56,496 nucleotides of DNA from Bacillota bacterium (lineage in GTDB: Bacteria > Bacillota > UBA4882 > UBA10575). This document shows, one piece after another, positions 1 through 56,496 of this stretch. The first letter of the stretch is position 1; each line of letters starts with the position of its first letter. Location: positions 1-56,496 of the forward strand of contig DUQR01000032.1 in assembly GCA_012837715.1 (NCBI GenBank). The letters run 5' to 3'. A model generated the notes under the pieces. The model did no database searches. It was not told where the DNA came from and worked only from the letters and a program-made list of their open reading frames with translations. The translations under genes and the position numbers were made by a program.

Positions 1-341
1 CTTTTGGGCCCGTTTTTACAATAGGATCTTGTACGTGGAAATCTAATTCTTGCAAAAAACCCATGGTGACATTTTCACGGAATAAAACTAAGGCTTTTTA
101 CTGACATTTTCATAGACTATTGACACATCTTTTTCTGAGCTATTTGCGTTGTCTTCAAAGCCCGATAGATAAAGGAGCTCTAAAGCGCCAGAAATAATGT
201 TTACCCAAAAAGAGATGAAAAAGAGGGAAAACCCGCGGCAAAGACGGACAATTTAAAATTAACCCCATAACAAAAAGGGTAACGATCCCTCAATGCCAAA
301 GTATTTGTTATCGACAAACACAGACAGAGAGGGTGTCACCC
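1..341. other. Gene-free left edge, probable IS end debris
   Basis: No convincing gene lies here. Two direct copies of TGACATTTTCA occur at about 67 and 103, 36 bases apart, followed by TTGACAC. Repeated short motifs of this kind are common at the ends of IS21-like elements, and a decayed transposase follows at 342, so I read the stretch as mobile-element debris. On the minus strand an open frame runs from an ATG at 64 off the window edge, but it has no ribosome-binding site and I do not call it. Confidence 0.35.
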
Positions 342-678
342 ATGGCTATTGTAGAACAAAAACTTGGAAGAGGTTGATGAATTAGGCGAACTGGAAAGGC
401 TAGTATTAATCATAGAGCACCTTCCCGAGGAAAAATTGGTTAGAACGATGGAGCTAGAACGCTTTAGGGGGCGCAATGATTATCCGGCAAGAACAGTATG
501 GAACCCAATCTTAGCAGGGATTGTCGATCCGCACCCGACAATGGCGAGCCTGCGCAGAGAACTGCAAAGGACTGGGCAATTGCGGCAAATATGTGGACAT
601 GATCTGTGGTTAGGAATGAAGGCGGTCCCCACAGATTCCTTTGATTCTCGATCTTTAAGGCGTTTGATGGACAACTAA
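342..678 (+). pseudogene. Decayed IS transposase, N-terminal fragment
   Basis: The N-terminal domain of an InsH/IS1182-type transposase (PF05598-like) is recognisable: a YPARTVWNPILAGIV segment is followed by SLRRELQRTGQLRQICG, the signature seen in many Bacillota transposases. The start context is atg gct att gta gaa caa aaa at 342, giving MAIVEQK. That frame stops after 11 codons, and the homologous sequence continues in another frame from 364, so there is a frameshift. The reading then ends at 678 after about 104 residues, whereas complete members are roughly 400-500 residues. The DDE catalytic domain is missing. It is therefore a dead remnant. The family assignment comes from motif recall, not from a search. 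Confidence 0.7.
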
Positions 679-729
679 CAACAGAAGGAACAAAAGATCG
701 CAGGCGGTGATTAACCGTTAGTGATAGCT

Positions 730-1491
730 TTATACGCTTTTTGCGGGGAATTCCCGCCAGACAATCACATCCTGGGTTTTACCCTTCTCCGTCTCCTCGC
801 TTTTACTTTCCCGGGACAGGGATTCGGTTTTATGCTCAATTGCTTCTTCGCCTTTGATCTCTTCCTTACTCATGTTTTCTTTTTTATCCATGGTCTCTTC
901 TTCAAACTGGTTCTCCATCCCAGATCTGGTTTCTGCCTCGTCTTCAGTTTCACCAACCAAACTTTCCCCTTCATTTACGGGTGAGTCCATCGTGGGCAAC
1001 CCATAATCGGTAACCAAAGGTCCCTTCTCTTCTCCTTTTGCCCCGGAAGGGGCTGCTGGTTGTTCTTCTTCAAGCAGAACCTCAGGTTTTGCCCTGAAGA
1101 GGTTCCCTTCTTCCTGTTCCAGTAGGAACTGCTCTTGTCCTTCACTGACCGGTAATTCTTCGGTCGGTCCTTGTTTTTCTGCTCCTTCATCAAACCAGGG
1201 GGGGTTTTGTACTTGATCCCAAGGGACACTTTGGCCGTACTCCGCCGGATAATAACTGGGATTCACTCCGTAGTTGTAATAAGCGCCCTGTTCCGGACCA
1301 GCACTGAAGTTATCGGTAAAGGGTTCCGGATCTAAACCGGCATTGAACCAATCGGCCCAAGGATCATAGTTACTGCTCTGTGGTTGTTGAACGGTAGGGT
1401 AAATATCGTCATTATATAAATTGTGCTCCAGTTCACGGGAGATCTCTTTCTCATTACGGGACTTTTCAAACCAGAACCGATTATCTTCCAT
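730..1491 (-). CDS. Acidic low-complexity protein of unknown function
   Basis: This 253-residue protein matches no family I recognise. Its N-terminal half (about 1-100) is rich in Trp, Tyr, Pro and Asn, with short motifs such as DPWADWF, PSYYPAEYG and PPWFDEG. Its C-terminal half is dominated by Glu and Lys and is probably disordered. There is no signal peptide, membrane segment or cysteine. A GAGGTG ribosome-binding site precedes the ATG at 1491. The gene is divergent from the SIS-domain gene at 1594, and the two share a 100-bp AT-rich spacer. The composition resembles spore-coat or morphogenetic proteins, but that is only an impression. The last codons contain CGCAAAAAGC, the same core as the end of the dispersed repeat found elsewhere in the window. 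Confidence 0.6.
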   Translation of the reverse strand: MEDNRFWFEKSRNEKEISRELEHNLYNDDIYPTVQQPQSSNYDPWADWFNAGLDPEPFTDNFSAGPEQGAYYNYGVNPSYYPAEYGQSVPWDQVQNPPWFDEGAEKQGPTEELPVSEGQEQFLLEQEEGNLFRAKPEVLLEEEQPAAPSGAKGEEKGPLVTDYGLPTMDSPVNEGESLVGETEDEAETRSGMENQFEEETMDKKENMSKEEIKGEEAIEHKTESLSRESKSEETEKGKTQDVIVWREFPAKSV

Positions 1492-1593
1492 CTTTCATCA
1501 CCTCATCCCTTAATCTTATGCACTTAAATTATTTTATGTTCATAGTATATGACAGGTGACTTTTGTCGGGGAAGATTTAAAAGGGGGGTTATA

Positions 1594-2151
1594 ATGCTAA
1601 GTCACAACTTTAATCGGGAATTTATCCTCTCCCAATTACTGGATCTAGCGGAATTACCGGTACTATTAAGCACGGAAGGTTTAGATGTTGCTCAGGAAAT
1701 GGCCAACAAGATGGTGGATATTTTTCAAGCCCAACACCGACTGTTTATCATCGGTTTGGAGCCTTATCAGAATATCGCCCGTGATCTTTCGGATAACTTC
1801 AACTACGGACTGAACATGAATCATCCACCGCTACCCGTTAACTTTCTAGAAATCATGCCGGGCGAACAAAGGTCTTTCTCTAGTTTAATCAAGGAGCTCG
1901 AAAAAGGGGACGGCCTCTTAATCATCACCGGCGAACACAACCAGCCGGCGGAATCGTTAATTCAAGATTGTAAAGAGAAAAACATCTTTACCTTCGCCTT
2001 TTGTAGTTATCCCCCCTTAAAAAACCACCGCCCGGATCTGCTTTTTTATTTTCCCGTTCTTAACCGGCCACGCGTTAAAGAGATCTTTCTAATGTTAGGC
2101 CATATCATCTGTACGCTCGTCGAATCGACTCTTTTCGGAAATAGTTTTTAG
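1594..2151 (+). CDS. SIS-domain (sugar isomerase-like) protein
   Basis: The 185-residue product resembles the phosphosugar-binding SIS fold of the GmhA/YkuR-like group. It has an N-terminal helical pair (EFILSQLLDLAELPVLLSTE), then a beta strand and turn RLFIIGLEP, and later GDGLLIITGEHNQP followed by NIFTFAF, which fits the Rossmann-like SIS core. The canonical Ser/Thr-rich phosphosugar loop is weak, so it may bind a ligand rather than catalyse isomerisation. I chose the ATG at 1594 because AAAGGGGGG lies just upstream; an in-frame ATG at 1549 lacks a ribosome-binding site. It is a monocistronic gene ending at a bidirectional terminator and divergent from the acidic protein gene. The substrate is unknown. 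Confidence 0.6.
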   Translation: MLSHNFNREFILSQLLDLAELPVLLSTEGLDVAQEMANKMVDIFQAQHRLFIIGLEPYQNIARDLSDNFNYGLNMNHPPLPVNFLEIMPGEQRSFSSLIKELEKGDGLLIITGEHNQPAESLIQDCKEKNIFTFAFCSYPPLKNHRPDLLFYFPVLNRPRVKEIFLMLGHIICTLVESTLFGNSF

Positions 2152-2178
2152 AAAAAAAGCCCTTTTCAGGGCTTTTAA
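2152..2178. terminator. Bidirectional intrinsic terminator
   Basis: AAAAGCCC (2155-2162) pairs with GGGCTTTT (2169-2176) around a six-base loop, with T-runs on both sides. It sits between the convergent SIS-domain gene and the EF-G-like gene and can serve both. Confidence 0.85.
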
Positions 2179-2226
2179 TCTTGAACGGAATTAATGTTCC
2201 AACCGCGGTCCTCTTTATTCTTACTT

Positions 2227-4287
2227 TTATTCGGCATTCTCTTTCGCCGCGGCGATAATACTCTCCGCCTGATTAGCCGGGACTTCTTCAAAATGGTCAA
2301 ATTCCATTTCGAATTCACCCCGACCTTGGGTAATGGAACGTAGATCAATCGCGTACTTAAACATCTCGCTCAGCGGAACCTGGGCCTTAATGACCTGGAG
2401 ACCGTTGTGGGGATCCATCCCGAGGATCCGGCCCCGTTTCTTATTCAGGTCGCCAATGATATCGCCCATGTATTCTTCGGGCACCGTAACGGTCACGTTG
2501 AAAATGGGTTCCAACAAAACGGGGTTGGAGTCCATAAACCCTTTTTTGAAAGCCATCGAAGCAGCGATCTTAAAGGCCATTTCCGAAGAGTCCACGCTGT
2601 GGTAGGAGCCGTCATAAAGGGTCGCCCGCACATCAACCACGGGATAACCGGCCAGAACACCCTCTTCCATCGTCTCCCGGATTCCTTTTTCCACTGCCGG
2701 GATAAACTGCCTCGGCACGGCGCCACCGAAGATTTTATCCACAAACTCAAAGCCGCCGCCGGAGGGTAAGGGCTCCAGCTCCAGCCAGACATGGCCATAC
2801 TGGCCACGGCCACCTGACTGTTTCTTGTGTTTACCTTCGACCTTGACCGTTCCTTTGATTGTTTCTTTATAAGGAACTTTCGGGTCCTTCAACTCAACCT
2901 GAACACCAAACTTTTTCTGTAATTTACTAACAATAACCTCCAGATGTAAATCGCCAATCCCAGAGAGCAGCTGTTCTTTGGTGGTTGTATCTTTCTCGAC
3001 TTTGATGGTGGGGTCTTCATCCACAAGTCGGTTTAGTCCGCTACTAATCTTTTCTTCATCGCCTTTTGCTTTGGCAACCACCGCCATGGTCAGTTTTGGA
3101 TTGGGAAATTCTGCTCCCGCCAGAAGGAAAGGTGTGGCTTTCGCGCAGAGCGTATCATTGGTGTTGGTCACCTGAAGTTTTGCGACTGCCCCGATATCAC
3201 CTGTTTCCAGAGCCGGAACGGGAATTTGTGTTTTTCCCTTAACTAGGAAAAGTTGACCAATGCGTTCTTCTTGATTCCGCGTCGCATTCCAAAGGGAAGA
3301 ATCGGAATTGACTTTACCAGAGTAGACCCGGAAAAGAGTTAATTTGCCGACAAAGGGGTCCGCCATGGTCTTAAAGACAAGAGCAGCCACCGGTCCGTTG
3401 GCATCTGCTTGCAATTGGGTTTCTTCCTTAGATTGCGGGTTGGTTGCCAATTCCGGTTGACTATCGGCCGGGGAAGGCAGAACTTCCACGGCCTTCTTCA
3501 TCAGGTTATCGATGCCGATCCTCTTCACCGCCGAACCACATATGACCGGGATAATCTGCTTCGCCATGGTTCCTTTCCGGAACCCACTGAGCACTTCCTC
3601 TTTGGTAAGATCTTCACCTTCGAGATATTTGGTGAGCAGATCATCATCGGCTTCGGCGGCAGCCTCTAGCAGCAAATGATAATACTCTTCTACCTGATCC
3701 TTTAATTCGGCGGGTACTTCCGCTTCCTTCCCGTCGATATAAGCTTTCCCGGTTATAACATCCACATAACCATTAAAACTCTCCGCCGCACCGATGGGGA
3801 TCGCCACCGGAATCAACCGGGAGCCGAATTTTCCTTTCAGTGCGTCATAGACCTGATAGAAATTGGCGTTTTCTCGGTCCATTTTATTGATAAACACAAT
3901 CCGTGGTAAATCCCGTTCGTCAAGGTAGTTCCAGACTTTTTCCGTACCCACTTCCACACCGCTGGCTGCACAAACGACCACCAATCCGGCATCGGCAACG
4001 CGGACACCGGCTTTGACCTCACCCACAAAATCAAAAAAACCGGGGGTATCCAAAAGATTTATTTTGTGGTTCTCAAATTCCACCGGAGCGAGAGAGGTGT
4101 TTATGGAAATTTTCCTTTTAACTTCCTCAGGATCATGGTCCATTACTGAAGTCCCGTCATCTACTTGCCCAAAACGGTCCACAGCTTTGGTATCATAGAG
4201 CATTGCTTCGGCTAACATTGTTTTTCCACATCCGCCGTGGCCGACCAGGACGATGTTTCTAATTTTGTCCACAGTATAACTCTTCAA
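2227..4287 (-). CDS. Elongation factor G-like translational GTPase (EF-G paralogue)
   Basis: At 686 residues this has the full EF-G layout: G domain, domain II, III, IV and V. Visible GTPase motifs are GHGGCGKT (G1, about residue 16), DTPGF (G3) and NKMD (G4). The switch I region reads KRKISI where canonical EF-G has RGITI, which is typical of the EF-G-II/FusA2-like paralogues common in Clostridia. Domain IV is recognisable from GGRGQYGHVWLELEP. It probably acts on the ribosome, but a role in translocation versus stress or recycling cannot be decided. I chose the TTG at 4287 because GAGGAGGG precedes it by five bases; the upstream ATG at 4320 has no ribosome-binding site. It is divergent from the candidate RNA at 4440. 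Confidence 0.9.
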   Translation of the reverse strand: MKSYTVDKIRNIVLVGHGGCGKTMLAEAMLYDTKAVDRFGQVDDGTSVMDHDPEEVKRKISINTSLAPVEFENHKINLLDTPGFFDFVGEVKAGVRVADAGLVVVCAASGVEVGTEKVWNYLDERDLPRIVFINKMDRENANFYQVYDALKGKFGSRLIPVAIPIGAAESFNGYVDVITGKAYIDGKEAEVPAELKDQVEEYYHLLLEAAAEADDDLLTKYLEGEDLTKEEVLSGFRKGTMAKQIIPVICGSAVKRIGIDNLMKKAVEVLPSPADSQPELATNPQSKEETQLQADANGPVAALVFKTMADPFVGKLTLFRVYSGKVNSDSSLWNATRNQEERIGQLFLVKGKTQIPVPALETGDIGAVAKLQVTNTNDTLCAKATPFLLAGAEFPNPKLTMAVVAKAKGDEEKISSGLNRLVDEDPTIKVEKDTTTKEQLLSGIGDLHLEVIVSKLQKKFGVQVELKDPKVPYKETIKGTVKVEGKHKKQSGGRGQYGHVWLELEPLPSGGGFEFVDKIFGGAVPRQFIPAVEKGIRETMEEGVLAGYPVVDVRATLYDGSYHSVDSSEMAFKIAASMAFKKGFMDSNPVLLEPIFNVTVTVPEEYMGDIIGDLNKKRGRILGMDPHNGLQVIKAQVPLSEMFKYAIDLRSITQGRGEFEMEFDHFEEVPANQAESIIAAAKENAE

Positions 4288-4334
4288 AACAAACCCTCCT
4301 CGATTTGCGCAAAAAATCACATAACGTTAAGATT

Positions 4335-4364
4335 ATTCTACTATCATTAAGTATTTCCTCCCAA
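4335..4364 (-). promoter_or_regulatory. Candidate sigma-A promoter of the EF-G-like gene
   Basis: On the minus strand TTGGGA (4359-4364) is followed after 18 bases by TAGAAT (4335-4340), upstream of the TTG start at 4287. The match is moderate; no other promoter is evident in this spacer. Confidence 0.4.
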
Positions 4365-4439
4365 AGATATTTTTTTTATCCCATCCTGGTTTAATTTTTC
4401 TACGCTCCCGTTTTTTCTTCTTCCGGAGGGATATTATTA

Positions 4440-4842
4440 CGTCAAGATGGTTAGAATAGTAATGGTAGATGACCGGCTGAACGAAGACTGAATTTAACCC
4501 GGTCAGGAGAGGCTGACACCGGTTAAAGGAGGTCGAGCAAAGAGCGGTTGGGGTATTGGTTATCGTTTAACCTTACCTTAAGCGTTCGGCGCGAAGGTCC
4601 CAACGATTTGATCTTATCCCCGCTAAGGTGGAGTCGTTGGGGCTGAGTGCAGAACCCTCTTCTTGCCTTAGGGGGAAATCGAAAACGACGGTAAAACGGG
4701 TTCTTCAAGTCGGTAGGAATAGGGTTCGAACAAAGGTTAACCGGGGTGCGAAACGGATCAGCGGAAAGGATCCCTGTTAGCCGGCGTGAAGGTCGGTCCA
4801 TCGCCCATGTCACCTGGAGGATGCCATCCTCCAGGTTTTTCA
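4440..4842 (+). ncRNA. Candidate multibranched structured RNA, unknown family
   Basis: No gene fits here on either strand, yet the plus strand folds well. The 5' segment 4468-4478 (GATGACCGGCT) pairs with 4791-4802 to close the molecule, with one bulged base. Inside are TTAACC 4494-4499 with GGTTAA 4521-4526 (extended by TCAG/CTGA), GTTGGG 4547-4552 with CCCAAC 4599-4604 enclosing hairpin GGTTA 4558-4562/TAACC 4568-4572, CCCC..CTAAGG 4618-4628 with CCTTAGGGGG 4666-4675, and GGATC 4755-4759 with GATCC 4769-4773. An 11-bp terminator hairpin follows at 4812. A TAGAAT at 4452 could be a -10 box, but no good -35 is seen. I checked it against the conserved cores of RNase P RNA, tmRNA, SRP RNA, 6S and common riboswitches and found no match. 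Confidence 0.6.
4812..4840 (+). terminator. Strong intrinsic terminator of the candidate RNA
   Basis: A perfect 11-bp stem, ACCTGGAGGAT (4812-4822) with ATCCTCCAGGT (4826-4836), has a GCC loop and is followed by a T-run on the plus strand only. There is no plus-strand gene upstream for it to end, which supports a non-coding transcript. Confidence 0.85.
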
Positions 4843-4848
4843 TTGGAC

Positions 4849-5349
4849 TCAGTTTTGATAGCCCTCTAAAATTCGCCATTTATCTTGGGCCTGGGTACAG
4901 ATGATCCCCGCTTTTAAATCTTCGATTTCCGCCAGCGGAAGTCGTCCTATATCAACCGGAATTACTTGTTTTAAAGGACCCGGTTGGTCCGGACTGCCCG
5001 CGTACACCCCAATCTCCCTCCCGTAAATCCCGATAAACTCTTGATCACGACACTGCGAACAAAGACCGGCCGTCTTTTTTTCCACGGCGACCTGGTCCGT
5101 CGTAAAACTAGTAATCATCCAGCCTGCTTGCGACAGGTCTTCCAATACTTGAGCCCATTTTTTTGGGGGGTAATGCGCTTCGGTCCCCTCTCCGTGTTGG
5201 CATTCGGTATAAAGGGTTTTAAGTTCAATGATTACGTCTTTCCGGGTCAAGCCCGGGCTGATGATGAGGGATAGTTTCCCCGGGTTAGCCAGTAGATACG
5301 TGCCACCGAAAATCAACGCCAGTAGTAGAACGGGACTCACCCTTTTCAT
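4849..5349 (-). CDS. bofC: BofC-like protein (sporulation signalling)
   Basis: This 166-residue protein has an N-terminal membrane or export segment (MKRVSPVLLLALIFGGTYLL), followed by a soluble region. Its second half matches the pattern of the BofC C-terminal domain: CSQCRDQEFIGIYG, then an IGVYAG..D turn and a terminal IDVG/LP..DLKAGI..WRILEGY-like segment. In Bacillus BofC is an intermembrane-space protein that restrains the SpoIVB protease in the sigma-K checkpoint. The neighbouring yebC supports the call, since bofC and yrbC (yebC) are close in B. subtilis. The ATG at 5349 was chosen for its GGGAG ribosome-binding site. The identification is by motif recall and is moderate; the remainder of the family could be very divergent. 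Confidence 0.6.
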   Translation of the reverse strand: MKRVSPVLLLALIFGGTYLLANPGKLSLIISPGLTRKDVIIELKTLYTECQHGEGTEAHYPPKKWAQVLEDLSQAGWMITSFTTDQVAVEKKTAGLCSQCRDQEFIGIYGREIGVYAGSPDQPGPLKQVIPVDIGRLPLAEIEDLKAGIICTQAQDKWRILEGYQN

Positions 5350-5411
5350 CGGCGCTCGCTCCCATTTACCATTTTGGGTTAAATTACCCAAAATCAGTCT
5401 GGCTTATACCC

Positions 5412-6143
5412 TTAATCGCCGACCTCCTCAAAATTAGCATAGACATTTTGCACATCATCATGATCTTCCAACGCCTCAACCAACTTGACCAGGCTTTCGG
5501 CCTCCGCTCCACTCACCGCCACTGTATTCTTGGGGATATAGGCCAACTCGGCAGCTTCGATCGGCACTTTCGCTTCTAATTGGTTACGTACAGCTTCCAA
5601 TTCGGCAGGGTCGGTGATTATTTCATAATAATCCTCTTCAATTTGAAGATCTTCCGCACCAGCTTCCAGCGTTAATTCGAATAATTTCTCCTCATCCAGA
5701 GCCACCTTTTCTTTGAGGAGGGTAATGACCCCTTTTTGGTCAAAAAGCCAGGCCACACAACCGGTTTCTCCTAAGTTTCCATTGTTACGGGAGAAAATGT
5801 ACCGCATTTCACTGGCGGTCCGGTTCCGGTTATCTGATAAAGTCTGAACTAAAAAGGCCACTCCAGCCGGACCGTAACCTTCATAAATAATTTCCTCATA
5901 TTGGTCGGCATCGCTAGAACCGAGCGCCCGTTTGATTGCCCGGTTAATGTTCTCATTGGGCATATTGATCTCTTTCGCTTTCTGGACCGCCAGCCGCAAT
6001 TGGAAATTAGCCTCCGGGTCGCCCCCGCCCGCTTTGGTCGCTACAATAATCTCCCTGGTAATTTTCGTAAAAGCCTTTGCTTTCTGCGCATCCGTCTTTT
6101 CTTTCTTCCGTTTAATCGTTGACCACTTGGAATGTCCGGCCAT
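5412..6143 (-). CDS. yebC: YebC/PmpR-family protein
   Basis: The 243-residue product starts with the hallmark MAGHSKWSTIKRKKEKTD and continues with the conserved blocks NINRAIKRALG and YEGYGPAGVAFLVQTLSDNR, NNGNLGETGCVAW and an acidic C-terminal domain. YebC proteins were described as DNA-binding regulators (PmpR) and, more recently, as ribosome-associated factors that relieve stalling. I use the ATG at 6143, matching the family start, although a GTG lies three codons upstream; GAGG precedes at a suitable distance. It lies between prsW and the bofC-like gene. Confidence 0.95.
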   Translation of the reverse strand: MAGHSKWSTIKRKKEKTDAQKAKAFTKITREIIVATKAGGGDPEANFQLRLAVQKAKEINMPNENINRAIKRALGSSDADQYEEIIYEGYGPAGVAFLVQTLSDNRNRTASEMRYIFSRNNGNLGETGCVAWLFDQKGVITLLKEKVALDEEKLFELTLEAGAEDLQIEEDYYEIITDPAELEAVRNQLEAKVPIEAAELAYIPKNTVAVSGAEAESLVKLVEALEDHDDVQNVYANFEEVGD

Positions 6144-6242
6144 TGCTTTCACCTCAAAAAACAGATTTCTAGCCTTAATTATACCAGACTTTCCAATAGA
6201 ACGGAAACCGGATTACGGCTTTCATGACTAACTGAAGACCAC

Positions 6243-6923
6243 TTAATTGCCGAAGGGCGAATAAGCCTCCAATTCACGCATCTTTCTTAAGAGCAAATAA
6301 AGCAAAATCCCTGTTAAAAGTAGAGAAGCGCCCGCAAGTATGGGTATATTTAAAAAGATTAAAAAATCATATAAGCCATGCCAAAAGAGGGCTACCCCGA
6401 AACCGACGAGAAAACGCCGGGCAACCGGGAGCTTTGGTAAACCGGCTGTGAGAAAATAGCCGCCCCATCCGGAAAAAGTGGCGTGGGCTAAACAAGTAAC
6501 CACCGCCCGCCAGAGACCTACCTGAAACCCCATCGTCTCAGTATAAAGCAAGTTTTCTAAGGCAGCAAAGCCGAGACCAACCGTGATTCCGTAAATAATT
6601 CCGTCCACCGGTTCGTTCATGTCTTTATGATAATTCACCACTAACGCCAAGAGCAGAAACTTAAGCCCCTCTTCAATTAAACCGATAAAGAAGAAAGCAT
6701 AAAAAAAGATGGCCCCTAAGTCCCCGGAGGACCTAGCCGCCGCCAGACCATCTTTACCGATTAATTCAAGCGCTCCGGCGGGAATCACCATCAGCATCCC
6801 ACCGAAAAAGACCCGGGCAATAACCTTTACCGGTTCCGGTTCGAAACGATCTTTCCGGTAAAAATAGATTAACCATAAGACGCCCGGGAGAATCGAAACG
6901 AGGATTAACGGCACTAGCATCAT
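6243..6923 (-). CDS. prsW: PrsW-family intramembrane glutamic protease
   Basis: The 226-residue polytopic membrane protein has about seven or eight hydrophobic segments. The family signature is present: IGLIEEGLKF (tandem Glu), then GFAALENLLYTE, CLAHATFSGW and LFWHGLYDF, supplying the Glu and His residues expected at the active site. In B. subtilis PrsW carries out the first cleavage of the anti-sigma factor RsiW. The target here is unknown, since no anti-sigma gene is nearby. GGAGGAAGG precedes two adjacent ATG codons. The gene lies next to sporulation genes, which may be coincidence. Confidence 0.88.
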   Translation of the reverse strand: MMLVPLILVSILPGVLWLIYFYRKDRFEPEPVKVIARVFFGGMLMVIPAGALELIGKDGLAAARSSGDLGAIFFYAFFFIGLIEEGLKFLLLALVVNYHKDMNEPVDGIIYGITVGLGFAALENLLYTETMGFQVGLWRAVVTCLAHATFSGWGGYFLTAGLPKLPVARRFLVGFGVALFWHGLYDFLIFLNIPILAGASLLLTGILLYLLLRKMRELEAYSPFGN

Positions 6924-6965
6924 CCTTCCTCCTTAAAAAACATGAGCTTATTATACCCTTATTAA

Positions 6966-6995
6966 AAAAAAGAAAATGGCCTCAGGCCATTTTAG
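6966..6995 (-). terminator. Intrinsic terminator after pgsA
   Basis: AAAATGGCC (6973-6981) and GGCCATTTT (6985-6993) form a 9-bp stem with a three-base loop. On the minus strand it is followed by a long T-run, ending the pgsA transcript. Confidence 0.8.
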
Positions 6996-7023
6996 GAAAG
7001 GAATAATTTTTAAAGGCAGGTGC

Positions 7024-7527
7024 CTAATTCTTCCTCAATATATTACGGGAATAGGTATAAAAAGCAATGAGCGAAAGGATTAAGCCCACCGAAAGCACAA
7101 CCACCCCGTACTGAGAATTTAAACAATAAAGAAAGAGGCCGACAAAAAAAATAAAGGTGCTGGCTTTTCCCCAATAGTTACTGGGAATAACTTTCTGTTT
7201 TCTTTTCAGAAAAACTAAACCCCCGGCCAACTGAAAAATTTCTTTAGTAATATAGATTACCCCTAACCAAAGAGGTAAATCATACCAAATCATCAAGGAG
7301 ATAAAGGAGAAACTAAGGGTCATTTTATCGGCGATCGGATCGAGAATCTTTCCCAACTCGCTAATTTCTCCCAGTTTTCGTGCTACCCGTCCGTCCAGGA
7401 AATCTGTCAGCGCGGCCACCGCCCAAACTGCAATGACCCCGATCAGGTTTTTCCGCGAGAAAAAAACCATGATAAATGGGGCTAACAAAAGTCGCGTTAA
7501 AGACAGTAAGTTAGCAAGATTCATCAT
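7024..7527 (-). CDS. pgsA: CDP-diacylglycerol--glycerol-3-phosphate 3-phosphatidyltransferase
   Basis: This 167-residue membrane enzyme joins CDP-diacylglycerol to glycerol-3-phosphate, the committed step to phosphatidylglycerol. The CDP-alcohol phosphotransferase motif is intact: D..DG..AR......G...D...D is read in DFLDGRVARKLGEISELGK and the following LDPIADK. Four or more hydrophobic segments follow the expected pattern. An AGGAGGA site precedes the start. It lies downstream of sigE but is separated from it by about 170 bases, so co-transcription is uncertain. PgsA and the related cardiolipin-type enzymes share the motif; the length favours PgsA. Confidence 0.88.
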   Translation of the reverse strand: MMNLANLLSLTRLLLAPFIMVFFSRKNLIGVIAVWAVAALTDFLDGRVARKLGEISELGKILDPIADKMTLSFSFISLMIWYDLPLWLGVIYITKEIFQLAGGLVFLKRKQKVIPSNYWGKASTFIFFVGLFLYCLNSQYGVVVLSVGLILSLIAFYTYSRNILRKN

Positions 7528-7701
7528 CTATTTCCTCCTAGATTACAGGCTCTCTTTCAACTGCAATTCGGTTCAATCTTTTTCTTTTCCCGCCAAAAAC
7601 AAAAAAAAATACCGGGAGATAAAGAAGGGATTGTGCTGAAACCACTATATTCATATGTTACTTCTGCTTTCGTCGATAAATTCCTTCTTCTTTTTTGAAA
7701 C

Positions 7702-8436
7702 CTAACCCATTTTTCTAATCTCTTTTTGGAGTTTCTTGATAATCCTCTTTTCTAACCGGGAGATATAGGACTGGGAAATACCTAAATAATCGGCCACTTC
7801 CTTCTGGGTCTTTTCCACCCCGTCCTTTAACCCGAAACGCAGCTCCACAATGGATCTTTCCCGCCGGGACAGCATCGCCATCGCAGAGGACAGCAAGTCT
7901 TTGTCAACCTCCTCTTCCAACTGCTTATAAGCCACATCGTTATCGGTTCCTAAAACATCCGAAAGCAGTAATTCGTTCCCATCCCAATCCACATTGAGCG
8001 GTTCATCAAAGGAAACTTCCGAGCGGGTTTTACTGTTCCGGCGTAAATACATTAAGATTTCATTCTCAATACAACGGGAAGCATAGGTCGCCAACTTAAT
8101 CTTTTTATCCGGGTCAAATGTATTTACGGCTTTGATGAGGCCGATCGCGCCGATGGAAACCAGATCTTCGATCCCGATCCCGGTATTCTCAAATTTCCGG
8201 GCAATGTATACTACTAAACGGAGATTATGCTCGATTAAGAGACTCCGGATCGCCGGATCGCCGGTTTTTAGTTTTTCCAACAGATAACCTTCCTCTTCAC
8301 TACTGAGGGGAGGAGGGAGAGCTTCGCTCCCACCGATATAGTAAATCACCTTGGGGTAAAGAGTAAGCTTCTGCAAAATACGGACAATTTGGATTTTTAT
8401 AGCTAACCGAATACGCCACCAATTAATCCCGGACAC
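7702..8436 (-). CDS. sigE: Sporulation sigma factor E precursor (pro-sigma-E)
   Basis: The 244-residue protein directs mother-cell transcription early in sporulation. It carries the membrane-tethering pro-sequence (about residues 1-32, with [10 protein letters not shown]) and the processing region [16 protein letters not shown], where B. subtilis pro-sigma-E is cut between two Tyr residues; the equivalent here is Y32/Y33. Region 2 ([37 protein letters not shown]) and region 4 ([20 protein letters not shown]) are highly conserved. I place the start at the GTG at 8436, eight bases from AAGGAGGA; a TTG two codons upstream is too close. spoIIGA, encoding its protease, lies immediately upstream. 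Unlike in Bacillus, sigG does not follow. Confidence 0.97.
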
Positions 8437-8492
8437 GACCAACTCCTCCTTTAATTCTAGATACCGATGAACCCAATCTGGGGCGCAATAAT

Positions 8493-9395
8493 TTAATAAA
8501 CCTCGTTCAGGATCGATGCAGGTAAAAGTGCTTGGTAATTACCGGCTCGACTTAAAGCAGTCAAATGATAAAGACCAATCACCACCGGTGGCAGTCTTTT
8601 CGGTTCTTTCTGAACAAGACAGACTTCATCTGGACGAAAGCCCAACAAAAAACCGCTTTTCTTCCCCACACTCGTGTAACTGATGAAGCGGAGCCGAGCC
8701 GCCCACTCCGGACTAAAGTCCAGGGCCTTGTTATCGGGAAATCCTCCTTCCGCCAAAAGTTGGCTTAAGGTGAGAATCTTCCCGGGCAGGACCCCTTGGA
8801 AAAGGGCGGCTTCGACCACGAGTACCGGCTCTTTCGTTAAAGGATCAATCAGGGTATTGCCAGTATCCAGCAAAGCGGAGAACTCCTTGGTTACACCATT
8901 AACGCTAAGACGAAGGGAGAAGAGGCATTCTTTCTCCAGCAGCAGCTGGTGGACCAATCCCCACCCTAATTCAGTAACGATCAACAAAGACAGGATGTTA
9001 ATGAAAACAACTTGCCATGGATTAGGCGCCACCGGACGGGCGAAAAAGGGCGGATACATCAGAAAGTAGGTTATACCCGAAGTGAGGAGAAGAAGTAAGA
9101 TAAAGAGACCGACGGTACGAAGGAAAGCATTGACCGACCGTAAAGGGAAAGCAACCCGTAGCATCAGGAGGCCGGTCCCGAGAAAGAACAGCACTTCTCT
9201 ATTACCAACTGAGCCAAGCTCTATCCGGTAACAAAGGAAAAAGTAATAGACTCCGCCGAGCAAGGCTGCAAAAAACAGGCGGCGCCGGGTTTGCGTTTTC
9301 TTAAGAATCCGGCCGGTCGCCCAGAGCAGTAAATAATTCATGAGCAAGCTAACAAAAGCACCGAAAAGCCAATCATCAATGTACACTACCCGCAT
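8493..9395 (-). CDS. spoIIGA: Sigma-E processing peptidase SpoIIGA
   Basis: SpoIIGA is the membrane-bound aspartic protease that cleaves pro-sigma-E after a signal from the forespore. This 300-residue protein has five predicted membrane segments in its N-terminal half and a soluble C-terminal domain. The aspartic protease motif is visible as [14 protein letters not shown] around residue 178. The N-terminus [21 protein letters not shown] is typical. AAGGTGGG precedes the ATG at 9395. It is followed by sigE after 56 bases, so protease and substrate are co-expressed. The 314-base spacer upstream should hold its promoter. Confidence 0.95.
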
Positions 9396-9653
9396 CGACC
9401 CACCTTCTTTCTGCCTTAATCTACCGAACCCAAGCCAGAAATCCTTTTTTAACCATAACTTTCATGCTTATAATCTTTCCTCTCAACAGCCCTCCCGTCG
9501 CTCGTCCCTTGTTAACCCGGATTGACGCTTACCTTGACCTGCATCACCCGGCCGGGGCGGACGGTGTTCTCCGCACGACTTGTATTTTTTGGGATAGGAT
9601 TAACACTGTTCTTCCCGAAAAGACCCGAAATCCACCGATTTCCCCATTAAAGC
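9396..9653. other. spoIIGA upstream region, no gene seen
   Basis: This spacer lies between the ftsZ terminator and spoIIGA. No credible gene is present; short frames lack ribosome-binding sites or end within 15 codons. In relatives the spoIIG promoter is activated by phosphorylated Spo0A. I looked for a TGTCGAA-type box and a well-spaced -35/-10 pair and found none that convinces. Confidence 0.5.
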
Positions 9654-9682
9654 ACAAAATGGCCTCTTTAAGGCCATTTTGT
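9654..9682 (-). terminator. Hairpin terminator after ftsZ
   Basis: ACAAAATGGCC (9654-9664) pairs with GGCCATTTTGT (9672-9682), an 11-bp stem. The run of Ts lies within the stem rather than after it, so strength is uncertain. It is 28 bases beyond the ftsZ stop. Confidence 0.65.
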
Positions 9683-9709
9683 AAAATTCATTTGTCTTTG
9701 AACCAAATG

Positions 9710-10765
9710 TTATCCCCGTTTTCCTTTTTTCCAGAGAAAGGAGGGGATCTCCAACTCCTCCCCGTCGACCAGCGATTTTAATTCCAATTCTTCCAAACCT
9801 AACCGTTGTTTTTTCTGGCGAAAGCCAGTCGCAATCACGGTAATCCTAATCTCATCCCCTTGTTTATCATCGATGACCGCGCCAAAAATAATATTGGCGT
9901 CCGGGTCCGCCGCTTCAGTAATAATGGCGGCCGCTTCATTAATTTCAAAGAGACCTAGGTCCGAGCTGCCGGTTACATTAAGTAAAATCCCCTTCGCTCC
10001 GGCAATTGAGGTTTCCAAAAGTGGGGAAGAAACCGCGATTTTAGCCGCCTCCGCCGCCCTGTTCTCCCCTCTGGCTACCCCAATCCCCATCAGTGCGGAA
10101 CCCGCATTATTCATAATGGTTTTGACATCGGCAAAATCCACGTTAATCAATCCGGTAATGGTAATCAGATCCGAAATCCCCTGTACTCCTTGGCGTAAAA
10201 CATCATCGGCAAATTTAAAGGCTTCGATAAAGGAAGTTTTCTTATCAACAATTTGGAAGAGCCGTTCATTGGGAATAGTGATTAAGGTATCTACCCTCTC
10301 CTTAAGGGCTTTAACCCCCTCTTCGGCCTGGGCCATTCGGATCTTACCTTCAAAATTGAAGGGTTTAGTCACTACCCCAACAGTCAAAGCGCCAGCTTCT
10401 TTGGCCATCTCAGCAATGATCGGCGCCGCTCCTGTTCCCGTGCCTCCCCCCATCCCGGCGGTAATGAAGACCATATCCACCTTGTCAAGGACGGCTTGAA
10501 TCTCTTCTTTACTCTCTTCTGCCGCTTGCCGCCCAATCTCCGGATTGGCGCCAGCCCCTAATCCTTTCGTCAACTGATCACCAATCCGCAACCTCACATC
10601 CGCCTTTGAACGGAGAAGGGCTTGTCCATCTGTGTTAATTGCGACAAATTCTACCCCTTGTAAACCTGCTTCAATCATTCGGTTAACCGCATTTGTTCCC
10701 CCGCCGCCAACACCAATGACTTTTATCGAAGCAAACTGTTGATTTGTTACTTCAAACTGAAGCAT
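9710..10765 (-). CDS. ftsZ: Cell division GTPase FtsZ
   Basis: FtsZ is the tubulin homologue that polymerises at midcell into the Z ring. The 351-residue protein shows the nucleotide-binding [18 protein letters not shown], the signature loop [11 protein letters not shown], the T7 synergy region INVDFADVK, and a short C-terminal tail ending in EIPSFLWKK, the peptide that binds FtsA/SepF-type partners. I use the ATG at 10765, which has GGGGGAG upstream; an ATG 18 bases earlier is less well placed. ftsA is not adjacent. ftsZ instead lies between the end of the fla/che operon and spoIIGA-sigE. A weak hairpin at 10899 separates it from the flagellar operon, and TTGATT with TTAGAT 17 bases later may be its promoter. 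Confidence 0.97.
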
Positions 10766-10896
10766 AGTGCTCCCCCTATTCATCTAAAGCCCTAAGGCCA
10801 GCTCAAGTATTACCTAAAAAAATAATGTTCCACAAATCTAACCAGTTCCCTGCTAAATAATCAATATTTATCCTGATTTTTCATGAGAAATAAATA

Positions 10897-10920
10897 AAAC
10901 GAAGAGACCTTCATCTCTGC
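10897..10920 (-). terminator. Weak hairpin at end of fla/che operon
   Basis: AGAGA (10903-10907) pairs with TCTCT (10914-10918), followed on the minus strand by TTCGTTTTATTTATT. It lies just past the stop of the last operon gene. The short stem makes this a tentative terminator. Confidence 0.4.
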
Positions 10921-10923
10921 TCT

Positions 10924-11454
10924 TTACTTTTCCGGTCTCTCTTTACAATAAAGATCGATAATCAATTGTACCTCGCCTTGGCCTTTTCCGGTTTGACGGG
11001 CAATCTCCGGCACGGGAAGACCTTGTTGCCATAGCTGAATAATCTGTTGGTTCCATTGCGGCAGTTTTTCCCGTTTTACCTTATGCTTACTCTCCTTTTT
11101 TACTTCCTTCTTTGGCGGTGTTTTTGGTTTGGGTTGAACGGACGGCGACTGTGGTTGTCCCGAAGCTGTCACCGCAACTTCTACCGGGCCAGACGCAATT
11201 GGCGGTGGGGTTTGCCCCACCGGTTGAGGGTTTTCTCTCCCCGGTGCTTTACTGTTCTCCGTTTCTTGTTGGGCGGAAGCGGGGGACTCGATTGTTGTTT
11301 CTTCTTCTTCCATCAGGGCGCAAATTTCCAACAATAATTCTTCAACCTGACGCAAACGGGCTTCGAGCTCGGATAGTCTGCGTCCGCTGCTTTTTCGTTC
11401 CCAAAAAACGAGAACGACCAAGACTAACATCAAAATTAGGTACCAGCCAAACAA
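10924..11454 (-). CDS. SwrB/DUF6115-like membrane-anchored protein
   Basis: The 176-residue protein has one N-terminal membrane segment (WYLILMLVLVVLVFW), a short coiled coil (LSELEARLRQVEELLLEI), a long Pro/Gln-rich linker, and a C-terminal helix-turn-helix-like end (GLPVPEIARQTGKGQGEVQLIIDLY). This layout and its place as the last gene after sigD match SwrB of B. subtilis, which promotes FliF-FliG assembly and activation of the flagellar export machinery. Sequence identity is probably low, so I give the name only as a likeness. A TTG start at 11454 is preceded by GAGGGGATT. Confidence 0.6.
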   Translation of the reverse strand: MFGWYLILMLVLVVLVFWERKSSGRRLSELEARLRQVEELLLEICALMEEEETTIESPASAQQETENSKAPGRENPQPVGQTPPPIASGPVEVAVTASGQPQSPSVQPKPKTPPKKEVKKESKHKVKREKLPQWNQQIIQLWQQGLPVPEIARQTGKGQGEVQLIIDLYCKERPEK

Positions 11455-11475
11455 TAACTAATCCCCTCTCTTCAT

Positions 11476-11796
11476 CTACAGCTCAATATCGACAAAACGG
11501 CCGCGCCATTCGTTCCGGTTCGGCTCGGGTCTCCTCTCCTTTGCCACCCTTTTCTTTGCTTTTTCTTCTTTCTTTTGCCGTGATTGCCCTTCGCCATGTT
11601 TACCCTGTTCTTGGATACGTCCTTGCACGGTCTCGCTTTTCCGTTGTACTCTTTGTTCTCCGGTACGTATTTGGTTATCGAGGCGGTTTTTTTGGTTTTG
11701 TTCCTCATCTTGGAGTACTTGGTTGGCGTTACCTTGGATTCTTTGTACCTCTAATGTTCGATTTACCAATACTTGCGTATCTAAGGGTCCGATCAT
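11476..11796 (-). CDS. Small charged protein in fla/che operon, unknown function
   Basis: I do not recognise a family for this 106-residue protein. It begins MIGPLDTQVLVNRTLEVQRIQG and continues as a Gln-, Lys-, Arg- and Glu-rich chain with no hydrophobic segment, likely a basic coiled coil or disordered. It ends with WRGRFVDIEL. The ribosome-binding site GGGGGGTAAAGG before the ATG is strong, and the gene lies 13 bases after the DUF342 gene, in the same orientation. Position alone links it to flagellar function. Confidence 0.7.
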   Translation of the reverse strand: MIGPLDTQVLVNRTLEVQRIQGNANQVLQDEEQNQKNRLDNQIRTGEQRVQRKSETVQGRIQEQGKHGEGQSRQKKEEKAKKRVAKERRPEPNRNEWRGRFVDIEL

Positions 11797-11809
11797 CCTT
11801 TACCCCCCC

Positions 11810-13192
11810 TTAGCGGTATGGTTGAATCGACACTTCTCCTTCCTGATAAGTCAAGATCGCAAAATTGAAATCATCCTTGAAGATCCGGACAGCTTTCCCA
11901 ATGATCACTCGAACCCCCGGGTAAATGGTCTGGCGAACTTTAATACAACCCCGTTCCAACTGACGTTCATTAATCAGGGTCAAGATCTCATCCCTTCTGC
12001 TTTCTAGCTTCCGTTTCTCCGCTTTCAGCACAAAGGAAGTCCGGATTAATTTTGCCTTCTGTTCCTCCCGTTTCGGCGGTAGTTCTTCCTGTCGGTTCAA
12101 AAGATTGAGCGCTTTCTCAACCATATCCAATTCGCGTTCAAGATTTGGTAACCGCTTCTCAATCTCGTTTAGTTCTCGGCGAAACCCGGGGTTGATCCCC
12201 ACTTCCACTTCGGTTTGGGTCCCCATTTTTGAACCCAAAAACTGGACATCAATTAAATCAGCCGCCCGGACAACGCCACCCATAATCATCCCTTTTTTGG
12301 TGCCCAAAACTATTTTTTGTCCGGAGTTAACCACACTGTGCATAATTGCATCCCGGACCTTAATTTCTCCTTCAACATCAACTTGAGCATGGTCAATATA
12401 GCGAGCATACAGGTCGCCGTTGCATTTGATCTTCGATTTATCCTGTCCGATAATACCCCCGTTGATCGTAATATTCCCTTCGGCTTCAATAATTCCGCCT
12501 TCCACATTACCGGTGATCACAACATCACCACCGGCTTTCACGGTAAAACCGTTTTCCACATCTCCCCGGATGTGAACGGAACCGACAAAATCAATGTTTC
12601 CGGTCCGGTAACCCACATTATCTCTAATCTCATGCACGACCTGAACAGATACTTTATTTCCTGTCTTGGAGGGTTCCCCGTCCGTAGTGGCGATCACCCG
12701 GTTCCGATCCCAAGCCACGTTCTTTCCCAAATGAATATTTACATCCTTACCAGCGACAGCCGGTACTTCTTCACCCAGCACGTTTTTACCGGCTACGCCG
12801 GGGGTCGCTGGTTTCTTTTCTATTAACACTTGGCCTTTCTGTACATTCTGCACCAAAGAGAGTTCCCGGTGGTCCACCCGTCCGTTCTCCAACTCTTTTG
12901 GAAAAAGTCGAACCCGGTCCGTTTCAAAGAAAAACTTGAGACTAGCGTCCTCGCCTTTGGTCGGATAAACTCCTTCCGCAATCATGGTCACTTTTGATGA
13001 CTTTTCCTCGAGTAAACGATGGATTACCTCTTCCTTTAGTCCGAAGACTACTCCTTCCTCCCTTAATTTGGCAAGCACCTCTTCATAGGTAGGCCAAGCT
13101 GTTCCCTCCGATGGCAACTCCAGTTGTAAATAAGCCTGCATTTTATCGGAGGTCACATCAACTTTAATCAGATCTAAAGCCAACTCAAACAC
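11810..13192 (-). CDS. FapA/DUF342-domain flagellar operon protein
   Basis: The 460-residue product matches the FapA (DUF342) family, found after sigD in many Bacillota fla/che operons. A mixed N-terminal domain is followed by a right-handed beta-helix with repeats such as IHIRGDVENGFTVKAGGDVVI and GGIIEAEGNITINGGIIGQ, then a long coiled coil (RRELNEIEKRLPNLERELDM) and a final beta domain. Its biochemical role is not settled; members have been linked to flagellar assembly and polar localisation. The GTG at 13192 sits almost on its ribosome-binding site, so a TTG at 13183 is an equally good start. Confidence 0.85.
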   Translation of the reverse strand: MFELALDLIKVDVTSDKMQAYLQLELPSEGTAWPTYEEVLAKLREEGVVFGLKEEVIHRLLEEKSSKVTMIAEGVYPTKGEDASLKFFFETDRVRLFPKELENGRVDHRELSLVQNVQKGQVLIEKKPATPGVAGKNVLGEEVPAVAGKDVNIHLGKNVAWDRNRVIATTDGEPSKTGNKVSVQVVHEIRDNVGYRTGNIDFVGSVHIRGDVENGFTVKAGGDVVITGNVEGGIIEAEGNITINGGIIGQDKSKIKCNGDLYARYIDHAQVDVEGEIKVRDAIMHSVVNSGQKIVLGTKKGMIMGGVVRAADLIDVQFLGSKMGTQTEVEVGINPGFRRELNEIEKRLPNLERELDMVEKALNLLNRQEELPPKREEQKAKLIRTSFVLKAEKRKLESRRDEILTLINERQLERGCIKVRQTIYPGVRVIIGKAVRIFKDDFNFAILTYQEGEVSIQPYR

Positions 13193-13201
13193 ACCCCTCT
13201 G

Positions 13202-13987
13202 TTACAAAACTCCGATTGCAGTACGCCAGCGGGTCAGCCTTCCCTGTAACCGAAAGATCGCTTTCGTATGTATCTGCGAAACTCTGGACTCGGAAATATT
13301 CAAAGTTTCTCCAATTTCTTTAAGGGTCAGCCCTTCATAATAATAAAGGGTGATCACCAACTTCTCCCGATCGGAAAGGGCATCAATGGCTTTCGTCAGC
13401 GCTGCTTTTAATTCGGCGATCTCATACAATTGTTCCGGATCCGAGCTTTCTTCGTTTTCAATTAAGTCTAAAACCCTGACATTATCATCTTCCGGATTTT
13501 TCGTCAACCAGATTTCATCCAAAGAACTTAAAGTCGTACAACTAACTTCTTTTAATAGCCGGTAAAATTCCTCCAGGGAAATATTGAGGGAGGCGCTAAT
13601 CTCTTGATCCGTAGCATATCTCCCTAACCGATTTTCCAATTCGTTACAGACCTTTTCTAGCTCCTTCGCCTTCTGCCGTACTGAACGGGGAACCCAGTCG
13701 TTGTTACGCAAACCGTCCATGATCGCCCCTCTAATCCGGGCAATCGCATAGGTTTCAAACTTGATCCCTCGTTCCGGATCAAATTTATCAATGGCATCAA
13801 TCAAACCGAAGATCCCGTAACTAACTAAATCATCAAACTCCACATTTGGCGGAAGACCGATGGCCACACGACCGGCTACATATTTAACCAGGGGAGAGTA
13901 CCCCACAATTAATTGCTCACGGGCGGCATCCGAACCTCCCTGACGATAATCTCTCCACAGTTGTGCTTCCCGCCCTTTGGTGATCAT
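13202..13987 (-). CDS. sigD: Flagellar/motility sigma factor SigD (FliA/WhiG family)
   Basis: Sigma-D directs late flagellar, chemotaxis and autolysin genes. The 261-residue protein shows region 2 (VEFDDLVSYGIFGLIDAIDKFDPERGIKFETYAIARIRGAI in pattern), region 3 and region 4 (LTLKEIGETLNISESRVSQIHTKA). FlgM, its usual anti-sigma partner, is not in the window. The ATG at 13987 follows an AAAGGGGGAAGG site that lies in the loop of a perfect 8-bp hairpin (13988-14016), which suggests translational control. The gene is next to last in function order in the operon, followed by FapA-like and SwrB-like genes. A sigma-D-type promoter before flgB would close a feedback loop. Confidence 0.95.
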   Translation of the reverse strand: MITKGREAQLWRDYRQGGSDAAREQLIVGYSPLVKYVAGRVAIGLPPNVEFDDLVSYGIFGLIDAIDKFDPERGIKFETYAIARIRGAIMDGLRNNDWVPRSVRQKAKELEKVCNELENRLGRYATDQEISASLNISLEEFYRLLKEVSCTTLSSLDEIWLTKNPEDDNVRVLDLIENEESSDPEQLYEIAELKAALTKAIDALSDREKLVITLYYYEGLTLKEIGETLNISESRVSQIHTKAIFRLQGRLTRWRTAIGVL

Positions 13988-14016
13988 TATATACCCTTCC
14001 CCCTTTAAGGTATATA
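13988..14016 (-). promoter_or_regulatory. Hairpin holding the sigD ribosome-binding site
   Basis: On the transcript, TATATACC-type arms at 14009-14016 and 13988-13995 are perfectly complementary over 8 bp. The 13-base loop is UUAAAGGGGGAAG, the sigD Shine-Dalgarno region. The stem ends directly before the ATG. It could either present or restrict ribosome access. Confidence 0.6.
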
Positions 14017-14067
14017 CTTCCTGAATTGGATCTCTTTCTTCTTCGACACCCGCTGTAGAAAATCCTC

Positions 14068-14556
14068 TTATAAAATAATCTCGGGGGAATCCAGCATCTT
14101 TACTCTGATCGCGCCCGTGGCTAAATCCATAAAAACCGAACGACCAGAATTGCCGCCGACACTCCGGTTAGTTATGGTAAAACCTAACCGGGCCAGATTT
14201 TCTTCCACCGCTTTAATGTTCCGGGCTCCGATCTGAATTTGGTTGTCGAGTCCCTGGTAAGAGAACATCTGGGAGCCACCGGCGATCTTCACGACCATCC
14301 GCTCCTTCGCTGTTCCTTTCTGTTGCAAAGCCTCGATTAGATCAACGATGGCGGTATCGGCAAACTTTCCCCGATTCACAACGCCACTATTGGCAATGGA
14401 GCTATCGGGGAGCATGATATGGGCCATACCGCCTACTTTTAAAAAATAATCGTAGATGCAAACCGCGACACAAGAACCTAATCCTAAAGTAACAAGGATC
14501 TTCGGAGCTTCAGCGACTGCTAGTTGGGACATTCCGACCCGGATTGTTTCAGACAT
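14068..14556 (-). CDS. cheD: Chemoreceptor glutamine deamidase CheD
   Basis: CheD deamidates glutamines on chemoreceptors and, with CheC, tunes CheY-P levels. The 162-residue protein has the catalytic triad pattern: T23 and C29 in TLGLGSCVAVC and H46 in GGMAHIMLP. The later segment KIAGGSQMF and a NIKAVEENL helix are typical. The start at 14556 lies inside the 3' end of cheC (37-base overlap), so translation is probably coupled. CheD-CheC adjacency is the normal arrangement. Confidence 0.95.
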   Translation of the reverse strand: MSETIRVGMSQLAVAEAPKILVTLGLGSCVAVCIYDYFLKVGGMAHIMLPDSSIANSGVVNRGKFADTAIVDLIEALQQKGTAKERMVVKIAGGSQMFSYQGLDNQIQIGARNIKAVEENLARLGFTITNRSVGGNSGRSVFMDLATGAIRVKMLDSPEIIL

Positions 14557-15170
14557 CCATCGTTCACTCCCAACGCAGCTAAGATAGTCGCCAAAGAATC
14601 GGGATCCGGAACTAAGAAGAAGTGACCGTCCACACTCTCATCACAAGCGGTTAATTGGGTTTCAATAATCAAGGCATAGTCACCCATTTCACCTAGATCA
14701 GCGAGAATGGTATTCATAATCGCGCCAACCATGTCAAAGGCAAGCGCCGGTACGGATGATAACATATCAATTCCAGTAAAATTTGAGAAGGCATAAACAT
14801 AAGCGCCGGTTAAAATATTCCCAATTTCCTTAAGCGCCGAAACTTCCAACTCTCCTAAGAGGTTACGACATTTTTCCTGATCGTTAATGAGCAGCCCGGC
14901 TAAGAATAGGGCTTTCTCCTCCGGGAAAAGATACAGAATTTTACTGGGTGCTCCACCAAAAACCCGCAGATAAACGCCAACCATCGGTTTTTCCGGACCA
15001 CCCACCACATCACAGGCTTCCGCTAAAGGTAAGATGTTAACCTCAGGCACGGACATGGACACCTTCTGGTTTAAAAGCTGCGAAAGGACAGTAGCAGCAT
15101 GGCCTGCGCCGATATTGCCCACCTCACGGATGGCGTCTAGTTGTAGGGGAGTTAACTCATTAATCATCAA
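14520..15170 (-). CDS. cheC: CheY-P phosphatase CheC
   Basis: The 216-residue protein has the two pseudo-symmetric CheC active-site helices, each with E..N: AIREVGNIGAGHAATVLSQ near the N-terminus and ALKEIGNILTGAYVYAFSN near residue 120. CheC dephosphorylates CheY-P and is stimulated by CheD binding. It lacks the C-terminal FliN-like domain found in FliY. The two ATG codons at the start are adjacent, and the gap to cheW is only 3 bases. Confidence 0.95.
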   Translation of the reverse strand: MMINELTPLQLDAIREVGNIGAGHAATVLSQLLNQKVSMSVPEVNILPLAEACDVVGGPEKPMVGVYLRVFGGAPSKILYLFPEEKALFLAGLLINDQEKCRNLLGELEVSALKEIGNILTGAYVYAFSNFTGIDMLSSVPALAFDMVGAIMNTILADLGEMGDYALIIETQLTACDESVDGHFFLVPDPDSLATILAALGVNDGCLKQSGSECPN

Positions 15171-15173
15171 ACA

Positions 15174-15659
15174 TCACCCCAATTCTGCTTCGTTTAACTC
15201 CTTCTCTTCCTCCGGGCTAAGCGTGCGCTCTAAGTTCAACAGCACGACCAAACGTTCGTCGATCTTAGCCACGCCAGCCAGGAAATAGGAGTCCACACCT
15301 TTGGTAATTGTCGGCGCCGGTTCAATCGCTGAGACGGGGATGCGTAAGACTTCCTCCACCGCATCAACCAACATGCCTACTAGGGCTTCGCCCACTTCCA
15401 CGATGATCACCCGCGAATTGAGACCCAATTCCGGTAAGGTTAATCCAAAACGGGCCCGAAGGTCAACAATGGGAATAATCTCCCCGCGTAAATTAATAAT
15501 TCCTTCCACAAAGTGAGGAGCCCTTGGCACTCTAGTGATCCCCTGATCTAATTTTTCGATCTCCCGAACTTGTAAAATATTAACGCCAAACTCTTCTTCG
15601 CCGAGCTTAAAAACGATAATCTGGGTAGTTTCCTCCTGTTTCTCTTTTTTTTCTTTCAT
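15174..15659 (-). CDS. cheW: Chemotaxis coupling protein CheW
   Basis: CheW links chemoreceptors to the CheA kinase in the signalling array. The 161-residue protein has the CheW beta-barrel fold: QIIVFKLGEEEFGVNILQVREI, then VEGIINLRGEIIPIVDLRARFG, and DAVEEVLRI. GGGGGGAGATAAA precedes the ATG. A 116-bp dispersed repeat fills most of the spacer between cheA and cheW, ending about 24 bases before this start, which is unusual inside a tightly packed operon. Confidence 0.95.
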   Translation of the reverse strand: MKEKKEKQEETTQIIVFKLGEEEFGVNILQVREIEKLDQGITRVPRAPHFVEGIINLRGEIIPIVDLRARFGLTLPELGLNSRVIIVEVGEALVGMLVDAVEEVLRIPVSAIEPAPTITKGVDSYFLAGVAKIDERLVVLLNLERTLSPEEEKELNEAELG

Positions 15660-15683
15660 TTTATCTCCCCCCTCAATTGATTA

Positions 15684-15799
15684 GGCTTTTTGCATTGTTC
15701 TTTGATTAACAATTCCAATACAATCTATGGATAGCCTATTAGAGGTTAAACGTTATATACTGTATCAGAATCCTTTTAGTTGGTAATAACGCAAAAAGC
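15684..15799 (-). repeat. Dispersed intergenic repeat, copy A
   Basis: Read on the minus strand the element runs from GCTTTTTGCGTT (near 15799) to TCAAAGAACA..GCAAAAAGCC (near 15684). It shares the terminal sequences with copy B (50140) and copy C (54353), and blocks inside it such as AAAAGGATT, CTATC and ATTGTAT align with copy B, while TTGGAATT aligns with copy C. The two ends are inverted relative to each other. It occupies the cheA-cheW gap inside the fla/che operon. Confidence 0.75.
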
Positions 15800-15804
15800 T
15801 TTGA

Positions 15805-17793
15805 TTAAGCTACGGAACGAAGATCTAAAATCAAAGCGATCTTCCCGTTTCCTAAAATAGTCGCCCCGGCGATCCCGGGAATATTTCCAAGGTAGGCACC
15901 GAGGGATTTAATCACCACATCCTGTTGGCGGAGGAGCGTGTCAACAACAAAGCCGATCCGCCGTTCTCCGTTGCTGACCACCACGACATCAAGTTCATCT
16001 AAGGCCATATTTTTCGCTTCCTGTACTTCTAAAAATTCCTGCAGCCGAATTAGGGGAATAACCTCTCCCCGGTGGAAAGTGACCTCCCGGTTACGTAACA
16101 ATTTAATGTCCTTCTTCGCAACGCTAATCGTCTGATCGATCAAAGTGGAGGGGATCGCAAAGACGTCATTCCCCAGCTGGACAATGAGCGTTTGGATAAT
16201 AGCTAAGGTCAGCGGAAGACGGATGGTAAACTTAGTCCCTTCCCCTTCTACACTTTGAAGTTGGACAATACCACCGAGATTCGTGATCTGGGTTTTTACC
16301 ACATCCATGCCGACGCCCCGCCCCGAGATATCCGTCACCTTTTCGGAAGTGGAGAAGCCGGGTAAAAAGATCAGGTTGCTGATCTCCTCCTCATCCATGT
16401 TCTCCAGTTCCTCGGCGCTGACAACCCCCCGCTCCAAAGCTTTGGCTCTGATTTTATCCAACTTAAGACCAGCGCCGTCATCGCTGATCTCAATCACCAC
16501 ATTATTACCGGCTTGGTAAGCATTAAGTTCCACGGTGCCCGGGTTCGGTTTCCCGAGTGCATTTCGTTCTTCCGGTGTTTCAATCCCATGGTCCACACAA
16601 TTTCGAATAATATGAACCATCGGGTCCACAATCTCGTCGATCACTGTCCGGTCTAATTCGGTCTCGGCACCGGTGATCTGTAACTGGATTTCTTTTCCGG
16701 TCTCACGCGCTAAATCCCGAACCAAACGGGGGAAACGGGAGAAAACATGATCCACCGGAACCATTCTGGTTTTCAAGACCTGATCCCGGAGATCCATAGT
16801 CAGGCGAGAAAGTTGTTCCACGGTTTCCTCCATGATTTGGTCTCCCTTTTCCGAGCTTAACTGTTCCAAGCGCGACCGGGTGATCACCAGTTCCCCAACG
16901 AGATTCATCAAGTCATCCAGCTTACGGATGTCGACTCGAACCGTCGGGGAGACATTGGAAGGAGCTTTCGTATAGCTCGTCTTCTGGTGGTCCGGATCAC
17001 CATTAGTGTTAGCGTTAGTCTGAACTCCCCGCCGCTCCACCAAGAGCGCTTCGGGGCTAATGGTTTCGCCCTCAACCTTGGCCACATCCAACATCTTCTC
17101 TAAAAAGCGAACCAGAAAGTCCAAAGGTTTCTTACTCAAGATCCCAATAATAAATTCATTCTCAAACTGCTCATCTTCCAGTTCTTTGGAGGTGGGGATC
17201 GTACGTACGACATCACCGTGGGCTTCTAACTCGCGGAGAATCATAAAAGCACGGGCTCCTTTGAGCAGACAATCTTCTTGTAAGTAAACATGGAGATGGT
17301 TAAGGGTAAGACCAGTCGAGGCCATTTCTTTAATATGTTCGATCTCCGCCGGTAAATACCGTAATTGAAGGGTTTTCCGGCGTTCTTCAGTCTGGGTCGG
17401 GCCTGCTTTCCGTTCTTTATTGCCAAACTTTTGCAAGTTTTGAATAACGCCGGTAATTTCCACATCTTCTTCCCGGCCTTCGGCGATACCTTGAGCAAGC
17501 ACTTCCAATAAATCTAAAGCCTCAAATAAAACATTGACCAATTCAGCTGAGACCTGCAGTTCGTTCTGGCGGAGGAGACTTAAAACATCTTCCAGCTCAT
17601 GTGTAACGTTGGACATCTTATTGAAACCCATCGTCGCTGAGGCGCCCTTTAACGTATGGGCGGCCCGGAAGATCGAATTTAAGATTTCTGTGTTCTCCGG
17701 ATCCTGTTCCAACGCCAGTAATGACTGATTGAGCGTTTGTAGATGTTCCTGACATTCATCCATAAACACATTAAGATATTGAGAAACTTCCAT
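15805..17793 (-). CDS. cheA: Chemotaxis histidine kinase CheA
   Basis: CheA autophosphorylates and passes phosphate to CheY. The 662-residue protein has the P1 Hpt domain with H46 in RAAHTLKGASATMG, a P2-like middle region, a P3 dimerisation helix (MNLVGELVITRSRLEQL), the P4 kinase domain (NCVDHGIETPEER, DDGAGL, GRGVGMDVV) and a C-terminal P5 CheW-like domain. The ATG at 17793 has AGGAGGTG upstream; an earlier ATG at 17814 is less well placed. cheB, usually just upstream in Bacillus, is absent; a 229-base gene-free spacer separates cheA from flhG. Confidence 0.97.
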   Translation of the reverse strand: MEVSQYLNVFMDECQEHLQTLNQSLLALEQDPENTEILNSIFRAAHTLKGASATMGFNKMSNVTHELEDVLSLLRQNELQVSAELVNVLFEALDLLEVLAQGIAEGREEDVEITGVIQNLQKFGNKERKAGPTQTEERRKTLQLRYLPAEIEHIKEMASTGLTLNHLHVYLQEDCLLKGARAFMILRELEAHGDVVRTIPTSKELEDEQFENEFIIGILSKKPLDFLVRFLEKMLDVAKVEGETISPEALLVERRGVQTNANTNGDPDHQKTSYTKAPSNVSPTVRVDIRKLDDLMNLVGELVITRSRLEQLSSEKGDQIMEETVEQLSRLTMDLRDQVLKTRMVPVDHVFSRFPRLVRDLARETGKEIQLQITGAETELDRTVIDEIVDPMVHIIRNCVDHGIETPEERNALGKPNPGTVELNAYQAGNNVVIEISDDGAGLKLDKIRAKALERGVVSAEELENMDEEEISNLIFLPGFSTSEKVTDISGRGVGMDVVKTQITNLGGIVQLQSVEGEGTKFTIRLPLTLAIIQTLIVQLGNDVFAIPSTLIDQTISVAKKDIKLLRNREVTFHRGEVIPLIRLQEFLEVQEAKNMALDELDVVVVSNGERRIGFVVDTLLRQQDVVIKSLGAYLGNIPGIAGATILGNGKIALILDLRSVA

Positions 17794-18022
17794 CGCTTTC
17801 ACCTCCTGGATCAAACAGCAACGCCTTGCGGCCGTTTGCGATCCTTACTTACGGAAATGCCTTCATAAAATGTGGATTCACCCAATTTTGCTTAATTTAC
17901 CCGTTATTGTTTACAGTGACGTCCGCTACCAACGACCAGCTTCTGTGGATGCTGTGGCTTGTCCCACCCTAGGCCTTGATGAACATCACTTCGGGCCAAC
18001 GGACAGTGACCAACGTGCGCGA
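17794..18022 (-). promoter_or_regulatory. flhG-cheA spacer with hairpin before cheA
   Basis: No gene is seen in this 229-base gap. Just upstream of the cheA ribosome-binding site, GGATC (17808-17812) and GATCC (17840-17844) close a hairpin with AAAC/GTTT and GCC/GGC pairs inside and, on the transcript, a GCAA tetraloop. It ends exactly where AGGAGGTG begins. A leader or processing role is a guess. Confidence 0.4.
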
Positions 18023-18880
18023 CTACTTGGAAAACAACCGCCGGAAAAACTTGCCCAACCCACCCCCCGACTGTTCCGGTAAGAGCAGTAGGCGTTGGGC
18101 CATTTTCATCACACTCTGCGCAGCCTTGGAGCCGGGATGGGTTAAATAGAAAGGTTGTTGTTGTTTAACCGCTTTCGGTACATTACCATCGTAATAAATG
18201 TACCCGAGGGATTCCAACGGGAAACGTAAGAATTTCTCCGCCACCATACATAGACGTTCGATCACTTGTTCTCCCTCTTCTTCGCTTCGAACCATATTCA
18301 CGGCGATATAAATCTTGGCTTTCGAATTTTCCTTGGCAATGATCTTTATGACTCCATAGGCATCAGCAATTGAGGTCGGTTCTGGGACGGTAACGACGAT
18401 AATTTCTTCCGCCGCCAGTAAAAAGCGGATTACTTTGTTGGAAATGCCCGCGCCCGTATCCAGAATGATAAAATCACTATCCTCTTCCATCTTAACTAAA
18501 CTATTGATACAACCATCCAACTGCCAAGGATTGATATCGGCTAACTCCTGCAGACCGGAACCACCGGCAATGACCCTAACTCCAGCTGGACCCTGCATCA
18601 CCACATCCGCCAACTCCCGTTCGCCGGAGAAAAAGTGGCCTAAATGATATTGGGGGATCATCCCTAACATCAAATCAATGTTAGCCAAACCTAAATCGGT
18701 ATCAATTAGGGTCACTCTTTGACCTAGCTTAGCTAGGCAAATGGAAAGGTTAACCGATATATTAGTTTTGCCCACTCCGCCTTTTCCACTGGTTATGGCA
18801 ATGATGCGCGCTTTATGGGAATTGACCTTTTGATTCTGGCTATTTACCAGTTCCCTTAGACGTTCCGCTTGATCACGCAT
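18023..18880 (-). CDS. flhG: Flagellar number regulator FlhG (MinD-like ATPase)
   Basis: FlhG is a ParA/MinD-type ATPase that with FlhF sets flagellar number and position and stimulates FlhF GTPase activity. The 285-residue protein has the deviant Walker A SGKGGVGKTNISVNL, the switch LIDTDLGLANIDLMLG and DSDFIILDTGAG. The N-terminal helix MRDQAERLRELV corresponds to the FlhF-activating motif. I chose the ATG at 18880 because AAGGAGAT precedes it and it overlaps the flhF stop (ATGCGTGA), a coupled start; an ATG at 18901 is less likely. Confidence 0.93.
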   Translation of the reverse strand: MRDQAERLRELVNSQNQKVNSHKARIIAITSGKGGVGKTNISVNLSICLAKLGQRVTLIDTDLGLANIDLMLGMIPQYHLGHFFSGERELADVVMQGPAGVRVIAGGSGLQELADINPWQLDGCINSLVKMEEDSDFIILDTGAGISNKVIRFLLAAEEIIVVTVPEPTSIADAYGVIKIIAKENSKAKIYIAVNMVRSEEEGEQVIERLCMVAEKFLRFPLESLGYIYYDGNVPKAVKQQQPFYLTHPGSKAAQSVMKMAQRLLLLPEQSGGGLGKFFRRLFSK

Positions 18881-19931
18881 TGACGATCTCCTTACCCGCA
18901 TACCTCTTAATTACTTCAAAGGTCGCAACTTCAATATCTTCGGGCACACTCTGACCGGTGGTCACATAGGATAATGGTATCCGTAGTTTTTCAGCTACCT
19001 CCACCACATTACTCAGACTATTAGTCTCATCCAACTTCGTAAAGATTAGACGGTTGACATTTAGCTCTTTAAAAGAATCGGCTGTTTCTAACAGATCCTC
19101 CAGCTTTGTATTGGCGCTTAAGACCAAATGGGTTTCATTAAGGGGTCGTCCGTTAAAGAAATGTCGTAATTCCCTAATTTGTTGTTTGTTTTTTTGGCTA
19201 CGACCAGCCGTATCAATCAGAATCAACTGTTTGTCCGAAAGATTTTGCAACGCGCGTTTAAAATCAGCAGCCGTATATACCACTTCAATCGGCAAGTTTA
19301 TGATTTCTGAATAGGTTTTTAATTGTTCCACAGCCGCAATCCGATAGGTATCAATGGTGATTAGCCCGACTGATTTTCCTTCAAACAAAGCAAAATTGGC
19401 CGCCAGCTTAGCAATGGTCGTGGTTTTACCAACCCCGGTGGGACCGACCAAAGCCACGATCGTCGGCCGGTTCCGCAACCGAATGGGATAGGTTTGAATT
19501 AAAACTTCTTGTAATTCCCTTTTCGGTGGTGTTGCGGTAGTTGCCGCCGCTTGTGGTTCCTGCTGGGATGCCGCCGGAGGTGGTGTTGTCCGTACTTGCT
19601 CGGAAACACCGGCAATCGCCATCCGGATCTCCGATAATTCTTTCTTAACCTTTTCTAGTTCCGGCAGGATAACCCCCTGTTCTGGTTGGAACAGCTGGCG
19701 TTGTTTCTCATCCCCCTTCACCGTTGGGCTTTTTTCCCGAGCCGGCATCCGCATGGTTTCTTTGTTATCGATCGCAGCCAGCACTTCATATCTTTTTTTA
19801 GCGAATAAACCTAAAAAACCTCCCTCTTTAAAGGGGCGAGAATGTAAAATTAGGGCATCATCCCCCAAATCCCTTTTGACACGGGCAATTGCTTGTTGCG
19901 CCGTATCGGCCACAAATCTTTTAACCCTCAT
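18873..19931 (-). CDS. flhF: Flagellar SRP-like GTPase FlhF
   Basis: The 352-residue protein is a third member of the SRP GTPase family beside Ffh and FtsY and places the flagellar basal body. Domains in order are a basic N-terminal B domain (about 1-75), a Gln/Ala/Pro-rich linker, and the NG domain with ALVGPTGVGKTTTIAKLAA, DTAGRSQKNKQQ and TKLDETNSLSNV. It overlaps flhA by four bases (ATGA) and flhG by eight, so all three are translationally coupled. Confidence 0.95.
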   Translation of the reverse strand: MRVKRFVADTAQQAIARVKRDLGDDALILHSRPFKEGGFLGLFAKKRYEVLAAIDNKETMRMPAREKSPTVKGDEKQRQLFQPEQGVILPELEKVKKELSEIRMAIAGVSEQVRTTPPPAASQQEPQAAATTATPPKRELQEVLIQTYPIRLRNRPTIVALVGPTGVGKTTTIAKLAANFALFEGKSVGLITIDTYRIAAVEQLKTYSEIINLPIEVVYTAADFKRALQNLSDKQLILIDTAGRSQKNKQQIRELRHFFNGRPLNETHLVLSANTKLEDLLETADSFKELNVNRLIFTKLDETNSLSNVVEVAEKLRIPLSYVTTGQSVPEDIEVATFEVIKRYAGKEIVNA

Positions 19932-22009
19932 TCACCAGCACCTACCATTCCTATGGAGTGAACTTCCATCTCCGGTATTATTTCTTGATAAGAAACGACC
20001 AATATTTTCGGCGATACCCGTTCCGTAATACTCCGCACATAACGACGGATCGCCGGAGCAACCAAAAGCACCGGGTTACGTCCTTCCTGAATAATCGGGC
20101 GCATCTGTTGATTTAGAGAGGTGTAAAATTGATTTAACCAGGCAGGCGATAATGGTTCTCCTTCATTTTCCTGGGCTTGAAGGATTTTCTCCTCCGCCTG
20201 GGGTGAAATGGTCAAGACCTGAATTTTACCATCCTCACCGGCTAGCATCTTTGAGATCTGTCGTTTCAAAGCCACCCGCACATAATCAGTCAATAAATTT
20301 AAATCTTTAGTCATGGGCGCATAGTCGGCCAGGGTTTCCAGGATGGTCACCAAATTCCGTAAAGGGATTCCTTCCTTCAACAGTTGGGCAAAGACCTTCT
20401 GAATCTCACCGATGGTCATCAAATTAGGAATCAATTCATCGACCACTACCGGATAATCATTTTTCAGGAAATCCAGCATCGCCTGGACTTCTTGCCGACC
20501 TAATAATTCATAGGCAAAGTTACGAATAATCTCGGTCAGGTGGGTTGCTAAAACCGAGGGACAATCAACTACTGTATAACCAGCCATTTCTGCTTTTTCC
20601 CGTTGATCGGCGGGGATCCAGAGGGCAGGCAGACCAAAAGCGGGCTCCTTAGTAGGAACCCCTTGCACCTTTTCCGCTACAGCGCCCGCATCCATTGCCA
20701 GGAAAGAATGGGCCATCAGTTCTCCACCAGCGACTTCAACGCCTTTGATTTTTATAACATATTGGTTGGGAGCGAGTTGCATATTATCACGAATCCGGAT
20801 CGCCGGTAAAATAATACCTAGTTCCAGAGCTACTTGACGCCGGATTAAACTAACTCGTTCAAAGAGGTCCCCACCCTGACCTTTATCAACCAAGGGAATC
20901 AGACTGTAGCCGATCTCAACCTCCATCGGATCTACCGCCAGCAACGGAAGGACATTCTCCGGTTTGTAGGCGGCTTGTTCCTGGGCCGCTCCCTCCTCTT
21001 CCTCCACCGGTGCGGTTATCTTTTTCCCTTCGCGGCGTAGCACCGAAGTCAACCACCATAAAAGAAGGGCGATCAGGAGAAAAGGAATCGTCGGCATCCC
21101 CGGAACGATCCCGAAAAGGGCAAGAACCACCGCGGTCATCAACAAAATCCGGGGGTAACTCAACAACTGGCCAGACAGATCGGTGCCCAGGTTATCCTCG
21201 GAAGCCGAGCGGGTCACCAAAATACCGGTGGCCGTAGAAATCAGTAAAGCCGGAACCTGTGAAACCAGGCCATCACCAACTGTTAACAAGGCATATTCTT
21301 GCAGAGCGGTCGCAAAATCAAGGCCCCGTTGCCACATGCCGATGATCCCGCCCCCGAGCATGTTGATTACGGTAATAATCAATCCGGCAATGGCATCGCC
21401 TTTCACAAATTTACTGGCGCCGTCCATGGAACCGTAGAAATCGGCTTCCCGTTCAATCTCGCGCCGGCGGGCGCGGGCTTGTTCCTCCGTGATCATCCCG
21501 GCGTTGAGATCTGCATCAATACTCATCTGCTTTCCGGGCATCGCATCTAAGGTGAATCTGGCCGCCACTTCGGCGACCCGTTCCGAGCCTTTGGTAATTA
21601 CCAAGAAATTAATTAAGGTTAAAATAATAAAGATGATAAAGCCAACTACCGGATTACTTCCGGCCACAAAGATCCCGAAGGCTTCAATCACTTTTCCGGC
21701 ATAACCCTGTAACAAAATTGAACGGGTAGACGAGACATTCAATGCTAACCGGAAAAGGGTCGTCACTAACAAAAGCGAAGGAAAGACGGAGAATTCCAAA
21801 GCTTTCCGGACATTCATGGTCAACAATAAAATCAAAAAGGACAGGGCAATATTGACCGTAAAAAAGAGATCCAAAAAGAACGAAGGCATAGGGATAAAAA
21901 ACATCGTCAAAATGAGCACTAACATAACTACAACGATGATCTCCCCACTAAACGCTATCCGTGATATTATGCTTCCTTGTCCTGCTCGATCTGGCATTTT
22001 ATTCACCAT
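19928..22009 (-). CDS. flhA: Flagellar export gate protein FlhA
   Basis: FlhA forms the nonameric export gate of the flagellar type III secretion system. The 693-residue protein has about eight membrane segments in its first half, the FHIPEP region, seen in the TKGSERVAEVAARFTLDAMPG stretch and following GSMDGASKFVKGDA, and a large cytoplasmic domain that docks chaperone-substrate complexes. The start is uncertain: ATG at 22009 and ATG at 21997 both have only weak upstream purines. It lies between flhB and flhF. Confidence 0.96.
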   Translation of the reverse strand: MVNKMPDRAGQGSIISRIAFSGEIIVVVMLVLILTMFFIPMPSFFLDLFFTVNIALSFLILLLTMNVRKALEFSVFPSLLLVTTLFRLALNVSSTRSILLQGYAGKVIEAFGIFVAGSNPVVGFIIFIILTLINFLVITKGSERVAEVAARFTLDAMPGKQMSIDADLNAGMITEEQARARRREIEREADFYGSMDGASKFVKGDAIAGLIITVINMLGGGIIGMWQRGLDFATALQEYALLTVGDGLVSQVPALLISTATGILVTRSASEDNLGTDLSGQLLSYPRILLMTAVVLALFGIVPGMPTIPFLLIALLLWWLTSVLRREGKKITAPVEEEEGAAQEQAAYKPENVLPLLAVDPMEVEIGYSLIPLVDKGQGGDLFERVSLIRRQVALELGIILPAIRIRDNMQLAPNQYVIKIKGVEVAGGELMAHSFLAMDAGAVAEKVQGVPTKEPAFGLPALWIPADQREKAEMAGYTVVDCPSVLATHLTEIIRNFAYELLGRQEVQAMLDFLKNDYPVVVDELIPNLMTIGEIQKVFAQLLKEGIPLRNLVTILETLADYAPMTKDLNLLTDYVRVALKRQISKMLAGEDGKIQVLTISPQAEEKILQAQENEGEPLSPAWLNQFYTSLNQQMRPIIQEGRNPVLLVAPAIRRYVRSITERVSPKILVVSYQEIIPEMEVHSIGMVGAGE

Positions 22010-22047
22010 TTAAATTATACATTATCATATCATTCTTTCAACAATTT

Positions 22048-23208
22048 TTAACGTTTTTGCCGTAACTTGTAGACAAAGGCTAATACTTCCGCCACCGCTT
22101 GATAAAGATGAGGCGGGATCAAATCACCGATCTCAACCGTTCGGTAGATGGTACGCGCCAGAGGTTTATTCTCCACCAACGGAATCCGGTGTTCGGTGGC
22201 AATCTCTTTAATTTTGGCGGCAACATAACCTTCTCCTTTCGCTAAGACTTGCGGAGCCGCCATCTTCTCCGCTTCATACTTAATGGCAATGGCTAAATGG
22301 GTCGGGTTGGTGATCACCACATCGGCCTTAGGCACTTCTTGCATCATCCGGCGCATTGCCAGTTGCCGTTGTTTCTGGCGGATCCGGCTTTTGATCTTCG
22401 GATCACCTTCGGTCTGTTTAAACTCGTCCTGTACTTCTTTCTTCGTCATTCTTAGGCTTTTTCTATACTGGAAACGTTGATAATAGAAATCAAAAATTGC
22501 TAAAGCCAGGAGCAATAAAACAATCCGTAGCACGATAGTAAACATCAATTGCCAAATCCGCGCGGCTGTTTGGAAAGGTGGGTAAAGCACATTCGTCTCC
22601 GCCAGGGGAAAGACTTGTCCTTTAAAGGTGCTCCAGACAATAATAACCACCGCACCGATTTTAAAAAGGGCTTTCAGCAGATCAACCCACTTTTGAGCGG
22701 AAAACATCCTTTTCAATCCCGCCAGCGGATTGATCCGATCCAGTTTAACCTTGAGTGGCTCGAGGGTAAAAACCCCGCCGGTCTGTAGGTAATTAACCAT
22801 AACTCCCACCACTAAAACCGCCAGGCCGACCGGGATAAAAATCGTCGCCACCGTGAATAACGTGTGATTAAAGATATTAGCCAGACTAACCTCATCCAGA
22901 TAAGTATTTAATTGGTCGCTTGAGAAACTATATTGGAAAAAGGAATACAATTTCCGAAACAAATAGGAACTTCCCGCTTTTAAAGCCATAAAACCGGCCA
23001 GGAGGGTAACCACCGTGCTCAGTTCGGCGCTCCGGGGAACTTGCCCTTTGCTCCTTGCCTGTTGCAGTTTACGCGGGGTTGCTTCTTCCGTCTTCTCTTC
23101 ATCGGCAAAGAACTGCAGATTCCAACGGAAAGGAAGCCCAAGGCTCTTTTCGTCGGCTTTACCGAATTGTTTTAAGAAAACGTAGTAACTCAGTCCAAAC
23201 ACTCCCAT
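22048..23208 (-). CDS. flhB: Flagellar export switch protein FlhB
   Basis: FlhB switches export from rod/hook to filament substrates after autocleavage. The 386-residue protein has the conserved front end EEKTEEATPRKLQQARSKGQ, four membrane segments, and the C-terminal cytoplasmic domain with the autocleavage site NPTH (in DVVITNPTHLAIAIKY). The ATG at 23208 lies inside the 3' end of fliR (50-base overlap) and lacks a clear ribosome-binding site. About 34 residues precede the family's usual LQFFADEEKT start and may not all be translated. Confidence 0.95.
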   Translation of the reverse strand: MGVFGLSYYVFLKQFGKADEKSLGLPFRWNLQFFADEEKTEEATPRKLQQARSKGQVPRSAELSTVVTLLAGFMALKAGSSYLFRKLYSFFQYSFSSDQLNTYLDEVSLANIFNHTLFTVATIFIPVGLAVLVVGVMVNYLQTGGVFTLEPLKVKLDRINPLAGLKRMFSAQKWVDLLKALFKIGAVVIIVWSTFKGQVFPLAETNVLYPPFQTAARIWQLMFTIVLRIVLLLLALAIFDFYYQRFQYRKSLRMTKKEVQDEFKQTEGDPKIKSRIRQKQRQLAMRRMMQEVPKADVVITNPTHLAIAIKYEAEKMAAPQVLAKGEGYVAAKIKEIATEHRIPLVENKPLARTIYRTVEIGDLIPPHLYQAVAEVLAFVYKLRQKR

Positions 23209-23944
23209 TTGCGGAATAATTCAATGCTAACCAGCGTATAAAGACCGGCAAGGATAGGATTAGCAAGAAAAGCCCAATACAGACTTTGAGCGGAAAACCA
23301 AGAAAAAAGACATTAATCTGTGGGACCAATTTGGCCAGAACACCCAAGCCGATATCGGCAAGGAATAAAACCCCAAATATTGGTAATGCCACTTGGAGCG
23401 CAAGCCAAAAGAGATCGGCAAAAGCGCGGAGGAGATAGGGTAAACCCTTCGCAAAAACTATTTCCTCCCCCACCGGCAGTAGCCGGAAACTGTGGTTTAA
23501 AACCGTCAGCAGTGAGTGATCCCCTTTCACCAAGATAAATAACCAGAGAGCAATAATAAAATAGAGTTGGCCGATGATCGGCATCTGACTTCCAGTCTGG
23601 GGATCCAAGACATTAACCATGGAAAAACCCATGGGTCGTTCCACTAGTTGACCGGCTAATTGCAATCCGGCAAAGGTTAAATAGAGAATATAACCCATCA
23701 GTAAACCCAAAGCTAACTCCTGGAGTAAACCGAAGGCGAGAAAGGCAAAATTTGTTGGCTGCGTTGATAAGGGCTCGAGTAAAGGGGTAAAAATAAAAGA
23801 CAAAAATAGCGCGATACTCACCCGGACCATTCGCGGTAGGTTTCGGCTTTGAAAAAGCGGCGCCGTAACCAGTAAACCGATATTCCGGAAGAAAACCAAC
23901 ATAAACAGGGTTATTTTCATCTCCGCCCAAGTTGCTAAATCCAC
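23159..23944 (-). CDS. fliR: Flagellar export gate protein FliR
   Basis: FliR joins FliP and FliQ in the core of the export gate. The 261-residue protein is almost entirely hydrophobic with six or so membrane segments, and has the family segments RNIGLLVTAPLFQSRNLPRMVRV and GFSMVNVLDPQTGSQMPIIGQL in pattern. It follows fliQ after 7 bases and overlaps flhB by 50, the conserved fliPQR-flhB order. Confidence 0.95.
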   Translation of the reverse strand: MDLATWAEMKITLFMLVFFRNIGLLVTAPLFQSRNLPRMVRVSIALFLSFIFTPLLEPLSTQPTNFAFLAFGLLQELALGLLMGYILYLTFAGLQLAGQLVERPMGFSMVNVLDPQTGSQMPIIGQLYFIIALWLFILVKGDHSLLTVLNHSFRLLPVGEEIVFAKGLPYLLRAFADLFWLALQVALPIFGVLFLADIGLGVLAKLVPQINVFFLGFPLKVCIGLFLLILSLPVFIRWLALNYSANGSVWTELLRFLKTIR

Positions 23945-23951
23945 TTAACCC

Positions 23952-24224
23952 TCACCATCCGCTTACTTGGCTTAGATAAGAAAAGAGTTCGGTGGCGAAA
24001 TCCACCAAGACTCTTAACATCCAAGGGCCGAAAAGGACCAAAGTAAAAAAAATAGCCAATAGTTTCGGAATAAACGTCAAGGTTTGTTCCTGGATCTGGG
24101 TTGTAGCCTGAAAGATACTGACCATCAAACCGACGAGCATCCCTATTCCTAACATCGGGCCAGCCACGGTAAGTACGGTTGTGATCCCTTGTCGAATTAT
24201 CGCCACTACGGTCACATCATCCAC
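23952..24224 (-). CDS. fliQ: Flagellar export gate protein FliQ
   Basis: This 90-residue protein has two membrane hairpin segments (TTVLTVAGPMLGIGMLVGLM and LLAIFFTLVLFGPWMLRVLV) separated by the conserved FQATTQIQEQTLTFIPK loop, as in all FliQ/SctS proteins. It lies between fliP and fliR. Confidence 0.96.
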   Translation of the reverse strand: MDDVTVVAIIRQGITTVLTVAGPMLGIGMLVGLMVSIFQATTQIQEQTLTFIPKLLAIFFTLVLFGPWMLRVLVDFATELFSYLSQVSGW

Positions 24225-24244
24225 CGCTCATCACCACCACCTGC

Positions 24245-25003
24245 TCAATAACCGGTTAAAAGGCTTTTTACTACTAAATTCCAACCATCCACCAGCACAA
24301 AGAGCAAAATTTTAAAAGGCATAGAAATCATGATTGGCGGAAGCATGAGCATCCCCATAGACATCAGCGTACTGGCCACGATCATATCAACCACCAGAAA
24401 AGGAATGTATAGGATAAAGCCCATCATAAAAGCGGATTTTAATTCGCTGATGATAAAGGCCGGCGCAATAATCTGGAAAGGAATCTCTTCATAATTTGCC
24501 GGTCTGGTTGTCATCTCCCCCATTTTCATAAACAACCGCAGATCTTCATTGCGGGCGTATTTCCCCATAAAGCGCTTCACCGGTTGCTCGGCTGCGGTTA
24601 CTGCTTCTTCCATTGTAATTTCCCCGGCCAAGAAAGGGGTCAAAGCATTTTGTCGCACTTCGCCCCAGGTTGGGGCCATGATATAAAAAGTCAGGAAGAG
24701 AGCCAGTCCAATAATCACCTGGTTCGGCGGCGATTGCTGCAAACCGATGGCACTTCGAGCAAAGGAAAGAACCACCACAATTCGGGTAAAAGCAGTCGTC
24801 ATGATCAGAATCGCCGGCGCCAGCGAAAGGATGGTAATTAAAGCTAAAATCCGGAGACTGGCCGCGACCTGTTCCGGATCATCCCCGTTATTCCAGCCAA
24901 TTTCAATTTGGGGTAGAGCTGGCTGCCCTGAACTGACTTCAGCAAATAATAGGGTAAAAGCAAACCCTAAAATGAGACCAATCAGTATATGACGCTTATT
25001 CAT
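24245..25003 (-). CDS. fliP: Flagellar export gate protein FliP
   Basis: FliP forms the pentameric core of the export channel. The 252-residue protein has a cleavable signal-like N-terminus (ILIGLILGFAFTLLFAEVSSG), followed by the family blocks ILIMTTAFTRIVVVLSFARSA, QSPPNQVIIGLALFLTFY, and the C-terminal GFILYIPFLVVDMIVASTLM and MLPPIMISMPFKILLFV. It overlaps the fliO stop by 8 bases. Confidence 0.97.
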   Translation of the reverse strand: MNKRHILIGLILGFAFTLLFAEVSSGQPALPQIEIGWNNGDDPEQVAASLRILALITILSLAPAILIMTTAFTRIVVVLSFARSAIGLQQSPPNQVIIGLALFLTFYIMAPTWGEVRQNALTPFLAGEITMEEAVTAAEQPVKRFMGKYARNEDLRLFMKMGEMTTRPANYEEIPFQIIAPAFIISELKSAFMMGFILYIPFLVVDMIVASTLMSMGMLMLPPIMISMPFKILLFVLVDGWNLVVKSLLTGY

Positions 25004-25565
25004 CCTTCTTTTGCCCTCGATGGGTTCGAAATTTCATTAATCTCTCCTCTATTCTCTGCGCTGAATTATGAACTTCCCGACCGGGCGTTGGCTCTTTCTG
25101 GGTTGCTCCGCTTTCCAACAATTTCTTTAGATAATCGGCAAAACCTTTGGTTGCGCCCTGCTCTGCCTCAACCGGCGCTGAGATCACTTCTTCTTGTAGT
25201 TTCATAAGCAGCTCAAGGTCAGTAATCTCCGTAAGCAAAGTCAAACTTCGTTCTGCCGACGCCACTAAAAACAACTGTTTACCAACGCGCACAAGATGGA
25301 GCGAACGATTGGGACCCATATAAAGGGTTTCGACTAGGCCTAAATAATGACTGGAGCGACCACCAATCTTCCCTCCTAGCCAGCGGGTTAATTTATACGC
25401 CAAGAACAGGACAACGGCAAAACAAAGGAGATAGAAAGCAAGCTGCCAATAGGTAAAATCATGGGGTGGGGCAATGTTCTCCAGGCGCGGGGTTTGTTCA
25501 ACAAGCTCCATCTCGGGCAAGGGCATCAAAAGTCCTGGTAATAACGGATAAAAATAGTTAATCAT
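24996..25565 (-). CDS. fliO: Flagellar biosynthetic protein FliO
   Basis: FliO is a scaffold for assembly of the FliP ring. The 189-residue protein has an N-terminal segment that may be exported, one clear membrane helix (QLAFYLLCFAVVLFLAYKL), and the short cytoplasmic FliO domain with LVETLYMGPNRSLHLVRVG, typical of the family. The C-terminal 60 residues are charged and variable. It overlaps cheY by four bases and sits in the conserved cheY-fliO-fliP order. Confidence 0.88.
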   Translation of the reverse strand: MINYFYPLLPGLLMPLPEMELVEQTPRLENIAPPHDFTYWQLAFYLLCFAVVLFLAYKLTRWLGGKIGGRSSHYLGLVETLYMGPNRSLHLVRVGKQLFLVASAERSLTLLTEITDLELLMKLQEEVISAPVEAEQGATKGFADYLKKLLESGATQKEPTPGREVHNSAQRIEERLMKFRTHRGQKKDE

Positions 25566-25924
25566 TGGATTACTTTCTTGACGGCCTCCAATACCCGATC
25601 CGGTTGGAATGGCTTAACCACAAAGTCTTTGGCTCCGGCTTGAATCGCATCGATCACCATCGCTTGTTGGCCCATGGCGCTACACATAATAATCACCGCA
25701 TCCGGATCGATCTTTTTAATTTCCTTAACCGCTGTAATCCCATCCATCTCTGGCATAGTGATATCCATGGTCACCAAATCCGGTTTTAACTCTTTAAATT
25801 TCTCAATTGCTTTAATACCGTCTTCTGCTTCTCCTACCACTTCATATCCGCCTTTTTTAAGTATGTCTTTAATCATCATTCGCATAAATGCTGCATCATC
25901 TACTACTAAAACACGATTACTCAC
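25562..25924 (-). CDS. cheY: Chemotaxis response regulator CheY
   Basis: CheY-P binds the flagellar switch to alter rotation. The 120-residue protein is a stand-alone receiver domain: VLVVDDAAFMRMMI (acidic pocket), phosphoacceptor Asp in PDLVTMDITMPEMDG, Thr/Ser position in IIMCSAMG, and the conserved Lys in DFVVKPFQPD. A GTG start at 25924 has GGGGGGAAG upstream. In this type of system CheY-P usually promotes straight swimming through FliM/FliY. Confidence 0.96.
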   Translation of the reverse strand: MSNRVLVVDDAAFMRMMIKDILKKGGYEVVGEAEDGIKAIEKFKELKPDLVTMDITMPEMDGITAVKEIKKIDPDAVIIMCSAMGQQAMVIDAIQAGAKDFVVKPFQPDRVLEAVKKVIQ

Positions 25925-25936
25925 GAAACTTCCCCC

Positions 25937-26989
25937 CTATTGTAAATTGTTCACTCTTTCAAACGGGCTAACAATGTCAGTAATTTTTACACCAAAGTTC
26001 TCGTCAATCACGACGACTTCTCCTTTGGCAATTAGTTTCCCGTTCACCAGAATATCCACCAATTCTCCGGCCAATCGATCCAGTTCAATCACTGAACCGA
26101 TCCCCAGTTCTAAGATCTCTTTAATCCGCATTTTCGTGCTACCAAGCTCCACACTGATCTCCAGAGGAACATCCAGTAACAAATTGAGGTTACCGGGTTC
26201 TTCAAAGGATTGGGTGGAATGCAAGTCTCCAAACTGGATCGGCCGTACCGCTGAATCCGAGGTTTTAGTTTCTTCCCGGGCAAATGAATTAGTAATGCTT
26301 GGTTTAGGCGGTTCCGGTTTAATACTTTCCCCGGGCGCCGTTTGGTTTTTTTCAATTAACGTTGCTGCCATCTCACGGGCAAAAGCATAAGGGATGACCA
26401 ACATTAATTTACTGTCAACCAGAGCTTCTATAACAAGGCGAAAATAGATGACAACCACTAAATTGTTCTTAATAAACTGTTTGCTAAACTCCTCAATGTT
26501 TTGCATCGATAAAACCCGGGTCCGCGGAGGAGCAATCTCCACTCTCATTTCGAAGAGAGATGACATCGAAGTCGAAGCCTTGCCCGTCATCTGGTTCATC
26601 GCTTCTCCGATCGCGCTCAGTTCCATTTCCCCCAACTCCATATTGGGTTTGGTCCCGTCCCCGCCCAGCATTAAATCGGCGATTACAGCCGCATCATGCA
26701 TTTGAACGAGTAAAAGATTAGTCCCTTTCAATCCCTTTTGGTAATCAACTTCCGCCGCGATACAAGGCGTGGGATATTTCCGGATCAGCTCGCTCATCTC
26801 TGATAACTCAACGGTCGGGGTATTGAGCTCAACCCGGCGGTTTAAAAGCAGGGACAACGCGGTTGAACCAGAACCAAAGGCGATATTACCTATTTCCCCT
26901 AAAGCATCCCTTTCCAAGGGTGATAACTCAGCTAAATCCTCTTTTAACAAAGCATTTATTTCCTCTTGTGACAACATTTCATTTGCCAT
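25937..26989 (-). CDS. fliY: Flagellar switch phosphatase FliY (FliN family)
   Basis: The 350-residue protein joins three parts: an N-terminal CheY-P-binding peptide (MLSQEEINALLKE), a CheC-like phosphatase region with two E..N helices (DALGEIGNIAFGSGSTALS and AIGEAMNQMTGKASTSM), and a C-terminal FliN/SpoA domain (LLLDVPLEISVELG, LAGELVDILVNGKLIAKGEV). It forms part of the C-ring and dephosphorylates CheY-P at the switch. I use the ATG at 26989, with GGGGGTGAA upstream and an 11-base overlap with fliM; a GTG lies three codons earlier. Confidence 0.95.
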   Translation of the reverse strand: MANEMLSQEEINALLKEDLAELSPLERDALGEIGNIAFGSGSTALSLLLNRRVELNTPTVELSEMSELIRKYPTPCIAAEVDYQKGLKGTNLLLVQMHDAAVIADLMLGGDGTKPNMELGEMELSAIGEAMNQMTGKASTSMSSLFEMRVEIAPPRTRVLSMQNIEEFSKQFIKNNLVVVIYFRLVIEALVDSKLMLVIPYAFAREMAATLIEKNQTAPGESIKPEPPKPSITNSFAREETKTSDSAVRPIQFGDLHSTQSFEEPGNLNLLLDVPLEISVELGSTKMRIKEILELGIGSVIELDRLAGELVDILVNGKLIAKGEVVVIDENFGVKITDIVSPFERVNNLQ

Positions 26990-27977
26990 CGCGTTCACCC
27001 CCTTTTTGTTTTACTCCATAGAGTTGGACCGCGAACCGATTATTCGAAATCCCTGGGAATCCATAGTATTTTTCTTCTTTTCCCACTTTAACGTTTAAAG
27101 GTTCCTTGATCGATTGCTCCAATTTAATGACGTCGCCCACGGCTAAACTCAGCATTTCCCGGACATTGATCGTTGTTTTCCCTAATTCCACCTCCACCGG
27201 CAGGACAGCTTCCTTCAAACGATTTTTCAAGGTTGTCGTTGCTTCGGTGGAAAAACTCTTTTTCGAGCTGGCAAACCAGTATTGGGAACTTAACCGGCTT
27301 AAAACCGGTTCAAGAAGCACATAGGGATAACAGACATTCATTAAACCGCTAACTTCGGCAATCTTCACATCCAAAGTAACTAGAATTACCATTTCCGTAG
27401 GGGGAATTACTTGGGTGAACATCGGATTGGTCTCCATTCCCTGATACTCTGGATCCAAATCGATCACATTACTCCAGGCCTCTTTAATACTGGCGGCCAT
27501 CCGGACCACGACGCGCCTGGTTACCATCTGCTCGATCTCTGTTAATTCACGAATAATCCCATCGTAAGCCCCCTGCCCGCCCAGCAGCCGGTCAATAAAA
27601 CCGAACGCTAAATTCGAGGCAAACTCAAAGACCATGTTTCCTTCGAGGGGTTTCAACGATAAAACGTTAATCACCGTCGGATTTTGGAGGGATTTAACAA
27701 ACTCCTCATAGGTTAACTGGTCAACGGAGGCGACCTCCGATTGGACCATCGCCCGTAAATAAGCAGATAAAGAGGAACTTAACAACCGGGAAAAGTTTTC
27801 GTGAATCATCACAATCGTCCGGATTTGTTCCTTTGCAAATTTACTGGGTCGTCGAAAGTCGTAGGGGCGTACTCGTTTGCTTTTATCTTCGGACTTAACC
27901 GATTCGGCATCAATGGCCCCGGATGAAAGCGCCTGCAAAAGAGCATCGATTTCATTTTGGGTAAGAATCTCGGCCAA
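26979..27977 (-). CDS. fliM: Flagellar motor switch protein FliM
   Basis: FliM is the middle ring of the rotor switch and receives CheY-P. The 332-residue protein has the N-terminal CheY-binding motif ILTQNEIDALLQAL, the middle domain (RPYDFRRPSKFAKEQIRTI, NPTVINVLSLKPLEGNMVFE in pattern) and a C-terminal SpoA domain (LPVEVELGKTTINVREMLSL). It lies between fliL and fliY as in Bacillus. Confidence 0.97.
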   Translation of the reverse strand: MAEILTQNEIDALLQALSSGAIDAESVKSEDKSKRVRPYDFRRPSKFAKEQIRTIVMIHENFSRLLSSSLSAYLRAMVQSEVASVDQLTYEEFVKSLQNPTVINVLSLKPLEGNMVFEFASNLAFGFIDRLLGGQGAYDGIIRELTEIEQMVTRRVVVRMAASIKEAWSNVIDLDPEYQGMETNPMFTQVIPPTEMVILVTLDVKIAEVSGLMNVCYPYVLLEPVLSRLSSQYWFASSKKSFSTEATTTLKNRLKEAVLPVEVELGKTTINVREMLSLAVGDVIKLEQSIKEPLNVKVGKEEKYYGFPGISNNRFAVQLYGVKQKGGERDGK

Positions 27978-27990
27978 TGCGCCACCCCCG

Positions 27991-28452
27991 TTATGTTACA
28001 ATAAAATCGGTAAAAAAGATGTCAAGCACTTTTCCCTTTGGTAAAATATCGTTAATAGCAGTAATTATTTCGTTACGAAGCTTATCATTTCCTTCTTTTT
28101 CCCGCAATTCTTCAGAATTTTTAGTCCGGCAAATACTGATCACAAGGTCCCGAACTTGGGCCATACGCTTTTGGACCTCCGTCTGGGTCTCTTCGGTGTC
28201 CAAGACGATGGTGAAATTGAGCTTTATGTACCGTTGCTTGTTGGTATCAGCCAAGTTAACCAGGATCTCTTCGCCAAGCGGCAGTAGATATTTGACTTCA
28301 TTTCCGGCAGTCACTTTAACAATTGTCTCTTTTTGTGGCATGATTTTATAGATAAAAATCATAGTCGCACTGAAGACTGCCGCAAAAAAGATCAAAAGAC
28401 AAACGGTGATCGTAATAATAATCTGATTTGCTTTTCCGGTTTTTTCTGCCAT
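27991..28452 (-). CDS. fliL: Flagellar basal body-associated protein FliL
   Basis: FliL is a membrane protein that supports stator function. The 153-residue protein has a short basic cytoplasmic end, one membrane helix (IIITITVCLLIFFAAVFSATM), and an external stomatin-like domain with YIKLNFTIVLDTEE and the C-terminal VLDIFFTDFIVT, both typical. It follows motB after 11 bases. Confidence 0.93.
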   Translation of the reverse strand: MAEKTGKANQIIITITVCLLIFFAAVFSATMIFIYKIMPQKETIVKVTAGNEVKYLLPLGEEILVNLADTNKQRYIKLNFTIVLDTEETQTEVQKRMAQVRDLVISICRTKNSEELREKEGNDKLRNEIITAINDILPKGKVLDIFFTDFIVT

Positions 28453-28463
28453 TCTGATCCCAC

Positions 28464-29171
28464 CTAAAAAGTATTCCGGGAGAGCAGAAGAATATCAACT
28501 CTCCGGTTACGGACTCTATTTTCCTCCGAATTATTGGGGGCAATCGGCCGGAACTCGGCATACCCAGTGGCCCCCAAGCGCTCGGCTGCGATCCCTGCCT
28601 CTTCGATCAGGAAACGGGTCACATTGGTCGCGCGGGAAGTGGAAAGCTCCCAGTTGGAAGGGAAGGAAGCAGTTTGAATAGGCAAATCACAGGTATGACC
28701 TTCAACCCGAATATCGTGTTCATCGACGGCAAGGATTTTGCCCACCCGTAATAGCAAATTACGGGCTTCCGGTAACAGCTCGGACGAACCGATATTAAAG
28801 AAGATCTTTTCTTTAAAACTAATCACCATGCCCCTTTCTTCCGAGTAGATCTCCACCGCCGCCCCAACCCCCTCTTCGGCGAGCATCGCCTCAATCTCTT
28901 CATAAACCTCTTGGAACTCCGCGCTAACCTGGGGGAAAATCTCAAAGGGCAACGGTTCGCCGACCGGACTGAGCCCGCCCGACAACACACTGGGTGAACC
29001 GCTCAACGCCGCCCTTAAAGATGCGGCAATCTGTTGGTATTTACTCTCGCTCAGACTAGAAAAAGCAAACAACATCACGAAAAAACACAACAGTTGGGTA
29101 ACCAGATCGGAGTAAGTCGTCATCCACGCCGGCGAACCGGGCGGTTGTCCTTTCGGCTTTTTCTTAAACAT
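28464..29171 (-). CDS. motB: Flagellar stator protein MotB
   Basis: MotB anchors the stator to peptidoglycan and carries the ion-binding Asp. In this 235-residue protein D22 lies in WMTTYSDLVTQLLCFFVM, the start of the single membrane helix. A linker/plug follows, then an OmpA-like peptidoglycan-binding domain (IRVEGHTCDLPIQTA, NWELSTSRATNVTRFL, NRRVDILL). Ion choice (proton or sodium) cannot be read safely from the sequence. It overlaps motA by 8 bases. Confidence 0.95.
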   Translation of the reverse strand: MFKKKPKGQPPGSPAWMTTYSDLVTQLLCFFVMLFAFSSLSESKYQQIAASLRAALSGSPSVLSGGLSPVGEPLPFEIFPQVSAEFQEVYEEIEAMLAEEGVGAAVEIYSEERGMVISFKEKIFFNIGSSELLPEARNLLLRVGKILAVDEHDIRVEGHTCDLPIQTASFPSNWELSTSRATNVTRFLIEEAGIAAERLGATGYAEFRPIAPNNSEENRVRNRRVDILLLSRNTF

Positions 29172-29967
29172 GGGCGCCCACTCCCTCTGCCCGTTCGCGC
29201 CGGACTTTATGCCGTTCAGCCGGTGGGAGGAAAGATTTTAGTTTTTCTTCAACTATCCGGGGGTTCTCACCGGCTTGCACCGAAAGAATCCCTTCGACCA
29301 TGATCTGGCGGATCATGATCTCCTGATCGGTTCTTACGCCTAACTTCGCCGCAATCGGATTAAAAAGCAAATAAGCCATGACTGCCCCGTATAAGGTAGT
29401 CAAGAGGGCTACCGCCATCGCCGGCCCAATGGCCCCCGGATCCCCCCCCAAACTGCTCAACATTTTAATTAACCCGATCACGGTCCCGGTCAGACCAAAA
29501 GACGGTGCCAGTGCACCCCAGGATTCCCAAAAAGCTTTGTTTTCGCCATGTCTTTCTTCAAGAAAACCGATCTCAATCTCTAAAATATTCTTGACCAACT
29601 CCGGATCGGTCCCGTCCACCACAAGCTGAACTCCTTTTTTCAAGAACTCGTCCGAAGAGGATTCAATTTCATCTTCTAAAGCCAACAAACCTTCCCGTCG
29701 CGCCTTTTCCGCGTAACGCACCAATGTATTAATGATTTCCTCCGGCGAATAGCTCCTGGTAAAGAAAACCCAGCGCAGACTCTTAAATGCTTTAGAAAAC
29801 CGTTCTAAAGGAAAATTGATCATCATTGCCGCCAATGAGCCCCCAACGGTAATAAAGATCGATTCCAGATTAAAAAAACCCGCTAAAGCGCTGAGGCTCC
29901 CTCCGGAACAACCGATCAGCAATAAGATGACCCCACCGGTTAGTCCGATTACGGTTGCCAGATCCAT
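29164..29967 (-). CDS. motA: Flagellar stator protein MotA
   Basis: The 267-residue protein has four membrane segments and the cytoplasmic loop with charged residues that push on FliG. The C-terminal helices carry WGALAPSFGLTGTVIGLIKML and GPAMAVALLTTLYGAVMAYLL, the channel-lining TM3/TM4 signature. I use the ATG at 29967, which overlaps the flbD stop (TGATG) and has GAGGTGA upstream; a GTG one codon earlier is also possible. motAB within the fla/che operon differs from Bacillus and is typical of clostridial operons. Confidence 0.95.
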   Translation of the reverse strand: MDLATVIGLTGGVILLLIGCSGGSLSALAGFFNLESIFITVGGSLAAMMINFPLERFSKAFKSLRWVFFTRSYSPEEIINTLVRYAEKARREGLLALEDEIESSSDEFLKKGVQLVVDGTDPELVKNILEIEIGFLEERHGENKAFWESWGALAPSFGLTGTVIGLIKMLSSLGGDPGAIGPAMAVALLTTLYGAVMAYLLFNPIAAKLGVRTDQEIMIRQIMVEGILSVQAGENPRIVEEKLKSFLPPAERHKVRRERAEGVGAHV

Positions 29968-30191
29968 CACTGCTCACCTCGATTCTCTGTTGGAACCCAT
30001 TCCTGGCCGCCTTCTCCCAGCTGACGACGGTATGTTATTATTTTCGCTCCAATCTCGGCCGCCTGCTCTTTAATTACCACTTTTTTCCCAGTCACCAGTG
30101 TAATCACAGTATCCGGGGTTTCTTCAATAAACTCAATCAGGTGGGGGTTAACCCAGAATTCTTCCCCATTAAACCTGGTAACTTTAATCAT
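29967..30191 (-). CDS. FlbD/SwrD-family flagellar protein
   Basis: This 74-residue protein matches the small FlbD (SwrD/YlzI) family: MIKVTRFNGEEFWVNPHLIEF then ETPDTVITLVTGKKVVIKE. In B. subtilis SwrD raises motor torque, possibly by supporting stators, which fits its position immediately before motA here. The ATG at 30191 is chosen because AAGGTGGG lies at a proper distance; an ATG two codons earlier abuts the site. Confidence 0.88.
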   Translation of the reverse strand: MIKVTRFNGEEFWVNPHLIEFIEETPDTVITLVTGKKVVIKEQAAEIGAKIITYRRQLGEGGQEWVPTENRGEQ

Positions 30192-30221
30192 GACCATCCC
30201 ACCTTCCGGTTAAACAGTAAT

Positions 30222-30251
30222 GGTGAGGGGAATAAACAGATCCCCCTCACC
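30222..30251 (-). other. Intra-operon hairpin between flgE and flbD
   Basis: GGTGAGGGG (30222-30230) pairs with CCCCTCACC (30243-30251), a 9-bp GC-rich stem. No T-run follows on the minus strand, so it is not a classical terminator. It could stabilise the 3' end of the upstream transcript or mark a processing point. Confidence 0.5.
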
Positions 30252-30262
30252 CTCTCTTTACA

Positions 30263-31474
30263 TTAGCGTTTCAAGTTCACCAGCTCTTGAAGCATTTCAT
30301 CGGAGGTCGTAATGATTCGCGAGTTGGCCTGGAACCCCCGTTGGGTCACGATCATATCCGTAAACTCTTGGGACAAATCAACGTTGGACATCTCTAAAGT
30401 ACCGGGTGAGATCGTCCCGCAGCCATCGACGCCCGACGAGCTATACTGGGGAGTACCGGAATTGCTGGTCCTCCGGAACATAGTCTCTCCCATCTTCTCC
30501 AAGCCGGCAGGATTCGGGAAGTTCGCCATCGCAATCAGGGCAAGTTCTTTGGTCAACCCATTGCTATAGATCCCGATGATCTTTCCGGAGGTGTCGATTC
30601 GAAAACTGTCCATATAACCCATCTCGTAACCGTCTTGATTGTAGGCCACGGAGGATTGGACGGCGGCGTATTGGGTTAATTGACTGAAGTCAAGGTCGAT
30701 GTTTAATATACCGGCGCCTCCTCCCGGATCCCAGTTAATCGTGGCGGGAGAACCTGGGATAAGCCGGCCCCCATCATCAAATTCTAAAGTACCGGTAAAT
30801 GGACCGCCAGGAAGATCAGCTGTCCAAGTCCAATTGTTATAACCATTCTGGCTAAATTCGATCTCAACCAAGTGGGTCCGGCCCAAGGAATCGACCACTT
30901 CGATGTTGCTGCTAAATTCGGTCGGGTTAGTGGCGGGGTCAGCCGAAGGGTGTATATTTCCGGTAATTGAAACATTTTCGGTCGCTCGGGGGGCAATCTT
31001 ACTGTCGCTCGGTAGGGTTATCCCCTCCCGCGTATCACTCACACTGCCATCATCCATGATCCTCCACCCCTGGAGCTGCAGTCCGTTGCTGTAAACTAAA
31101 CGGCCGGAAGGATCCCGGCTAAAATTACCGGCCCGGGTGTAGTATTCTTCGTTACCATCGCTAAGGATAAAAAAACCGTTCCCTTGGATGGCCAGGTCGG
31201 TATTGACCCCGGTGGTCTGGGGGTTGCCGGGGGTATGAAGCACATCAATGCTGGAAAGGGTCACCCCTAGCCCAACCTGTTGCGGATTAACCCCACCCCG
31301 GTTGTTCTGCGGCGCCGTTGCCCCCCGTATGGTTTGGGAGAGGGTATCGGCAAAGGTAACCCGACTGGATTTATAACCAATGGTATTCACGTTGGCAATG
31401 TTATTACCGATCACATCCATCCGTGTCTGATGGTTGCGCAAGCCGGAGACTCCGGCAAACATAGAACGCATCAT
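30263..31474 (-). CDS. flgE: Flagellar hook protein FlgE
   Basis: FlgE polymerises into the hook. The 403-residue protein has the N-terminal rod-family motif MFAGVSGLRNHQTRMDVIGN and NNIANVNTIGYKSSR region, a variable middle with FlgE-type D2 domain, and the C-terminal GTLEMSNVDLSQEFTDMIV and GFQANSRIITTSDEML. I use the ATG at 31474, preceded by AGGAGGT; the frame remains open 50 codons upstream but without family similarity. Length fits FlgE rather than FlgF/FlgG (about 260). Confidence 0.94.
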   Translation of the reverse strand: MMRSMFAGVSGLRNHQTRMDVIGNNIANVNTIGYKSSRVTFADTLSQTIRGATAPQNNRGGVNPQQVGLGVTLSSIDVLHTPGNPQTTGVNTDLAIQGNGFFILSDGNEEYYTRAGNFSRDPSGRLVYSNGLQLQGWRIMDDGSVSDTREGITLPSDSKIAPRATENVSITGNIHPSADPATNPTEFSSNIEVVDSLGRTHLVEIEFSQNGYNNWTWTADLPGGPFTGTLEFDDGGRLIPGSPATINWDPGGGAGILNIDLDFSQLTQYAAVQSSVAYNQDGYEMGYMDSFRIDTSGKIIGIYSNGLTKELALIAMANFPNPAGLEKMGETMFRRTSNSGTPQYSSSGVDGCGTISPGTLEMSNVDLSQEFTDMIVTQRGFQANSRIITTSDEMLQELVNLKR

Positions 31475-31577
31475 TTTGAAACTACCTCCTATCTTTCCTT
31501 TTTCTACAGGAAAGCGGGTTTGTCCGGTCTTCCGCAGTCGTTTGGAGGACCTTACGGCTTCCTCAAGGAGGTCCAGC

Positions 31578-31973
31578 CTAATTGTTTTGGACAAAAACCG
31601 CACTATCAATATTGGTAAAAACATTCTCTCTGAGACTACCAGCGTCCACCGCGGTAATCACGGTTTGGTTCTCCACACTAACCACCAAGGCTACTTGGTC
31701 CAAGACCACCAAGGATTCGCGACACCCCTTGGTCTGGGCTTTGTCAATTGCTTCCCGGATCCCGGCCAGATCCCGCGGCGAAAGGTTAATCCCCCGTTCC
31801 GCCATTCTTTTCTGGGCATGGGCGGAAATTTTAAGCTCGGGAGTAAGTTTTGCTGCTAAGATCTTCTGAAAATCGCCGGTGGCTCCGGTCTTCGCCGCTG
31901 GTTTTCGGGTCTGTGGGGTTACTCTTGGAACCTGCGTAACCGGTGGTATTGGCGTAAAAATTCGGTCCGTCAT
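31578..31973 (-). CDS. TIGR02530-type flagellar operon protein
   Basis: The 131-residue protein belongs to the small flagellar-operon family found between flgD and flgE in many Bacillota. Recognisable parts are KISAHAQKRMAERGINLSP, then LVVLDQVALVVSVENQTVITAVD, and ENVFTNIDSAVFV at the end. The function has not been established to my knowledge; the position suggests hook assembly. GGGGGTAAAC precedes the ATG. Confidence 0.85.
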   Translation of the reverse strand: MTDRIFTPIPPVTQVPRVTPQTRKPAAKTGATGDFQKILAAKLTPELKISAHAQKRMAERGINLSPRDLAGIREAIDKAQTKGCRESLVVLDQVALVVSVENQTVITAVDAGSLRENVFTNIDSAVFVQNN

Positions 31974-31985
31974 TTTGTTTACCCC

Positions 31986-32579
31986 CTAAGCAAACCCCCA
32001 AATATCCTTGAGGGGCACCTCTGCTTCTTCTTCTCCGTTCTGGTAAATCAGATACGGTTCATCATCTTTCAAGCGGTAACCAGTGACAAATATCTCTTTG
32101 ACCTCAACCAACTCGCCGTAAGCGTTAAAGACCCGCACATACGCTTTCCGGCCACAAACCGACTCCAAATATTGTTCCAAACCCTGATTGTCCATGACAG
32201 AAAGGACCTGGTCGGCTTGGACCTCCCGTTTACTGTCAAGCATAAGGTAGGTCCGGCCTTCGTAATTCCGCACCCCGACAACCCGACCGTAAACCAACTC
32301 AACGACCCCACCGTCCTGGGCATCCTGGGCCAAAACCGGGTGACCGATCATCGTCGTTGCCTGTTGTAACTGACCCACCTGGTAGAGGTTTTGCATCTGT
32401 TCAAGGGTGGAAAACTGGGCCATCTGGGCGATAAAATCCCGGTCCTTTAAGGGATCAAGCGGATCCTGATAGCGGAGTTCGGTCACGAGTAACTGAAGAA
32501 AGGCATCTTTCCCCAACATTTGGGAGGAAGTCGTCGCCGCGGTCGGGGATGGGTTTCCGCTGCTGACAGGTGCAATCAT
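31986..32579 (-). CDS. flgD: Hook-capping scaffold protein FlgD
   Basis: FlgD caps the growing hook. The 197-residue protein carries the conserved N-terminal LGKDAFLQLLVTELRYQDPL and MAQFSTLEQMQNLYQV, followed by a short beta-rich domain, shorter than in enteric FlgD but typical of Bacillota YlxG/FlgD. A GGAGGGAAAG site precedes the ATG. Confidence 0.94.
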   Translation of the reverse strand: MIAPVSSGNPSPTAATTSSQMLGKDAFLQLLVTELRYQDPLDPLKDRDFIAQMAQFSTLEQMQNLYQVGQLQQATTMIGHPVLAQDAQDGGVVELVYGRVVGVRNYEGRTYLMLDSKREVQADQVLSVMDNQGLEQYLESVCGRKAYVRVFNAYGELVEVKEIFVTGYRLKDDEPYLIYQNGEEEAEVPLKDIWGFA

Positions 32580-32596
32580 CTCTTTCCCTCCTTTCT

Positions 32597-34138
32597 TTAG
32601 ACTCTTAAGTTAACTGTGCCATGCCAAGCCTCATCGGCGAAAATATTCTCTTCGCTAACCAACATCTCCACAGAAGAATTCCATGGGGAATTCCGTTTAA
32701 ATTGATGACTACCGGCGGTGGTCTCTTCTTGCTGCTGCGGATTGGCTCCGGTTTCTACCCCTACCTGTAAGAGATCCACTCTTAATCCGGCTTCTTCTAA
32801 CGATGAACGGAGTTCCGGTAAATTGGCCTCAATTAAGGACTGGACACCTTGGTTTTCGGTGACAAACCGGGCAGCCACCAGATCCCGCTCCACGACCAGA
32901 GAAAGTTCCATTTTCCCAAGTTCAGCCGGTTCCAGCTGAATCTGGATTTTGGAGACGCCGTCTTTCACCATTAGCTTGACATGACTGATCATCTGGGCCT
33001 TCAGTTCTTCCCCGTCCAGGGACGCGGTTACTTTTGGCGCGACAGCAACATTCTCCTTTACTGGTTGGGTTGGGGCTAGGCTTTCAACCGGATTGAAGAT
33101 GGGCTCCGTCGTTTTCCCAAACCGACGGGCATTGTTGGTTGATGTTTTCGCTCCTGCCTTGAAGGCGGGTTGTTCATCCCCCGTCTCCATGGAGCGTTCA
33201 AGGCTCCGGTTACTGTCCCCCCTATCCGGTGCGATGCCCATTGCAGGCGCCGGTTTTCCACTTTCGTCACCACCAAAATTCTTAGACTCTTGTCCCCCGT
33301 CTTCCCGGGAGTGTGTTTGGCGGTAGCGGTCGGCACTTTCCCCGTGAACCCCAATCCCAACTATGGTTTCTCCTGAAAGGATTGGGCTTTCCTCACCGGT
33401 TTGGGCTTGCCCACTCTCGTCGGGACCCGTTACTTCAGACCTTGTCCCAGGCTCATCCCCAGGAAGGAAAGGAGCTAACTGTTGGGCTCGGCGAGTGGTT
33501 TCCCTAATCTGCCCAGGTGTCTCCTCTGCCGAAAGTCTCCGGTCAGATAAAACCTGCTCTTTGGCGGAAGCATCCGGTTGAGCTGTTGGCGCCGGCGTTT
33601 GCGCCAATGAGCCCAGGGGTTCGTTAAGGACGGCTTCCCCGGAAATTGGCGCTGCGCTCATGTCAACGGCTTCGCCGGTCTTAACCGCCCCGGCTGTTTT
33701 TGTCACTTCAACCGTGTTCACCGCTCCAGCTGCTTCAACCGGTTCCATCTTTTCGACCGTTTTTCCTACCTCGACTGCTCCCGCCGTTTCAACCCCTTCC
33801 ACTGATTGTGCCATCAAGGCGCTAAGTCCAGTTAATGATGGGGCTTTTTCCCCTCCGGACAGAGGGTCTTCAGCTTCTCCAGAAATGGTTTCTCCGTTTA
33901 TAAGCTGAGGATAGAGCAAGAGGAGTTGGGTCCATAAATTTTCTGTCATGTCCGTGGGTGCTTTGACTTCTTCTTCTGAGGTCTCTACCAAATCTTTGAG
34001 CAACGCCGAAAAGTCTTCTGTTTTGTCCTTTTCTACACTGCGTTCGCCTTCTCCCTTTCCGGTTTTGTGGACCTGATTAGTCGGGAGGGGCATCGTCGTC
34101 TCGTTGATGATTTCCATAAAACCTGCGGCCACTGGCAA
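32597..34138 (-). CDS. fliK: Flagellar hook-length control protein FliK
   Basis: FliK measures hook length and triggers the FlhB switch. The 513-residue protein has a long, repetitive, Glu/Thr/Ala-rich N-terminal part including an imperfect VE.AGAV.T repeat (about residues 115-165), likely the extended ruler. The conserved C-terminal domain contains KDGVSKIQIQLEPAELGKME and LIEANLPELRSSLEEAGLRV. The TTG at 34138 has AAAGGAGGTG six bases upstream and is the likely start. Confidence 0.92.
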   Translation of the reverse strand: MPVAAGFMEIINETTMPLPTNQVHKTGKGEGERSVEKDKTEDFSALLKDLVETSEEEVKAPTDMTENLWTQLLLLYPQLINGETISGEAEDPLSGGEKAPSLTGLSALMAQSVEGVETAGAVEVGKTVEKMEPVEAAGAVNTVEVTKTAGAVKTGEAVDMSAAPISGEAVLNEPLGSLAQTPAPTAQPDASAKEQVLSDRRLSAEETPGQIRETTRRAQQLAPFLPGDEPGTRSEVTGPDESGQAQTGEESPILSGETIVGIGVHGESADRYRQTHSREDGGQESKNFGGDESGKPAPAMGIAPDRGDSNRSLERSMETGDEQPAFKAGAKTSTNNARRFGKTTEPIFNPVESLAPTQPVKENVAVAPKVTASLDGEELKAQMISHVKLMVKDGVSKIQIQLEPAELGKMELSLVVERDLVAARFVTENQGVQSLIEANLPELRSSLEEAGLRVDLLQVGVETGANPQQQEETTAGSHQFKRNSPWNSSVEMLVSEENIFADEAWHGTVNLRV

Positions 34139-34217
34139 AGTTTCACCTCCTTTCCAAAGCTTTACTCATAATATCGGGTAAAACTGTCCATCTTCTTTAG
34201 GGAAACTTCTTTATTAA

Positions 34218-34805
34218 TTAATGTCCGGAAAGTTCCGCCATATACTTGGAGCTCTGTTCCGGTGGAATCGTTTCCAGAATCCGCCCGGCCTTTCGGGAAT
34301 CCAGGAGCGAAAGGACAGCAACGCCCATCTCAAAAGGCATTTTTAATAAATTTTCCCCAGCCGTCTCTGGTCTCATCGCTTCCAACAACCGAGCGGCAGT
34401 GGCATACCTTTCTCGGGCGGTTTCATCCGATTGTTGGATAATTCTGGTTTGCGCCTGTTGTTCGGCTAATTTTCGCTCTTCCAGCGCCAAGTATTCCTCT
34501 TTTTCCTCTAAGGCGACGACCTGTGCGACCAAAACCTGCTTCTCCTCTTCCAGCTTCTTTGCCTCAGCGTCTAGCTCTTCTGCCTTAGTCGCCAACGCGC
34601 TTTCCCGTTCGGCCAAAACATCCTTGTGATTCAACCCCAGTTGATAGGCTTCGGCCACCTCTTCCCAACCAGGGATAGTCGAAAGGGCAAATAAGACTGA
34701 TGGTTTTAAATCGACATAATTGTATTGGTCCAAGATATATAGCAGGCCGAAAACCGAACCGAAAAACAGGAATGCGGTTAAAATTCCGGCGATGTAACGA
34801 AACAT
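34218..34805 (-). CDS. YlxF/MotE-like flagellar operon protein
   Basis: The 195-residue protein has one N-terminal membrane helix (IAGILTAFLFFGSVFGLLYIL), a long coiled coil rich in Glu, Lys and Ala (about 75-145), and a C-terminal MgtE-N-like helical domain (AARLLEAMRPETAGENLLKM, GRILETIPPEQSSKYMAEL). This fits YlxF of B. subtilis and the MotE family, encoded between fliJ and fliK. The ATG at 34805 has GAGGTGA upstream; a GTG three codons earlier is the alternative. Confidence 0.82.
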   Translation of the reverse strand: MFRYIAGILTAFLFFGSVFGLLYILDQYNYVDLKPSVLFALSTIPGWEEVAEAYQLGLNHKDVLAERESALATKAEELDAEAKKLEEEKQVLVAQVVALEEKEEYLALEERKLAEQQAQTRIIQQSDETARERYATAARLLEAMRPETAGENLLKMPFEMGVAVLSLLDSRKAGRILETIPPEQSSKYMAELSGH

Positions 34806-34816
34806 TATTTTCACCT

Positions 34817-35248
34817 CTAACTATGATAAATCTGGTTAATTGCCATTTCATCCAGGGTTTTTTGTTCCAGGCGCAGTCTTTCTTCCGCTTCTTCCCGGGC
34901 CTTTTTTTCCTTCAGTTTTTCCATAACTTTTGTTTCTTTCCGTGCTTGGATCAAAGCTTCCCGCGTCTTGTCAACCTTCTCCCTTTGCTGGGCGCGCCGC
35001 CCTTTGGTCTCTTCTTGTTTTCGGCGCAAATATCCCAGATATGCACTGCCAAACAGAAGATATTCGGGTTTAACAGCGCCGACGGCTAGTTTTTCCGCCT
35101 CCGTCTCCTGCGCGCGCTTGGTGGCTTGAATCTTCGTCAATTCATCCTCAATCCGCTGCAATTTGGTCTGTTCCTCTTTTAAACGAGCCCGGCAGTGATC
35201 CTCATGGTGTTTCCGTAAATTCAAGATCGGCTGAAACTTAAAGGACAC
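34817..35248 (-). CDS. fliJ: Flagellar export chaperone FliJ
   Basis: FliJ is the coiled-coil stalk inserted into the FliI hexamer. The 143-residue protein begins FKFQPILNLRKHHEDHCRARL, the usual FliJ start, and is almost wholly helical with heptad patterns. It overlaps fliI by 11 bases and uses a GTG start next to GAGGAAG. Confidence 0.9.
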   Translation of the reverse strand: MSFKFQPILNLRKHHEDHCRARLKEEQTKLQRIEDELTKIQATKRAQETEAEKLAVGAVKPEYLLFGSAYLGYLRRKQEETKGRRAQQREKVDKTREALIQARKETKVMEKLKEKKAREEAEERLRLEQKTLDEMAINQIYHS

Positions 35249-36581
35249 CTTCCTCTACCTCCGCCACCAAGGATTGTAACATCTCTTCCGTTTGTTCCAG
35301 TGTAAATTTTTCTTCGATTGCTTGGCGTAAAAAATTCCGAATGGCGGGATACATCTTGATCGCCAAATCCACCCGGGGGTTACTTCCCGCTACGTAAGCC
35401 CCGATATTAATCAAATCCTCATTTGCTTTATAGATGGCTAGAAGTTGGCGGAGAATAGCCGCCGCTTTATTATGTTCGGCCGAAACCAGATCAATCATGA
35501 GCCGACTGACACTGGCCAGAATATCAATGGCCGGGTAATGGTCCTCGTGGGCTAAACTTCGGGAAAGGACGATGTGCCCGTCCAAAGTACCGCGAACCGT
35601 ATCGGCTACCGGTTCATTCATATCATCACCCTCGACCAAGACTGTGTAAAGGGCGGTAATACTTCCCCGCTCGGCAGTCCCCGATCGCTCCAGTAATTTT
35701 GGAATGAGCGCAAACACAGAAGGGGTAAAACCCCGGGTGGCGGGGGGTTCCCCGGTGGCCAAGCCGACTTCCCGTTGGGCTAAAGCAAAACGGGTGACCG
35801 AATCCATCATCAGCATAACATTGGCGCCTTGATCCCGGAAATATTCGGCGATCGCGGTTGCCGTATAGGCACCTTTGATCCGGACCAAAGCGGGCTGATC
35901 GGAGGTGGCGGCTACCACCACCGAGCGGGCTAAACCCTCTGTTCCTAGGTCTTTCTCGATAAATTCCTTTACTTCCCGGCCCCGTTCGCCAATTAAGCCG
36001 ATGACATTAATATCCGCTGAAGAGTTGCGGGCGATCATCCCCAGCAAAGTACTTTTCCCGACACCACTACCGGCAAAGATCCCTATGCGCTGGCCTTGTC
36101 CACAAGTTAATAACCCATCGATCGCCTTTACCCCTAGGGATAAAGGGGTTCTAATCCGGACGCGGGCCATTGGGCTAGGGCAGGCGGCCTGTAAAGGATA
36201 ATGCCCCTCCGTCGCCGGTTTTCCCCGGCCATCAATGGGACGGCCCAACCCGTCTAAAATCCGGCCGAGCAAACCGGGGCCCACCGGTGTGGTTAAAGTA
36301 TGATCAAGGGCGATCACTTCCGTCCCCGGACCAATCCCTTCCATCTCACCAAGGGGCAGAAGCAGTACTTTTCCTTCCCGGAAACCGACCACTTCGCCCA
36401 GAACGTGCTGACCGGAGAGGGTTTTGAAGAAGCAAGTCTCCCCGACAAAGGTAGGAGGGCCTTCGGCTTCAATGGTTAAGCCGACCACTTTCTCCACCTG
36501 TCCCATCCGGCGCAGCGGATCAACGGTGGTTACCTTCTTGCGGTACTGATCACTGCTAAAGGGAGGGAACACTTTGGTCAA
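35238..36581 (-). CDS. fliI: Flagellum-specific ATPase FliI
   Basis: FliI energises export of flagellar substrates. The 447-residue protein resembles the F1 beta subunit: Walker A GIFAGSGVGKSTLLGMIAR, Walker B NVMLMMDSVTRFA, and the REVGLATGEPPATRGFTPSV loop typical of type III ATPases. The TTG at 36581 overlaps the fliH stop (TTGA), with AGGAGGGAG upstream, so translation is coupled. Confidence 0.97.
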   Translation of the reverse strand: MTKVFPPFSSDQYRKKVTTVDPLRRMGQVEKVVGLTIEAEGPPTFVGETCFFKTLSGQHVLGEVVGFREGKVLLLPLGEMEGIGPGTEVIALDHTLTTPVGPGLLGRILDGLGRPIDGRGKPATEGHYPLQAACPSPMARVRIRTPLSLGVKAIDGLLTCGQGQRIGIFAGSGVGKSTLLGMIARNSSADINVIGLIGERGREVKEFIEKDLGTEGLARSVVVAATSDQPALVRIKGAYTATAIAEYFRDQGANVMLMMDSVTRFALAQREVGLATGEPPATRGFTPSVFALIPKLLERSGTAERGSITALYTVLVEGDDMNEPVADTVRGTLDGHIVLSRSLAHEDHYPAIDILASVSRLMIDLVSAEHNKAAAILRQLLAIYKANEDLINIGAYVAGSNPRVDLAIKMYPAIRNFLRQAIEEKFTLEQTEEMLQSLVAEVEEGVL

Positions 36582-37501
36582 GGCTTACTCCCTCCTGAAC
36601 CGCTCTCTTCTTTAATCGCCTGAAAAATCTTGGTCAATTGTTGGTGGATCCGGGCATCCACATGACCGATATTACTTTGGATTACAAAATCCCCAGCGGT
36701 CAAAGTAAGATCCGTCTTAATTTGGATCTGAGGCGACTCGGTAAACAGGCTTCGGATCTCCCTGAAGCGCTGGATGAGAAAAGCTTCATCTTCCGCCGCA
36801 ATGCGAATGGTTACTTCGGTCGCCCCCGCCACCTTGGCGATGGCATTTCTAAGCATCCCCAACCATTGCTCCGGATCATCCTTTAACTCCTGGTTAATTA
36901 TTTTTTCGGCAATCTCTACGGCTAACTTGAGGATTTCCATTTCGGAATCCCGAATTCGAGCAGTTCTTTCTTGCTCGGCTCGATTAATCAAAGCAAGGGC
37001 TTCTTTTTTAGCTTCATCTAACGTGGCTTCGGCGGCGTTAATCCGTTCCGCCCACGCCTTTTCCCCTTCTTCCTGACCGTTAGCCCAACCTTCTTGATAA
37101 CCAGCTTCGTAGGCCGCTTTTTTTAGTTCTTCACATTCCGCCTCATTTTCCGCTTTCGCCTTCGCCAATTCCTCTTCCATCTGCCGACAGCGCTCTTGCG
37201 TTTCGGTTAAAAGTAAATCCGCTTCCCGGCGGGCAGCGGATACGATCTCTTCCGCCTGCAGCTGGGCCCGGTCCAGCAGTTGGGCCGCCACTGCTTCAGG
37301 ATCCGGAGGAAGGGTTACTTTCTCTTCACCGGGCGCCGTCTCTTCCCGGGAAGCGCCAGTTTCCTCAAAGGCCGCGCTGAGTTCCCCGGCGGCAGCCGCA
37401 AGCTCATGGGCAGAAAAATCCGGTTCAGGAATATCTAAATAACAGACTTCCTTTTTAATAGTGGGAGCTTTAATAATCCTTGATTTAGACAATGATTTCA
37501 T
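36578..37501 (-). CDS. fliH: Flagellar assembly protein FliH
   Basis: FliH dimers regulate FliI and link it to the C-ring. The 307-residue protein has a disordered acidic N-terminal region, a long Glu/Ala-rich coiled coil with GYQEGWANGQEEGEKAW (the typical G..G motif region), and the C-terminal FliH/V-ATPase E-like domain (LKLAVEIAEKIINQEL, IRIAAEDEAFLIQRF, SNIGHVDARI). The start is uncertain: ATG at 37501 abuts GGAGAGG, while a TTG at 37492 is better spaced. It overlaps the 3' end of fliG. Confidence 0.9.
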   Translation of the reverse strand: MKSLSKSRIIKAPTIKKEVCYLDIPEPDFSAHELAAAAGELSAAFEETGASREETAPGEEKVTLPPDPEAVAAQLLDRAQLQAEEIVSAARREADLLLTETQERCRQMEEELAKAKAENEAECEELKKAAYEAGYQEGWANGQEEGEKAWAERINAAEATLDEAKKEALALINRAEQERTARIRDSEMEILKLAVEIAEKIINQELKDDPEQWLGMLRNAIAKVAGATEVTIRIAAEDEAFLIQRFREIRSLFTESPQIQIKTDLTLTAGDFVIQSNIGHVDARIHQQLTKIFQAIKEESGSGGSKP

Positions 37502-38489
37502 CCTCTCCGCCCCGGGCAATTACAATCTCACCGCTCTCATCAAGCTGCCGGATGTAATTGACAATCTTCTGTTGGGCTTCTTCCACATCGCGGAGACGAA
37601 CCGGCCCCATTAAACTCATATCTTCTTTGATCATATCGCGCGCCCGGTTCGAAATATTTTTAAAGATCCGGTTGGTCACCTCTTGACTAGCGGTCTTCAA
37701 GGCTAAAGCCAGATCCCGCATATCCACCTCTTTCAGTACCCGCTGGATCGAACGGTCATCCAAGGTAACCAAATCTTCAAAGACAAACATGCGTTTCTTA
37801 ATCTCTTCCGCCAACTCGGGATTGTCTTCTTCCAATGCTTCAATAATTGTTTTTTCCGTTCCCCGGTCAACCCGGTTTAAAATGGCGACCGCCGCATCAA
37901 TCCCACCCGCCATGGTGAAATCTTGCATCACAAAGGAAGATAATCTTTTTTCGAGGACATTCTCGACTTCCTTTAGTACTTCCGGCGTCGCCCGGTCCAT
38001 CGTGGCAATCCGTTTCGCCACTTCCACCTGGTGGGCCGGGGCTAAGGCGGAAAGGATCATACCGGCTTGGTCCGGGTTTAAATAAGAGAGTACTAAGGCA
38101 ATTGTTTGGGGATGTTCGTTCTGAATAAAATTCAACAACTGACTGGGGTCGGTTTTACGCGCAAAATCAAAAGGCCGTACCTGTAGGGAACTGGTCAGTT
38201 TGTTTAAAATATCTTGCGCTCTCGTAGGTCCGAGTGCTTTTTCCAACATTTCCTTGGCATAGTCGATGCCACCCAAAGAAATATAGTTTTGGGCCAAACA
38301 AAGCTCGTAAAACTCGTTTAACACTTCTTCTTTGATTTCCGGCTCAATCCGGCGGATACTGGCAATCTCCAAAGTTAGATCTTCGATCTCATCCTCGCGA
38401 AATCGCTTCAACACTCTGGAGGATAACTCGGCGCCAAGGGAGATTAAGATGACAGCGCATTTTTGCCGACCGGTTAACTGTTTACTCAA
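37485..38489 (-). CDS. fliG: Flagellar motor switch protein FliG
   Basis: FliG couples stators to the rotor. The 334-residue protein has the N-terminal FliF-binding domain (LTGRQKCAVILISLG), the EHPQTIALVLSYL middle motif (in FIQNEHPQTIALVLSYLNPD), and the C-terminal torque helix FVFEDLVTLDDRSIQRVLKE-type region with the conserved charged residues, then ISNRARDMIKEDMSLMGPVR. A TTG start at 38489 has AGGTGTAAAGG upstream. Confidence 0.97.
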   Translation of the reverse strand: MSKQLTGRQKCAVILISLGAELSSRVLKRFREDEIEDLTLEIASIRRIEPEIKEEVLNEFYELCLAQNYISLGGIDYAKEMLEKALGPTRAQDILNKLTSSLQVRPFDFARKTDPSQLLNFIQNEHPQTIALVLSYLNPDQAGMILSALAPAHQVEVAKRIATMDRATPEVLKEVENVLEKRLSSFVMQDFTMAGGIDAAVAILNRVDRGTEKTIIEALEEDNPELAEEIKKRMFVFEDLVTLDDRSIQRVLKEVDMRDLALALKTASQEVTNRIFKNISNRARDMIKEDMSLMGPVRLRDVEEAQQKIVNYIRQLDESGEIVIARGGEDEIIV

Positions 38490-38502
38490 GACCTTTACAC
38501 CT

Positions 38503-40002
38503 CTAATCCTCTGACATCCATGTCCGTAAGAGCGCGACCATATTATCCGGGTCGTTCTGGGCTAAATCCATGATAAACGCCTCGCGTTCACGCCGCTTTT
38601 TATCTTCCGGACTCATTTCTTCTTCTGCTACCGCCGTCTGTTCAACCGTATCGCCAACTACCACATCAATCGTCGACGAGTCTTTCTGTCGTCTTCTCCG
38701 CATGAGATAATAAACCCCTCCACTAAGCAGCAAACAACCCAGAACGATCCCCACCACGAACGGCCAAGGTAATACTTGTGGCGTCTCCGGAGGAGTGACC
38801 TCCGGTGTTTGGGTAAAGAATTCCCGGCTGAAAACAGCGACCTGGTCACCACGGGCGGGAATAGCGCCGACCGTAGCAGCCACCGTATCCTCAATCTGCG
38901 CTATTTCCGTGATCGAGAGGCTCTGTCCGATGACAACACTGACTGAAATCCGTTCGATGGTCGGACCTTGTTTTAAAAGATGCTCTTGAATCTTATTAAT
39001 CTCCGTATTAACAATCCGTTCGCTCCGTTCATAGGTGCTTTCCTGGTCGGTTCCGCCGATCCGGTATTGGGTAATATTCGAATCGGTGCCCGGAACCCCT
39101 AAAGGCATTACACCGGTCCCGGTATAGGATTCGGTAATTTCCTGTTCACTCCGGGGCACCCCCCGGTCGCCATAGGTTTCCCTCCGAATTTCCTGATAAT
39201 CAAAGTTTAATGTGATATTAACGGTGGCGGCCACATTATGGAGGCCATAGACCCGTCCTAATACATTTTCAATATTCCGTTTATACTCTTGCTCCAGATC
39301 TTTCTTGATCGCCATCTGCTGCTCTAGCAAGGAGCCATCCAAAGCCGGGCTAGTACGGAGCGGCGCGGTTAAATCATTGGCAAAATTATCGATAATCGTT
39401 ACCCGCTCGGGGGACATCCCGGTAACACAACCAGCCACGAAATTCACGATCGCCAAGACCTGACTCCTGCTCAGTATGTTTGGCCGACTCAAATTGAGGG
39501 TAATCGATGCAGTGGGTTCTTTTTTTTCATCTTCAAAGACCGGCTCCTGTTCGGGGAGGTTAATAATCACCGCCGCATCAACCACACCTTCAATCTGGCG
39601 GAGGGTACGCCGGATCTCATCTTGCAATGCTCTCTGGTAGTTGACCGTATTCTGAAAATTAGTCGCCCCCAAGGTGCTACGGTCAAAAAGCTCCCAGCCG
39701 ATAATACCGCCCTTCGGGATCCCCGCTTTCATCAGTTCGGCCCGGACTTCAGAGGCATCTGGAACATACAAGGAGTTGTACTCTTTACGGTACGGAATAT
39801 TCATTTCCCGGAGACGACCAATGATCTCGTCTTGCTCAATTTGCTGTAGATTTCCGTATAATAACTCATACTCCGGTTGGTTCAAGGTAATGACCAGGAC
39901 AAGCAGGATCAACAAGAAAAGCATACCGCCGGCAAATAACAGGCGCTTACGCTTGTCCATGTTTTCCCATATCTGGCGTATTTGTTGAAATAACTCACCC
40001 AT
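38503..40002 (-). CDS. fliF: Flagellar MS-ring protein FliF
   Basis: FliF forms the MS ring in the membrane. The 499-residue protein has a first membrane helix (LLFAGGMLFLLILLVLVITL), ring-building motifs (EYELLYGNLQQIEQDEII, VPDASEVRAELMKAGIPKG), the beta-collar region, a second membrane helix (WPFVVGIVLGCLLLSGGVYYL) and a C-terminal FliG-binding tail ending NDPDNMVALLRTWMSED. All parts are of usual length. Confidence 0.97.
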   Translation of the reverse strand: MGELFQQIRQIWENMDKRKRLLFAGGMLFLLILLVLVITLNQPEYELLYGNLQQIEQDEIIGRLREMNIPYRKEYNSLYVPDASEVRAELMKAGIPKGGIIGWELFDRSTLGATNFQNTVNYQRALQDEIRRTLRQIEGVVDAAVIINLPEQEPVFEDEKKEPTASITLNLSRPNILSRSQVLAIVNFVAGCVTGMSPERVTIIDNFANDLTAPLRTSPALDGSLLEQQMAIKKDLEQEYKRNIENVLGRVYGLHNVAATVNITLNFDYQEIRRETYGDRGVPRSEQEITESYTGTGVMPLGVPGTDSNITQYRIGGTDQESTYERSERIVNTEINKIQEHLLKQGPTIERISVSVVIGQSLSITEIAQIEDTVAATVGAIPARGDQVAVFSREFFTQTPEVTPPETPQVLPWPFVVGIVLGCLLLSGGVYYLMRRRRQKDSSTIDVVVGDTVEQTAVAEEEMSPEDKKRREREAFIMDLAQNDPDNMVALLRTWMSED

Positions 40003-40026
40003 TATCCTTCACATTTCTCCTATCCA

Positions 40027-40320
40027 TTAAATAGGCATTCGCATAATCTCCTGATACGCCTCGACCACTTTGTTCCGAATCTGGATTGTAAACTCAAGCG
40101 CAAGGGCCGCCTTTTCTGCAGCAATTGTCGCTTCATGGATGTTTTCCAAGGCGCCGGTGGCCAACTGCCGGTCCAACTCTTCCGACTTTAACTGAAGTTT
40201 GTTTACCTCATCCATATATCCTCTGAGCATCTCCTGGAACTCCCCGGAGAATTTGGTCTTTTTTTCACCGTTCAGCCCATCCGTCTTTAAGGACAGCGGT
40301 TGAATTCCCTCAAGTTTCAT
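40027..40320 (-). CDS. fliE: Flagellar hook-basal body protein FliE
   Basis: FliE joins the MS ring to the rod. The 97-residue protein has the characteristic C-terminus EAAL/IAAEKAALALEFTIQIRN followed by KVVEAYQEIMRMPI. The ATG at 40320 has GGAGGTGAAG upstream; a GTG three codons earlier is the alternative. A 148-base spacer with a folded element separates it from flgC. Confidence 0.93.
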   Translation of the reverse strand: MKLEGIQPLSLKTDGLNGEKKTKFSGEFQEMLRGYMDEVNKLQLKSEELDRQLATGALENIHEATIAAEKAALALEFTIQIRNKVVEAYQEIMRMPI

Positions 40321-40365
40321 CTTCTTCACCTCCCGAAGTCTGTTACTCTATATAAAGTGAAAATA

Positions 40366-40437
40366 CCCACGGTTAAGAAAGGGTATGAAACCGCCATTCC
40401 TTTGGTCCTTCATACACCTAGTCCTTCCCTCCGTGGG
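40366..40437 (-). other. Nested-helix element between flgC and fliE
   Basis: Two helices are nested: CCCACGG (40366-40372) with CCGTGGG (40431-40437), and inside it GGTATGAA (40382-40389) with TTCATAC (40409-40415) plus nearby ACC. The innermost loop is about 19 bases. The element is 72 bases and lies in the only sizeable gap in the front half of the fla/che operon. No T-run follows, and I do not recognise a known riboswitch class. Confidence 0.55.
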
Positions 40438-40468
40438 CCTCAGTCTAATCCCCCGTCATTATTCATCC

Positions 40469-40885
40469 TTAGCTTTTGCCGATGCTCAAGGCGGCTTTAA
40501 ACATCTCTTTCGACATGTTAAAAGCGGTAACATTGGCTTCATAGGCCCGTCCGGCTTCCATCAGATTAACCATTTCGTTGACGATGTTGACATTCGGGTA
40601 TAAAACATACCCGTCGGCATCGGCATCAGGATGGGCTGGATCGTACACTTGACGGAAGGGAGTTTGGTCTTCAGTTACCGCCACCACCCGCACGCCACTT
40701 AGCCCCATCTGCGCGGATGCCTGTTGTAGATCTTCGGCGAAAACTGGCATTTTCCTCCGATAAGGTCCCCCTTCCGGCGTTCGTGTCGTGTTCGCGTTGG
40801 CAATATTCGCGGCGATTAAATCTAAACGTAACCGTTGGGCGCCTAAGGCCGAACCATTAATATCCATTGCCCGAAACATTTTCAT
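40469..40885 (-). CDS. flgC: Flagellar rod protein FlgC
   Basis: FlgC is a proximal rod subunit. The 138-residue protein begins FRAMDINGSALGAQRLRLDL and IAANIANANTTRTPEGGPYR, the rod-family signature, and ends with NVNIVNEMVNLMEAGRAYEA and NVTAFNMSKEMFKAALSIGK. It starts 2 bases after flgB. Confidence 0.96.
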   Translation of the reverse strand: MKMFRAMDINGSALGAQRLRLDLIAANIANANTTRTPEGGPYRRKMPVFAEDLQQASAQMGLSGVRVVAVTEDQTPFRQVYDPAHPDADADGYVLYPNVNIVNEMVNLMEAGRAYEANVTAFNMSKEMFKAALSIGKS

Positions 40886-40887
40886 CT

Positions 40888-41268
40888 TTACGCCTTCCCT
40901 CCGATCGCCATTCGTAACCGGCGCAATTGATTGTTCAGTTGTTGGGTTAACCCTTGATAATAGTAAAAATTCTCCACGGCGGTAACCATTTCCACTTCCG
41001 GATCAACGCCATTTTGGTCCACCCGGACCACACCCCAATCGCTAGCTTGCCAGAGACCGGTGTGCGTAGTAGCGGCCAGATGTCGAGGATGAGTCTGTTT
41101 CAGCGGCAAACGGTTGAGTTTCTTCGTCAACTCCTGGTCAAAAACCAAATCCCGCCTTTGGTAATGGGGTGTATCCGCATTGGCTAGATTATGATTAATG
41201 ACCTTTTGGCGCTCGGCCGCCCAGTCCATAGCCTTAGTTAGATTTCCAATCGTTTTGTTGGTAAGCAA
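40888..41268 (-). CDS. flgB: Flagellar rod protein FlgB
   Basis: FlgB is the first rod subunit and the first gene of the fla/che operon. The 126-residue protein has AAERQKVINHNLANADTPHY near the N-terminus and the C-terminal YYQGLTQQLNNQLRRLRMAI. I choose the TTG at 41268, six bases after AAGGGTG; a GTG at 41277 overlaps that same site. A sigma-D-type promoter lies about 50 bases upstream. Confidence 0.94.
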   Translation of the reverse strand: MLTNKTIGNLTKAMDWAAERQKVINHNLANADTPHYQRRDLVFDQELTKKLNRLPLKQTHPRHLAATTHTGLWQASDWGVVRVDQNGVDPEVEMVTAVENFYYYQGLTQQLNNQLRRLRMAIGGKA

Positions 41269-41315
41269 CCGTCTCACCCTTCCTGACCAAGAATAACAAA
41301 TAACCTACACATGAT

Positions 41316-41342
41316 TTATCGGAAATAATTCCATAAAGTTTA
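41316..41342 (-). promoter_or_regulatory. Sigma-D type promoter of the fla/che operon
   Basis: On the minus strand TAAA (41339-41342) is followed after 16 bases by CCGATAA (41316-41322), close to the consensus TAAA-N15-GCCGATAT of sigma-D/sigma-28. Transcription would begin about 30-40 bases before flgB. No comparably good sigma-A promoter is seen in this spacer. Confidence 0.7.
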
Positions 41343-41440
41343 GGGTTTTCCCTCTTTTATGTGGAATTTTTATGCAAAATAGATTTTTTGTTGCCCTTTC
41401 CCCCGTATTTCTTATTTTAATCGACTATATTTAAGATAAA

Positions 41441-41470
41441 AAAAACTGTTGAAAAAGTCAACAGTTTTTA
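41441..41470 (-). terminator. Intrinsic terminator after codY
   Basis: AAAAACTGTTGA (41441-41452) pairs with TCAACAGTTTTT (41458-41469). On the minus strand a run of eight Ts follows, ending the xerC-hslVU-codY transcript before flgB. Confidence 0.85.
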
Positions 41471-41497
41471 GCTTTTTATTGGTTGGTCCTCCTCTTT

Positions 41498-42253
41498 TTA
41501 CATTTTGCTACGCTTACTCAATTCCTCGAGGAAATAAGGGTTGTTGACCTTCATGTAGGTCCCTTTCATCCCCAGCGAACGGGATTCGACCACGCCCGCG
41601 CTTTCCAGTTTACGCATGGCATTAACAATCACCGAACGGGTAATACCAATCCGGTCGGCAACCTTACTCGCCACCAGAAAGCCTTCTTCCCCGCCAAGCT
41701 CTTTAAAGACATTCACCATTGCTTCCAGCTCCGAATAGGACAACGAATCCAGGGCAATCTTAACGTTGGTTTTCAACTGTAAATCCGCATCCTGTTTACC
41801 GAGGTTCCGTCCTTTCATTAAAACACCGGTCACCAGCGCGGCAGTCTCCGCCAATAAGATCTCCTCTGCTTTGAACTTCTCTCTTTTCGTCAACAACAGG
41901 TTCCCGACCCGCTCCCCACCTACTTGCAGCGGATAAACCGTCATCATAATGTTGGGCGGATAACAGTTCTCTTCACTAAAGAGACAAATTTCCAAGGGAA
42001 GATCGATTGCTGGTTGAAAGATAAAGGCCAACCGCTGTTGAAATTGGGGGTTGATTTTCTGCGGTTCCTTCCCCTTAGTGCAATCCTTGCCTTCCCCGCA
42101 GTAAGAGGCAACAATCTCTCCACTATTATCAATCATATAAATGTTGCTGTGGAGGATCTCTCCTAGACTTCGGGCTACCGTCCCTAAATCTTCAGTCGCC
42201 TCTTTCTTCTCGACCAAGGCTCTCATCCGACGGATCTCTTCTAACTTACTCAT
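41498..42253 (-). CDS. codY: Global nutritional repressor CodY
   Basis: CodY senses branched-chain amino acids and GTP and represses starvation genes, including motility genes in some species. The 251-residue protein has an N-terminal GAF domain and a C-terminal winged helix with VADRIGITRSVIVNAMRKLE and SAGVVESRSLGMKGTYMKV, which are highly conserved. It has three Cys in the GAF part (YCGEGKDCTKG and EENCYPP), an unusual number. It follows hslU after 24 bases, as in B. subtilis (codVWXY). Confidence 0.97.
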   Translation of the reverse strand: MSKLEEIRRMRALVEKKEATEDLGTVARSLGEILHSNIYMIDNSGEIVASYCGEGKDCTKGKEPQKINPQFQQRLAFIFQPAIDLPLEICLFSEENCYPPNIMMTVYPLQVGGERVGNLLLTKREKFKAEEILLAETAALVTGVLMKGRNLGKQDADLQLKTNVKIALDSLSYSELEAMVNVFKELGGEEGFLVASKVADRIGITRSVIVNAMRKLESAGVVESRSLGMKGTYMKVNNPYFLEELSKRSKM

Positions 42254-42277
42254 TTCTTTACTCTCCTTATTATTAGT

Positions 42278-43660
42278 TTACAAAATAAAACGGCTCAAAT
42301 CCGTTTTCTTCAATATCGGGTCCAGCCTTTCGCGGACAAATTTGGCATCAATGGCAATGGTTTCTCCTTTATATTCTTGAGCCCGGAAAGAAAGATCTTC
42401 CAGCACTTGCTCTAAGATAGTATATAAACGCCGGGCGCCGATATTTTCATTTTCCTTATTCAACTGATAAGCAATCTCGGCTAGGGTCCTTATGGCGTCC
42501 GGAGTAAATTCCAAAACCAAACCTTCACTTTCTAAAAGGGCCTTTTCTTGGCGGAGAAGGGCGTTTTCCGGTTCTACCAGAATCCGCTCAAAATCTTCAA
42601 CAGTAAGCGACTCTAATTCCACTCGGATCGGAAAACGCCCCTGAAACTCGGGGATTAGTTCCGACGGTTTACTGACATGAAAGGCCCCGGCCGCAATAAA
42701 AAGAATATAATCGGTTTTCACCGGTCCGTATTTGGTCCATACCGTTGTTCCTTCCACAATCGGCAGAATATCCCGTTGTACTCCTTCCCGGGAGACATCG
42801 GGTCCCGTTTCCCCATGACCGCCAACAATCTTATCGATTTCATCAATAAAAACGATCCCTGACTCCTCCACTTTGGTAATGGCTTGCCGGTATACTTCTT
42901 CCCGGTCGATCAGTTTTTCAATCTCCTGTTGGATCAGGATCTCGCGGGCCTCCTTCACTGGTAACCGGCGAATATTCATTTTTTTCGGCATCATCGTGGT
43001 CATGAACTCCTGAAGCCCTTGACCCAGTTCATCAAGGCCACTTACCCCCACCATCCCCGGCAAGACCGGATTTGATTCGGCTACCTCAATTGAGACCAAC
43101 TCGTTTTCGAGTTCACCCCGGTGGTATTTCCCGCGGATCTCTTCAATTCTCCCCTGTTCAACACTGTTCAGATCCGCCTGCTCCCCTTTGTCGCCGGTCA
43201 AAACACCGAACAAGTCAAAAGGACTACTAGGCTTTTTGGGTTTTTCCACCCCGGAAAGAAGGCGCAAAAGACGATGCTCCGCATTGACCTGAGCTTTTGA
43301 CCGCAGAGCCGCAGTAACCTCTTCTTTGACCATCCCCACGGCAATCTCGGTCAAGTCTTTGATAATCGCTTCCACATCCCGCCCCACATACCCGACTTCA
43401 GTAAACTTGGTCGCTTCCACTTTAAGAAAGGGAGCTTGGACCAAACGGGCTAAACGGCGGGCAATCTCGGTCTTACCCACCCCGGTGGGACCAATCATCA
43501 AAATATTTTTCGGCCGGATCTCTTCCCGTAGTTTCGGAGGAAGATTCCGCCGCCGCTGCCGATTACGAAGGGCAACCGCCACCGCCTTTTTGGCCCGTTG
43601 CTGACCGACGATGTAACGGTCCAACTCGGCGACAATTTGATGAGGAGTAAGATCAACCAT
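42278..43660 (-). CDS. hslU: HslU (ClpY) ATPase of the HslUV protease
   Basis: HslU unfolds proteins for HslV. The 460-residue AAA+ protein begins LTPHQIVAELDRYIVGQQRA, has Walker A IGPTGVGKTEIARRLARL, an I-domain insert (about 105-240), Walker B SGIVFIDEIDKIVG, sensor motifs in FIAAGAFHVSKPSELIPEFQ-type sequence, and ends in the HslV-activating tail LSRFIL. Two bases separate it from hslV. Confidence 0.97.
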   Translation of the reverse strand: MVDLTPHQIVAELDRYIVGQQRAKKAVAVALRNRQRRRNLPPKLREEIRPKNILMIGPTGVGKTEIARRLARLVQAPFLKVEATKFTEVGYVGRDVEAIIKDLTEIAVGMVKEEVTAALRSKAQVNAEHRLLRLLSGVEKPKKPSSPFDLFGVLTGDKGEQADLNSVEQGRIEEIRGKYHRGELENELVSIEVAESNPVLPGMVGVSGLDELGQGLQEFMTTMMPKKMNIRRLPVKEAREILIQQEIEKLIDREEVYRQAITKVEESGIVFIDEIDKIVGGHGETGPDVSREGVQRDILPIVEGTTVWTKYGPVKTDYILFIAAGAFHVSKPSELIPEFQGRFPIRVELESLTVEDFERILVEPENALLRQEKALLESEGLVLEFTPDAIRTLAEIAYQLNKENENIGARRLYTILEQVLEDLSFRAQEYKGETIAIDAKFVRERLDPILKKTDLSRFIL

Positions 43661-43662
43661 TA

Positions 43663-44196
43663 TTATTCCTCCAGTTCCTCAAGACAAATTTGCCCGTTGG
43701 TGTAAATACAGATCTCAGCGGCAATTTTCAAGGCGGCGACCGCAATCTCCCCCACCGATAAGGAAGAATGGGCTTTTAAAGCCCGGGCTGCAGCTAAAGC
43801 GTAGGGACCCCCGGAACCGATGGCCGCAATCCCGTCATCTGGCTCAATCACTTCCCCGGAACCGCTAATCAGCAAGAGATTCTTGCCATCCGCCACCAAC
43901 AGCAAGGCTTCCAACTGACGCAAGCGGCGGTCGGTACGCCATTCTTTCGCTGTTTCCACGGCCGCCCGCAGCAGTTGACCGTCATAAGCTTCCAACTGGT
44001 TTTCAAAAAGGGAAAAAAGGGTAAAAGCGTCAGCCACTGCGCCCGCAAATCCGGCTAGAATACGATTGTGGTATAAACGCCGAATTTTCTTCGCCCCGTG
44101 TTTAACAACCGTTTGTCCCATGGTGACCTGACCATCACTGGCCATGGCCACATTTTTCCCATCATGCACGGCAAGAACCGTTGTGGCTTCAAACAT
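43663..44196 (-). CDS. hslV: HslV (ClpQ) peptidase subunit
   Basis: The 177-residue protein is the proteolytic partner of HslU. It starts [20 protein letters not shown], so the catalytic Thr (T5, first of TTV) follows a four-residue leader that would be removed. This differs from B. subtilis ClpQ, where an N-terminal Ser is used. DGQVTMGQ and [20 protein letters not shown] are typical. The ATG at 44196 has AGGAG upstream. Confidence 0.96.
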
Positions 44197-44307
44197 TTTT
44201 CTTCTCCTGTCCATTTTATGCGGTCAAGACCAAAAATATTCCGAAGAAATGATCATTCCCTTAATAGTCTGACTTTTTCCCGGGAATACATCCCTCTACC
44301 CTTTCCC

Positions 44308-45204
44308 TCAGGCGCGAGGATGGGCTTGTTGATATGTTTTTTTTATTTTATCCCGCTCCAGATGGGTATAGATCTGGGTGGTGGAGATGCTGACGTGTCC
44401 TAAAAGTTCCTGCACCGAACGGAGATCGGCCCCTCCCTCCAAGAGATGGGTGGCAAAGGAATGGCGTAAGGTATGGGGGCTAATCTTCTTCTCCAGCGCC
44501 GCCGCACGAACATAAGTGTCCAGCAGCCGACGAATACTCCGCACGGACAACCGGGTTCCGTTCTTATTGAGAAAAACAGCCCGTTCCGTGGGGTTTAATC
44601 CTGGTTTCAAGTAAACAGTCCGGCCCCGGAGCAAATAATCCTTTAGGGCCTGGCTTCCTTTCTTCCCTAAAAAAGTGATCCTCTCCTTCGCCCCTTTTCC
44701 ATAAACCCGGAGATAACCCCGGTCCAAATCTAAATCTTCCAGGTTGAGGCCACTTAACTCACTGACCCGCATTCCTGTTCCGTAAAGCACTTCCAGGATA
44801 GCCCGGTCCCGCAAACCCTTGGGCGAAACATCCTCAAACTTGAGTAATTCCTCTATTTCGCGCACATATAAAAACTGGGGCAGTTTTTTTTGCCGCTTGG
44901 GGGCACGAAAGTTGACAAAGGGATTATTCTCCACTATCCCTTGTAAAGTCAGATATTTAAAGAATGATCTTAAAGAAGCAATTTTTCTTAAAATCGTAGC
45001 GCGGGCTAAACCAAGCTCTGTCAAGTAGGCCAGATAAGCTCTGATCTCCGAAATCTCCACTTGTTGCCAGGTATTAATTTGTCTTCCTTGCATAAATTCG
45101 ACAAACTGATCAAGATCAATCTGGTAATTGACTATTGTATGTTCCGAGTAATTTTTTATTTTAATAAAAGCAAGGAAATTATTCAGATAATTCTCCAGAG
45201 ACAG
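44308..45204 (-). CDS. xerC: Tyrosine recombinase XerC (CodV), CTG start
   Basis: XerC resolves chromosome dimers at dif. Catalytic residues are visible in GTGMRVSELSGL (Arg), GKGAKERITFLG (Lys), SPHTLRHSFATHLL (His, Arg), LLGHVSISTTQIYTH (His, Tyr). The first ATG (45093) would drop part of the core-binding domain. The frame stays open upstream and encodes ENYLNNFLAFIKIKNYSEHT, a normal XerC N-terminus. No ATG, GTG or TTG is available there; a CTG at 45204, nine bases from GGGAGG, gives 298 residues, the usual length. A sigma-A promoter at 45233-45261 places the transcript start just ahead of this site. Confidence 0.88.
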   Translation of the reverse strand: MSLENYLNNFLAFIKIKNYSEHTIVNYQIDLDQFVEFMQGRQINTWQQVEISEIRAYLAYLTELGLARATILRKIASLRSFFKYLTLQGIVENNPFVNFRAPKRQKKLPQFLYVREIEELLKFEDVSPKGLRDRAILEVLYGTGMRVSELSGLNLEDLDLDRGYLRVYGKGAKERITFLGKKGSQALKDYLLRGRTVYLKPGLNPTERAVFLNKNGTRLSVRSIRRLLDTYVRAAALEKKISPHTLRHSFATHLLEGGADLRSVQELLGHVSISTTQIYTHLERDKIKKTYQQAHPRA

Positions 45205-45232
45205 AAGAGCTCACCTCCCTACCATATTAACA

Positions 45233-45261
45233 ATAATAGCACAACAACCGGGATTTTACAA
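45233..45261 (-). promoter_or_regulatory. Sigma-A promoter of xerC-hslVU-codY
   Basis: On the minus strand TTGTAA (45256-45261) is followed after exactly 17 bases by TATTAT (45233-45238). The expected start site, about 45226, is just upstream of the GGGAGGTGA ribosome-binding site at 45211-45219. Confidence 0.7.
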
Positions 45262-45307
45262 ACAAATTCCCCGTATTTTTTATTAACCTCCCATTGTAAT
45301 TTTTCCA

Positions 45308-46624
45308 TTAATTCAACGTTTCAACAATGAAATTCTCCAGCGTTATCAAGGCTCGATCGGCTATTGCCCGGTTTTTTTTCAATTTTCCTTTGATTTTCTC
45401 CTTTAAAGGCGGAAACAGACCAAAATTAATATTCATAGGTTGAAAATGTCGAATTTCTGCGTTTATTATATGGTTGATCAGCGCCCCAATGGCGGTCTCG
45501 CGGGGGAAAATTAGCGGTGGTTTTCCTTCCTGTTGCCGCAGGATGTTTTTCCCGGCAACCCACCCGGCGGCGGTTGACTCTACATAACCTTCCACCCCAA
45601 TCAGTTGGCCGGCAAAAAAGAGCGGTCTTCCCCCCTTCCACTGTAGGGAAAGATCAAGCAGCTTGGGACTGTTAATAAAAGAATTCCGGTGCATAACCCC
45701 ATAACGGACAAACTCCGCCCGGGACAGACCCGGGATCAGGCGGAAAACCCGGGCTTGTTCTCCCCAACGCAGATTGGTCTGAAAGCCGACCAGATTATAT
45801 AAGGTTCTTTCCTTGTTTTCCGGGCGTAATTGGACAACGGCATAGGGCTGCTTCCCTGTCGCCGGATCGATTAAGCCCACCGGTTTTAATGGGCCAAACC
45901 GTAAAGTATCCTTCCCCCTAGCCGCCAGTACCTCCACCGGCATACAACCCTCAAAATACCGTTTTTCGGCGGCGCCTAAATGGGATTGGTGGGTTTCGGC
46001 CGTGACCAAGTTCTCCCAAAACCTGGTGTATTCTTCTTCATTGAAAGGACAGTTTAAATACTCGGCTTCACCCCGGCCATAACGGGAGGCGGCGAAGATC
46101 CCTTCCCTGTCCAGGGATTCCCTGGTCACGATCGGAGCAACCGCATCGTAAAAATAAAAATATTCTTCACCAAAGAGTTCTTGGAGCCAGGCGGAGAAAA
46201 GGGGAGAAGTGAGCGGACCACTGGCGATGACAGCCGGTTGGTCGGGGGGAATGGAGGTAACTTCGGCCCGGATCACTTTGATCCGGGGATGTTGATTGAT
46301 CCGGGTCGTGACGCCTTGGGCAAAGCGTTGCCGGTCAACGGCCAAGGCGCCGCCGGCCGGCACTTTCGTCTCCTCAGCCACCGCCATCAGTAACGAGTCT
46401 AAGCGTCGTAGCTCTTCTTTCAATAATCCGGAGGCGTTCTCTAGATTATTCGCCTTTAAGGAATTACTACAGACCAACTCCGCCAGGAAGGAACTGGTGT
46501 GCGCCGGGGTATTCCGGAGCGGGCGCATCTCATACAGGATCACCTCCCGGCCGGCATTGGCGATCTGCCATGCTGCCTCTGAACCGGCCAAGCCGCCACC
46601 GACCACCCAAATTGGTTTAGGCAC
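45308..46624 (-). CDS. trmFO: Folate-dependent tRNA m5U54 methyltransferase TrmFO
   Basis: TrmFO (formerly Gid) methylates U54 of tRNA using methylenetetrahydrofolate and FAD. The 438-residue protein has the FAD-binding VVGGGLAGSEAAWQIANAG, then EMRPLRNTPAHTSSFLAELV, CSNSLKANNLENASGLLKEE, and GCMPVEVLAARGKDTLRFGP, all hallmark blocks. Its GTG start overlaps the topA stop by eight bases (GTGCCTAA). Confidence 0.97.
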   Translation of the reverse strand: MPKPIWVVGGGLAGSEAAWQIANAGREVILYEMRPLRNTPAHTSSFLAELVCSNSLKANNLENASGLLKEELRRLDSLLMAVAEETKVPAGGALAVDRQRFAQGVTTRINQHPRIKVIRAEVTSIPPDQPAVIASGPLTSPLFSAWLQELFGEEYFYFYDAVAPIVTRESLDREGIFAASRYGRGEAEYLNCPFNEEEYTRFWENLVTAETHQSHLGAAEKRYFEGCMPVEVLAARGKDTLRFGPLKPVGLIDPATGKQPYAVVQLRPENKERTLYNLVGFQTNLRWGEQARVFRLIPGLSRAEFVRYGVMHRNSFINSPKLLDLSLQWKGGRPLFFAGQLIGVEGYVESTAAGWVAGKNILRQQEGKPPLIFPRETAIGALINHIINAEIRHFQPMNINFGLFPPLKEKIKGKLKKNRAIADRALITLENFIVETLN

Positions 46625-48743
46625 CGGTGGATCCCCCTTCCGTTTCCTCCTTTTTCACCGGTTGCTGGTAAGAGCAACCTTGCCGGGTACAAGTCACATA
46701 TTCCCCTTTGGTTTTGCTATATTTGAGCACACAGAAAGAGCCACATTCCGGACAGGAATCTTTAGCCGGCTGGTACCAACTGGTGAACTCACAGGCGGGA
46801 TATTGATTACAACCATAGAACTTCCGCCCTTTTTTCGAGCGCCGTTCAACAATTTGTCCCTTTTTACACTCGGGACAGGTAACTCCCGTCTCCTTCTGGA
46901 TCGACTTCACGTTCTTACAGTCGGGATAACCGGGACAAGCCAAGAAACGGCCATAACGCCCGTATTTATAGACCATCATCCGGCCGCAATATTCACATTT
47001 CACCGTACTGACTTCATCGGCCAGCTGGACCCGTTCAATCGATTCTTCCGCCTTCTTCAGCTCGGAAGAAAAAGGTTCATAGAAATCGCGGACGGTGTCA
47101 ACCCAATCAACCGCCCCTTCTTCCACTTGATCCAATTTTTCTTCCATTCGGGCCGTAAAGTCGGGATCAACCACCCGCGGAAAATTCTCTTTTAACAGCC
47201 GATCCACCACTAAGCCTAATTCGGTCGGCATAAACCTTTTATTCTCCAGCACTACGTAGTTACGTTTCCGAATTGTGTCGATAATCGTCGCATAAGTGCT
47301 AGGGCGTCCGATCCCCTTTTCTTCCAAGGTCTTGACCAACATGGCTTCGCTGTACCGGGCTGGGGGTTGGGTGAAATGTTGTTCGGGACGGATCGCCTTG
47401 ATGCTGAGATCCGCTCCCACCTGTAAATCGGGAAGATACCCCGTTTCCTCTTCATCCTTATCATCCCGGTCTTCCTGATAGAGGATTAAAAAACCGGGCG
47501 CCTTGATTTTTCGACCATTGGCGCGAAAGAGAAAGGCTTCCCCTTCCAGTTCGACCGTCATCAGATCAAGCACCGCCGCTTGCATCTGACTGGCGATAAA
47601 GCGGTTCCAGATCAACTGATAAAGGCGGAACTGATCCCGACTTAAAAAGGGTTTAACCTCTTCCGGCAAACGGCCAACTACCGTCGGACGAATTGCTTCG
47701 TGGGCTTCCTGGGCGGCGGTAGCCTTCGTTTTATAGGTCGGCGGTTTCGCCGGTAAATACTCTTTACCAAAACGGGCAAGAATAATTTTTCTGCACTCTT
47801 CCTGGGCTTCCTGGGCAATCCGCACCGCATCGGTTCGGATGTAGGTAATCAGCCCGACGCTTCCTTCCCCCCCAATTTCTAATCCTTCGTACAATTGCTG
47901 CGCCAAAGACATGGTTTTTCTGGCACTGAACCCCAATTTCCGGGAAGCTTCCTGCTGCAAAGTACTGGTGGTAAAGGGGGCGGCCGGATAGCGCTTCCGC
48001 TCCCGCTTTTTCACATCGATAATCCGGAAGGAGGCCTTTTCAATCCGCTTTTGTAAAGCGCTTGCTGTCGCCTGATCCGGAATTTTCACTTTCTTACCAT
48101 TGACCTTAACTAACTGAGCAGAAAACAAGTCCCCTTCCTGAGCAACCGGATAAAAATCTCCGGTAATACTCCAGTATTCTTCCTGTTTAAAGCCGTCAAT
48201 CTCTGCTTCCCGCTGGCAAATTAAACGTAAAGCCACCGATTGGACGCGACCCGCCGATAAACCCCGGCGTACTTTCGCCCAAAGCAGTGGACTAAGCTTG
48301 TAACCGAAAAGTCGGTCTAAAATCCGGCGCGCCTGTTGAGCATTGACCCGGTTCAGATCGATCGGGCGGGGGGTTTTCATCGCCGCTTCGATTGCGCGCT
48401 TGGTAATCTCATGAAATTCGATCCGACAGGACGCCTCGGGATTCAAATCAAGAGTCTGGGCTAAATGCCAGGAAATAGCTTCCCCCTCCCGGTCCGGGTC
48501 AGTGGCTAGATATACCTCTTTAACCTTTTTAACCGAATCCTTTAGTTCTTTAATAATCTTGCCCCGGCCGCGAATGGTGATGTACTTCGGTTTAAAATCA
48601 TTCTTAACATCCACTGCCAGTTGGCTCCGGGGAAGATCCACCACATGTCCGTTGGAGGCCTTTACCCGATAACTTCGGCCTAAAATCTTACTGATCGTTT
48701 TTGCTTTTGCCGGTGATTCAACAATCACCAGTTTTTCGGACAT
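46617..48743 (-). CDS. topA: DNA topoisomerase I
   Basis: TopA relaxes negative supercoils. The 708-residue protein has an N-terminal Toprim domain (LVIVESPAKAKTISKILG, YLATDPDREGEAISWHLA), the active-site Tyr in SVGLITYIRTDA, and three C-terminal zinc-finger repeats: CEYCGRMM...CPGYPDC, CPECKKGQ...CNQYPAC and CPECGSFC...CTRQGC. AAGGAGGTG precedes the ATG. Order dprA-topA-trmFO-xerC is the same as in Bacillus. Confidence 0.97.
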   Translation of the reverse strand: MSEKLVIVESPAKAKTISKILGRSYRVKASNGHVVDLPRSQLAVDVKNDFKPKYITIRGRGKIIKELKDSVKKVKEVYLATDPDREGEAISWHLAQTLDLNPEASCRIEFHEITKRAIEAAMKTPRPIDLNRVNAQQARRILDRLFGYKLSPLLWAKVRRGLSAGRVQSVALRLICQREAEIDGFKQEEYWSITGDFYPVAQEGDLFSAQLVKVNGKKVKIPDQATASALQKRIEKASFRIIDVKKRERKRYPAAPFTTSTLQQEASRKLGFSARKTMSLAQQLYEGLEIGGEGSVGLITYIRTDAVRIAQEAQEECRKIILARFGKEYLPAKPPTYKTKATAAQEAHEAIRPTVVGRLPEEVKPFLSRDQFRLYQLIWNRFIASQMQAAVLDLMTVELEGEAFLFRANGRKIKAPGFLILYQEDRDDKDEEETGYLPDLQVGADLSIKAIRPEQHFTQPPARYSEAMLVKTLEEKGIGRPSTYATIIDTIRKRNYVVLENKRFMPTELGLVVDRLLKENFPRVVDPDFTARMEEKLDQVEEGAVDWVDTVRDFYEPFSSELKKAEESIERVQLADEVSTVKCEYCGRMMVYKYGRYGRFLACPGYPDCKNVKSIQKETGVTCPECKKGQIVERRSKKGRKFYGCNQYPACEFTSWYQPAKDSCPECGSFCVLKYSKTKGEYVTCTRQGCSYQQPVKKEETEGGSTGA

Positions 48744-48978
48744 TAAGGCACCTCCTTACTCCATATTTTAACTTCTACTCCTTGTTTTCCACTAAATGTC
48801 CCTTGCGTAGCAGGCGGCATTCCTTTCCTTATTTCAAGTGTATTCTATTCTTTCCTTTTTTGTTTAGAAAATTGCTTTCATTCTTCATCGCGCCGACCAA
48901 TCTGGCTTATCCTCGCCAACCGATATAAAGAACCAAGCAAAGCTCCTCTAGGTCTGTGCTTCAGGGTTGGAATTCTCA

Positions 48979-50106
48979 TCATTCCGTGGCGCTAGTAGTT
49001 GTCGCACGGCGGAACGTTTTCGCTGCGACCTCAATCACCGCCCCTTTCATCTCTAACATGACCAGGGCGGCGTTAACCGTGGCCGGCGGTAAAGCACTGG
49101 CCCGGATCAAATGATCAATATGGGTTTCACCGGCGGCTAAAAGATCCCAGATTTTCTGTTCCGTCGGCGTTAACGCCGAATCCGCCGCCCCCGCCGACAT
49201 CCTGGGGAGAGGTTCATTATCAACGGCTAGAAAAGGGAGGTTTAGGGCATCCAGAATATCTTTAACTTCCTCCACCAAAAAGGCCCCTTGCTTAATTAAA
49301 CCATGGGGTCCTTTACTTCCTTCTCGTTCAATGGGGCCGGGCACGGCAAAAACATCCCGTCCCTGTTCTAAGGCAAAGTCGACCGTAATCAACGAACCGC
49401 TATCATGAGTGGCTTCGACCACGGTTACCCCCAAACTTAACCCACTGATCACGCGGTTCCGTGCGGGAAAGTTCCCGGCATAGGGCGGAGTCCCTAGGGG
49501 AAACTCGGAACAGACCACGCCCCGTTGGGCGATTTTTGCGGCTAAAGTGGCATTTTCCGGCGGGTACACCCGGTCAAGACCAGAACCCAAAACCGCAACC
49601 GTGCGTCCGCCTTTAACCGTTAAAGCCCCCCGGTGGGCCGCCGAGTCGATCCCACGGGCCAATCCGCTAACCACCGTTACCCCCTGGGCGGCGAGACCAG
49701 CGGCCAGTTCGGTCGCGGTCGTCAAACCCCGCGGTGTGGCTTTCCGCGAACCGATAAGGGCAACGGCCAAGCGATCCTCCGGCCGGAACTCCCCATAATA
49801 ATAAAGAACCGGCGGCGGATCAATAATCTTTTTCAATAAGGGCGGATAAGCCGGGTCCTTTACCAGTAAAACACGGCACCCCGCCTTTTTCACCTTTTCT
49901 TGTTCCTCCCGTAAGGAGCAGGACTGGCGATAGACCAGCAGATCACCGGCGACTTTAGAGCCGACCACGGCGGCAAGGGCGCCAAACTCGCTATTCCAGA
50001 CTGCTTGGGCCGTACCGAAGGCCGCTAAAAGCCGGTAAAAACGTTTTGGCCCGATCCCGGGGGCCTTATGCAGAGCAAGCCAGTACAGAGCCTCATCAGT
50101 AAGCAT
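48979..50106 (-). CDS. dprA: DNA-processing protein DprA (Smf)
   Basis: DprA loads RecA on incoming single-stranded DNA during transformation. The 375-residue protein has a helix-hairpin-helix N-terminus (LHKAPGIGPKRFYRLL), the Rossmann-like core (LIGSRKATPRGLTTATELAA, VVSGLARGIDSAAHRGAL, LGSGLDRVYPPEN) and a C-terminal winged helix (LTPTEQKIWDLLAAGETHID). Whether the organism is competent cannot be judged from here. Confidence 0.96.
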   Translation of the reverse strand: MLTDEALYWLALHKAPGIGPKRFYRLLAAFGTAQAVWNSEFGALAAVVGSKVAGDLLVYRQSCSLREEQEKVKKAGCRVLLVKDPAYPPLLKKIIDPPPVLYYYGEFRPEDRLAVALIGSRKATPRGLTTATELAAGLAAQGVTVVSGLARGIDSAAHRGALTVKGGRTVAVLGSGLDRVYPPENATLAAKIAQRGVVCSEFPLGTPPYAGNFPARNRVISGLSLGVTVVEATHDSGSLITVDFALEQGRDVFAVPGPIEREGSKGPHGLIKQGAFLVEEVKDILDALNLPFLAVDNEPLPRMSAGAADSALTPTEQKIWDLLAAGETHIDHLIRASALPPATVNAALVMLEMKGAVIEVAAKTFRRATTTSATE

Positions 50107-50139
50107 TTGGTTTCCCTCCGGAAAAAAACTCCCAGATCA

Positions 50140-50251
50140 GCTTTTTGCATTGCAAGAGCAAAAGGATTTTACACAATACATAGTGTTTTGCTTAAATCTG
50201 ACTATCAATATATTGTATGAGGAATAAAATCAAAGAACACCGCAAAAAGCC
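50140..50251 (+). repeat. Dispersed intergenic repeat, copy B
   Basis: It begins GCTTTTTGCATTG and ends TCAAAGAACA..GCAAAAAGCC. Internally AAAAGGATT, CTATC and ATTGTAT align with copy A (15684, opposite strand). It lies in the divergent spacer between dprA and the zinc-ribbon gene and ends about 60 bases before the latter. Confidence 0.75.
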
Positions 50252-50310
50252 CCTGATAAAGTTTATTTTTCAAGGGGGAAGGGTAATAATATGGCTTGGA
50301 GGTGGCTGCT

Positions 50311-50538
50311 TTGGAAATCGATTTAAGTCAGATCTATACCTGCCCCCATTGCCAAATGGAAACCCCCCATTACCTTCTCGCCCGTCGCGAAGAACGGGTC
50401 GCCATCGCCTGTTCCCGGTGTCGAACAACCTCTTTGGTCAATGCGGTTGATCTCGAAAATCATCAAACCTGGTGGGAAGCGGAACTCCAGGAGATTTTGG
50501 CCGGTTTAGACGAAAACGGCCTTGATGATGAGCACTAA
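50311..50538 (+). CDS. Small zinc-ribbon-like protein, unknown function
   Basis: This 75-residue protein has two Cys pairs, YTCPHC near the N-terminus and IACSRCRTTSLV after 22 residues, which should form a zinc ribbon. The C-terminal third is acidic (WWEAELQEILAGLDENGLDDEH in part). I do not recognise a named family. The TTG at 50311 is chosen because GGAGGTG lies five bases upstream; an in-frame TTG at 50296 would lack a site. Its stop overlaps the yqeH stop by four bases on the opposite strand. Confidence 0.7.
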   Translation: MEIDLSQIYTCPHCQMETPHYLLARREERVAIACSRCRTTSLVNAVDLENHQTWWEAELQEILAGLDENGLDDEH

Positions 50539-51644
50539 CCATCCCGGCGCCCAACTAGACTCGGACGTGTTCCCACCTCCACCCCGGACGGAACGAGTAG
50601 CCTTAAACGGGCAGTTTCCTTTTTTACCGCCACCCAGCCAAAACCGGAGACATAAAGATCTTCTCCTGCTTCCACTGTAAAGTTCTCCTCAACAAAAGGA
50701 GCCGGGCGTTGGTTGCGGTTATAAAGGCGTAACCAGTCCGGCCCCTCTTCATGTAAGGCTTCCGCTTTTTGTCCACGGCTCCGGTGGAGCGTAATTTGTT
50801 CACCGGTAAAAAAGACTAGCGTCCGGTCGGCCGGGGACCGATTCCAGAACCCGACTAAACCACCGCCGAGCACGGCGCCGTCTGGGGGTAAATTCCAGAG
50901 TTTAACTTGAAGTTTTTTCACCGGTAAAAGCCGAGCGGCCGTTTCCGGCGAGAGGAGATCACCCATGCGGGCTCCTGGGAGAAAACCGGGAGTATCATAA
51001 AGGGTAAGCCCGTAGGCACGCAGAATCCAAGAAGTATAGCCTAGCGTCGTCCCGGGAAAACGGGAGACCGTCGGTAAAGCGGCCTTTTTTCCGTCCTCCG
51101 CAGTCAGAAGGGCTGTTAAGAGTGAAGTTTTACCCACATTGGCCGCACCCAACACAGTCACTTTCTTACCGGCTAATTCCTGTTTTAAGTCGTTAATTCT
51201 CTTCTCCGCGTCGGAGCTTTTTCCCCGGGCGGAAAGCACCCGCACCCCCAAAAGATCAAGCTGGGGAAAACGGCGGTTCCATAATTTTTGGAACCAAAGG
51301 GTCATCTCGTTCCAGGACGTCCGCTCCGGTAAAAGGTCGGCTTTATTAACCACCAGTAATACGGGTAATTTAAGCAGATTTAGCCACGTCACCGGCAGGG
51401 ACCCTTCGGGATCGAACAGATCAGCCACCAGGAGAATGAGGTCGCTTTGGGCTAAGGCCAAGCCAATCGCCTGCTCAATCGTTCCGCGGTCATCCGGCCC
51501 CGCTTTAAATATTCCGTAATGCCGCAGGCGATAACAACGTTGGCAAAATTCGGCCCCTTCCTTCCCCGGTGGAAGGTAACCGGGTCGTTCCGGGGCGACC
51601 GATTGCAAAAAAACACCACAGCCTAAACACTTCTTCTTACTCAC
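50535..51644 (-). CDS. yqeH: Ribosome biogenesis GTPase YqeH
   Basis: YqeH is a circularly permuted GTPase needed for 30S subunit assembly. The 369-residue protein has an N-terminal treble-clef zinc finger (CLGCGVFLQ, FCQRCYRLRHYG) and GTPase motifs in permuted order: G4 VVNKADLLP comes before G1 GAANVGKTSLL and G3 DTPGFLPG. I use the GTG at 51644, which overlaps the yqeG stop (GTGAGTAA) and has AGGGGAT upstream; the upstream ATG at 51689 lies inside yqeG. Confidence 0.95.
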   Translation of the reverse strand: MSKKKCLGCGVFLQSVAPERPGYLPPGKEGAEFCQRCYRLRHYGIFKAGPDDRGTIEQAIGLALAQSDLILLVADLFDPEGSLPVTWLNLLKLPVLLVVNKADLLPERTSWNEMTLWFQKLWNRRFPQLDLLGVRVLSARGKSSDAEKRINDLKQELAGKKVTVLGAANVGKTSLLTALLTAEDGKKAALPTVSRFPGTTLGYTSWILRAYGLTLYDTPGFLPGARMGDLLSPETAARLLPVKKLQVKLWNLPPDGAVLGGGLVGFWNRSPADRTLVFFTGEQITLHRSRGQKAEALHEEGPDWLRLYNRNQRPAPFVEENFTVEAGEDLYVSGFGWVAVKKETARLRLLVPSGVEVGTRPSLVGRRDG

Positions 51645-52155
51645 TGATGATCCCCTTTTTGCGCAGTTGTTTCGCGACGAACCTTTCAAGACGCCGTGCT
51701 ATTCTGGTAAAAAACAACTCTTTTGTGCTTAGGGGCGTCATCCAGACCGTAAACAAAGCCATCCGGTTGCCACCCCATACATCGGTGAAAAGTTGATCGC
51801 CGACGGTCGCCGTCTCCCCGGGGGTAGTCTCCAGCAAAGCCAGGGCTTTCCGATAAGGTGTTTTCCGTGGCTTAATCCCCTGGGAAACCCAAGGAATCCC
51901 CAATTTCTTCCCGACCACCTTGACCCGTTCTTCCAACGCATTGGAAACAATACACATTTTTAAACCGGATTTTTTCATCTCTTCCACCCAGGCAAGGGTC
52001 TTCGGAGAAACCTCGACCTGTCCCCACTCAACTAAAGTATTATCCAAGTCAAGCAAAACTCCTTTTACGCCCCGGGCGTGAAAGTCATCCGGTTTTAAAT
52101 CGGTCAAATATTTAATGCGTAAAGCAGGATAAAATCTTTTCCACATCACACTCAC
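51637..52155 (-). CDS. yqeG: YqeG-family HAD phosphatase
   Basis: The 172-residue protein is a HAD IIIA-type phosphatase. Motif I is LDLDNTLVEW, motif II IVSNALEERV, motif III has the Lys in GIKPRKTPYRKAL, and motif IV is TVGDQLFTDVWGGNRM. Its substrate is unknown here; homologues include a phosphatidylglycerophosphate phosphatase. The GTG at 52155 has AAGGAA eight bases upstream; an ATG at 52146 is the alternative. It is coupled to yqeH. Confidence 0.92.
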   Translation of the reverse strand: MSVMWKRFYPALRIKYLTDLKPDDFHARGVKGVLLDLDNTLVEWGQVEVSPKTLAWVEEMKKSGLKMCIVSNALEERVKVVGKKLGIPWVSQGIKPRKTPYRKALALLETTPGETATVGDQLFTDVWGGNRMALFTVWMTPLSTKELFFTRIARRLERFVAKQLRKKGIISE

Positions 52156-52182
52156 CAGCTCAATTCCTTCGAAAGTATTTCT

Positions 52183-52210
52183 ATTATACCACAAAAGATA
52201 TTTTTGGAAA
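52183..52210 (-). promoter_or_regulatory. Extended -10 promoter of yqeG-yqeH
   Basis: On the minus strand TTTCCA (52205-52210), a 16-base spacer and TGGTATAAT (perfect -10 with an upstream TG) precede yqeG. The predicted start is about 20 bases before the GTG at 52155. Confidence 0.7.
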
Positions 52211-52305
52211 CTGCTTTTCGGTCAAGCCCCTCCGCTGTCTTGGTATAAAAAGGAAAGTTTTGGGCAATAATCTAATTGCATACTAATTACCTTTCTGCTT
52301 AGCCC

Positions 52306-52323
52306 CTTTCGCGCAAGCGAAAG
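52306..52323 (+). other. GNRA hairpin just before transglycosylase RBS
   Basis: CTTTCGC (52306-52312) pairs with GCGAAAG (52317-52323) around a GCAA tetraloop, ending one base before the AAAGGAGG ribosome-binding site at 52325. It may influence translation or mRNA stability. Confidence 0.45.
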
Positions 52324-52337
52324 AAAAGGAGGATTCC

Positions 52338-53054
52338 ATGATGAAAACACGTTCCATCAAAATAGATGATCTAACCTTGCTTTCCCTACGGGCGCTGCTC
52401 CCGTTATACTGCGGGCTTTTGCTTTCCATCTTTTTCTCGGTTTTCTTTGTGAGCCATACGGAAAAGCGGTTGGCGGCGGTCGAAAGCACCCTGACCCAAC
52501 TGGTAGCCGATTTAGAGCTTGTCCACGAAGTTTTCGACGAAGCCCAGAAAATCAAGGACCATATTGACCGGCGTAGTAAAATCAGTAGTGAACAGGTTCA
52601 AGAGGTCACCTACGCCATCCTCCACTGTGCCCACCAGAAAAAACTCAACCCCTATCTACTCCTGGCGATTGCGGAAACCGAATCCAGTTTTTACCCGCAA
52701 GCCGTAGGTAAAGTAGGCGAACGGGGGTTAGTCCAAGTCCGCTATGGCACTTTTAAAATGATGATGCAAGAAGGCGACTTTTACCATTGGCGGGACACCT
52801 TAGAGGCTGGCGCGAATTACCTAGTCTACCTTTTGAATCGTTTCAAGGGCAACACCATTCTCGCCTTGGCCGGGTACAACGCCGGACCAAACCGCACCCG
52901 TGACCGTTTATTGGAAATTGGCCGCCCCTATGTGCGCAAGGTTGAAACCAATTACACCCGGATTGTCCGGAACAATGAATACGTCCGTACCGTCTACGGA
53001 CCCGATCTCACCACTTCCGGCTGGGCCGGGAACGGAGGGGTTTCCACGGCATAA
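52338..53054 (+). CDS. Membrane-anchored lytic transglycosylase (SLT domain)
   Basis: The 238-residue protein has an N-terminal membrane anchor (PLYCGLLLSIFFSVFFVS), a short helical region, and a C-terminal SLT domain that would cleave peptidoglycan glycan strands. The catalytic Glu is in AIAETESSFYPQAVG, followed by GERGLVQVRYGTF (usual form GAxGLMQ) and LALAGYNAGPNRTRDRL. AAAGGAGGATTCC precedes the ATG. It is a single-gene unit divergent from yqeG and ends at a bidirectional terminator. Confidence 0.9.
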   Translation: MMKTRSIKIDDLTLLSLRALLPLYCGLLLSIFFSVFFVSHTEKRLAAVESTLTQLVADLELVHEVFDEAQKIKDHIDRRSKISSEQVQEVTYAILHCAHQKKLNPYLLLAIAETESSFYPQAVGKVGERGLVQVRYGTFKMMMQEGDFYHWRDTLEAGANYLVYLLNRFKGNTILALAGYNAGPNRTRDRLLEIGRPYVRKVETNYTRIVRNNEYVRTVYGPDLTTSGWAGNGGVSTA

Positions 53055-53082
53055 AAAAACCGCTCAGCAAGAGCGGATTTTT
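53053..53082. terminator. Bidirectional terminator
   Basis: CCGCTC (53060-53065) pairs with GAGCGG (53071-53076), with T-runs on both strands. It ends the transglycosylase gene on the plus strand and the tRNA transcript on the minus strand. Confidence 0.85.
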
Positions 53083-53086
53083 CATC

Positions 53087-53163
53087 TGGCGGAGCTGACG
53101 GGGCTCGAACCCGCGATCTCCAGCGTGACAGGCTGGCATGTTAGCCGACTACACTACAGCTCC
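53087..53163 (-). tRNA. tRNA-Asp (GUC)
   Basis: The reverse complement begins GGAGCTG and ends CAGCTCC-G-CCA, so acceptor arms pair fully and CCA is encoded. The anticodon loop reads C-T-GTC-A-C, and GGGTTCGAACCCC forms the T arm. Length is 77 bases. Confidence 0.95.
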
Positions 53164-53169
53164 AATCTA

Positions 53170-53245
53170 TGGTGGGCGAAACAGGGCTCGAACCTGTGAC
53201 CCCTTGCTTGTAAGGCAAGTGCTCTCCCAACTGAGCTATTCGCCC
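53170..53245 (-). tRNA. tRNA-Val (UAC)
   Basis: The reverse complement begins GGGCGAATAGCTCAGTTGGG and ends CGCCC-A-CCA. The anticodon stem CTTGC/GCAAG holds loop CTTACAA, giving anticodon TAC. CCA is encoded. It precedes tRNA-Asp by six bases in the same transcript. Confidence 0.95.
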
Positions 53246-53262
53246 TAAAGAACCCAACTGAT

Positions 53263-53291
53263 ATTATAAACTAAAATCGCCCTAATGTAAA
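53263..53291 (-). promoter_or_regulatory. Sigma-A promoter of the tRNA pair
   Basis: TTTACA (53286-53291) and a perfect TATAAT (53263-53268) are separated by 17 bases on the minus strand, about 18 bases upstream of the tRNA-Val 5' end. Confidence 0.8.
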
Positions 53292-53341
53292 GGGGTTTTT
53301 TCGCTCAGACGGATCTCCGCCGCCAGGACAGAGCAAAAGCC

Positions 53342-53479
53342 CTAACGGAGAGAATAGCCTTTCTTCGGCCAGCTATAGTTCACCCGTTTCCAGGCTTGAC
53401 CGAAAAGAAATATTCCTTCTTCTAGGGTGATCACCCCGCGCCAAAGCCAAACCAATACCTGCCACCAACGTTTTGGCAT
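53342..53479 (-). CDS. Very small Trp-rich protein, unknown function
   Basis: A 45-residue frame encodes MPKRWWQVLVWLWRGVITLE followed by EGIFLFGQAWKRVNYSWPKK and a short end. It is basic and Trp-rich with an amphipathic or membrane-seeking middle. AGGAGG lies 11 bases before the ATG at 53479; another in-frame ATG at 53491 abuts the site (49 residues). It sits between the PHP gene and the tRNA promoter, in the same direction. Coding is plausible but unproven. Confidence 0.45.
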   Translation of the reverse strand: MPKRWWQVLVWLWRGVITLEEGIFLFGQAWKRVNYSWPKKGYSLR

Positions 53480-53523
53480 TTGTAAACTCATCCTCCTAGT
53501 ATAAAGCTATGCAAAAGTAATTA

Positions 53524-54333
53524 TTACCGAAAAAACGGCAAATATGCTTGCCTTTCATCGATCTGCCCCGCACCCAACTCCCTTTCTTCCGGTACACCAT
53601 GATAATCGGAACCCCCCGTGACAAAGAGTCCTAATGCGCTGGCTAGATCCAGGTATTTATTGGTCATCTCCGGGGTGTGCTCCGGATAAAACACCTCCAA
53701 CCCAGCCAGACCATGGTCGGCTAGAACCGGAATGAAGCGGTCTTGACCAAGACGGCCCGGATGCGCCAAAACCGGCCAACCATCAGCCGCCCGAATTAAG
53801 GCAATCGCCTCCAGGGTTGACAATTCCCGGTGGGGAAGATAGGCTACCCCTTGGGCTCCCAGATAATAGTGGAAAGCTTCTCGATCCGGATCGGGACCGA
53901 TCAGCTTTTTTGCTTTTAGCGCCCGGTAAATTTGGAAACGGCCCACAAAGGCGTCCGCACGTCCCTGAACAACTTCCTCCCAGGTAAGGGATAAACCATG
54001 TTGGGCAAGGAGGGCCAACATCCCCCGGGCTCTTTCCTGACGGGCGCTAATCACTTGCTTTAAACGGCGCCGCAACTCTTCATGGCAAAAATCCAGCTGA
54101 TAGCCAAGGATATGGAATTCAACACCATCCAGTTCGGTAGAGAGCTCGACGCCAGGAATACAATGGAGACCGTAGGCCTTTCCGGCGGCAAGAAAGGATG
54201 GTAAGCCATCCACCGTATCGTGATCGGTCAACGCCAGCCCCGTCAACCCCTTCTGCTTTGCTCTCTTTACCAATTCTTCCGGGGTGACTAGTCCGTCCGA
54301 ATAAACCGTATGCGTATGCAAATCATAAGCCAT
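53524..54333 (-). CDS. PHP-domain phosphoesterase (RNase AM/YciV-like)
   Basis: The 269-residue protein shows the four PHP metal-binding motifs: YDLHTHTVYSDG, LALTDHDTVDG, CIPGVELSTE with ILGYQ, and PVLAHPGRLG followed by GGSDYHG. Homologues include the YciV-type 5'-3' exonuclease/3',5'-bisphosphate nucleotidase group. Its real substrate is not readable from sequence. AGGAGAAGG precedes the ATG. Confidence 0.9.
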   Translation of the reverse strand: MAYDLHTHTVYSDGLVTPEELVKRAKQKGLTGLALTDHDTVDGLPSFLAAGKAYGLHCIPGVELSTELDGVEFHILGYQLDFCHEELRRRLKQVISARQERARGMLALLAQHGLSLTWEEVVQGRADAFVGRFQIYRALKAKKLIGPDPDREAFHYYLGAQGVAYLPHRELSTLEAIALIRAADGWPVLAHPGRLGQDRFIPVLADHGLAGLEVFYPEHTPEMTNKYLDLASALGLFVTGGSDYHGVPEERELGAGQIDERQAYLPFFR

Positions 54334-54352
54334 TTTGCCTTCTCCTGATTAA

Positions 54353-54430
54353 GCTTTTTCCATTGTCACCATAAAATTGAGTCCACTTGATACTGGATTG
54401 GAATTAAGTCAACGAACAACGCAAAAAGCC
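54353..54430 (+). repeat. Dispersed intergenic repeat, copy C (short)
   Basis: It begins GCTTTTTCCATTG and ends GTCAACGAACAACGCAAAAAGCC in pattern, with an ATTGGAATT block that matches copy A. At 78 bp it is shorter than copies A and B, lacking part of the middle. It fills the gap between the aroA stop and the PHP gene. Confidence 0.7.
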
Positions 54431-54433
54431 TGT

Positions 54434-55726
54434 TTATAATGATTGTTTCTCGATTGGAGCGCCGAGGGCGGCCAAATCTTTAAAAAAGCCAGGGTAAGAC
54501 TTACTAACATGTTCGGCCCCGTTAATCACTAATCCTTTTTTGGTCCGTAAAGCAAGAACAGCAAAAGTCATCACCAACCGGTGATCTTGACAGGCATCTA
54601 CTTCGATCCCGCCCTCATAACCTTGGGGCTTTCCTTTGATGATAAACCCATCGGCCGTCTCGTTGATCGTAACGCCAATTTGGCGTAACCCCCGGGCTAA
54701 ATCCCCGATCCGGTCCGATTCTTTCCAACGCAAATTCGCCACCCGCGAAAAGACGGTGGTTCCTTCCGCCAGAGCGGCGACGGCCGCCATGGACAAGACG
54801 GCATCAATCGCTTCTTCGCCATTGAAATCCCTGGCGGTCAGGGACGTCCCGCCCCGAACCCTAATTTCATCTCCTTTTCTTTCCACGGCCACGCCCATCT
54901 GCTGGAGATAGGGAATAATCTTCTTCTCCCCTTGCCCGTCCGCCGGATCCAGCGGCAATAAGGTTACGGCCGAAGGGACCAAGGCCGCAGCAGCTAGTAA
55001 CGCCGAAGCAGCCGGATAATCTCCGGGGACCCGGTAGGTCCCGGCTTGATAAGCGCCAGCAGAAACCCGAAAAGCAAGCTGGTCCCAATCAGCCTGCGGC
55101 GTGATACCTGCTTCTGTCATTACTGCTAAGGTCGTCGCCAAAGGAGGCCGGGAGGCCAAACCGCCGGTAATCCGCAAGGAAAGTCCACCCAGGAGCGGAG
55201 CGATGAAGAGGAGCGCCGTCGCAAACTGGGAACTAACCCGGCCGGAGACTTCCACCTCCCGTTGGCGCAGGGGGTGGCCACCGCGGATGGTGATCGGAAG
55301 ATGACCATCCCTATCTTCAACCTCCGCCCCCATCTGGCGGAAGACGGTTAAAAGATCGCCCTGGGGTCTTTTCCCTAATGAAGCCGGGTAAGACGTGACA
55401 TATTTTACTTCCGGTAAGAGCAAGCCCACCGGTAATAATAAGCGGAGTATTAAACCCCCATTCCCTGGATCCAAAACGCCGGGCGGGCGTGGGTTGGGCC
55501 CAAAACCTTTGATCCAAAGTTTTTCCTTTTCCCACCGGAAATCCGCCCCTAACTGGCGGCAACAGGCTAATAGGGCTTGGGCGTCATCATTGTCGGCCGG
55601 ATTAACCAGTACCGATTCCCCCTCCGTCAAAGCCGAAACCCAAATATACCTGGAGGTATAATTCTTAGAAGGCGGAACCCGCACTTTTCCTTGTAAATAA
55701 GTAGCCGGACCTACATAAATCTTCAC
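54434..55726 (-). CDS. aroA: EPSP synthase (3-phosphoshikimate 1-carboxyvinyltransferase)
   Basis: AroA makes EPSP in the shikimate pathway. The 430-residue protein keeps VSSQFATALL, RWKESDRIGDLARGL and CQDHRLVMTFAVLAL. Two normally invariant spots differ: the PEP/shikimate loop reads PPSKNYTSR (K21, N22, R26) where KSxSxR is usual, and the GNAGTxxR loop reads GNGGLILR (L92 where Thr is expected). It may be a divergent but active subgroup. Its GTG start overlaps the tyrA stop by four bases, so the two are coupled. Confidence 0.88.
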   Translation of the reverse strand: MKIYVGPATYLQGKVRVPPSKNYTSRYIWVSALTEGESVLVNPADNDDAQALLACCRQLGADFRWEKEKLWIKGFGPNPRPPGVLDPGNGGLILRLLLPVGLLLPEVKYVTSYPASLGKRPQGDLLTVFRQMGAEVEDRDGHLPITIRGGHPLRQREVEVSGRVSSQFATALLFIAPLLGGLSLRITGGLASRPPLATTLAVMTEAGITPQADWDQLAFRVSAGAYQAGTYRVPGDYPAASALLAAAALVPSAVTLLPLDPADGQGEKKIIPYLQQMGVAVERKGDEIRVRGGTSLTARDFNGEEAIDAVLSMAAVAALAEGTTVFSRVANLRWKESDRIGDLARGLRQIGVTINETADGFIIKGKPQGYEGGIEVDACQDHRLVMTFAVLALRTKKGLVINGAEHVSKSYPGFFKDLAALGAPIEKQSL

Positions 55727-56496
55727 CGGGAACTCCCCCCTCGCACCTGAGTAGAAAAACCATGGACCCGGAGTAAGTGGTCAGCCTGTTGTAAAGCGGT
55801 TTCGTCTTCAAAGGCTAGGCGGAGGGTCCCCCCCTCACCTTCCCTTACCCGGAGAATTTCAATATCTTTCAGGTTAATCGTTTTGATAATCTCGATCACC
55901 TCGGCAATAGCGCCCGGACGGTCTTGGATCACCACAACCAGCTCGTGAAGGAGGGTAAGAAAACCTTTCTTCTGTGCTGGTAATTTGGTCCGTGCCACCG
56001 CCGCCCGCCGGAGCTTTGCTTCCACAGTCTCCATCTCTCCGGCGGCTAAAGCGGTGGTAAAAGCAGTAAGCTCCTGGGTAAAGGCAGTTAAAGTCTCCAG
56101 TAAAGAATGGCGGTTGGTGCTAAAAATCTCCCGCCAGAGCGCCGGTGAACCCATCGCTACCCGTGTGGTATCACGAAACCCTCCGGCCGCCAAAGCAAGG
56201 GTTCCCGGATGGCGTTCGTTAAAGTCCAAAGCCACGTTCACCAAAGCGGCTGCCAGCAAATGGGGAAGATGGCTGACCACCGCCACCATTAAATCATGTT
56301 CCTCGGGGGTCAACAGATGGGGTAGACCGCCGACCATCCGGATAAATGCGGTCAAAGCCTCCAACACGAATGAAGGGGTCTCCGGTCCGGGGGTTAAAAG
56401 ATAAACAGCATTCTGAAAGAGGAAGGGATCGGCGGCGGTAATTCCCGATTGCTCGCTGCCGGCCATGGGATGGCCGCCGACGTAATGGACTCCCGC
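55723..56496 (-). CDS. tyrA: Prephenate dehydrogenase, C-terminal part (runs off window)
   Basis: TyrA converts prephenate to 4-hydroxyphenylpyruvate for tyrosine. Only the last 257 residues are in the window; the NAD-binding N-terminus lies beyond 56496. The visible part starts GVHYVGGHPMAGSEQSG, the conserved active-site block, continues with the helical dimerisation domain (VSHLPHLLAAAL, AAGGFRDTTRVAMGSP) and ends in an ACT domain (VVVIQDRPGAIAEVIEIIKT), expected to bind tyrosine for feedback control. Confidence 0.93.
   Translation of the reverse strand, partial: AGVHYVGGHPMAGSEQSGITAADPFLFQNAVYLLTPGPETPSFVLEALTAFIRMVGGLPHLLTPEEHDLMVAVVSHLPHLLAAALVNVALDFNERHPGTLALAAGGFRDTTRVAMGSPALWREIFSTNRHSLLETLTAFTQELTAFTTALAAGEMETVEAKLRRAAVARTKLPAQKKGFLTLLHELVVVIQDRPGAIAEVIEIIKTINLKDIEILRVREGEGGTLRLAFEDETALQQADHLLRVHGFSTQVRGGSSR

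Follow-up and report, generated by a model that had tools for sequence, protein, structure and literature searches.

Bvs196 is a Bacillus forespore RNA that is under sigma-F/sigma-G, stands alone with a terminator, and has a conserved structure (PMC9147052). CsfG is a forespore-specific small RNA, likewise under sigma-F/sigma-G (PMC9147052; PMC3574147), that has CU-rich loops and is transcribed opposite the ylbH motif (PMC3574147). The large ornate RNAs ROOL, GOLLD, and OLE self-assemble with symmetry (PMC12286853), and the raiA motif RNA, or ModT (RF03072), is a widespread structured RNA of the Bacillota whose loss alters sporulation (PMC11706538).

Here, we consider a stretch of 56,496 nt from a Bacillota bacterium (contig DUQR01000032.1), referred to below as the window, in which an earlier note had claimed a multibranched structured RNA on the plus strand at 4440-4842, which it took for either an unknown class or a diverged representative of a described one. 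Of the checks that the note called for, all those that we ran support that reading. We put at about 95% the probability that a new, conserved class of structured RNA exists here; as we read the locus, it is a stand-alone gene for a non-coding RNA of this class, ~340 nt long in this copy. The literature that we searched, which covered few subscription papers, holds no description of such an RNA. The molecule is one closed six-way junction, in which helix P1 and five arms are joined by six short linkers, and a promoter and a terminator bracket P1. In the list below, the linkers were placed by a linker search and the core alignment, the arms by covariation, the 3' strand of P1 by the covariation alignment, and the terminator by sequence and minimum free energy (MFE) fold.

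4429-4458, plus strand: sigma-F/sigma-G-type promoter, with -35 GGATA at 4429-4433, a 15-nt spacer, and -10 GGTTAGAATA at 4449-4458
4464-4478, plus strand: 5' strand of the closing helix P1, pairing with 4791-4805
4479-4485, plus strand: linker A, GAACGAA
4486-4534, plus strand: arm H1
4535-4541, plus strand: linker B, GAGCAAA
4542-4587, plus strand: arm H2
4588-4595, plus strand: linker C, GGCGCGAA
4596-4644, plus strand: arm H3
4645-4651, plus strand: linker A', GAGTGCA
4652-4727, plus strand: arm H4
4728-4734, plus strand: linker B', GAACAAA
4735-4782, plus strand: arm H5
4783-4790, plus strand: linker C', GGCGTGAA
4791-4805, plus strand: 3' strand of the closing helix P1
4812-4842, plus strand: intrinsic terminator hairpin and T run

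Bvs196, a 294-nt RNA of the hit-ecsA intergenic region, resembles the window RNA in its sigma-F/sigma-G promoter (recognized here by sequence pattern), its terminator, and its stand-alone gene. Like the linkers of the window RNA, its repeats at Bacillus-type hit-ecsA loci have AAAG or CAG at their ends, but the repeats themselves, GAGGUGU-N-GUNAAAG-AY and GGGGAUGG, are unlike those linkers. Two to three repeats similar to the former occur at the hit-ecsA loci L110, L111, L113, L114, and L115, and some hit-ecsA copies add GGGGAUGG repeats and a sigma-G-type promoter. The window RNA sits at a locus of the EF-G/bofC-like kind, and neither search of the Bvs196 loci gave a link: model R2, which represents the B-arm-C module, scored 6.6 bits at best, the chance level, and the six-linker ring was found on neither strand. 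On these two results we rejected homology to Bvs196; judged from sequence, Bvs196 would be a functional analogue of the window RNA, with a far relationship possible. CsfG, a 136-nt RNA of the Bacillaceae, shares sigma-F/sigma-G (here by promoter pattern) but is much shorter, and in a comparison made through the Rfam ylbH model alone, which describes the strand opposite CsfG, the window gave no match on either strand.

Like the window RNA, ROOL, GOLLD, and OLE are large, highly structured bacterial RNAs whose function is poorly understood; they are larger, OLE and ROOL at ~600 nt or more, and none has an Rfam match here. Phages and prophages are where ROOL is found, but searches of phages, plasmids, and viral contigs did not find the window RNA. 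Because those searches were empty and the EF-G/bofC-like position is kept in nearly all same-class members tested, we rejected a mobile or phage origin. The raiA motif RNA is abundant in exponential growth rather than forespore driven, and RF03072 has no match to the window RNA.

The claim of a structured RNA is borne out by the fold of the plus strand at 4440-4845 (MFE, -174.5 kcal/mol; z, -7.1; matched by 0 of 100 shuffles), together with compensatory changes among homologues. A closing helix had been proposed at 4468-4478/4791-4802; a plus-strand helix is indeed present there, but the supported P1 is slightly longer, joining 4464-4478 to 4791-4805. The proposed terminator also held up, and its hairpin recurs in most same-genus copies of a 14-copy alignment. 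Among the internal helices that the earlier note had drawn, 4494/4526 (within H1) and 4558/4572 (at the H2 tip) are consistent with the conserved model, and 4755/4773 exists as a local plus-strand hairpin but lies in a variable arm tip. The helices 4547/4604 and 4618/4675 had to be given up as single-sequence alternatives, since the 14-member alignment and the compensatory changes back H2 at 4542-4587, H3 at 4596-4644, and H4 at 4652-4727. The promoter at 4429-4458 and the six repeated linkers, which begin at 4479, 4535, 4588, 4645, 4728, and 4783, go beyond what had been described. The gap had been said to hold no credible gene. The only long open reading frame (ORF) crossing the RNA region, of 118 amino acids on the minus strand, has no Pfam match and its homologues are disrupted across reading frames, on which grounds a minus-strand protein gene was rejected.

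The linkers run in the order A-B-C-A'-B'-C' with lengths of 7, 7, 8, 7, 7, and 8 nt, and with the adjoining helix bases they repeat one small motif, C-GRNYNAA-G, in which the third pair is often U.G. Based on the 14-copy family alignment, for which RNAalifold gave a consensus fold of 104 pairs, 43 pairs have at least one sequence in which both sides are changed and the pair is retained; 96.1% of cells are paired, versus 89.0% after shuffling and at most 53% with partners slid, and double-change cells number 103 versus 31 in the control. This is strong compensatory change in an aligned homologue set, with counts that shared ancestry inflates. A pairing between C and C' (GCGC/GCGC) proposed by RNAalifold was left out, as no double change backs it and the two linkers lack complementarity in many distant copies.

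Distant copies were read at 59 loci by a dynamic-programming search for linkers flanking complementary arm bases. Six linkers were found in 48 of 81 copies, 46 of those 48 having exactly the lengths 7, 7, 8, 7, 7, and 8 nt, and the median ring score of real copies was 40, versus 20.5 as the best among 810 dinucleotide shuffles. The window RNA has these same linker lengths, and each of its linkers lies between C/U and G and joins covarying helices. In a phylum-wide core alignment of 46 copies, 96% of cells pair, versus 75% shuffled and at most 50% slid, a percentage biased upward because the linker search itself favors pairing arms; there are 422 double-change cells versus 119 +- 12 expected, and in H2, H3, H5, and P1 a U.G wobble nearly always occupies the third pair. 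When H1 and H2 were aligned across families with MAFFT, the outcome was the same, with 95.6% of cells paired and a covariation score of 0.79 versus 0.26 shuffled and at most 0.18 slid. The invariant bases are those of the purine-rich junction linkers, repeated six-fold and kept across the phylum; the arm tips are free to vary in both length and sequence, and distant copies often have arms of ~37, 35, 75, 94, and 74 nt.

This repetition suggests that the six-linker ring arose when a module of three linkers was duplicated internally. Direct evidence for the duplication is that model R3, trained on first halves only, often matches second halves too (for example, in genome G132, with an E value of 7.6e-12); model R1, likewise of the first half, also matches the second half in three genomes. 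A compact copy (L057, genome G018) keeps all six linkers on much shorter arms. Two others (L059 in G019 and L058 in G026) clearly retain A-B-C alone, the second half seemingly replaced by a long hairpin, from which it follows that six sites are not always required. The promoter of these two copies is of the sigma-G type.

A BLASTN search recovered the RNA from all 7 further genomes of the genus that it covered and from a number of related genera; the named records are uncultured Bacillota metagenome-assembled genomes (MAGs), one of them labelled Hydrogenispora sp. Model R1 finds the RNA in 21 of 29 same-class genomes. Among 398 genomes drawn evenly across the Bacillota, R2 has matches in 133, often two per locus, and a covariance search with R3 finds the RNA in 173. 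Individual loci show further features. One genome (G011, locus L014) has two tandem copies, each with its own promoter-like sequence. Genome G171 has a locus at which CRISPR-like direct repeats, GTTTCAATCCACACTCCCGCATGGGGAGTGAC, start shortly after the RNA (L092, contig C55), and its contig C7 carries another locus for the RNA. Group II intron domains lie downstream of the RNA at 1040-1349 of L165 (G145), and a 16S rRNA gene starts a few hundred nucleotides downstream of it at 1434-1701 of L141 (G249).

The sigma-F consensus, GYWTA-N15-GGNRANANTW, overlaps the sigma-G consensus, GNATR-N17/18-CATNNTA. The pattern upstream of the RNA, which we take to be of the sigma-F type overlapping sigma-G, was called as a match to GNWTA-N15-GGNNANANTA and is conserved upstream of the homologues, the family copies keeping GNATA-N15-GGnTAnAATA around a spacer that has diverged. 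A strict sigma-F or sigma-G match lies upstream of 35 of 65 RNA copies, versus 0.6% of shuffles, and a relaxed match upstream of 51 of the 65, versus 1.5%. In nearly all cases, the -10 element ends 20 to 27 nt before linker A, and because this distance is near-constant the transcript would begin at or close to the first P1 base, which for the window RNA places the 5' end at ~4464-4465; a start at P1 in turn predicts a transcript consisting of one closed junction and then the terminator. Genome-wide, the pattern occurs 16 times, versus 12 for a reversed control, and the promoter claim is therefore based on where the pattern lies and on its conservation rather than on any single site. Three of the other sites in this genome lie 29, 51, and 102 nt upstream of the genes for an alpha/beta SASP, YtfJ, and GerA, respectively, all classic forespore genes.

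Nearly all carriers of the RNA have SigG, which was scored with TIGR02850 and counted as absent when the best E value was above 1e-60. The RNA is found in 172 of 340 SigG-positive genomes versus 1 of 58 SigG-negative genomes (Fisher P of ~1e-14, inflated by shared ancestry), and the single SigG-negative carrier is a 61%-complete MAG. In about half of the SigG-positive genomes there is no match, the RNA being absent or too diverged. We consider it very probable that a sigma-F/sigma-G promoter drives expression of the RNA in the forespore, as the promoter pattern and the co-occurrence with SigG suggest; the conserved promoter and the terminator lend indirect support to a transcript. The window is itself rich in sporulation genes (SpoIIGA, a sigma factor, and the bofC-like gene), with SpoIIGA adjoining a sporulation-type sigma factor, probably SigE, at 7702-9395 on the minus strand.

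Is the RNA a known RNA in divergent form or part of a neighboring gene? A divergent RNase P RNA, tmRNA, OLE, or raiA RNA, or a remnant of a group II intron, would be similar in length, and group II introns share the plan of a six-helix wheel. Nonetheless, such an origin is highly improbable. None of the 4227 families of Rfam 15 reaches its gathering score over the window RNA or over its counterparts at 42 homologous loci, and relaxed E values also yielded no family of this kind; a search of 4330-4900 at E values up to 10 returned a microRNA model and suhB only, both far below their gathering scores, and the gathering-level matches in the window are two tRNAs, far from the RNA. RNase P RNA and tmRNA, whose conserved cores the earlier note had not seen in the RNA, are located elsewhere in the genome, on contig C27, the single match to RNase P RNA class A (RF00010) at C27:71723-72125 (285 bits) and the tmRNA (RF00023) at C27:62871-63218 (188 bits), so that these and other Rfam families were rejected. 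A cis-acting leader, a riboswitch or attenuator of a neighboring gene, is permitted by the size and complexity of the RNA but is largely refuted and carries very little probability. The RNA is closed by a terminator, and both genes flanking it in the window are on the opposite strand. Same-class loci have it between a divergent EF-G gene and a convergent bofC-like gene (BofC_C domain), only 8 of 26 loci have a downstream gene that shares the strand of the RNA, and neighbors vary between families. Because the neighbors differ in identity and strand, we conclude that the RNA is no leader and expect it to work in trans.

As to how it would act, we favor a protein scaffold or sponge, then pairing with mRNA, and then an RNA-only particle. 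In the favored model, the RNA is transcribed in the forespore and would close on itself via P1 into the six-way junction, whose six equivalent joints would be putative binding sites at which one RNA-binding protein collects in several copies. Each helix base could be capped by A.G and A.R pairs stacked by the C-GRNYNAA-G linkers, leaving a bridge of 3 to 4 nt. On this view, the RNA would serve the forespore in trans, as a scaffold or sponge to which a protein partner binds repeatedly, a tentative proposal to which we give somewhat less than even odds and which is suggested solely by the repetition of equivalent motifs. Could exposed loop or linker sequences instead pair in trans with forespore mRNAs, as proposed for Bacillus Bvs196? 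A stand-alone gene with its own terminator would suit such an antisense RNA, but one would expect a target seed to occur once and to change along with the targets, whereas the linkers are six-fold repeated and phylum conserved and the arm tips vary freely, and we regard this explanation as unlikely. By analogy with the ornate RNAs, which are known to form RNA-only complexes (PMC12286853), the RNA might also have a structural or storage role in the spore as RNA alone, its copies packing into a particle through their conserved wobble helices and their linkers, without a specific protein. The six-fold repetition and pseudo-two-fold duplication speak for such packing, as does a self-complementary wobble motif of the arms, GGNUC/GGN'UC, which occurs 2.3 times per copy versus 0.24 in shuffles (~10-fold). 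However, that motif is missing from several same-genus copies, and ROOL, GOLLD, and OLE are separate Rfam families, none of which matches; a particle of this kind seems to us quite unlikely. More broadly, we speculate that this may be an ancient Bacillota spore RNA, an internally duplicated ring that would nucleate a forespore particle, made either of RNA and protein or of RNA only, and be carried in the spore, with Bvs196 as a possible far-diverged counterpart; we hold this picture as a whole to be doubtful.

Endospore formation is a much-studied bacterial program that has been described almost wholly via proteins. With its forespore promoter, its six-way architecture, and its presence in 173 of 398 genomes, almost never without SigG, the RNA described here would be an overlooked conserved component of sporulation. 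The RNA makes the roles of RNA inside the spore open to direct tests, and in its repeat design it offers a natural example, of an uncommon kind, of how duplication of a small junction module can build an RNA.
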